Shown here piece after piece: positions 1 to 29,516 of a stretch of DNA of 29,516 bases. The notes beneath the pieces were generated by a model. It did not search any database and had not been told where the DNA came from. It worked only from the letters and a program-made list of their open reading frames with translations. Where the stretch lies: the IMG/VR virus record IMGVR_UViG_3300020202_000189, positions 1 through 29,516 of that record; one strand, given 5' to 3'. This DNA is from a virus. Position numbers and translations under genes: made by a program. Each line of letters begins with the position of its first letter. Position 1 is the first letter of the stretch.

Positions 1-168
1 AACGCCGAAGGCCATTGCCGCCCGGCTCGGGTCGACGCTCGTCTTGAGCGCGCCCGATTCATACGAGGCAGCTAGTATCCGCAGGTCTGCCACAATCGCG
101 CCCCTCTCAATCTCCCGCCCCTGTGCAAGCCACTGCATGCGGTCGCGGATGTCGTCGATGCTGCTCAC
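1..168 (-). CDS. Hypothetical helical protein, C-terminus cut off by the window edge
   Basis: An open frame of 56 codons reads leftwards from a GTG at 168 to the window edge with no stop. An AGGAG ribosome site lies 7 bases before the GTG, which decides the start. The peptide begins VSSIDDIRDRMQWLAQ and continues as charged, probably alpha-helical sequence with no motif that I recognise. It is the last member of the early-region gene row and follows a gap of about 185 bases that contains a hairpin and a folded element, so it may be expressed separately from the genes before it. Function unknown; the coding call rests on the ribosome site and codon use. Confidence 0.6.
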   Translation of the reverse strand, partial: MSSIDDIRDRMQWLAQGREIERGAIVADLRILAASYESGALKTSVDPSRAAMAFGV

Positions 169-184
169 AGTTCGCTCCTCTCGC

Positions 185-242
185 GCCGGCCGCGGACTCG
201 AACGCGCGCACCCGGGAGCGACCCGGGTCCACCTGGACCGGC
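185..242 (-). other. Cloverleaf-like folded element with a T-loop-like TTCGAGTC
   Basis: Read on the minus strand, an outer 5-bp stem (GCCGG with CCGGC) encloses three small hairpins: TCC/GGA; a 7-bp stem ACCCGGG/CCCGGGT (210-228); and CGCG/CGCG closing an 8-base loop TTCGAGTC (195-202). The order and the TTCGA loop recall a tRNA, but the element is 58-61 nt long, its D-arm is minimal and the T-stem has an extra base. It is not a normal tRNA gene. It could be a degenerate tRNA, a tRNA-derived attachment-site remnant, or a leader structure of the next gene, whose GTG lies 17 bases beyond. Confidence 0.3.
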
Positions 243-266
243 AAACAACAGCTCCTTACGGGAGCC
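241..266 (-). terminator. Possible weak rho-independent terminator
   Basis: On the minus strand the stem GGCTCC/GGAGCT (6 pairs, one G-T) has a CGTAA loop and is followed by TGTTGTTTG. It lies about 90 bases after the stop of the 354-560 gene. The T-tract is interrupted, so termination would be inefficient. The rest of 169-353 contains the folded element at 185-242 and no convincing gene. Confidence 0.35.
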
Positions 267-353
267 ACTCGTTCACGTCTTCCGCCCGCACGTGACAGCG
301 TCGAGCCGGCCCGTACCCCTACAGGCCGCGCGGAACTTGGTCCCCCCGGACCG

Positions 354-560
354 TTAGTCGAACGCGCCGCCGGCCTCCTCGACTGGCAGCATGGAGCGCG
401 CCCGTGACGCGCAGACCATGAGTTGAGCCGCGAACTTGTCGGCCTGTTCAGGCGTCAGGTACAGGAACTTTCCGACCGCGCGAACGTCGACGGACACGAC
501 CGCATTGCGGTTCGGGAACGCCTCCACTCCGGCGGCAAGTGGCAAATCGTCGATGGTCAT
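354..560 (-). CDS. Small hypothetical protein (68 aa)
   Basis: Starts at ATG 560, overlapping the stop of the exonuclease gene by ATGA, so it is probably translationally coupled. The protein has an N-terminal beta-type half (VVSVDVRAVGKFLYLTPEQ) followed by one amphipathic helix (ADKFAAQLMVCASRARSM). This short strand-strand-helix layout with an 'LTPEQA..fA.qL' pattern recurs in two other small proteins of this region (1841-2086 and 2086-2286), which suggests one small paralogous family. I do not recognise a function. Its position next to recombination genes suggests an accessory early protein. Confidence 0.7.
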   Translation of the reverse strand: MTIDDLPLAAGVEAFPNRNAVVSVDVRAVGKFLYLTPEQADKFAAQLMVCASRARSMLPVEEAGGAFD

Positions 561-1321
561 GCTGCCTCCACAATCTCGCCCTCGAACGTCAGTTCCAGGT
601 CGTCGTCGGGCACGTCCAGGTCCACGATCGTTTGCGAGTAGGACGGCCAGTGCCCTGACCTCTCGCAGTTCAGGAACGTCTCGAGCCATGAGCGGTAGAG
701 CGCCCGGCCCTTGTCGATGGCCCGGTCCGTCAGCTTGAACACGGTCACGGGGTACGGAGCCGAACTCTCCACGGCCACGATATACGCGTCCGCCGGGTCG
801 CCGAGCCCGCACGCCTTGATCCCGTCCATCTGCATGCCGAGCTGAGCCGTGTACGACATGCGTACGGCTTGGCTCGAGAACAGGGCAGGCGCGGACGTCG
901 CGCACGTCTTGAGTTCAGTGACGTGCTCGGTGTACCGCGCGGCGTCGGGCGTTGACTGGAGTTGTCGACCCGCGTGCTCCCAAAGGAGTGTCTGCTCGCG
1001 GACGCCGCCGAGGTAGCGCACGGCCATTTCGTTGTTGAGTACCGCCGCCGTCATGGCAACCGCCTTCTCGAACTCAGTCGGGTTCAGGATGATCGAGCCG
1101 GCGTGCTCCGCCTCGAACGCGTCCCACGCTTTGCCGCGACGGATGCCCTCGAACTGCTTTACGGGTTTGCCGCCGAGCACCAAGGCATGGACGGCGAGGC
1201 CGATACGCACCGGGGCGCTGTCGAGCGTCGTGATGCCTAGGGCCTCAGCGTCACGGACATACTTGGCGTGCGCGGGGGAGCGACCGCACGCCTTCAGGTG
1301 GTGGAAACGGATGGGGATCAT
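557..1321 (-). CDS. PD-(D/E)XK exonuclease, RecE/exodeoxyribonuclease VIII-like
   Basis: A 254-aa protein starting at ATG 1321 (ATGA overlap with the gene before). It shows the sequence hallmarks of phage recombination exonucleases of the PD-(D/E)XK superfamily: an N-terminal G-x-A-V-H motif (RIGLAVHALVLGG), a central catalytic block TPDAARYTEHVTELKTC with PD, ten residues, then E-x-K, and a later YTAQLGMQMDG segment matching the family's Y-x-x-Q helix. Such enzymes digest double-stranded DNA 5'-3' to leave 3' tails for annealing or recombination. The companion gene at 1318-1662 is the type commonly found beside such nucleases. No annealase (Bet, RecT or Erf) lies in the window; it would be expected further left. 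The nuclease call is firm; the RecE-like subtype is an inference. Confidence 0.75.
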   Translation of the reverse strand: MIPIRFHHLKACGRSPAHAKYVRDAEALGITTLDSAPVRIGLAVHALVLGGKPVKQFEGIRRGKAWDAFEAEHAGSIILNPTEFEKAVAMTAAVLNNEMAVRYLGGVREQTLLWEHAGRQLQSTPDAARYTEHVTELKTCATSAPALFSSQAVRMSYTAQLGMQMDGIKACGLGDPADAYIVAVESSAPYPVTVFKLTDRAIDKGRALYRSWLETFLNCERSGHWPSYSQTIVDLDVPDDDLELTFEGEIVEAA

Positions 1322-1662
1322 TGCGCGGCACCTTTCTCGGGCGGGGCGACGTTGCGGACGCGGATGCACTCGACGGTTTCGCCCTTTGCGGTCGTCGTCG
1401 TCGGGTAGATGGTGATGCGTTGGCCGACCCACTTTGTGGTGTCCGTCCCGTACAGCGACGCGATCACGCGGCAATTGGTCTTGTTCGCAATGAACGGCTT
1501 CTGGGCTTCCTTGAAGGTGATGACGGCCTTCTTGGCGCTACCGCGCTCGCTCTGTATCTCGCCGCGTTCGACCTTCGCGATGGTCAGCGTGACCTCTCTG
1601 CCGTTGAGCTCCCACGCCGCCACGTACTTGCTCGGATCGAACATGGTCATGAAGTGCGCCAT
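1318..1662 (-). CDS. Conserved phage protein of the recombination region (114 aa)
   Basis: Start at ATG 1662, formed in a TGATG overlap with the preceding stop and preceded by GGAGG at 7 bases; the GTG immediately upstream is less likely. The protein reads as a conserved phage family: 'FDPSKYVAAWELNGREVTLT' at the N-terminus, then 'NKTNCRVIASLYGTDTTKWV', 'GQRITIYPT' and a C-terminal 'ECIRVRNV'. From memory of the family, proteins of this type are found near phage recombination and replication genes and have no established biochemical role. A predominantly beta fold with possible DNA-associated function is my inference. It is coupled to the exonuclease by an ATGA overlap. Confidence 0.75.
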   Translation of the reverse strand: MAHFMTMFDPSKYVAAWELNGREVTLTIAKVERGEIQSERGSAKKAVITFKEAQKPFIANKTNCRVIASLYGTDTTKWVGQRITIYPTTTTAKGETVECIRVRNVAPPEKGAAQ

Positions 1663-1844
1663 CACGCAGCCTCCACGTCGCGGAGTTTCTCGAGGTCGTA
1701 CGAAGCGCGCTCGATGTTGACGACGGCCCTGTTGAGCACGCTTGACGTCGCGCCCGCCGGGATGTCATCGGCCGACGCCTGCAACTCGTGCGCGATGCTG
1801 TCGAGCTGCCGCCGTAGTTTCTCGATGCGGTCGGGGTCGATCAT
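1662..1844 (-). CDS. Small helical hypothetical protein (60 aa)
   Basis: Starts at ATG 1844 in an ATGA overlap with the upstream gene. The sequence (MIDPDRIEKLRRQLDSIAHE...) is almost entirely heptad-like helix with two segments, roughly residues 4-26 and 35-58, and looks like a two-helix hairpin. No enzymatic or DNA-binding motif is visible. Its tight coupling on both sides marks it as a true member of the early operon. Function unknown. Confidence 0.65.
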   Translation of the reverse strand: MIDPDRIEKLRRQLDSIAHELQASADDIPAGATSSVLNRAVVNIERASYDLEKLRDVEAA

Positions 1845-2086
1845 GGCTTCTCTCCCGCTGCGCTCGCATCAGCCGCCTTCGCGTTAGAGGCGCGCGCCAA
1901 CTCGGCCTGTTCCATAAGTCGACGCCCGAGCACCGCCGCGTCGTGAGCGCCCAGGTTGACCGTCGCCGTCGTGCCTGGACCGACGACCGAAAGGATGACG
2001 ATTGCGTCGTCTTCGTCCGCTTCGGCGTGGCGAACGGAACAAGGCGTTCCGAGGCCGAATGTGAGTTGCATGTGAACACCGGCCAT
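1841..2086 (-). CDS. Small hypothetical protein (81 aa), paralogue-like
   Basis: ATG at 2086 shares a base with the previous TGA (TGATG). The first 45 residues alternate as beta strands (QLTFGLG, AIVILSVVG, TATVNLG) and are followed by one helix (HDAAVLGRRLMEQAELARAS) and an Ala-rich tail. The 'strand + G..dAa.Lg..L' helix pattern resembles the 66-aa neighbour at 2086-2286 and the 68-aa protein at 354-560. Function unknown. Confidence 0.65.
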   Translation of the reverse strand: MAGVHMQLTFGLGTPCSVRHAEADEDDAIVILSVVGPGTTATVNLGAHDAAVLGRRLMEQAELARASNAKAADASAAGEKP

Positions 2087-2286
2087 CAGCGCACCTCCGA
2101 CTCTGTCGCGCCCAGCAGCGCCTCAAGCGCCTCACGCGTGGCCGTCGTCTTGCGGACGAGCAGGGCGCCCAGTTCCTGCGCCTCCTTCACCGTCATCCGC
2201 ATCTTGCCGTTGCGTGCGCGGGAGATGACGACGTGCGGGCGGGGCTCGTTCTCGGGCCAGGAAATTTTCACGTGTGGGGTAGCCAT
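2086..2286 (-). CDS. Small hypothetical protein (66 aa), paralogue-like
   Basis: ATG at 2286 lies two bases after the stop of the 2289-2549 gene. The protein has a short beta N-terminal half (HVKISWPENEPRPHVVISR) and one long helix with the core 'MTVKEAQELGALLVRKTTAT'. The helix pattern matches the two other small proteins of this region, suggesting local duplication and divergence. No function recognised. Confidence 0.65.
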   Translation of the reverse strand: MATPHVKISWPENEPRPHVVISRARNGKMRMTVKEAQELGALLVRKTTATREALEALLGATESEVR

Positions 2287-2288
2287 GG

Positions 2289-2549
2289 CTAAGCCCTCAC
2301 CAGCACGATGCGGTCCCGGTTCCCCTCGCTGTCCGGCTTGCCGTGCGCGAACAGGTCCAGGCCCTTCTCGCGCAACAGGCGACGCAACTCGTCCAGCACG
2401 GGCTGTGGCGTGGCGGCCCAAAGCCAACCGGGCATCACCGTCCCGATGCGGTCGTAGCCGGAAAGCATCTGGCGCGCGTGGGCGCCGGCCTCCATGAGTT
2501 CTGTCATCGGAACCACCGGCACCTCTTCCGTCGTCGCTTCCGTGTGCAT
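2289..2549 (-). CDS. Hypothetical protein (86 aa; longer form possible)
   Basis: I place the start at ATG 2549 because GAGGAGAGG stands directly before it. The frame remains open upstream to beyond 2660, where a GTG falls almost exactly at the expected transcription start of the promoter at 2668-2696. A leaderless 123-aa form is therefore possible, and its extra N-terminus (VSSGYWIGDYWYDG...) reads like real protein. The C-terminal part contains 'PVLDELRRLLREKGLDL' and 'RDRIVLVRA', a helix followed by a strand. No family recognised. This is the first gene after the only clear promoter of the early region. Confidence 0.6.
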   Translation of the reverse strand: MHTEATTEEVPVVPMTELMEAGAHARQMLSGYDRIGTVMPGWLWAATPQPVLDELRRLLREKGLDLFAHGKPDSEGNRDRIVLVRA

Positions 2550-2667
2550 GTCCCTCTCCTCGTCGATGAAGTGCACGCGGCCGTACGGGTCGACGGCCTT
2601 GGACGCGACGTCAGAGACGCCGTCGTACCAGTAGTCGCCGATCCAGTACCCGCTGCTCACGTAAGAC

Positions 2668-2696
2668 ACCCTATGGCAGGTGTTTACGTCTGTCAA
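2668..2696 (-). promoter_or_regulatory. Sigma70-like promoter for the early gene row
   Basis: On the minus strand a perfect -35 box TTGACA (2691-2696) is followed after exactly 17 bases by TAGGGT (2668-2673) as -10. The -35 is a perfect match, the -10 matches at three of six positions. It lies just after the HTH gene and points into 2549-354. Transcription would start near 2661. The overlapping GTGTTTACG repeats suggest that it is controlled. Confidence 0.55.
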
Positions 2697-2712
2697 CAAC
2701 GAAGTGTTTACG
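2680..2712. repeat. Two GTGTTTACG direct repeats, operator candidate
   Basis: GTGTTTACG occurs at 2680-2688 and again at 2704-2712 (plus-strand reading), 24 bases apart. The first copy lies in the promoter spacer and the second just upstream of the -35 box. A related CTGTTTACCGTCAAC stands at 3001-3015 inside the HTH gene. Repeats so placed are typical of repressor or activator sites; the HTH protein encoded at 2719-3228 is the obvious candidate ligand (inference). Confidence 0.4.
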
Positions 2713-2718
2713 GTCGGC

Positions 2719-3228
2719 TCAGCGCGTGATTCCGCCGGGCCAGTGCTTCTCGTCCGCGGGCCAGCCGGTGAGCTTTTCGACCTGCTTCGCGCGCAGGTGC
2801 GGAATGGGGCGGGACGTCGCCGACGTCTTCGGCTGCCGGTACATCGACATCAGCGTCGGAGAAATCTTCAGCGCCTTGGCAAGGCTGCGCAGCGTGTAGT
2901 TGGGCCGCCCGCGCTCTTTGCCGGTGCTGATGAACGCGATGAACTCATCGCCGGGGGACTTGGCCTGCGAGATTGCCAGGCGGCGGGCGGCTTCCATGAT
3001 CTGTTTACCGTCAACATTAGGGAGCCACTCGCCTCTTTGCAAGCGTGCCGTTGTCAACAGGACGTGGCGCTGCATCTCCCAGCGCACGACCTCGACGTCA
3101 AGCGCCCGAATCTGCTGGTGCAATGCCTCCCGTCTCTCGTACAGCTTCGCCAGCTCGCGCTCGGCCTGCTCGATGCCGGCGCGAATCTGCTCCTCGGTCA
3201 GCGGCTTGTCGGGCGGCTTTTCGGTCAC
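2719..3228 (-). CDS. Coiled-coil and helix-turn-helix DNA-binding protein (169 aa)
   Basis: Starts at GTG 3228 with only a weak ribosome site. Residues about 10-58 form a charged coiled coil (IEQAERELAKLYERREALHQ), suited to dimerisation. The C-terminal half contains a Cro/repressor-like helix-turn-helix: 'YTLRSLAKALKISPTLMSMY' with the A-x-x-L-x-(I/V)-S pattern, followed by 'RAKQVEKLTGWPADEKHWPG', which resembles the family's third helix and closing segment. It is probably a transcription regulator of the early region, since it lies immediately upstream of a promoter with direct repeats. Whether it represses or activates cannot be read from the sequence. Confidence 0.65.
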   Translation of the reverse strand: MTEKPPDKPLTEEQIRAGIEQAERELAKLYERREALHQQIRALDVEVVRWEMQRHVLLTTARLQRGEWLPNVDGKQIMEAARRLAISQAKSPGDEFIAFISTGKERGRPNYTLRSLAKALKISPTLMSMYRQPKTSATSRPIPHLRAKQVEKLTGWPADEKHWPGGITR

Positions 3229-3258
3229 GCGGCGCTTCTACCACCGCGGCAACGACTT

Positions 3259-3501
3259 TTACCCGCTAGACAAGAGCCGCTCGATGGCGCGAAATGCGGC
3301 GGCGGCCTCGCGCATCTTCGCCCGCAGGAGCATGTCCGCAGTGTCGCGGCACTTCGGGAACGTGGCCAGGAGCGCCTCGAACTCCTCGGCGACGGCCCCG
3401 GCCTTGGCCGCCGCTGTCTCTATCAGCCCCTCGGGGAAGCCGTAGCGCTCGAGGACCCGGGTCCTATCCGTGTCTTCGTCGGGGTCATCCGAGCGAGTCA
3501 C
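3259..3501 (-). CDS. Small acidic/helical hypothetical protein (80 aa)
   Basis: GTG start at 3501 with GGGG a few bases upstream; the start overlaps the VRR-NUC gene end by 17 bases. The N-terminus is strongly acidic (SDDPDEDTD), and the rest is helical with 'AGAVAEEFEALLATFPKCRD' and 'LLRAKMREAAAAFRAIERLL'. No known motif. Its place between a nuclease and an HTH gene suggests an early accessory protein; function unknown. Confidence 0.55.
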   Translation of the reverse strand: MTRSDDPDEDTDRTRVLERYGFPEGLIETAAAKAGAVAEEFEALLATFPKCRDTADMLLRAKMREAAAAFRAIERLLSSG

Positions 3502-3766
3502 GTATCCCCAGGACCGCGAGCGCCTCGGTCACGGAGTTCACGCGGGCCTTCTGCCCTCGCCACGTCTGGAAGAACTCAACCTGAGATGGTCGTAGCGGCG
3601 CCTTCGCGTCCGGCTTGACCTCCATCAGGTAGTTCTTGCCCTGAAAGCCCACGAGCAGGTCCAGCGGCTCGCCGATGATGTCCACCGTAGCTCCGCACTT
3701 GCGCAGAGCCTTCACGATGTCCGGCTGGTTAGCGTCGGAGCGGTGAATGATGCGCCGTCGGTTCAT
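3485..3766 (-). CDS. Stand-alone VRR-NUC domain nuclease (93 aa)
   Basis: A 93-aa protein that is essentially one VRR-NUC domain, a branch of the PD-(D/E)XK nucleases found as small phage proteins. Visible motifs: 'SDANQPDIVKALRKCGA' at the N-terminus, D36 in 'PLDLLVG', the catalytic E49-V-K51 in 'YLMEVK', and Q62-V-E-F in 'LRPSQVEFF'. All expected catalytic positions are present. Related domains cut structured DNA such as flaps or junctions; the role here, perhaps processing branched replication intermediates before packaging, is inference. It overlaps the endolysin gene by ATGA, so it is expressed with the lysis cassette although it is functionally a DNA enzyme. Confidence 0.8.
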   Translation of the reverse strand: MNRRRIIHRSDANQPDIVKALRKCGATVDIIGEPLDLLVGFQGKNYLMEVKPDAKAPLRPSQVEFFQTWRGQKARVNSVTEALAVLGIRDSLG

Positions 3767-4182
3767 CGCTCGCTCCCAACGCCCTTGCCCGCCCAGCGCC
3801 GGAGATGTCCGTCCGTCGAGCGACGCGTGTCCACGTGCGTCCAGCCCCTGTATTTCCCGATGCCACCGAGACCCGGGAGCCGTCCCTGCTCGTACATCTT
3901 CTCAATGACCGCGTACAGCAGCGGCACGGACTCGACCTGTACCGGTCGGATGTCGGCTCCCTGCGCAGTGAGATGCGTCGACTTGGGCGCGCCGCCAACC
4001 GCCGTGTTCCACGCTGCCGACCGCCACCCGCTGATGACCACGATCGGAGAACCCCACTGGTCGCGGATCGGTTGCAGCACGTCGACCACCAGGTGGCGCA
4101 GGTAAGGGATGTACTGCTCGGGGACGTCCTGCCCGTCGTGGCACGCGAATTCGTCGACGGAGAAATTGGCCGACAGCTTCAC
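3763..4182 (-). CDS. Endolysin, peptidase M15 family (139 aa)
   Basis: A small zinc peptidase of the M15A type (L-alanyl-D-glutamate or D-Ala carboxypeptidase-like) used by phages to cut peptidoglycan cross-links at lysis. It begins 'LSANFSVDEFACHDG', typical of the family, and carries 'VISGWRSAAWN' (51-55 SGWRS), the zinc motif 'STHLTAQGADI' with H70 and D77, and the second zinc histidine H116 in 'GWTHVDTR'. All key residues are intact. No signal peptide is present, so it needs a holin for release. The holin-like 63-aa gene immediately upstream overlaps it by ATGA. Confidence 0.88.
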   Translation of the reverse strand: MKLSANFSVDEFACHDGQDVPEQYIPYLRHLVVDVLQPIRDQWGSPIVVISGWRSAAWNTAVGGAPKSTHLTAQGADIRPVQVESVPLLYAVIEKMYEQGRLPGLGGIGKYRGWTHVDTRRSTDGHLRRWAGKGVGSER

Positions 4183-4370
4183 GCGTGCTCCCTCTCCGGC
4201 ACCGCGCCCTGACGCATGTACTGCGGCTGCTGAAACAGGCGCCCGATGACCGCGCCGCCCGCCGCACTCAAGATGCCACCTGCGGCGGCGTCGACGTACT
4301 TGCTCAGGAACGCGCCGCCCACGACAAGGGCTAGAGCCGCGAACAGGTCCAGTGCGACGCGTTTCTTCAT
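4179..4370 (-). CDS. Holin-like small membrane protein (63 aa)
   Basis: After MKKR the protein has two hydrophobic stretches, about residues 5-23 (ALDLFAALALVVGGAFL) and 27-46 (DAAAGGILSAAGGAVIGRLF), separated by a short SKYV turn, then a polar charged tail. Size, two Gly/Ala-rich membrane segments and a position directly before the M15 endolysin with ATGA overlap make it the best holin candidate, probably a class II type. There is no conserved holin motif to confirm it; it could also assist the 91-aa membrane protein encoded just before it. Confidence 0.6.
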   Translation of the reverse strand: MKKRVALDLFAALALVVGGAFLSKYVDAAAGGILSAAGGAVIGRLFQQPQYMRQGAVPEREHA

Positions 4371-4642
4371 GGTGCCCTCCTCATCTCGATGACCTTGTAC
4401 TCAACCAGCGCGTCCACGACCGCGTGCTTGACGGTCCACCTCAGCGACAGAAAGCCCGCGGTGCCGAGCAGCAGTGCGACGGCGACGATCGTGAGTACCT
4501 GTGTTCGGTGTTGCTTGAGGCCCTCGATCGCCTCCCGGTGCTCGGTCACGATTTCCTTGAGCGCCGCCACCTCGGTCCGCAACGCCGCGCGGTCGACCTT
4601 GCTGTCTATCTGCGCGTCGGTAAGCGCGTCGACGGTGGACAT
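4367..4642 (-). CDS. Coiled-coil single-TM protein of the lysis cassette (91 aa)
   Basis: Start chosen at ATG 4642 because GGAGG lies 5 bases before it; an in-frame ATG at 4654 would add MEAN and has no ribosome site. Residues 1-46 form an acidic/basic coiled coil (ALRTEVAALKEIVTEHREAI), residues about 49-68 are one membrane helix (VLTIVAVALLLGTAGFLSL), and a short basic tail ends in MRRAP. The layout resembles haemolysin XhlA-like holin partners or an antiholin. With the 63-aa protein and the endolysin it forms a three-gene lysis cassette. The two nearby start codons recall phage holins with dual starts, but functional use of both is not shown. Confidence 0.6.
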   Translation of the reverse strand: MSTVDALTDAQIDSKVDRAALRTEVAALKEIVTEHREAIEGLKQHRTQVLTIVAVALLLGTAGFLSLRWTVKHAVVDALVEYKVIEMRRAP

Positions 4643-4674
4643 GTTCGCCTCCATTTAGCCGCGCGCGGCCTCGG

Positions 4675-4998
4675 TCATGCGCCGTTGGCCAAGTTGGCCG
4701 CGATACGAAACAGCTTTGCGATCGCCTCGTTCAACTCGCGCGTCGTCAACGCCGGGTTGCTCGCGGGAGCCGCAGCGTGGTCGCGCGCCTTGTCGGCGAG
4801 CGCCGCGCACCTGGCGATGAACTGCTGCCGCGCGGTCATGTCAGCCTCGCGCGCGGTATTCTCCGCGTCGAGCTGTGCCTGTAGTGCCGGCGTGGCGCTG
4901 CGGCGAATGAGCACGCCGCCGCCCATGTCCTCGACGGTGGCGCCGTGGTACGCCGGTGGAAGGCCGTCGGCTGCCGTGATCGTTCTGATGACGCCCAT
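4675..4998 (-). CDS. Hypothetical helical protein (107 aa)
   Basis: Starts at ATG 4998 behind GGAGGA. The first 35 residues contain short strands (GATVEDMGGGVLIRRSA), followed by helices (LQAQLDAENTAREADM, RQQFIARCAALADKAR) and a last helix 'ELNEAIAKLFRIAANLANG'. No signal peptide, membrane helix or catalytic motif is seen. It sits between two small virion-type proteins and the lysis cassette. Function unknown. Confidence 0.6.
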   Translation of the reverse strand: MGVIRTITAADGLPPAYHGATVEDMGGGVLIRRSATPALQAQLDAENTAREADMTARQQFIARCAALADKARDHAAAPASNPALTTRELNEAIAKLFRIAANLANGA

Positions 4999-5010
4999 GA
5001 TTGTCCTCCG

Positions 5011-5550
5011 TTAGGGAGCGAGACCGGAGATGGTCCAGATCGTGACCCACGAGCCCACGTCGATCGTCCCGGCCGCCGTCGAGACGAACTCGAGCGACGT
5101 GATCTCGGTCGACGTCTCGTTCCACACACCCGTCCAGAAGAAGTTTTGACCGCTGGTGCCCGGGATGTGGGCAGCGGCAAACGAGTGATAGAAGCGGCGG
5201 TGACCGCCGGTGAAGTTCGCTTTGATCGCGAACTGCATAAACGACGATGCGCTGGCGTTCATGTCGCCGAGCTCCCACGGCAGGGCCGCCTGATACGTCG
5301 CCGACGCCGCGCCGGAGTTGCCGAGAAGGCGCTCCTCGGACATGTTGGTAGTCAACCCGTTCGGGCGAATCTGGATCGTACGGTTCGAGGCGCTCGCGTT
5401 TTTGAAGTACGCGACGCCGTACCAAATCTTGTCGGTCTCGCCCGCGAGGCCGTTCAGGATGATGGAGTCGGCGGCGGCTCCGGTTACGACGCCTTGCCGT
5501 ACGATGCGGGCGCTTAGGGGCGGCCCGTACGATGTTGTCAACGCTGCCAT
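5011..5550 (-). CDS. Beta-rich putative virion/fibre accessory protein (179 aa)
   Basis: ATG at 5550 lies two bases after the preceding stop. The protein is almost wholly beta (IVRQGVVTGAAADSIILNG; KIWYGVAYFKNA; NRTIQIRPNG) and ends with 'ITSLEFVSTAAGTIDVGSWVTIW', a pattern I associate with distal tail or receptor-binding phage proteins whose last strands read 'F..GS.i.ly'. A jelly-roll or beta-sandwich structural protein, possibly a host-binding or head-decorating component, is the best guess. It pairs with the 143-aa gene upstream. Confidence 0.5.
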   Translation of the reverse strand: MAALTTSYGPPLSARIVRQGVVTGAAADSIILNGLAGETDKIWYGVAYFKNASASNRTIQIRPNGLTTNMSEERLLGNSGAASATYQAALPWELGDMNASASSFMQFAIKANFTGGHRRFYHSFAAAHIPGTSGQNFFWTGVWNETSTEITSLEFVSTAAGTIDVGSWVTIWTISGLAP

Positions 5551-5552
5551 GG

Positions 5553-5984
5553 TTACACTCCGCTCGTGCGCTGGCGCTCGATGACTGCCTGGCCGGCGAT
5601 GGACGTCGGAGCCGTGGCCCCGGCCTGAAATTCGATCGCCCAGTCCGCGGCCGTAGGCATGTAGTTGAAGCCCCATGAGTCCCCGGCTGCTACGGACTTC
5701 GTCCCGTTGTTCGGGCCGTCGGGATCCACCTCCCACGCGCTGTTAGTCGTCAGCGATGGATCCTTCATTCGCAGGAACGTGACCGTCAGCGCCTGCCCGG
5801 CTGGAGCAACCGTGCCGTGGCAGCGGCGCCCGGCCCACATGCCGCGCAGGGTACCGGGGGCGAGGCGGGACGAACCGGCGGTCGGCGTTTCGACGAGGCC
5901 GCGCGTGCTATCGACCGCCATCATGTACTGCGAATTGCCGGGTGATCCGGCGAACTTAATGGTTGGTGGACGCGGTTCACTCAT
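5553..5984 (-). CDS. Small beta-rich putative structural protein (143 aa)
   Basis: ATG at 5984, preceded by AGGAGCTACAC at a suitable distance. The sequence consists of short strands and Gly/Pro/Thr turns (ALTVTFLRMKD, SAWEVDP, AADWAIEFQAG, AGQAVIERQ) with no helix-forming stretches, signal peptide or catalytic motif. It is followed after two bases by the 179-aa beta protein, so the two probably act together in the virion. Identity not recognised. Confidence 0.5.
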   Translation of the reverse strand: MSEPRPPTIKFAGSPGNSQYMMAVDSTRGLVETPTAGSSRLAPGTLRGMWAGRRCHGTVAPAGQALTVTFLRMKDPSLTTNSAWEVDPDGPNNGTKSVAAGDSWGFNYMPTAADWAIEFQAGATAPTSIAGQAVIERQRTSGV

Positions 5985-6041
5985 GTGTAGCTCCTGTTAC
6001 TGAACGCCCGGCCAGATTGAGGCGCGGCGCGAGAAGGGTTG

Positions 6042-6057
6042 AAAACACGCATCGTGT
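6042..6057 (-). terminator. Short hairpin with T-run, weak terminator candidate
   Basis: On the minus strand ACACG-ATG-CGTGT is followed by a short T-run (TTTTC). The stem is only 5 bp. It lies after the ejection genes and the antisense HNH gene and before the 143-aa gene. The remaining bases of 5985-6073 show nothing else clear. Confidence 0.3.
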
Positions 6058-6073
6058 CCGGCAGAGATGAGGG

Positions 6074-6775
6074 ATGAGGCTGTGCGAGTTTCAGGGGTGC
6101 GGCAGAGAGGTTGTCGCGAAGGGGCTGTGCGACCCGCATTACCGCCAAGCCAAGCGCGGTCTGCCGCTGTGGCCCGTTGGTGCGAGGCCGAAGCCGCCGC
6201 CACTTGTTTGCTCCTTCAGCGGATGCGGGCGAGAGGTCGTCGCTCGCGGCCTGTGCAGCGGGCACTACGAGCAGCGAAAGCAGGGGCAGTCCCTTCGCGC
6301 GCTCAACCCGTTCCTGGGAAAGCGCTGGAATGCGAACGAGAGGCTTTGGAACCAGGTCGAGAAGACCGAGGGGTGCTGGAACTGGGTCGGCACTCTGCAC
6401 CGAGGCGGCTACGGGAAGGTGTGCGTCAACGGCCGCTATATGGGGGCGCACCGGCTCGCATGGGAGCTGGAGCGGGGCGCCGTCCCGGACGGCATGTTCG
6501 TGTGCCACCGTTGCGACAACAGGCGCTGCGTGCGACCTGACCACCTGTTTCTCGGCACGCACGACGACAACATGGCCGACATGGTCAGCAAGCGGCGGAC
6601 GTCCTTTGGAGCGAGGAACGTCAACGCCAAGCTGACCTCCGACGACGTCACTGCGGCCAGATACGCGCATGCGATGTGCGGCACGACGCTGACCGCGACT
6701 GCACGCGCGCTCGGCGTCACGAAGCAGGCCATGCGCGCGGCCCTCAGGCGAGATACGTGGGCGCACGTCCCGTAG
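6074..6775 (+). CDS. HNH homing-type endonuclease with tandem zinc knuckles
   Basis: A plus-strand, free-standing homing endonuclease of 233 aa. Two nearly identical zinc knuckles (C-x4-C-x9-C-x2-H) occupy residues 4-22 and 46-64 (C4, C9, C19, H22; C46, C51, C61, H64). They are followed by an HNH_3-type nuclease: 'GAHRLAW' with H126, then '[20 protein letters not shown]' with H145, N149 and H157, and 'DNMADM' at 165-170. The C-terminus (about 186-228) resembles a NUMOD-type HTH ([15 protein letters not shown]) for target DNA. It opposes all neighbours, ends 5 bases from the converging ejection gene and has a weak ribosome site: signs of a mobile insertion. All nuclease residues appear intact. 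Confidence 0.85.
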
Positions 6776-6780
6776 CCGCG

Positions 6781-8610
6781 TCATTGGCTCGCTCCTCCGT
6801 TCGAGCGCCGGGCGGCGGCGCGTAGCAGTTCGATCATCGGAGCACGCAGCCTCATTTGCGCCTCGGGCGTGAGCGCGTCTTGGACAGCGCCGGCGGGCTT
6901 GTACAGAACGCGGCCTGCGAGCGGTGCGCTGTTCTTGGCCAAGAAGTCGATGAGCAGCGGCGATAGCGCCACCTTCGCGTCTTGACCAGAGAGAGCCAAG
7001 GCGAGCGATGCACCGAGACCGGCAGCGGGGGGCATGCGTTCGATGAGCCCGCCGAACTCGCGCGCCTTGCCAGGTGGCACGAACTCAAGCTCGCCTTTGG
7101 CGCGCAGCACCTCCGGCGCGTCAATGTCGCGCTCGAACTCAGCGCGACGAGGCTGCACGAACGGCTCCTCCAGGAACTCGTTCTTGTAGCGGTCGTTGTT
7201 GCGGACGCCGCTCGTCACGGTGTTCTGCTTTTGACGAGCAAGCGCGTTGGCGAGCTTCGCGACCTCTTGCTCGCCCTGTCCCTCCTTCGTCGAGATGCGA
7301 GGGTTCTCGGGTGGACGCTTAGGTAAGTCGAGGCGGTTGCGAGCGGCCTCGTACTTGGTGGTGCCATCCGAGAACAGGGCATTCGTCTTCGCGTACGGCC
7401 CCTCATCGACGAGCCCCTTGGCCGCGCCGGCCACATCGGCGAGCTCTTGCTCCGGCACCGATGGATTCTGGCCGCCGATCCTCGAAAGACGCATAAGAGC
7501 AGCGCGCAGGTCGTTCAATTCGGTCTCGGTCAGTTGCTTAACCGTCGTGGTGCCGTCCTCGGCCGTGCGCTCGAGGTTCTTGATGAGCGGCTCGAGCTGG
7601 GCGCGTTCCTGCGGCAGAAGTTTTTGAGAGCTGTGCAACCGCAGCAGTTCATCGTAGATAGGCGTTGGATCGCGGAGCGACTGGCCGGCCGGCGACGATG
7701 CGATGGCGGCCTTTCGCCTGACGTGAGGCGACATGACCGTCTCGTCGTGGATGTCGTCGAGTCTGCCGATGACGCGCTCTGCGCTTCGTCGCGAAGCCTC
7801 GCCGATACCGCGGTCGTTCGGCTCGAGGCCGGCCAGTTCGTTGTCGAACATGCCGCCCCGGCCGGACGTGGTCAGCCCGACCTCGCCGCCGCCCTTCTGC
7901 TCGATGGTCTCGCGAGCCTGCGCGCCTTTTCCGGTGCGGATGCCTTTCGCTGCCGCGGCCAGCGAGCCGAGCAGACCCCCGACGGCAGCGCCGCCAGCGC
8001 CGCCCAGGGCTGCCCGCTTGCCGGTTTCCTCGGCTGAGCGTCCGGCGATGGCTGACTCGGCGCCCTCGGTCAGGGCGCCGCCGGTCGCGCCAGCGACGAC
8101 GTTGCCGGCGACCGGCCGAGCGGCGACGCCGAGCGCTTCGGCCGCCCGGGTGCCCGCACGCGCCGCGAGGCTTGCGGGGCCAGTGACCGCCCCAAGGCCC
8201 ATGCCGGTGCCATCTCCGAGTGCGGCGGCCGTCGGATTCCGGTCACGGATGCCCTGACGCATCTCCGGCGACGAGAGCCCGAGCGCGTCCGTCAGCTTCG
8301 GGTAGGCGCCGAAGGTGTACTTGTCGACGGTCTGCTGAAGGTATGCGGCGGCGGGCTCCGCTGCCTTCGCCGCGGCGGAGAGCTTGGCTAGGAAGCCCTG
8401 CGCGGGGGGCTCGGGCCTCGATGGCGCCGGAGGACGCGAGCCCGGTGGATGCCACGGGCCGGGGGTGTCCGTCTTGTTGCTCGGTCCGAGCGTCGCCGAG
8501 ATTTCGCGAATCTTTGCCTGCGCCTTAGCGGAGACCTCGGGGTCGTCGGCGTACTCGTCGGCGACGCGCTGCCACTTCGCGAGGGCTGCCTGTGGATCGC
8601 GGTTAGCCAC
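6781..8610 (-). CDS. Putative DNA-ejection / internal virion protein (609 aa)
   Basis: GTG start at 8610 with an excellent GGAGGTG six bases before. The N-terminus is a short helical region (QAALAKWQRVADEYADDPEV), then a Pro-rich linker, long Gly/Ala-rich weakly hydrophobic segments (around 133-225, for example 'GGAGGAAVGGLLGSLAAAA'), a charged middle, and another hydrophobic helix near 540-565 (GLGASLALALSG). Large proteins with this composition, encoded last in the tail region, are typical P22 gp16/gp20-type ejection proteins that enter the host envelope to guide DNA. No peptidase or transglycosylase motif is visible. Assignment is by composition and place. Confidence 0.6.
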   Translation of the reverse strand: MANRDPQAALAKWQRVADEYADDPEVSAKAQAKIREISATLGPSNKTDTPGPWHPPGSRPPAPSRPEPPAQGFLAKLSAAAKAAEPAAAYLQQTVDKYTFGAYPKLTDALGLSSPEMRQGIRDRNPTAAALGDGTGMGLGAVTGPASLAARAGTRAAEALGVAARPVAGNVVAGATGGALTEGAESAIAGRSAEETGKRAALGGAGGAAVGGLLGSLAAAAKGIRTGKGAQARETIEQKGGGEVGLTTSGRGGMFDNELAGLEPNDRGIGEASRRSAERVIGRLDDIHDETVMSPHVRRKAAIASSPAGQSLRDPTPIYDELLRLHSSQKLLPQERAQLEPLIKNLERTAEDGTTTVKQLTETELNDLRAALMRLSRIGGQNPSVPEQELADVAGAAKGLVDEGPYAKTNALFSDGTTKYEAARNRLDLPKRPPENPRISTKEGQGEQEVAKLANALARQKQNTVTSGVRNNDRYKNEFLEEPFVQPRRAEFERDIDAPEVLRAKGELEFVPPGKAREFGGLIERMPPAAGLGASLALALSGQDAKVALSPLLIDFLAKNSAPLAGRVLYKPAGAVQDALTPEAQMRLRAPMIELLRAAARRSNGGASQ

Positions 8611-8696
8611 GGGCCACCTCCAGGCCTAACTGTGGTGTGACACTGTGCGCGTGCGCAGTATTGAGTCGCGCAGCGTCAGGGGGCAGGATTACGTCC

Positions 8697-9014
8697 ATGA
8701 CGAAGTTGGCGCTGGGGTTCGTGCTCGGGGCTGCGCTGGCCGGCGGCGTGACTGCGGTGAAGGCCGCGAGCGACAAGAAGGCGGCGATGACGGCGCAAGA
8801 GGCGCGCGTCTTCGAACTCGCGTGCGAGCGGGCAAGGTCACTGCGGCTTGCTGCAGACGCGGCACTCGCAGAAATTCGGGCGATGCCAGAAGAGCGCCGT
8901 GGCCAACGAAACATGAAAGACGGGCTCACGTCGGGCACCCACGAGCGCGTCGTGGCCGCACGGATGATCGAAGAGACGTTCTGCATCAGCGCGTCCCCTT
9001 CTTCTTCGCGCTGA
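8697..9014 (+). CDS. Small membrane/secreted protein on the opposite strand (105 aa)
   Basis: ATG 8697 is preceded by AGGA at 9 bases. The protein begins MTKLALGFVLGAALAGG, a clear membrane or signal segment (residues about 4-20) with a possible cleavage after VKA, followed by a charged helix (AQEARVFELACERARSLRL) and a polar tail. It stands alone on the plus strand between two minus-strand ejection genes and overlaps the end of one by 29 bases. This is the profile of a moron: an independently acquired gene, perhaps altering the host envelope or excluding other phages. An inner-membrane spanin-like role is also possible. An antisense minus-strand frame (8603-8986) fits the operon spacing but has an unconvincing Ser/Arg/Ala composition. 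Confidence 0.55.
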   Translation: MTKLALGFVLGAALAGGVTAVKAASDKKAAMTAQEARVFELACERARSLRLAADAALAEIRAMPEERRGQRNMKDGLTSGTHERVVAARMIEETFCISASPSSSR

Positions 9015-10539
9015 GGAGGGCGTCGGCCTCGTCCTCTCCATACGGATCGGCTTTCACAGCCGCGCCGCCCTTGGTTAGCGGGCGACCTCGGTCATCGAGT
9101 TTGTCGCTGTACCAAGGGAAGTACGCGGCGCGGAACCGCGGCCAACTCGCCGCGTGCGGCCCGGTTTTGATGTAGCCCTCACCTTGGGACGCAATCTTGG
9201 CAAGCTGCCCCTCTGTGCTGGACTTCAGCTTCCCGACCGCCTCAAGAACGAGCCGGCGCTTTTCTGGGCCCATTTCGCCGTTGAGAGCGCGCATGACCGC
9301 CTCTTCGGTCTTCAGGCCAATGCCACCGAGCTGCCCCCAGAAAAATGACGCGTCCTTGTCGCTGATGACGCCGCTGTCACCCTGCGACATCTTTATCCAT
9401 CGACCGGCCACGACGCTGTCCAGCGCGGAGTTGCCGACGCCGAGATGGTCCGACATCTCCGTGAACTTTTGAGCGCGCTCCATGGCTTTTGCCATGCCGA
9501 CGTTGGACGCGAATTTCTGAAACGATGTGTCCGCGGCTGCGGCGTCGAGATCGTCTGAGCGCTTGGTTTTCATTGGGTCAGGCGCCTTCGGCCCGCCCCG
9601 CTTCTTCATCGCCGCGATCCTGTCCGCGTGCATCTGCTTCTGGTCGCCGGCCGTGAGCCTGTATTTCTGATTCTCCTCGGCCGTCGCGGCCTGCGAATCG
9701 TCCTGGCTCTCTCTGTTTCTGAGGTGCTGCGACGACGCCCCGCCGAGCGCCGCCTCAATGCGTGCCGCCTCAGCCATCATGTCGGCCGCCCGCCTCGGGT
9801 CCGTTGCAGCGACCTGCGCCGCGACCTCGCGCAGGCGATCCGCACGCTGCTGCTCTTGGCGCACGCGATACGCCTCGCGCTCTCCCGGGTCGAGGTTGAT
9901 GCGCTCTCCCCGCGGCGTCACGATCGCATCGGCCGTCTCCTCGCGCTCCAGCATCGGAGCGTCTTCAGAGGGCGGCCGTACGTCGGGTCCTCGCAGCTTG
10001 AACATCGCGCGGAGGTTTTCTGTGGCCGGGTCAGGCGCGCCCATCGGCGGGCGCAAGCGCTCCACGAGGGTCGGGAAGAAGGGCTTATGCTGCTGCGCCG
10101 GCTGTTGCAGCCGTCCGCCGCGCACGCGCATCTCTGTCTTGCCAGGCTCGAACGCGAACGTTGTGCGCTGACCCGTGACCGGGTCGAAGTGTTCCGTGGC
10201 TTTCGAGTACGCCTCTGCCTCGCTTCGCCCGCCCTGCAGGTAGCGGCCATACAGGTCGTCGAAGTTCTTCTTGTTGCGGTCAGCGTTTTGGTCGGCGAAA
10301 GCACGCATCTCGGCGTCGTGCTTCTCCTTAGCGCGCTTCTCTTGGATGGCGTTCTGCCCGCGCATGTACGCCTCGCTGGCCGCCTGCCGCGCCTCCTGAA
10401 TGCGCAAGCGCTCATCTTCTCGTTCTTGCGCGCGCCGCCGCTCCAGCACCTCCCCGAACCCGCTCAGCGCCCCGAGCATGTCGCGGAAGCCGTCCCTCTC
10501 GGGCGCGGGTCTGAGTTCCGAGAACCTAAATCGTGGCAT
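8986..10539 (-). CDS. Putative internal/ejection protein, long coiled coil (517 aa)
   Basis: Starts at ATG 10539, three bases after the 333-aa gene. Residues about 25-100 are a highly charged coiled coil (RRRAQEREDERLRIQEARQA), followed by Pro-rich linkers, a second helical stretch (REAYRVRQEQQRADRLREVA) and a C-terminal domain with 'ISDKDASFFWGQLGGIGLKT' and 'EEAVMRALNGEMGPEKRRLV'. Together with the genes on both sides it forms a three-gene ejection set in the position of P22 gp7-gp20-gp16. No catalytic motif recognised. The role is inferred from context and helical composition. Confidence 0.55.
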   Translation of the reverse strand: MPRFRFSELRPAPERDGFRDMLGALSGFGEVLERRRAQEREDERLRIQEARQAASEAYMRGQNAIQEKRAKEKHDAEMRAFADQNADRNKKNFDDLYGRYLQGGRSEAEAYSKATEHFDPVTGQRTTFAFEPGKTEMRVRGGRLQQPAQQHKPFFPTLVERLRPPMGAPDPATENLRAMFKLRGPDVRPPSEDAPMLEREETADAIVTPRGERINLDPGEREAYRVRQEQQRADRLREVAAQVAATDPRRAADMMAEAARIEAALGGASSQHLRNRESQDDSQAATAEENQKYRLTAGDQKQMHADRIAAMKKRGGPKAPDPMKTKRSDDLDAAAADTSFQKFASNVGMAKAMERAQKFTEMSDHLGVGNSALDSVVAGRWIKMSQGDSGVISDKDASFFWGQLGGIGLKTEEAVMRALNGEMGPEKRRLVLEAVGKLKSSTEGQLAKIASQGEGYIKTGPHAASWPRFRAAYFPWYSDKLDDRGRPLTKGGAAVKADPYGEDEADALLSAKKKGTR

Positions 10540-10542
10540 GCG

Positions 10543-11544
10543 TCACCAATCGAAGATGTCGGCGTAGACGTCGCCCTGTCCCGCGCCGTACTGCCCGCCG
10601 TGCGCCGCGCCCTGCGGTCCGCCGAGTACGCCGCCCGTGCCCATGCCGAGCAGGCCGAACCCACGTTGCAGGAACCGGCGCTTTCGCGACGGCTGCTTGG
10701 GCGCCATCTGGCGCTGCCATTCCGCATCGAGCGCGGCGAGTTCCGCTTCCGTTCGCGTGTCACCGGCGGCCATGTCGTAAGCACCCGCGGTGCCGACTCG
10801 ACCCTGGCCGAGCTGCGCCCTGGCGCCGAGGATGCGGTCGAAGTAGTCGCTGGTCTCGCCCGTCGCGCCCTTGGCGCCCTCCATCAACATGCCCATGTAG
10901 TCGTAGTCGCCCTGGTCGGCCGCGCCGGCGGCGTCGAGGGTCAGGCCGAGGCGCGCGTTCCGCGCCTGGTCGCCCATCTGCGCAATCTGCGCGCGGTTCA
11001 TGTACTCCTTCGCCGCCAGCGTGGTGAGCGCGTCGTTCTCGCGCGCCATTGCCCGTCCGCTGCCGAACGTCCCGCGTGCGGCAGTGCTCCTGGCGAGATC
11101 CTTCTGCAGCGTGTTCTTCAAGTAGTCGTACGCCGGGTTGCTGCCGGTCATCGCCGTCTGCGCGAACCCCTCCATGTACGACGGCGTCGACAACGTCGCG
11201 TTGTACGCCGCCTGGCGCGCGCCCGGCTTCTGCATGCTGCGCATCTCGCCGTACAGGTTTGCGACGTGGCTAGGCCGCTCAGCCTCGTACTGGTTCGCGG
11301 TTCGCTCGAGCGGGTTCCAGTACTCCTGAGCGGCATCTCGGCGCTGGTCGTAAAAGCCGACCTGCTCGCGGCCGAACTCCCGCATCTTCTGCTCGGGCGA
11401 CGTTGGCTTGTTCGAGAAGTTCTGCGAGGCGGGCGCTCCGACGCTCCGGCCTGCGTTGTACGACGGCGTTGGTGCCACCTGCCTCTGTGGACGCCGCGGC
11501 CTCGGCTGCACGAGCGAGTTGGAGTAGTTGTTGTTGAAACTCAT
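10543..11544 (-). CDS. Putative DNA transfer/ejection protein (333 aa)
   Basis: ATG at 11544 overlaps the tail-hub stop (ATGA). The N-terminus is Asn/Gln/Pro-rich. The central part contains 'LARSTAARGTFGSGRAMARE' followed by 'ALTTLAAKEYMNRAQIA', a helical pattern with a Gly-Ser hinge that I know from phage DNA-transfer and internal virion proteins encoded after the tail hub. A basic patch (PSRKRRFLQRG) precedes a Gly-rich end. It is probably carried in the particle and ejected ahead of the genome. No enzyme motif. The call is supported by its position between the gp10-like hub and two further ejection-type genes. Confidence 0.6.
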   Translation of the reverse strand: MSFNNNYSNSLVQPRPRRPQRQVAPTPSYNAGRSVGAPASQNFSNKPTSPEQKMREFGREQVGFYDQRRDAAQEYWNPLERTANQYEAERPSHVANLYGEMRSMQKPGARQAAYNATLSTPSYMEGFAQTAMTGSNPAYDYLKNTLQKDLARSTAARGTFGSGRAMARENDALTTLAAKEYMNRAQIAQMGDQARNARLGLTLDAAGAADQGDYDYMGMLMEGAKGATGETSDYFDRILGARAQLGQGRVGTAGAYDMAAGDTRTEAELAALDAEWQRQMAPKQPSRKRRFLQRGFGLLGMGTGGVLGGPQGAAHGGQYGAGQGDVYADIFDW

Positions 11545-12962
11545 GAGTCGAGCTCCTCGTAAACTTCCGTGACCTTCGCGACAGACGTCGCGTCGGCCGC
11601 CGTTCCCGACAATTCGTACTGACGCGCGCGGTACGGCGTTCCGATGGGCCGCACAGGGACCGTGTGGTCGTGGTCGCCGGCCGTGCCGAGCGCGACGTCG
11701 ACCGGCGCCGAGAACGGCCCGAGGTCGTCGCGCCAGCGGACCCGGATCGCCGACGACGAGCTCGATGCGAAACCGCGGCGCACGCGCACCTGGAGCTCGA
11801 GCGGCTCCTTGAGCATCGGCAGGCCGCGATCGTCGTACCCCGACCGAGCGAGCCACTTGAGGTCGTGGTCGAGGTCCGTGTACGCCTCGCGCGAAAGCAC
11901 CGCGAGCCGCCCGTCGCTCAGGCCGACGATGTGCAGGTTGCGCTCGGGCCAGTAGCAGTACGCTGTCGGGCAGTAGCGGATCCACTGCCCGCCCGACCAG
12001 CAGTGCCGCTCCGACCACGTATCAGACTCCGTGTCGTACGCGAGGGCGCGCCCCTCCGTCGGGAACACCCAAACGAAGGAGTCGGCGTTTCCGATCTTCT
12101 CGCGATACCCCCAGCAATCCGACACCGTCGTGAAGCCCTCGACAGTCCTCGAGACGGCTGGCGATGAGATGACGTCCTCTTTGGACACCGCTCGGCCAGT
12201 CGTCCAGACAAAGCGCCTCAGGTCGTCGAGCCATGCGAATTCCGCCTCACGGCGGATGGGAGAGCGCGCGGCCCCGCAGCCGACATCAAGCGTGACCTGA
12301 GGCGCAAAAGTTTCGTCGGGATCGGGGGTGTAAATCTGCAGCGTGCGCGAGCCAAACGCCCAATATTCGCGGGCGGTCTCCTTGCCAGCGCGAAGCGGGT
12401 CGGGCCGGGCCTCCGCTTCTGCGAGTTCGACCGCGATGTTGTACGACTCTGGCTCGCCAGCATCCGACCACTCGAATAGCCCGCTCTCGTCCGCGACGAC
12501 GCCGACGGCGCGCCTGGTGATGAACGCGACGTCGCGCCAGTTCGACGGGCTGCCGCCGAGGCGCTCTGACACGAGCGATCCGGCGCTGACCTTCTGCGGA
12601 GCGCCACCGCCAGCGATGATCATCAGGTTGCGGTTGACCGCGTAGGTCGGGCGCTCCGTGCCCGCGACGAGCGTGGTCGCCGTCGAGGTCGAGCGCTCCG
12701 AAACCGCGCCCGTTCCGCTGTGCCACGCCCAGACCTTGCGGTCTTCGGTCACGTACACGATGTCGTCGCCGAGCACGCCGATCATGACGACGGCCGTCGT
12801 GCTCGGGAACGTCGACGGGAATCCCGAGTACGTCGTGATGCCAGGACGGGCAGAGATCGCACCGGCGGCGTCCACCGTCGCGTTGATGAACGCGGCGGGC
12901 GCTCCAGCGAGCTCCTCGACGGAGCTTGCTTGGCCGGTGAATGCAATCTGCTTGGCGTTCAT
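11541..12962 (-). CDS. Tail hub / packaged-DNA stabilisation protein, P22 gp10-like (473 aa)
   Basis: A 473-aa protein, close to the length of P22 gp10 (472 aa). It has the family layout: an N-terminal 'ATVDAAGAISARPGITTYSG' segment, then repeated beta-propeller blades with short hydrophobic-aromatic strands ('RAVGVVADESGLFEWSDAGE', 'AFGSRTLQIYTPD', 'EAEFAWLDDLRRFVW', 'FVWVFPTEGRALAYD', 'RNLHIVGLSDGRLAVLS') and a C-terminal beta domain. Such proteins close the portal vertex after packaging and form the tail hub to which spikes and needle attach. It is flanked by tailspike and ejection genes, as expected. No gp26-like needle gene was recognised. Confidence 0.8.
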   Translation of the reverse strand: MNAKQIAFTGQASSVEELAGAPAAFINATVDAAGAISARPGITTYSGFPSTFPSTTAVVMIGVLGDDIVYVTEDRKVWAWHSGTGAVSERSTSTATTLVAGTERPTYAVNRNLMIIAGGGAPQKVSAGSLVSERLGGSPSNWRDVAFITRRAVGVVADESGLFEWSDAGEPESYNIAVELAEAEARPDPLRAGKETAREYWAFGSRTLQIYTPDPDETFAPQVTLDVGCGAARSPIRREAEFAWLDDLRRFVWTTGRAVSKEDVISSPAVSRTVEGFTTVSDCWGYREKIGNADSFVWVFPTEGRALAYDTESDTWSERHCWSGGQWIRYCPTAYCYWPERNLHIVGLSDGRLAVLSREAYTDLDHDLKWLARSGYDDRGLPMLKEPLELQVRVRRGFASSSSSAIRVRWRDDLGPFSAPVDVALGTAGDHDHTVPVRPIGTPYRARQYELSGTAADATSVAKVTEVYEELDS

Positions 12963-12963
12963 G

Positions 12964-14604
12964 TCAGGTGTAGGTGACGAACTGCGCCTCTTGGAACCAA
13001 AGGCTCGACGCGAGCCAGTCGGTCGTCGGCTGGTACCGGAACCGGACGGACAAGTAGCCGTTGTTGGCGACGCTGGGCACCGTCTCCGTCTTGTAGACGG
13101 CGTTGAACGTCGGCGTGACAGCGCCGCCTGACGCGTTGAACAGGATGATGCACATCTCCGCGCCCTGCGTCGGCTGCCCCGTCGGTGCGTTCACCGCGAA
13201 GGCGCCGCCCGTGAACTTCACAAAGTGGTACTTCGTGTCACACACCGGGGCGTACGCGCCCGCCTCCGTCGCGAACGTGACGCTGCCCTCTCGCGACAGG
13301 CGCACGGCGCGTTGCACGTACGTGTCCGCGGCGGCGTCGAAGAGCAAGAGCCCGGACGTCGCCGTCGAGTTGAAACCCTCGTGCACAGCAACGTCGTGGG
13401 CGATGTAGAGCCCGACGTCAGCGGAGGCGCCAGTGTACGAGTTCCCGACGACAACCGCGTTAGTCGCGCTCGCCGCCGTGGTCTCGATGCAGCGGGTGAG
13501 CGTCCCAGCGGCCGAGATGTCGATCTCGTTGCAGACGACCTTGACGTCCGCCGAGCCGACGCCGATGCCGCGACACGTGTTGTCCCATGCGCCGAGAACT
13601 CGGACCTTCGAGAACGCGATGACGCTGCCGGCGCCGTTCGCGCCCGCTACGTCGATGGCGCGGCAGTTTGCCGTTACCGACGTGGCCCCTCGAATGGAAC
13701 ACCCGTAGACCAGAATCTTCCCCGACGTTCCGATGCCCGTGGCGAACTCGGAGACGACCACGTTGCGGAAGGTGAAGAGCCGACCGCTGTGCAAGCACGA
13801 CACACCGGTCCCGGACGACGACCCCGTCTTGGGTTTGATGGTGATGTCGCAGATGCCGCCGACCACGTCCGTGGACGCCGACGACGACACCGAGAAGGCG
13901 GTTGTGGACGTGCTGTCGATTTCGATCGACGTCTCCCCGGCGCCCGCGCCCATGATGATGAGGCTGTCGTCGATGGTGAAGCCGATCGTGGAGCGGTACG
14001 TTCCTGCCGGAAAGTAGATGATGCCGTTGCCGCTCGACGCCGTGATGGCCGCCTTGATCGCGGCGCCGTCATCGTTGGAGCCGTCGCCGAGCGCGCCGTA
14101 CGCCTTCACGTTGTAGAAGGGCGTGTATGACGAGCGGACGTTCTGCAGCGCGTCCTTCAGGTAGCGCTCCGTGGTCTGCCCCGTCTCGAGCACCTTGAAG
14201 TCCGTAGCGCCGAAGCTCGTCTTGATCGCGTCGAGCGCCGTGCGCAGCAGCGTGTGTCCGCCCGCGCCGGTCGAGCCGCTCTCGAGAGTCCCCGTGAAGC
14301 TCTGCGACTCGACGTCGATGGAATTGTCGTGCTCGCCGTCCGAGAACCGCGCCGCAACTGTCGCGCTGTCGGCCTTGTAGACGATGACGTCAACGCGCTC
14401 CTTCGCGTACACCCCAAACTGGCCGCCGCTCTCGTACTGGCCGTAGGCGTTCAGCGCTACGGACGTCCCGAGCGCCTCGTTCGACCGCGCGTCGATGCCC
14501 GAGTACACCGTTGCCGGCGTGCTCGTGCCGCGCTTATAGAAGTACGCCCGTCCCGACGGTGCGTGCGGGATGCCGGATGCGAGTGCTGAGATGAGCTTAG
14601 CCAT
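12964..14604 (-). CDS. Tailspike with pectate-lyase-type beta-helix (546 aa)
   Basis: Residues 1 to about 115 form a particle-binding head (GRAYFYKRGTSTPATVYSG, 'LNAYGQYE', 'VDVIVYKADSATVAARFSDG'), a type common in phage fibres. From about 165 the classical opening of the pectate-lyase-like beta-helix appears: 'NVKAYGALGDGSNDDGAAIK' followed by 'GIIYFPAGTYR', then many short beta turns to about residue 430. The C-terminal 100 residues are a separate beta domain (CIILFNASGG..., 'YLSVRFRYQPTTDWLA'). Tailspikes of this kind bind and often cut cell-surface polysaccharide. Catalytic residues cannot be picked reliably by eye. It is the likely host-range determinant. Confidence 0.82.
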   Translation of the reverse strand: MAKLISALASGIPHAPSGRAYFYKRGTSTPATVYSGIDARSNEALGTSVALNAYGQYESGGQFGVYAKERVDVIVYKADSATVAARFSDGEHDNSIDVESQSFTGTLESGSTGAGGHTLLRTALDAIKTSFGATDFKVLETGQTTERYLKDALQNVRSSYTPFYNVKAYGALGDGSNDDGAAIKAAITASSGNGIIYFPAGTYRSTIGFTIDDSLIIMGAGAGETSIEIDSTSTTAFSVSSSASTDVVGGICDITIKPKTGSSSGTGVSCLHSGRLFTFRNVVVSEFATGIGTSGKILVYGCSIRGATSVTANCRAIDVAGANGAGSVIAFSKVRVLGAWDNTCRGIGVGSADVKVVCNEIDISAAGTLTRCIETTAASATNAVVVGNSYTGASADVGLYIAHDVAVHEGFNSTATSGLLLFDAAADTYVQRAVRLSREGSVTFATEAGAYAPVCDTKYHFVKFTGGAFAVNAPTGQPTQGAEMCIILFNASGGAVTPTFNAVYKTETVPSVANNGYLSVRFRYQPTTDWLASSLWFQEAQFVTYT

Positions 14605-14608
14605 GCGG

Positions 14609-15313
14609 TTACTCGATGTAGGGCTCCGCGACGTACACGGTGTTGCCGCGCTCCGTCTCGTCGTTGAGGGCGTCGTCGCGCAGGCGCAACCAGTCGTCGC
14701 GCAGCATCAGCGTCCGCTCGAGCGGCAGCTTGTAGTGCAGCGCCCACTTCCACGCGAGGCCAGCCGTGATGGCCTCGTGCCAGTTGACCGGGATGTCAGG
14801 CGTGACGGCGCCAGTGTCCGTGTCCCGCGGCTTGCGCACCCGCGGGTAGATGATTTTCGTCCAGTTGGCGCTGTCGCCGATGGGGTAGAGGTAGATGTTC
14901 CAAGCGCCCGTCGACGTCTGCTCGGGGAAGTACATCGTCGGCTGCCCCGTCGTCGTCTTCTGCGTGAGCGCGAGGTACTCCTCGCGCGTGATGCGGTCCA
15001 TGGGCGCATCGGTCAGGCCGTCCGCCGACCGCACAACGGCGCCTTTCTCGACGTCGAGTGTGTCCGCCGGCGCCGTCACGTACGGCGTGGTCGACGAGAC
15101 GGCGGTGATGGACTGCTCGTAGCGCTCGATGCACCGGAGCTGCACGCCCTTTTTGAGGAGCCCCAGGACGAGCATCTGCAGGAGCTCGGCGCCGACCGTG
15201 ATTTGCGCGGCCGTCGGAGACTGCCCCGCGTTGAGCTGTCCGCAGCCCCACAGCGAGTTGCGGATAACTTGGTCGCGCGTCGCCTCCCAAGCGTAGTTCG
15301 CCGAGACTGTCAT
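14609..15313 (-). CDS. Head-tail adaptor, P22 gp4-like (234 aa)
   Basis: ATG 15313 in an ATGA overlap. The helical N-terminus 'ATRDQVIRNSLWGCGQLNAG' with 'LLQMLVLGLLKKG' and the middle block 'PMDRITREEYLAL' with 'QPTMYFPEQTS' and 'IYLYPIGD' are characteristic of podovirus adaptor proteins that attach below the portal ring. A second helical part (NWHEAITAGLAWKWALHYKL) follows. In P22-like phages gp4 binds the portal and receives gp10; here the gp10-like hub gene is two genes downstream. Longer than P22 gp4 (166 aa) because of the beta insertion, but similar to adaptors of other podoviruses. Confidence 0.7.
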   Translation of the reverse strand: MTVSANYAWEATRDQVIRNSLWGCGQLNAGQSPTAAQITVGAELLQMLVLGLLKKGVQLRCIERYEQSITAVSSTTPYVTAPADTLDVEKGAVVRSADGLTDAPMDRITREEYLALTQKTTTGQPTMYFPEQTSTGAWNIYLYPIGDSANWTKIIYPRVRKPRDTDTGAVTPDIPVNWHEAITAGLAWKWALHYKLPLERTLMLRDDWLRLRDDALNDETERGNTVYVAEPYIE

Positions 15314-16200
15314 CGCGTCCCCCTCCCGAGAAACGCCTTCGGCTCATGTCGGTAGATGCAGCCCGTCTGCGCGGCGTACTCGGCCCGCTTGCGGCTCTTC
15401 GGAACGGGCGTCTCGTAGCTCGGCTGCATCGACAATCCGCACTCGCCCTGTAGTGGCAGGAACAGGCGCTCGTTGTCGCGCTCCGAGTTCTCCCAGCGCT
15501 TCGCCTTCGGGTCGTTGAGCGTGTTCTTCGTCGTGTCGAACGAGGCTCGCTGCCGCGATGAGTAGTACGAAGCGAGGAGCCCGAGCGCGTGCAGAGCGTA
15601 GACCGCGCTACCGTTCTTCTTTGTGGCCGCAAGCGGTGAGCCCTCGCGCACCTTCAGAATCGTCGCCGGCGCCGTCTTCGGGTCGTACGTGCCGAGCAAG
15701 TTCTTGCTCCGGTACTGCTCGTGATGCTCCGACGGAAGCTCGTAGTCGGAGTTGCTCGTGAACGTCATCAGCCAGTCGAAGATGGCGTTTCCGAGCGTCG
15801 TCTGACCCGCAGCGGCGAGCCCTCGCAGGGCCAGGGCGAAGTTGTGCGAGGTGATGGTCGTGCCCGTCGATGCCGCGCCATCGGCGTAGCGCCACGTGCC
15901 TGTGCCGTCCGACGTGTGCGAGATGAAGCAGTCGAAGTATTCGCGCGGCGTCGTCGTGGACAGGCCCGTGATGGCGCCGTCCGTGCCGCCGGCGTCGGCG
16001 AGGCCCGTCGTCCAGAACGCGAGCGCCTCGGAGATCATCGAGGAGATGGTTGCGTCCGTGCGCTCCGAGAAGTCGCCGACCGCGGTCGTATCGCCCACGG
16101 TGATGTCGCCCTCCTGTGCCTTCGCCGCGACGAGGAACTCGAGCGCGATGAGGTCGCCCGGGTAGAGGTCGTGATCGAGCGTTACTGTGTGGACGCTCAT
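15310..16200 (-). CDS. Helical-repeat putative virion protein (296 aa)
   Basis: ATG 16200 in an ATGA overlap. After an N-terminal beta segment (TVTLDHDLYPGDLIALEF), several helix pairs follow: 'ISSMISEALAFWTTGLADAG', 'FALALRGLAAAGQTTLGNAI', 'GSAVYALHALGLLASYYSS', giving the look of an alpha/alpha toroid. The C-terminus is polar and Cys-containing. The spacing resembles the helical region of the 435-aa protein at 16999-18306, although I cannot demonstrate homology. It lies in the tail region between beta-sandwich proteins and the adaptor. Structural or polysaccharide-active roles are both possible. Confidence 0.5.
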   Translation of the reverse strand: MSVHTVTLDHDLYPGDLIALEFLVAAKAQEGDITVGDTTAVGDFSERTDATISSMISEALAFWTTGLADAGGTDGAITGLSTTTPREYFDCFISHTSDGTGTWRYADGAASTGTTITSHNFALALRGLAAAGQTTLGNAIFDWLMTFTSNSDYELPSEHHEQYRSKNLLGTYDPKTAPATILKVREGSPLAATKKNGSAVYALHALGLLASYYSSRQRASFDTTKNTLNDPKAKRWENSERDNERLFLPLQGECGLSMQPSYETPVPKSRKRAEYAAQTGCIYRHEPKAFLGRGTR

Positions 16201-16607
16201 CGGAACACCAGGGTGTAGCAGTAGCAGTTACTGGACGTGGACGTCGTAAGCGTCAGTTTCAAGTAACAGTCGCTGGTCGGCTTCGTGAACGAAGTTTTTG
16301 CACTCGTCTTGACGCCATTTCCGGCCACCGTGCCGCTTGCGACGAGCGTGTCGGTCACATGCGGGGCCTGACCCGTTCCGGGCGCCTGATACACGGTTCC
16401 GGCGTATAGCTTCCAGGTTACCGTCGTCGGTGCATTCGTGTCGGCGCACATCCAAAGGCAACACGTGGGCGCGTTCCCGGGGAACAGGTCCGTAGTAACC
16501 GGCCAGATAGCGTCGATCTCCTCAACGGATCCAAAGCCCGTGAAATTCGCGGCGTTCGCATCGTATGCGTCCCACTGATACAGCATGAGGTACCCGGTCG
16601 TGCTCAT
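16197..16607 (-). CDS. Beta-sandwich putative virion protein (136 aa)
   Basis: ATG 16607 overlaps the previous stop (ATGA). The protein is beta-rich: 'PTTVTWKLYAGTVYQAPGTG' ... 'DTLVASGTVAGNG' ... 'DCYLKLTLTTSTSSNCYCYT'. The 'hxWxhY...G.lva......p....lklt' pattern is shared with the 131-aa neighbour and the C-terminal domain of the 435-aa protein, suggesting three related beta-sandwich domains in a row. The C-terminal Cys residues (CYCY) are unusual. Probably a particle surface or tail component; function not known. Confidence 0.55.
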   Translation of the reverse strand: MSTTGYLMLYQWDAYDANAANFTGFGSVEEIDAIWPVTTDLFPGNAPTCCLWMCADTNAPTTVTWKLYAGTVYQAPGTGQAPHVTDTLVASGTVAGNGVKTSAKTSFTKPTSDCYLKLTLTTSTSSNCYCYTLVFR

Positions 16608-16999
16608 GCCGGCCTCACGTAAAAGCCCTGGTTGTCCGGGTAGTGCGGGATCCCTCCGATGACGGCTTCTAAGCACAGCTTCACAAGCTGGGTGCCGCCG
16701 GGGTTGGCGATTGTCGCCGTCAAGGTGCCGTCGTTGTCTGCTCTGCCCATCTCCTTCTCGGCGAGAATCGTGCCGTCTGGCGTTTGGCGCGTGCCGCCGA
16801 GTCGCACGCGCAAGATCACGACGTCATCTACGTTGTCGCCGCCCATGGGCTCCATTGTCGCCGTAATGTGGACGTGCGAAGTCGGGATCAGAAAAAACGG
16901 AACGACGACGGAAGACATGTGTTCCTCGACGCCGACCGCGAGAACCATCCCGTTGGACTCGCCAGATTGCACGAACATGAGATGAGGTCCGCCAACCAT
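16604..16999 (-). CDS. Beta-sandwich putative virion protein (131 aa)
   Basis: The ATG at 16999 shares its A with the preceding TGA (TGATG) and has GGAG eight bases before it. A TTG start at 17020 is possible but less likely. Strands 'SSVVVPFFLIPTSHVHITAT' and 'DDVVILRVRLGGTRQTPDGT' followed by 'TLTATIANPGGTQLVKLCLE' show a jelly-roll-like layout, closely paralleling the C-terminus of the 435-aa protein ('GGTLIAEIQETPAG', 'YTSDIANPGLLTGIKV'). Probably arose by duplication of that domain. Virion component by context. Confidence 0.55.
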   Translation of the reverse strand: MVGGPHLMFVQSGESNGMVLAVGVEEHMSSVVVPFFLIPTSHVHITATMEPMGGDNVDDVVILRVRLGGTRQTPDGTILAEKEMGRADNDGTLTATIANPGGTQLVKLCLEAVIGGIPHYPDNQGFYVRPA

Positions 17000-18306
17000 C
17001 AGTACGGCTCCAAGCTGCAAACCCAGCCGTAGATGTACGCAAACTTGTTGGTGGATCCCCAGGCAACGGGCGTTGAGACCGTTACCTTGATACCCGTGAG
17101 TAAGCCCGGGTTGGCGATGTCAGACGTATAGGTCAGGATCTGGCGCGACCCCGCGGGCGTCTCCTGGATTTCGGCGATCAAGGTGCCGCCGGCCAGCGAC
17201 GACGGGTCGCTGAGGAGCCAAACACGCCACGTCAACGTGACGCCGCCCGTATCCTCGGAAGTGAAAATCCCGCGCCACTTGACGCGGATTCTGGTGCCTC
17301 CGATTGGCCTGAGGTCTATCGGGAAGTGACCGGTGATGAGATCGGTGTTCGCCGGCTCCGCCGCTAAGTTGATCGTAAACCTGGCGTCGTGAGCGACTCC
17401 GTAGTGGTCCGGCGCGCCAAATACGATGCGTTCGTACTGTCCTCCGGCGACCACGTCAGTACACCCGTTGTTGCGTGCGCCCGTCGCCGACAAGTCCGCG
17501 ATGTCGAGCTTGTGGCTCCACATCCCCGTGTGCAGGCGCGCCTCGCCCGTGAGCGACGTCGTCGCGTACCGCGTGTTGAGCTTGCCCCCGCACTGCATCC
17601 GGCGGAGGCACTTGAGCGCGGCCAGGTACCCGTCACGGTACTTCGCGTCGCCGAGCACCTGGTACGCGCGCAGGAGCGCGAGGCCCCCAACGCCGACGTC
17701 CTCGCTGTAAACCGAGCCGATGATGTCCGCCGCGCTGCCGGTGACGAGCGTGACAAAGCCGCCGTACTCGAGGTCGTTCGCGCCAGTCGTCCCGATGGTC
17801 GCCGTGATGTCGCTGTCGACGTGCGCGCTACCGAGCTGGTACGTCAGCAGGAAGTCGGCGAGTTCGCGCAGCTTCGCCTTCGCCAGCGTCACCCAGCGCA
17901 CCGGGCGACGGTTCTCGGCGATGATGTCGTAGAGGTAGAGCGCCGACCACGCTGCCGACCGAACGCTGTCGGTGGCCGAGCCGCCCTCGGCGCTCGCCGT
18001 GACGTTGTATTCGTCCTTGGGGGACCGGCCGACTAGGAAGTTGAAAAGGTCCGCCTCAACCGCCTCAAACGTGTCGTGCGGGTTGAATGGCTTGGCGTCC
18101 TTGATGGCCTGCGGACCCTTCGTGTGCACGTACGGCACGCGGTTGAGCACGCCCTCGGGCACATAGCCGTTGTGGTACCCATTGAGGTCGCAGATCCACA
18201 CGCCATCGACCTGCTTGAACTTCGAGCCCGGGCGACGCCGCCCGCAGACGTCGCACATGCGCCCGTAGTCGCCGGCCGGAATGTAGCCGGTGACGTAGTA
18301 GCTCAT
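16999..18306 (-). CDS. Zinc-ribbon / helical toroid / beta-sandwich fusion protein (435 aa)
   Basis: ATG 18306 in an ATGA overlap. Three parts are visible. Residues 14-45 form a zinc-ribbon-like segment, C18-x2-C21-G-R-R-R ... D-G-V-W-I-C39 ... H45, of a type I recall in podovirus structural proteins. Residues about 75-290 are helix pairs ('SAAWSALYLYDIIAENRRPV', 'LRELADFLLTYQLG', 'GGLALLRAYQVLGDAKYRDG', 'YLAALKCLRRMQCGG') like an alpha/alpha toroid of glycan-active enzymes. Residues about 310-435 are a beta-sandwich. The gene lies after the capsid block, before adaptor and spike. A glycan-binding or glycan-cutting virion protein is a reasonable guess; no catalytic residues are identified. 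Confidence 0.55.
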   Translation of the reverse strand: MSYYVTGYIPAGDYGRMCDVCGRRRPGSKFKQVDGVWICDLNGYHNGYVPEGVLNRVPYVHTKGPQAIKDAKPFNPHDTFEAVEADLFNFLVGRSPKDEYNVTASAEGGSATDSVRSAAWSALYLYDIIAENRRPVRWVTLAKAKLRELADFLLTYQLGSAHVDSDITATIGTTGANDLEYGGFVTLVTGSAADIIGSVYSEDVGVGGLALLRAYQVLGDAKYRDGYLAALKCLRRMQCGGKLNTRYATTSLTGEARLHTGMWSHKLDIADLSATGARNNGCTDVVAGGQYERIVFGAPDHYGVAHDARFTINLAAEPANTDLITGHFPIDLRPIGGTRIRVKWRGIFTSEDTGGVTLTWRVWLLSDPSSLAGGTLIAEIQETPAGSRQILTYTSDIANPGLLTGIKVTVSTPVAWGSTNKFAYIYGWVCSLEPY

Positions 18307-19106
18307 GCCGTCCAGAACCCCCGCGATGAGCCGCTCGAGTTGGCGACGTTCCACTGCCCGATCGTGCTGGTCGCAAAAAACCAGTCGGCATCGAGCAGGA
18401 ACGAGAGATTCAGGCCGTACACGCGCGTGATGGCCGCCGTGCCCTTGAACGCGTAGTCGCTCCACCCGTAGGTGCCGCCCGAGAACGTCGTGTTCTCAAC
18501 CTCGAGGTCGCTCATGGCGTTTGCCACCTCGACCGCGATGTTCGGGCGGCTCGCTGCGGCCGTGGCCGTCGACGTGAACGAGCAGTCGACGATCCGACAC
18601 TGCCCAGCGCCAGTGATGTACTTGACCGCCGGGTTCGTGTCGTTCGCGCCGCAGTCAAACGAGCAGTTCTCGATGCGCCCGGCCGTCGAAGCCACGCGGA
18701 TGCGCGCAGTCGGGGCCGCCGAGCTCTGCGGGAACGTGAGATTCACGAACCAGACGCCGGCCGCCGTCACGTCGAACATCGCGATCGCGCCGTTGCACGT
18801 GAACCGCGCGCGCGTCGCCGCCGTGCCCTCGCTGATGACCTTGACGCCGGCCTTGTTGAAGGTCTGCGCGCCCGTGAGCGTCTCGGCGTGGTTCTCGAGC
18901 AGCCAAATCACGTCGCCCGCGGCGGCGTTCGTGTGCGCCTGCGCGAGCGTCTTGAGCGGGTAGTTCCGGTTGAGGCCCTGCGGCGAGGCAGCGTCGACGC
19001 CAGACGTGTAATTGACGTACCAGACCTGACCGCTCGCGGCGAACGTCTTGCCGACGAGGCCGACGCCCGAACCGCCTGAGCTTTGGTAGATGTACGGGCT
19101 CGCCAT
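18303..19106 (-). CDS. Right-handed beta-helix virion protein, second copy (267 aa)
   Basis: ATG 19106 follows a strong terminator candidate. The protein has a beta-strand start (GQVWYVNYTSGVDAASPQGL), the signature 'NYPLKTLAQAHTNAAAGDVI', then 'NHAETLTGAQTF' and turns of a right-handed parallel beta-helix ('GVWFVNLTFPQSS', 'AGRIENCSFDCG', 'QCRIVDCSFTS', 'DLEVENTTFSGG'). The same order (NPxxPIsTL, H-x-E-x-(I/L), EG...) is found in the 309-aa protein upstream, so the two are paralogues. No capping or catalytic residues seen. Likely a particle surface protein that binds glycan or extends the capsid or tail. Confidence 0.6.
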   Translation of the reverse strand: MASPYIYQSSGGSGVGLVGKTFAASGQVWYVNYTSGVDAASPQGLNRNYPLKTLAQAHTNAAAGDVIWLLENHAETLTGAQTFNKAGVKVISEGTAATRARFTCNGAIAMFDVTAAGVWFVNLTFPQSSAAPTARIRVASTAGRIENCSFDCGANDTNPAVKYITGAGQCRIVDCSFTSTATAAASRPNIAVEVANAMSDLEVENTTFSGGTYGWSDYAFKGTAAITRVYGLNLSFLLDADWFFATSTIGQWNVANSSGSSRGFWTA

Positions 19107-19121
19107 CGTCGTCTATCCCTG

Positions 19122-19184
19122 AAAAGAACCCGCCGGGCCAGGCGCCGAAGGAGAGAGGCCCTAGACAGCCCCTGACCCGGCGGG
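19122..19184 (-). terminator. Strong rho-independent terminator after the capsid block
   Basis: On the minus strand CCCGCCGGG (19176-19184) pairs with CCCGGCGGG (19129-19137). The stem extends by a G-T pair and CAGG/CCTG to about 14 pairs and is followed by TTCTTTT (19122-19128). It fills the 93-base gap between the two beta-helix genes and should end or reduce transcripts coming from the capsid genes. Genes beyond it would need readthrough or another promoter. Confidence 0.7.
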
Positions 19185-19199
19185 GTGATGCACTTGTTG

Positions 19200-20129
19200 T
19201 TACGCGGACACCGTGCCGAACGTGGCCGCAGCCTCGCCGGCAAGGTTGGTGACGCGGCAGTCGACAAACTGCATGCTGCCGACGGTCGCCCAGGCGCCCG
19301 TCAGAGCCGCAGCGTTGTCAGACAGAACCGCGAGGTAGCAGCGCTTGGCCGTCCCGATGTTGCTGGCCAAGCCGGTTACTGCAACCGTTGACGCCGTCTT
19401 CAGGTTCCAAAACTCGCAGTCCTCGAGCCGAATCTGCTTCGACTCTGTCGTGAGGCATTGCAGAGCCCCCACGTTTGTCGCACTCGTCGCACCCATGACG
19501 ACGACGTTCTTCATGCGCAGACGGTCAGCGGCCGTCAGCCTGATAAACGTGGTCGCTTCCGCGGCCGTGGCCGAGTACACGAACACGTCCTCAAGGAAGC
19601 AGTCGTCACCCGTGATGGTGAGCCCGACCGTCACCTTGTTGTTCGCGTCGGTCCCCATGCGGATTTTGCAGTTACGCAAACCGCACCCGTTCCCCGAGAT
19701 GGTCATCGGAGCAGCGACGTTGACGCTGCCGGTGCCAGGCTCAAAGTTCAGGTTGAGGTTCTCGAGCACAACGCTGTCCGTGTCGAGCAGCCACGTCGCC
19801 GCAGCGGCCGTCCACGTCAACGTCGGACGATCGGTTTCGTCGCCTTCACCGCGGATGGTGATGCGCTTTTTCGAGCCGATCGCCGAGAAGAAGTCGGCCG
19901 CCGAGATGTTCTCGGTGTGGCCGCGCTTCATGATGATCAACGTGCCGCGGTCGGCTGAGTCGACCACGTCGGAATCCAGGGCGGCGAGCAGCGTCGAGAT
20001 GGGCTTTCGCGGGTTGACGCCGTTTTCCCCGCTGCCCTGGTAGAGCGACGAGGTTCCGACGTGCAGAACCTTGTAAAAGCCCTCGGAGCTGATGCCGCCC
20101 GGCGTGTAGTGAGCCGAAAGAGCTCCCAT
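19200..20129 (-). CDS. Right-handed beta-helix virion protein, first copy (309 aa)
   Basis: ATG 20129 preceded by a perfect AGGAGG five bases upstream, consistent with strong expression. It follows the major capsid gene after nine bases. The N-terminus has 'GFYKVLHVGTSSLYQGSGE', then 'NPRKPISTLLAALDSDVV', 'GTLIIMKRGHTENISAADFF', 'KRITIRGEGDETDRPTL', and regular beta-helix turns ('SVVLENLNLNFEPG', 'GCGLRNCKIRMGT', 'DCFLEDVFVYSA', 'QIRLEDCEFWNL'). The high-expression context beside the capsid gene suggests an abundant particle protein, perhaps a capsid decoration or head fibre. A minor tail role cannot be excluded. Confidence 0.6.
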   Translation of the reverse strand: MGALSAHYTPGGISSEGFYKVLHVGTSSLYQGSGENGVNPRKPISTLLAALDSDVVDSADRGTLIIMKRGHTENISAADFFSAIGSKKRITIRGEGDETDRPTLTWTAAAATWLLDTDSVVLENLNLNFEPGTGSVNVAAPMTISGNGCGLRNCKIRMGTDANNKVTVGLTITGDDCFLEDVFVYSATAAEATTFIRLTAADRLRMKNVVVMGATSATNVGALQCLTTESKQIRLEDCEFWNLKTASTVAVTGLASNIGTAKRCYLAVLSDNAAALTGAWATVGSMQFVDCRVTNLAGEAAATFGTVSA

Positions 20130-20138
20130 GGCCGCCTC

Positions 20139-21050
20139 CTAGAACTCCGAGCCAATCCAGCGCCGCGGACCCGGGACGCCGATGCCGAACATCATGTTCC
20201 CGGACCACACGACAGCGCGGTTCAGGTCCATGCCGACCTCGGTCACGTTCGGCTGCTCGCCCCAGATGAGGACCGCGCCCTGCTTCGCGTTGGTCACGCC
20301 GAACCAGTTCGACGTCGACGGCAGGAACTCGTTCTCGACGGGGACGATGTTGTCTTCCTTGATCGCGTTTATCGCGTTGTTCGAGGTCCAGTTCTGCTTG
20401 TCGCTCTTGAGAACGCGACGAGCCTCGAACCGCTGCTCGACCGGGATCACGATCTTCTTCAGCGTGTGCTTGGTCGGCAGGCCGTGCCCGCCCACCATGC
20501 GACCCGCCAAGATCGACATCGCCTCGACGCCCTCTTCGGACACCGACGCGGCCGTAATCTTGTTCGAGTACGTCCCGCCGCGCGGCAGCGTGTGGTCCGT
20601 CGCGAAAATGGCCTTGGTGTCAGGCAGCGTAATGCCCGTCGTGGTCGAGAAGCCGTTGCCGAGCAGGTCGGCGCAGACCACCTCGACGGTGTACCGCAGC
20701 GACTCCATGACCGACTTCGTCCCCTGCACGACCTTGTTGATCTCCTTCCGCATCTGAGCCTCGCGGCTGATGGGGAAGTTGATCGCGTAGGAGAAGATGT
20801 TCACGCGGGTCGTGAAGCCCTGCTTGATGCTGTCCGTGGTGCCCTGAGCGAGCTCCTCGCGACGAGCGGCCAGGCCCATGCCGGCGAACTCCGTGATCTC
20901 CTCGAATGCCTTGTTCGACGACATCTCGTCGAAGCCGCACTCTTTCCAGACCCACTTTTCACCCTCGCGCTCGACGCGGAAGGCTTCAAGAATGGAGCCG
21001 CGGAGAACTGGATCCGTAAAAACGTGTGTCGTGATTCCAGGAAGTCCCAT
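20139..21050 (-). CDS. Major capsid protein (303 aa)
   Basis: ATG 21050 preceded by AAGGAGA. The protein has the look of an HK97-fold major head protein: a polar N-terminal arm, an alpha-beta segment 'TTRVNIFSYAINFPISREAQ' followed by 'ADLLGNGFSTTTG', an internal 'LPDTKAIFATDHTLPRGGTY' block, and the C-terminal 'FEARRVLKSDKQNWTSNNAI' and 'GAVLIWGEQPNVTEVG' strands typical of the P- and A-domains. The 'RRVLKSD..' and 'FATDH' features recall Mu F-like and related head subunits. Scaffold, portal and terminase lie upstream in the expected order. Two terminators bracket this gene and its two neighbours, fitting a need for high expression. Confidence 0.85.
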   Translation of the reverse strand: MGLPGITTHVFTDPVLRGSILEAFRVEREGEKWVWKECGFDEMSSNKAFEEITEFAGMGLAARREELAQGTTDSIKQGFTTRVNIFSYAINFPISREAQMRKEINKVVQGTKSVMESLRYTVEVVCADLLGNGFSTTTGITLPDTKAIFATDHTLPRGGTYSNKITAASVSEEGVEAMSILAGRMVGGHGLPTKHTLKKIVIPVEQRFEARRVLKSDKQNWTSNNAINAIKEDNIVPVENEFLPSTSNWFGVTNAKQGAVLIWGEQPNVTEVGMDLNRAVVWSGNMMFGIGVPGPRRWIGSEF

Positions 21051-21062
21051 GGTCCGTTCTCC

Positions 21063-21686
21063 TTAAACGCCGGTGTTGCTGCCAACGCCGCCGAAGTTCG
21101 ACAGCACGTTCGCGTAGACGATGTACGTCGCCCGCGTCTGCAACGGGTCGTTGCCGGGCTGCTCGAGCACATCGTGAATGCGCCACTGCAGCGTGTTCGT
21201 GGTGTTGACGGTCGAGATGTCGAGGATGCAGGCCGACAGCCCGAGCGCGTTGTTAGCGGCATTCGCCGGGTAGATGTGGTCGGCGTTGTTGCCCTTCGCA
21301 GAGCGAACGAGCGCCATCGTCGTCAGCGTCGTTGCGTCGTCCGACTGGATGAGGAAGTAGTTGCCACGAGCCGGCGCGACGAGTACCTGCGTGCGGTCAG
21401 CGTGCGCCGTCCAGGTCGTGTTCGCCGGGACGTAGCGACCGTTCCGCACCAGAACGCCGTCGCTGTTCCGGTACTGCAGAATCGCGATGATGACGCCGTA
21501 GATGCCGTCAGTTCCGGCGCCGGCGCGCTCGACGGTGCCGTCATTGATCGCCTTGACGGGATCGCCGACAAGCAGGTCGGTGTTGTACGCACTTGCGACA
21601 GTGCAAGCAACGGGCTGCGGGAGCCCTGCGGTTCCTTCGGGTGTGTGCCACCGAAGACCGCCGAACTGGTAGTTCGTACGAGGCAT
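21063..21686 (-). CDS. Capsid-associated / decoration-like protein (207 aa)
   Basis: ATG 21686 with AGGAG eight bases upstream, directly behind a hairpin terminator. The protein is beta-rich and lacks cysteines except two: 'PVACTVASAYNTDLLVGDPV', 'GTDGIYGVIIAILQYRNSDG', 'VLVAPARGNYFLIQSDD' and 'LGLSACILDISTVNTTNTLQ', ending in 'VLSNFGGVGSNTGV'. Proteins of this size and composition are often encoded just before the major capsid gene and serve as head decoration or cement proteins. This identity rests on composition and position. Confidence 0.55.
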   Translation of the reverse strand: MPRTNYQFGGLRWHTPEGTAGLPQPVACTVASAYNTDLLVGDPVKAINDGTVERAGAGTDGIYGVIIAILQYRNSDGVLVRNGRYVPANTTWTAHADRTQVLVAPARGNYFLIQSDDATTLTTMALVRSAKGNNADHIYPANAANNALGLSACILDISTVNTTNTLQWRIHDVLEQPGNDPLQTRATYIVYANVLSNFGGVGSNTGV

Positions 21687-21702
21687 GGTTGTGACTCCTG
21701 TG

Positions 21703-21728
21703 AAAAACTCAGACCGTGACGGTCTGAG
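21703..21728 (-). terminator. Rho-independent terminator at the end of the 178-aa gene
   Basis: On the minus strand CTCAGACCG-TCA-CGGTCTGAG, a perfect 9-bp stem (21708-21728), is followed by TTTTT (21703-21707). The stem includes the stop codon of the 21709-22245 gene, and the next gene starts 17 bases after the T-run, too close for a promoter in between. It could act as an attenuator with antitermination, or as a processing hairpin protecting the capsid mRNA. Confidence 0.7.
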
Positions 21729-22245
21729 AGGTGACGGTCATGTGGCCGCCGGTCGCCTCCGCCTGCTGCTTGAGCACATAGCTCATCAGTTTGCGGTGCT
21801 GAACCGCTCGCCAGTCGCGCCGCTTGAACTCTTCCGCGCGCGCCTTCGGCATCTTCATCAGGGTCAACTGCTTCCACCGGACAGGAGCGCCGTTCTTCTT
21901 CTCGCCGAAGTAGAAAGGCGGGTGCGCACACTTGGGGCCCCACTGCTCGGGCACCCAACCGCGCATGCCGTACGCTTCGAGGTCGTGCTGAGACGCCCAG
22001 TAGTAGGCGTATTTCGGGTCCTCGTTAACGAGCGGCGCGGTGAGCGGGCTCGACCAGCCGTCAATCGGCGTGTCGTCCGCGTCGTGTCGCGCCTTCGGCT
22101 TTCGCCCCCGGCGTTTGGCGACCGCCTCACCGAGGTCTCCGCCGGCGGATTGCACCGCGTCGGCCTCTTTCACAGCTCGCTTGAAGTACCGTGTAGCAGG
22201 ACTCTCGGGCTCACCACCCTCGCGGGTGCTCTCTCCTTCGGACAT
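21709..22245 (-). CDS. Hypothetical head-region protein (178 aa), AT-hook-like patch
   Basis: ATG 22245 with GGGGA upstream. The N-terminus is acidic and disordered (SEGESTREGGEPESP); a basic RGRKPK patch at about 45-52 resembles an AT-hook. The core is aromatic-rich: 'PKYAYYWASQHDLEAYGMRG', 'VPEQWGPKCAHPPFYFGEKK', then a helix 'KARAEEFKRRDWRAVQHRK'. No enzyme motif. It sits between scaffold and capsid genes and is followed by a terminator. It may be a small structural or assembly protein; I do not recognise the family. Confidence 0.6.
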   Translation of the reverse strand: MSEGESTREGGEPESPATRYFKRAVKEADAVQSAGGDLGEAVAKRRGRKPKARHDADDTPIDGWSSPLTAPLVNEDPKYAYYWASQHDLEAYGMRGWVPEQWGPKCAHPPFYFGEKKNGAPVRWKQLTLMKMPKARAEEFKRRDWRAVQHRKLMSYVLKQQAEATGGHMTVTSQTVTV

Positions 22246-22255
22246 GGCGTTCCCC

Positions 22256-22417
22256 GGTAAGAGCCGCGACCCTTACCGCCCATCGAGACGCGCGGCCTTG
22301 CTAGCGCCTCCGGGGGAAACGTCGGATGTCTTGCTCTGTCAGGACCGCTCGGTTGCCCGAGGGAGAGTGCCCGTACCGATCCGAGGGACTTTACGGATGG
22401 CTCCCTCAATGAGGAAG
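22256..22417 (-). ncRNA. Structured intergenic RNA candidate between scaffold and head genes
   Basis: The gap 22246-22433 has no convincing gene but contains several consecutive minus-strand hairpins: CTTCCTC-ATT-GAGGGAG (22401-22417); CCGTA...TACGG enclosing TCC-CTC-GGA (22371-22396); CTCGG-GCAA-CCGAG, with a GNRA-type tetraloop (22348-22361); and GGTAAG...CTTACC (22256-22277), ten bases before the next start codon. It could be a folded 5' leader, a processing element or a small RNA. No promoter was found in the gap. Confidence 0.3.
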
Positions 22418-22433
22418 GAGAACTAATAAAAAG

Positions 22434-23399
22434 TCAAGCCCCAACTATCGCTTTGTAAACGTCGGGCTGGTTCTTGCGCATTGTCGAGATCCACTTGGCC
22501 CGCTTCTGCTCGAGCGTCATGTCGGCGGACGGCCACAGTGCGGCAGCGGCGGCGTCAATCCTCGCCAGCGTTTCGGCGTCGAACCCGGGACCGCCTCCGG
22601 CTCCTGCCCCCGGGGCACCATTGCGCCCACTCGTGCCAGCGAGGCGCCGCTGAGCGTTCGGGTCAGGCGGGGTCGCGACCGGCATCTCGTGATGCTTCGC
22701 AACAAGGGCGGCGGCCTCCCGGAGCACCGCGTATGCGAGGTTCTGGTCCCCGCGCACGTCGCGGCCCTTGTATTTGGTGTTCGCCAGCCGGCGCGCATAC
22801 GAGTTGACGAGGTCTTTGTTGTCGTCGTCGTCGAGCCACGGGAACTCGGCCTCGAGTTTCGCCGCCAGCGGGCTCTTCGGGGGCGGGATGGCGCCCTTGA
22901 CCTCGTTGACCTTCTCCTCGACGAGGTCCATGGACCCGATGCGCCCGCCCTCGGCGATGAGCTCGACGAACTTGTCAATGGACGACGGGTCGTTCGAGTC
23001 CATAGCCGCGAACGTCTCGCGCACGCGCTGCCGGTACGCCTCGAGCGCCTGCTCCTTCGCGCTCTTCGGCTTGGGCCGCGACTCGTCGAACGACTGTTTC
23101 ATCGAGTTCATCGTCTCGATGAGCTTCTGATTGATGCGCTCCCGTTCGGCGCGCTCCTCGGCCAAGAGCCGCTCGAGTTCCTTGTTGCGCTCGAAAATCT
23201 TACCCCGCTGCGCCTTGAGCTCGCGCCGCGTGGGCACCCGCTCCTCCGGCTGCGCCTGCGTCGGGTCCGGCGTCTGTCCGCCCGTCGTAGGCTCCTCGTT
23301 GCCAGCCTCGGGCGCCGCCGACTCGTCGCCCCCGGCGTCCTGCTCGAGTGCAGAGATGTCGTTGTCGGTCGTCGGCGTGCTCTCTCCCTCAAGCTGCAT
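22434..23399 (-). CDS. Scaffolding protein (321 aa)
   Basis: ATG 23399 overlaps the GroES-like gene by 11 bases. The N-terminal 60 residues are strongly acidic and Gly/Pro/Thr-rich (EQDAGGDESAAPEAGNEEPT), then a long coiled coil (KIFERNKELERLLAEERAER), helical segments around 150-220 (SIDKFVELIAEGG, KSPLAAKLEAEFPWLDDDDN), and a C-terminal helical motif ('ADMTLEQKRAKWISTMRKNQ') likely to contact the coat. Composition, charge distribution and location between portal and capsid genes match P22 gp8-type scaffolds, which guide procapsid assembly and then leave. No protease is fused to it. Confidence 0.75.
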   Translation of the reverse strand: MQLEGESTPTTDNDISALEQDAGGDESAAPEAGNEEPTTGGQTPDPTQAQPEERVPTRRELKAQRGKIFERNKELERLLAEERAERERINQKLIETMNSMKQSFDESRPKPKSAKEQALEAYRQRVRETFAAMDSNDPSSIDKFVELIAEGGRIGSMDLVEEKVNEVKGAIPPPKSPLAAKLEAEFPWLDDDDNKDLVNSYARRLANTKYKGRDVRGDQNLAYAVLREAAALVAKHHEMPVATPPDPNAQRRLAGTSGRNGAPGAGAGGGPGFDAETLARIDAAAAALWPSADMTLEQKRAKWISTMRKNQPDVYKAIVGA

Positions 23400-23982
23400 T
23401 GGCGGCCTCCTTTGCGATCGGCGCGGGCTTAACTACGTGCAGGCCGTTCCCTTGCTTGTCGACGACGTACACGAAACGCATCTGGCCTGAAGCGATGCGG
23501 TCGTCGAGGTCGTAGCTGCCGTGACACTCGCGCACGGGCACCTGCAACCAGTCCGCTAGGTCCACAATCTCGGCAGTGCCGCCCGCCTGAAAACGGTGCG
23601 ACAGCTCCTCGTTGCCAGCGAAGTGGCCCCACTTGATGATGTCGCCGATGAGAATGCCGTGGCTGCGCATCCAATCCCGCGCGCCGCAACCGGCCTTGAG
23701 CAGCACGCCCTCATTGAGCACCGTCGCGACGTTCTCAACCTCGCCGGTCTCCTGGTCCTTCCACTTGCCGAACGTCGGGATGTGAAGGCCGCCGACTTTG
23801 ATCTCGACGGGCTTGAGCCGGAACACCAGCATCAGGTCGTCCGCGGGCTGGTAGCGCAGCGGCGGAATCTTGAACCTCTCGCACCGCTCTTTGAGCCTCG
23901 CGGCGGCGAGCCGGTTCAACTCCTCCCACGCGTCGTGCTCCTCAGGCGTGTAGACCACCGAAGGCAAGGCGTGGTCGCTCAC
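23389..23982 (-). CDS. GroES-like co-chaperonin fold protein (197 aa)
   Basis: ATG 23982 in an ATGA overlap. After a helical N-terminus (HDAWEELNRLAAARLKERCE) the core aligns by eye with GroES: 'LMLVFRLKPVEIKVGGLHIP' compared with GroES 'VIVKRKEVETKSAGGIVL', including the mobile-loop type 'GG-h-h-h'; then 'NVATVLNEGVLL' compared with 'GEVLAVGNGRIL', and 'GDIIKWGHFAGNE' compared with GroES 'GDIVIF...YG'. The C-terminus adds 'RFVYVVDKQGNGLHVVKPAP'. Phage co-chaperonins (T4 Gp31 type) replace host GroES for folding the major capsid protein. The head-module location supports that role. It is longer than GroES because of an N-terminal extension and insertions. Homology is read by eye only. Confidence 0.5.
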   Translation of the reverse strand: MSDHALPSVVYTPEEHDAWEELNRLAAARLKERCERFKIPPLRYQPADDLMLVFRLKPVEIKVGGLHIPTFGKWKDQETGEVENVATVLNEGVLLKAGCGARDWMRSHGILIGDIIKWGHFAGNEELSHRFQAGGTAEIVDLADWLQVPVRECHGSYDLDDRIASGQMRFVYVVDKQGNGLHVVKPAPIAKEAANAA

Positions 23983-24209
23983 TGCTCGTCTCCGCTCAGC
24001 GATTCGAGGATGTGCCCGAGCGCGCGCGCCTCACCAAACGCGGTGAGCCGCTGCTGCTCCTGCATCAGCGCTTGATCGCGATTGCTCGCCGGGGACGACA
24101 GCGAGACCACCGCCTGCGCGCGCTGGTCACGCCATTCCCGCAATTCCCGGATGAATTCCTGCGTCTCCTCCATCTGCAGCCATAGCTTCCGTCGGTTGTC
24201 CTGGGTCAT
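23979..24209 (-). CDS. Small coiled-coil protein (76 aa) overlapping the portal end
   Basis: ATG 24209 with AAGGAGAG eight bases upstream lies inside the portal frame, overlapping its last 83 bases in another frame. The sequence (WLQMEETQEFIRELREWRDQ ... QALMQEQQRLTAFGEARALG) is helical and charged. The strong ribosome site and ATGA coupling to the GroES-like gene support it. An in-frame ATG at 24173 is an alternative start. No function recognised; perhaps a small assembly factor. Confidence 0.6.
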   Translation of the reverse strand: MTQDNRRKLWLQMEETQEFIRELREWRDQRAQAVVSLSSPASNRDQALMQEQQRLTAFGEARALGHILESLSGDEQ

Positions 24210-26331
24210 CTGGGCTCTCTCCTTCTGGTTGCTCGCCCTGCATCTCGGGCGTGACAGGCATCTGCGGCGGCTCGGCCCTGGCGACCATCTCGGCCAGGGC
24301 TGGCTCGTCCATGCTTGTGAAGAACTTGTGCGCGACGCTGCGGGTAATAAGCGCCGTAGTCACCGGGTCGAATGTCCCCGGCGGGATTTGCGTCAGCGCC
24401 TGCAGCATCTTCATGGCCTTCGCCTCACGCTGCGGCTGGCTGGCCATGTTCGGGTCCGACGTCGAGACGATGTCGAAGTCCTCGAGGGCCGCGTAGTCCT
24501 CGCGCGTGACGTGGAACTCCTCGACGGGCGGCGGCGGCTCCCACTCCGGGATGCTTTGGTCGCGCGGCGCCTGATACGAGAACGTGTCGCCCTCCTCGTC
24601 GAGCGTCTGCGACAGGATGTACGCGAACACCTGTTGCTCATTGAGGCGCGAGCGGTCGATGCGCGCCGCGATGGTGCTGATGCCCTCCATCGCGTTCGCA
24701 TTCCGAATCTCGGTCTCGGCCGCCGTCTGCCCTGACATGCCCTCGGCGCCGCCGACGACGTCGTCTACTGTGATTTCCTGAACCGACTGCGCCATCCGCT
24801 CCTCGAGCTTGAAGGCGTTCGGGTCGGGCGGCGGGAACTGCAGAACGTGGATGCCAGCGCCGGCGTTTACCTGCTCCGGGGTGAGCTGCGTCTCGGTCAC
24901 CTCGCCGAGCACAAGCTTCTGCTCGCCGCGCGGCCCTCGAGCGAACCGCGACTGCACGCCCGTCGGCCGCTGGTTGAGCCGCATGAGGCTCGCGTAGCCG
25001 CTCATCGCCTCGTTGGCGACGATGTTCGGACCCTCGACGAGCACGCCGATGCCGTAGTGGTAAAACCCCTCCGGGTTCGGCAAGCACGGGTAGTGCGTGA
25101 ACCTGTGAAACGGCACCTTGCGCGCGGGCGCGGGCAGCGGTGGCTCCTGGGGCGGCGAAGGCGGCAGCGGCAGCATCGCCGGGTCGGGCGCCGGCAGCGG
25201 GTTGCCGAACTCGTCGACACCTGGCACCGCCATGGCCGCGTGCTCGTCGAGCGCGATGTTGTAAGCCTCGTTTGCCGCCTGCATCTCGGCGTCGCGAAGC
25301 TGCATCTCGCGCCGGTAGCGCTGAGCGTCCCGCGGGTCGTCCTTCTCGCACAGCGTGAGCCGCAGGACCGTGCGGGTCATCTCGTCGACGCACACGGTGA
25401 CGTGGCGCTGACGCTTCTCGCCCGGCAAAAGTAGCCAGCGGTCCTGTTCGATGATTTTCCGGGGCGCGTCGTCGTCGTGCGACGGCGGCTTAGTGCCCTG
25501 GATGTCGTCGGCAGTCCGCTGGACTTCGCCCTGCCGCTGCGGCTGATCGCCCGCGCCCGGCGTCGGCGCGCCGTCTTCTCCGTACGGCTGCGGGTAGAGC
25601 TTGGCGACGTTGACGTAATAGTCGTCGTCTGCCAACTGCTCGAGCTCGTGCCGGTAGTACTCTTTGATCCACGACTTCCGCGGCACGTCGGCCATGTCCG
25701 GCCGGTCGCTCTTGCACTTGTACGGGACGATGAAGTTGTCCGAGTTGATGAACTCGAAGCACGGGCGCCGCTCGAGCGGGTTGTAGTACCAGACGCTGAA
25801 CGCGCTGCCGTAGAGCAGAATCTGCACGCCGCCGCGGTCGTACGACGGCACGTACTCGGGCACGCGCTTGCGCAGGTAGTAGTTCGTGTGACGCGTGATC
25901 TTGCGGGCCTGCGTCTTGCGGTCTGGTACAGCCGTGTCCCACGTGTAGAAGTCGCCGCTCGCCGGGAAAAAGTGGCGATGCATGCGCGGGTGGAACAGGT
26001 TCACAGCCTTCGTCAGGTACGGCATGTGAACGAAGAGCAGGTTTTTCTCGAACGCGTTCTTGCTCGGAATCTCGCCCGAGAAGAGTTGCACCCAGCGCGC
26101 CTTGCGCTTGCGCCACCCTTCGCTGCTACCGAGGTCGATGTCCTTGTCTCGGACGACGCGCTCGCCGACCGCGACGAGAAACTTCTCGGGCAGAATCTTG
26201 GCGAGGTTCACCTCCTGCTCGTACGAAGCAGGGGAGGGCGCTGCAGCGGCCTCGGCCATCATCTCGACCATCTGCGGGTCAACGCCCGCATCTGCGGCCA
26301 TGGCCGCCGTATCCATCGGTGTTTCAGCCAT
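24127..26331 (-). CDS. Portal protein (734 aa)
   Basis: The length agrees with P22-like portals (725 aa in P22). After an Ala-rich N-terminus the protein has the typical portal pattern: 'WVQLFSGEIPSKNAFEKNLL', 'YDRGGVQILLYGSAFSVWYY' (stem/wing segment), 'KSWIKEYYRHELEQLADDDY', 'PFHRFTHYPCLPNPEGFYHY' followed by 'GIGVLVEGPNIVANEAMSGY', and 'VVGGAEGMSGQTAAETEIRN' with the helical 'GISTIAARIDRSRLNEQQVF'. It forms the dodecameric channel through which DNA is packaged and ejected. The C-terminus is Pro-rich and its last 83 bases are shared with the next gene. Start ATG 26331 overlaps the terminase stop by eight bases. Confidence 0.85.
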   Translation of the reverse strand: MAETPMDTAAMAADAGVDPQMVEMMAEAAAAPSPASYEQEVNLAKILPEKFLVAVGERVVRDKDIDLGSSEGWRKRKARWVQLFSGEIPSKNAFEKNLLFVHMPYLTKAVNLFHPRMHRHFFPASGDFYTWDTAVPDRKTQARKITRHTNYYLRKRVPEYVPSYDRGGVQILLYGSAFSVWYYNPLERRPCFEFINSDNFIVPYKCKSDRPDMADVPRKSWIKEYYRHELEQLADDDYYVNVAKLYPQPYGEDGAPTPGAGDQPQRQGEVQRTADDIQGTKPPSHDDDAPRKIIEQDRWLLLPGEKRQRHVTVCVDEMTRTVLRLTLCEKDDPRDAQRYRREMQLRDAEMQAANEAYNIALDEHAAMAVPGVDEFGNPLPAPDPAMLPLPPSPPQEPPLPAPARKVPFHRFTHYPCLPNPEGFYHYGIGVLVEGPNIVANEAMSGYASLMRLNQRPTGVQSRFARGPRGEQKLVLGEVTETQLTPEQVNAGAGIHVLQFPPPDPNAFKLEERMAQSVQEITVDDVVGGAEGMSGQTAAETEIRNANAMEGISTIAARIDRSRLNEQQVFAYILSQTLDEEGDTFSYQAPRDQSIPEWEPPPPVEEFHVTREDYAALEDFDIVSTSDPNMASQPQREAKAMKMLQALTQIPPGTFDPVTTALITRSVAHKFFTSMDEPALAEMVARAEPPQMPVTPEMQGEQPEGESPDDPGQPTEAMAADGGDAGIHPGIAGMA

Positions 26332-28081
26332 CGCTCGCGTACCAGTCTGGGAATGCGCTTCCCGTTGCGCGGGCCTCTCGTAGTTTCAAAATCTCGACGA
26401 CGACGCCGGTCGCCTTCGACTCGTGCGTCTCGTGTTCGCCGGCTAGGGGCCGCGACATCACCCCGTAGGCGAGCGCGTCCATGTCGTGGTCGTCGGCGTT
26501 CGTGTCCCACACGTCCGGGTCGTTCGGGTCGAACGCCAGGAGCGGGATCGTCACGATGGGGCCCGTCTCCTCCCAGCCGCTTCCATCGGTCGACCGGATG
26601 CGCGTCTTGCACGACCGGAAAAAGCGCAGCCCTGGGATCACAAACTCGCCGCGCGCGTTCGGCGTACGCCGCCGCAGCCGGTTGCGAATCTGCTCGGCCG
26701 CCGAGTGCCGCATGCCCGTGCCCTTGTCGGCGCGGAAGAACCCGACGCCCATGCGGTCGAGAATCTCGCCGCGCGACTCGCCCGATTCGCCCGAGCGCGC
26801 CCAGACCGACGAGTCCATCGGCCCCCACACCGTCGACATGTCCTGCGTCGGGTCCCACTCGGCCTCGACGATGAGCTGGCCGTTGACGAAGAGCGGCTCC
26901 GACTCGATGTCCTTGATGCGCCGGCCGAGTTCTTCGGCGGTGAGCTTGCGCGTCGACAGCGACCGATAGCAGACGAGGTTCCCCTCGGGGTCGACGGCGA
27001 ACCACAATACCGACGACCGGCTCGAGAACCCGTAGTCAGCGCATTTGAACCGCGTCCAACTGTTCGGGATGCGGAACGGCTCGCAGATGTGGACCGACGG
27101 ATCCCAGTCCTCGCCAACCCAGGCTCCCTCGTCGACGTCCCAGTCGTTGAGGAGCAGCGCGCGCCGCGTGGCCTCCGAGCGCATCATGAGCGATGCCTCG
27201 TACTTGCCGTCCTCCATCAGCGCCGGGTTGTCGTAAAGGTTCGATGGGATGTAGACCTGCCAGTCCTCCACGATGCGGCCGTCGAGCAGCGTCGTGCGCA
27301 CCTTCACCGACGTCTCGGGCTCGGCGACCGTGACGAACCGCCGCTTGAGCCAGAGCTTCGTGCTCGTGCCGATAGGGTTCGTGAGCAGGTAAAGCTGCAG
27401 CATCCGCCCGAGGCCCTCGTCGTCGGCGACGCGGATGCGCTGGTCGATCTTGTCGATTTGCTTGACCGTGAACTGGACCGCCTCGTCCATCACGACCATC
27501 GAGTAGTTGCCGCCCCAGTACTTCTCCCAGTCGTCGTCGTGCTCCATGCCGCCGAACTGCACGACGTAGCCGCCGGCCGACGGGAACGTGGCGGTCTTCT
27601 GCACCTCGTTCCAGACGACGTTCGGATCAATCCGACGCATGATCGTCTTGAAGTGCGAGATGACCTGCAGCAACTCCGGCATCGTCCGCCGCAGGAACAG
27701 AAAGTGGCCCTTGGACGCGCTTATCTCGCCGGCCTCAAAGCGCGCCTTCTCGAGCGCGTACTGCTTGAGCCACAGATGGGACCCGGCAAACGTCTTCGAA
27801 CCACCGGCGCCACCGCCGCCGAGAACCCAGCGCTCAGTCGCAGTGAAAAGCTTCTCCTGCTGCCCGAGGAACGGCGCGAACACCACCTCGGGCGGCAAGT
27901 GACGCCGACACACGACGCGGTCCGAATACCTGTGACACGCGGCCTTCTCGCAGCCGGGCTCGTGGCAACGGCCGTGCGGGTACTTGCCGAACCCGTACTT
28001 GTTCTCGTTCGAGATAGTCGAGCCGCCCGGCCTCCGGTGCGGCTCCTTACCATCGTGCGGCCCGAACGACGACAGATGCAT
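26324..28081 (-). CDS. Terminase large subunit (585 aa) with N-terminal zinc-binding motif
   Basis: ATG 28081 forms a TAATG overlap with the previous stop. The ATPase has Walker A 'GGGGAGGSKT' at 88-97 and Walker B 'MVVMDE' at 195-200. The nuclease half begins at 'FKCADYGFSSRSSVLWFAVD' (D349) and ends with 'DHDMDALAYG' (D535), giving an RNase-H-like fold that cuts concatemers. Before the ATPase, residues 39-61 hold C39-x4-C44-x4-C49 ... C58-x2-H61, a zinc-knuckle-like extension similar in design to the knuckles of the HNH endonuclease here. It packages DNA through the portal encoded next. The length exceeds P22 gp2 (499 aa), partly from this extension. Confidence 0.9.
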   Translation of the reverse strand: MHLSSFGPHDGKEPHRRPGGSTISNENKYGFGKYPHGRCHEPGCEKAACHRYSDRVVCRRHLPPEVVFAPFLGQQEKLFTATERWVLGGGGAGGSKTFAGSHLWLKQYALEKARFEAGEISASKGHFLFLRRTMPELLQVISHFKTIMRRIDPNVVWNEVQKTATFPSAGGYVVQFGGMEHDDDWEKYWGGNYSMVVMDEAVQFTVKQIDKIDQRIRVADDEGLGRMLQLYLLTNPIGTSTKLWLKRRFVTVAEPETSVKVRTTLLDGRIVEDWQVYIPSNLYDNPALMEDGKYEASLMMRSEATRRALLLNDWDVDEGAWVGEDWDPSVHICEPFRIPNSWTRFKCADYGFSSRSSVLWFAVDPEGNLVCYRSLSTRKLTAEELGRRIKDIESEPLFVNGQLIVEAEWDPTQDMSTVWGPMDSSVWARSGESGESRGEILDRMGVGFFRADKGTGMRHSAAEQIRNRLRRRTPNARGEFVIPGLRFFRSCKTRIRSTDGSGWEETGPIVTIPLLAFDPNDPDVWDTNADDHDMDALAYGVMSRPLAGEHETHESKATGVVVEILKLREARATGSAFPDWYASDG

Positions 28082-28536
28082 TACGGCCGCCTCACCTCGA
28101 CCCAGGCCGACCACTCGACGGTGCCGACACCGCCGTCGGTGACCTTCACAAACATCTCCGAGTCGCTGTTGACGCCGAGCTGACAGTCGAGCCCAGCGTG
28201 TGACTCGATGGCCGTCGCCAGCGTGACAGTCGCCCCGCGCTGTGCCGCTGCCGTCACGCCTACGCGCTGAAAGAGCCCGGCGAACTCGTAGCGAGCGTAA
28301 ACGGAACCGTCCTCCGACGTCCCGACGACCAGGGCACGCATCTCGGCCACCTCGTCGGCCCCGAGCGGGTCGCTCCGGTAAATCTCCGTCAGCGTGTTCG
28401 TCGCCGCGGTCGTGAGCGCCCGGAGCCGCGATTCCTTCTGGTTCAGCGCCGTGCGCACCTGGCGCAGGCACCGCGCGAGCTTCCGCGGGTCGTCCCGATC
28501 GTCGGTGAAGTCCGTCTCGACGGTGAGCTTGCTCAA
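28081..28536 (-). CDS. Hypothetical coil and beta-sandwich protein (151 aa)
   Basis: TTG start at 28536 in a TTGA overlap, with GGAG before it. The N-terminus is a short coil (DPRKLARCLRQVRTALNQKE), and the C-terminal half is beta-rich ('GSVYARYEFAGLFQRVGVTA', 'RGATVTLATAIES', 'MFVKVTDGGVGTVEWSAWVE'), resembling small phage structural proteins. It is coupled to the terminase by TAATG. It may be a minor virion component or a packaging accessory; I cannot name it. Confidence 0.55.
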   Translation of the reverse strand: MSKLTVETDFTDDRDDPRKLARCLRQVRTALNQKESRLRALTTAATNTLTEIYRSDPLGADEVAEMRALVVGTSEDGSVYARYEFAGLFQRVGVTAAAQRGATVTLATAIESHAGLDCQLGVNSDSEMFVKVTDGGVGTVEWSAWVEVRRP

Positions 28537-28976
28537 GGCTTCTCTCCGCCAAGCGCCGTGACGTCGATGACGGGAGCGTTGTCGCGCGCCTCGCGCGTCC
28601 TCTCGACCGGCGGCGGGAGCACGACCTGCACCGCCATCGCGGGCTTTGCGTCGCTTGCCTCGCGCGTGCGCAACTCGAACCGCCGCTGCGCCATCTTCAC
28701 GTAGTAGGGAACTTCCTTCTCCGTGCGCTTGGCGTCCGTCGCGATCTGGAGCTCCTCGCGCGTCCACCCGGCCTTCTCGATGGCGGCGTCGTCCTGGTTG
28801 AGGAGCAGCTCGCCCTCCTCGTAGTTCCGTAGGCGCTTCGCGAGCCCGGCGGCCCGCACGAGCTCCACGTCCGCCTCGGCGACGTCCGCGATGATGGACG
28901 CCAGGGCGTTGCGACGAGCAATGAGCCCCTCCTGCTTCGGGGGCAGCCTCCGAGCGATGGTGGTCTCGCCCTTCAC
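28533..28976 (-). CDS. Possible small terminase subunit (147 aa)
   Basis: GTG 28976 in a GTGA overlap; the longer frame to 29141 would overlap the HTH gene heavily and is rejected. The protein is helical (ALASIIADVAEADVELVRAA, 'LAKRLRNYEEGELLLNQDDA', 'IATDAKRTEKEVPYYVKMAQ', 'RRFELRTREAS') and ends with a Pro-flanked strand 'AVQVVLPPPVERT' and 'APVIDVTALGG'. A helical core followed by such a C-terminal strand segment is seen in many phage small terminases, which recognise the packaging site. No clear HTH is visible, so the upstream HTH protein is the alternative candidate. Confidence 0.4.
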   Translation of the reverse strand: MKGETTIARRLPPKQEGLIARRNALASIIADVAEADVELVRAAGLAKRLRNYEEGELLLNQDDAAIEKAGWTREELQIATDAKRTEKEVPYYVKMAQRRFELRTREASDAKPAMAVQVVLPPPVERTREARDNAPVIDVTALGGEKP

Positions 28977-29425
28977 TTGGGCGGCCTCACCGGCTCTGGA
29001 ATCTGGACGACCTTCGTGTACCGCTCCAAAAACGCCTTGAAGGACCGCCCCGGAATCCGCCAGCGCGCGCCGCGCCCGTTTTCGGCGCCGATGTGGATCG
29101 CGCCCGGGAACTTCCCCTGGCGGCACCAGTTGCCGACGCACCAGACGCTGACGTTCAGCGCCCGTGCGATCTCAGGCGTCGTGTAGATCCAGTCGAGCTT
29201 GTCCTTCGCCCGCTTCCAGTGGGACGCCTTCCAATAGGGCATCTTCCGCCCCGTCGACCACTCCCAGAACCCATCACACGGCAGCCCCGTGATCGGGTGA
29301 AGCGGCCTTTCGTTCCACGGCGGCTCCTGACCCGGCTCGAAGATTTTCTTGACCGCACCGTCGTACTGCTTGCGGTCCACCCGGACCACGACATCAGGCA
29401 GCGGTGCGCGGACGGGCTCAGCCAC
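28973..29425 (-). CDS. Helix-turn-helix DNA-binding protein (150 aa)
   Basis: Shown from GTG 29425; the GAGGGG next to it is too close for a ribosome site, so the true start may be a downstream GTG. The C-terminal half contains an excisionase/MerR-type HTH: 'IYTTPEIARALNVSVWCVGN' followed by 'WCRQGKFPGAIHI' and 'GARWRIPGRSFKAFLERY'. The N-terminal half includes 'PPWNERPLHPITGLPCDGFW'. As the first gene of the packaging operon, behind a palindrome cluster, it may regulate that operon or recognise the packaging site as a small terminase. Confidence 0.65.
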   Translation of the reverse strand: MAEPVRAPLPDVVVRVDRKQYDGAVKKIFEPGQEPPWNERPLHPITGLPCDGFWEWSTGRKMPYWKASHWKRAKDKLDWIYTTPEIARALNVSVWCVGNWCRQGKFPGAIHIGAENGRGARWRIPGRSFKAFLERYTKVVQIPEPVRPPK

Positions 29426-29435
29426 CCCTCATGTG

Positions 29436-29468
29436 TGCCATATTGACAAACCGTGTGTCAATCTGGCA
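29436..29468. promoter_or_regulatory. 33-base inverted repeat, operator candidate
   Basis: TGCCATATTGACA (29436-29448) and TGTCAATCTGGCA (29456-29468) form 13-base arms with one mismatch around a 7-base spacer. It is located 11 bases before the first gene of the packaging operon. The arms contain TTGACA half-sites shared with the next palindrome. A dimeric regulator binding site is likely; no -10 box at proper spacing was found on either strand. Confidence 0.5.
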
Positions 29469-29477
29469 CGAGTGAGT

Positions 29478-29502
29478 GTGTCACGTGTGACAATTTGTCA
29501 CA
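29478..29502. promoter_or_regulatory. Second TGACA palindrome, operator candidate
   Basis: TGTGACAA-T-TTGTCACA (29486-29502) is a perfect palindrome of 8-base arms around one base, preceded by another TGTCAC half-site at 29479-29484. It shares the TGACA core with the 29436-29468 repeat. An ATG on the plus strand at 29511 behind AGGGG may begin a divergent gene beyond the window; that gene could encode the regulator. Confidence 0.5.
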
Positions 29503-29516
29503 GGGGCCCGATGACC

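Follow-up and report, generated by a model that had tools for sequence, protein, structure and literature searches.

A cluster of TGACA-type quasi-palindromes resembling a multi-site operator upstream of a phage packaging operon

What does a dense group of TGACA-type inverted repeats do at the very edge of a phage fragment, immediately ahead of its packaging genes? The window analyzed here comprises the whole IMG/VR virus record, which is 29,516 b long, is classed as linear, and represents part of a tailed phage genome. Nearly all of its genes run leftward: an HTH_17 protein is followed by two unknown proteins, the terminase large subunit (TerL), the portal, and structural genes, and the left end carries genes for an M15 endolysin and an exonuclease VIII-like protein. 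The cluster lies in the last 91 bases, between the HTH_17 gene, which starts with GTG at 29425, and the end of the record, within the 85-bp gap preceding the packaging operon. An earlier note on this DNA had proposed a lysis-lysogeny or early-late switch, or a packaging recognition site. The evidence below favors, with a probability of roughly 0.55, a control region of the leftward packaging operon, i.e., an operator with an overlapping promoter, read by a putative DNA-binding protein.

The five TGACA/TGTCA words of the cluster (TGACA at 29444 and 29488; TGTCA at 29456, 29479, and 29496), representing five half-sites, are best read as three similar 15-bp quasi-palindromes of the form GTGNCA-N3-TGNCAC (sites A, B, and C) plus a spare half-site (Table 1). 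Sites A and B mirror each other and together form the 35-bp dyad. The site centers are 20 and 32 bp apart, corresponding to about two and three helical turns, and, measured upstream from the first packaging gene, the three sites fall between 10 and 76 bp. The window repeats are mainly inverted sites, with one 18-bp direct repeat 32 bp apart, and the GC content of the region is 0.53 vs. 0.66 for the record. All elements described in the earlier note were recovered, including the perfect palindrome with 8-base arms, the further half-site, and the common words; its inverted repeat with one mismatch is also present, but it starts one base earlier than claimed, with arms of 14 rather than 13 bases.

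Table 1 Repeat elements of the cluster and neighboring genes in the window
Feature	Position	Strand	Sequence	Remarks
35-bp dyad	29435..29469		arms GTGCCATATTGACA / TGTCAATCTGGCAC, spacer AACCGTG (7 nt)	14-base arms, 13/14 pairs, one mismatch
Site A	29435..29449		GTGCCATATTGACAA	one mismatch to GTGNCA-N3-TGNCAC
Site B	29455..29469		GTGTCAATCTGGCAC	zero mismatches to GTGNCA-N3-TGNCAC
Spare half-site	29478..29483		GTGTCA
Site C	29487..29501		GTGACAATTTGTCAC	zero mismatches to GTGNCA-N3-TGNCAC; core of the perfect palindrome
Perfect palindrome	29486..29502			8-base arms, 1-nt center
HTH_17 protein, 150 aa	28973..29425	-		opens the packaging operon; candidate site reader
Conserved all-helical protein	28533..28973	-		small-terminase candidate, by position only
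Unknown protein	28081..28536	-		between the small-terminase candidate and TerL
Terminase large subunit	26324..28081	-
Candidate divergent gene start	29511..29516	+	ATG ACC	SD-like AGGGG at 29502-29506, 4 nt upstream of ATG; from the sequence only

A whole-record scan allowing zero or one mismatch revealed two perfect matches and one one-mismatch match to GTGNCA-N3-TGNCAC in 29,516 b, all in the cluster, although the pattern was derived post hoc from the cluster region and its uniqueness in the record is thus descriptive. The 35-bp dyad is the top-scoring dyad of the record, and the dyad with 8-bp arms shares fourth place among the dyads listed with eight others. In local dinucleotide shuffles of 29425-29516 (n = 3000), the best dyad score was reached in two, the second best in two, and both in none, and triples of 15-mers at least 11/15 alike arose in one. 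Among whole-record shuffles, 10 of 30 held at least one dyad matching the 35-bp dyad in quality, indicating that this dyad alone is unexceptional, and that it is its place and company that are exceptional. Similar 15-mer triples are found at four further places in the record; counting the cluster, 12 of 2943 stepped windows contained one.

Related phages were obtained from TerL and portal searches of viral_contigs, and their TerL identity to the window is 53-58% for L002, L003, L006, and L007 and 51% for L032. The region upstream of the packaging genes was compared in five phages (the window, L003, L006, L007, and L032), with L002 and L033 left out because they start too far downstream. The densest 70-bp stretch of TGAC/GTCA lies upstream of the packaging genes in all of these except L006, and in a control covering 136 tetramer classes TGAC/GTCA alone reached four of the five phages, with the next best reaching two, this control having been made after L003, L007, and L032 had been noticed by eye or in a first density count, and with hand-set region limits. 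None of the relatives has exact window-type sites in the region upstream of the packaging genes, and the single-site pattern has one match in four related records, with one mismatch and far from that region. Conservation among relatives, the absence of which the earlier note had counted toward a refutation, is found for the TGAC/GTCA core and its place but not for the palindromes themselves. Dyad ranks in the relatives are mixed, as the best dyad of L006 and the second-equal dyad of L007 lie in gaps upstream of packaging genes and that of L003 is one of many equal-scoring dyads. In L003 and L007 the cluster is flanked by co-directional genes, and in L032 it sits in a divergent gap, suggesting that the conserved feature is proximity to the packaging operon; since the cluster is off the divergent junction in two relatives, a divergent switch is weakly supported.

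In L032, the divergent gap contains eight copies related to GTATGGTCAC that align in register, mostly at 10-bp intervals, and the ATGGTCA half-site of this array is also present in L007. The gap (L032:287-1060) is a 774-bp non-coding stretch. Its phased 10-bp direct repeats are at 819-909, a mirrored cluster occupies 362-382, with another at 440-453, and the rightward gene is preceded by TTGACA-N16-TATACT, a consensus-like promoter read by eye. A ribbon-helix-helix (RHH_5) gene (L032:1482-1742) is situated directly behind a TGAC cluster and ahead of the HTH_17 gene; an RHH_5 protein was dropped as a general reader because the domain was found in one of five related records (G007, L032). The ends of the 47-kb record G004 (L007, L015) overlap with small differences inside one gene, indicating that this genome maps as a circle though classed linear.

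Taken together, symmetry, repetition, low GC, and the positional conservation of TGAC/GTCA in four of the five phages support a regulatory or recognition site for a DNA-binding protein, as the earlier note had held. Repeated similar sites in the intergenic region upstream of an operon are what an operator displays, and the cluster would work like an operator, a statement of likeness and not of membership; as an element, it belongs to an ordinary class. A DNA-binding protein would bind the three sites, probably cooperatively, and its binding would either block or stimulate transcription of the packaging genes. A likely reader would be the HTH_17 winged-helix protein from the first gene, acting as an autoregulator; proteins of the BldC/Xis type occupy roughly one site for each helical turn. 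Alternatively, the reader could be a repressor whose gene lies in the part of the genome that the record lacks. Rightward divergent transcription may also occur; the record contains two codons of the candidate divergent gene before its end at 29516. No sigma-70-like promoter was found in 28500-29516, the scan covering that promoter type only. A terminator was discarded because 28500-29516 contains no terminator-like site, and a structured RNA because no Rfam match up to E 1 was obtained in 28000-29516. If confirmed, the cluster would provide, for a barely known phage lineage, a concrete element controlling the packaging and structural genes, an example of a half-site array keeping its place and TGAC core while its exact sequence drifts between phages, and a defined DNA target for the HTH_17 protein.

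Regarding the reader, the 150-aa protein carries an HTH_17 domain (9.6e-11) and is a plausible candidate. A four-sequence profile compared with solved structures matched the CAP REPEAT entry 8vd6 (1.3e-5), which scored above BldC (6amk, 1.7e-5; 6ama, 3.7e-5), as well as RacA (0.0091), the Pukovnik Xis 4j2n (0.0095), and RppC (0.038). The AlphaFold model of the protein is poor (mean pLDDT 62), and Foldseek with this model yielded no structural match reaching E 0.001. Of the five phages, all but L007 (i.e., the window, L003, L006, and L032) have an orthologous HTH_17 gene ahead of the terminase genes. The distribution of homologues was dropped as a proof of which protein is the reader, since the co-occurrence of gene and cluster is not strict, with L006 having the gene without the cluster and L007 the cluster without an orthologous gene nearby. 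HTH_17 domains were detected in all five records searched (below the curated cut-off in G002; two in G004), meaning that each of them could have an HTH_17 reader, although the packaging-adjacent gene still does not track the cluster. A search of structures with the protein encoded at 28533-28973 gave no useful match, and its assignment as a small terminase by fold was dropped.

Two known systems invite comparison. Like multi-site phage operators of the lambda OR/OL type, the cluster comprises several near-identical quasi-palindromic sites with near-helical spacing upstream of an operon; unlike them, it is followed by packaging genes, the divergent gene is not visible, and no HTH_3 (CI/Cro-type) repressor domain was found in the record, for which reason a lambda-type repressor encoded there was dropped. 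The lysis-lysogeny and early-late switches of the earlier note are conjectural here; for the former, the window yielded neither an HTH_3 repressor nor a tyrosine integrase, although two relatives have integrases. Excisionase-type arrays of BldC/HTH_17 proteins are similar in that the gene next to the cluster specifies an HTH_17 protein whose profile matches include BldC and Pukovnik Xis. BldC binds direct repeats head-to-tail with the consensus AATTXXXX(C) (PMC5859096), which resembles AATNTGKCAC only loosely, and the related RdfS also oligomerizes head-to-tail (PMC11963761). The 9-bp direct repeats of BldC are paralleled by the L032 array with one site per helical turn, whereas the window sites are mainly inverted and fit this geometry less well, and head-to-tail direct repeats about 9-10 bp apart are present only in L032.

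The main rival is a packaging recognition site (cosB- or pac-like), at which the small terminase or the HTH protein would bind the repeats and start DNA packaging. This is unlikely, though its position fits, as the cluster lies directly upstream of the terminase region like cos and pac sites and is tracked there in L003, L007, and L032 regardless of a divergent gap; in addition, packaging-related proteins, RppC among them, can have HTH_17-like folds, and the HTH homologues of L003 and L006 weakly match terminase small subunit PHROGs (E 0.0062 to 0.054). However, the window HTH protein has no terminase PHROG match at E 0.001, L006 is without the cluster, and no known cos architecture was recognized in the window cluster. 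Moreover, the circular map of G004 passes through the region without a break, its ends overlapping elsewhere, and the G003 record is also continuous there, while HK97 TerS needs one 15-bp site near the cut rather than an array (PMC10370121). A combined role is quite improbable, in which the TGAC-core array would be a fast-evolving, lineage-wide element whose repeats serve as both operator and packaging site, with a BldC-like packaging-operon protein autoregulating the late operon and marking DNA for packaging. Somewhat less remote, but still improbable, is that the repeats are initiator-binding iterons belonging to a replication origin or partition site: the iteron-like phased 10-bp array in the 774-bp gap of L032 fits such a role, but the window has only five half-sites, and no replication initiator was recognized among the neighboring proteins scanned in the window, L003, L006, L007, and L032.

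A chance cluster of short inverted repeats is very improbable. The dyads in the shuffled records and the post hoc motif are in its favor, but the local shuffles (both dyads in 0/3000; the triple in 1/3000) and the tetramer control across the five phages argue against it. Least probable is the core site (attP) of a tyrosine recombinase, with the 14-bp arms placed around the 7-bp spacer. The geometry of the 35-bp dyad would suit such a site, and tyrosine integrases are encoded by two of the four records searched (G003 and G004; none in G000 and G002, both fragments). These integrases, however, are far from the region, neither a tRNA nor a tyrosine integrase was found in the window, and site C repeats the arm sequence as a palindrome of its own, unlike a core site.

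Beyond phages, the paired pattern GTGNCANATTGNCA-N7-TGNCAATNTGNCAC has two matches in genome_contigs (257 Gb), against about 0.015 expected by hand arithmetic if all bases were equally likely, and is absent from viral_contigs. One match lies upstream of clpB in a Lentisphaerae metagenome-assembled genome (MAG) and the other immediately precedes a MarR gene in Pseudonocardia (L022). In the Lentisphaerae MAG (G005; L021, L024, L027), the single site GTGNCANATTGNCAC occurs six times (control 0), with one copy upstream of dnaK, two forming the clpB pair, and three inside reading frames. The clpB, dnaK, and MarR matches suggest that such sites occur at promoter positions of cellular genes, without implying one regulator family. 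The Pseudonocardia pair resembles the window in its two GTGNCANATTGNCAC sites with centers 20 bp apart; there the MarR protein is a candidate reader from its position, no MarR match was obtained among the window proteins scanned, and the agreement may be convergent. A link to heat-shock regulators was dropped, as neither HrcA nor MerR_1 was found in the Lentisphaerae MAG and half of the single-site matches fall within reading frames; an undescribed heat-shock operator in this MAG is possible. A full-text search of the open literature found no published occurrence of the site sequences, and a topic search likewise found none.

Two further features of the window were observed by eye. A stretch with the look of a Cro/YdaS-like helix-turn-helix is encoded at 2719-3228 (-), with no Pfam or PHROG match in support, and a 233-aa frame at 6074-6775 (+), opposing the leftward structural block, has the look of an HNH-type homing gene.
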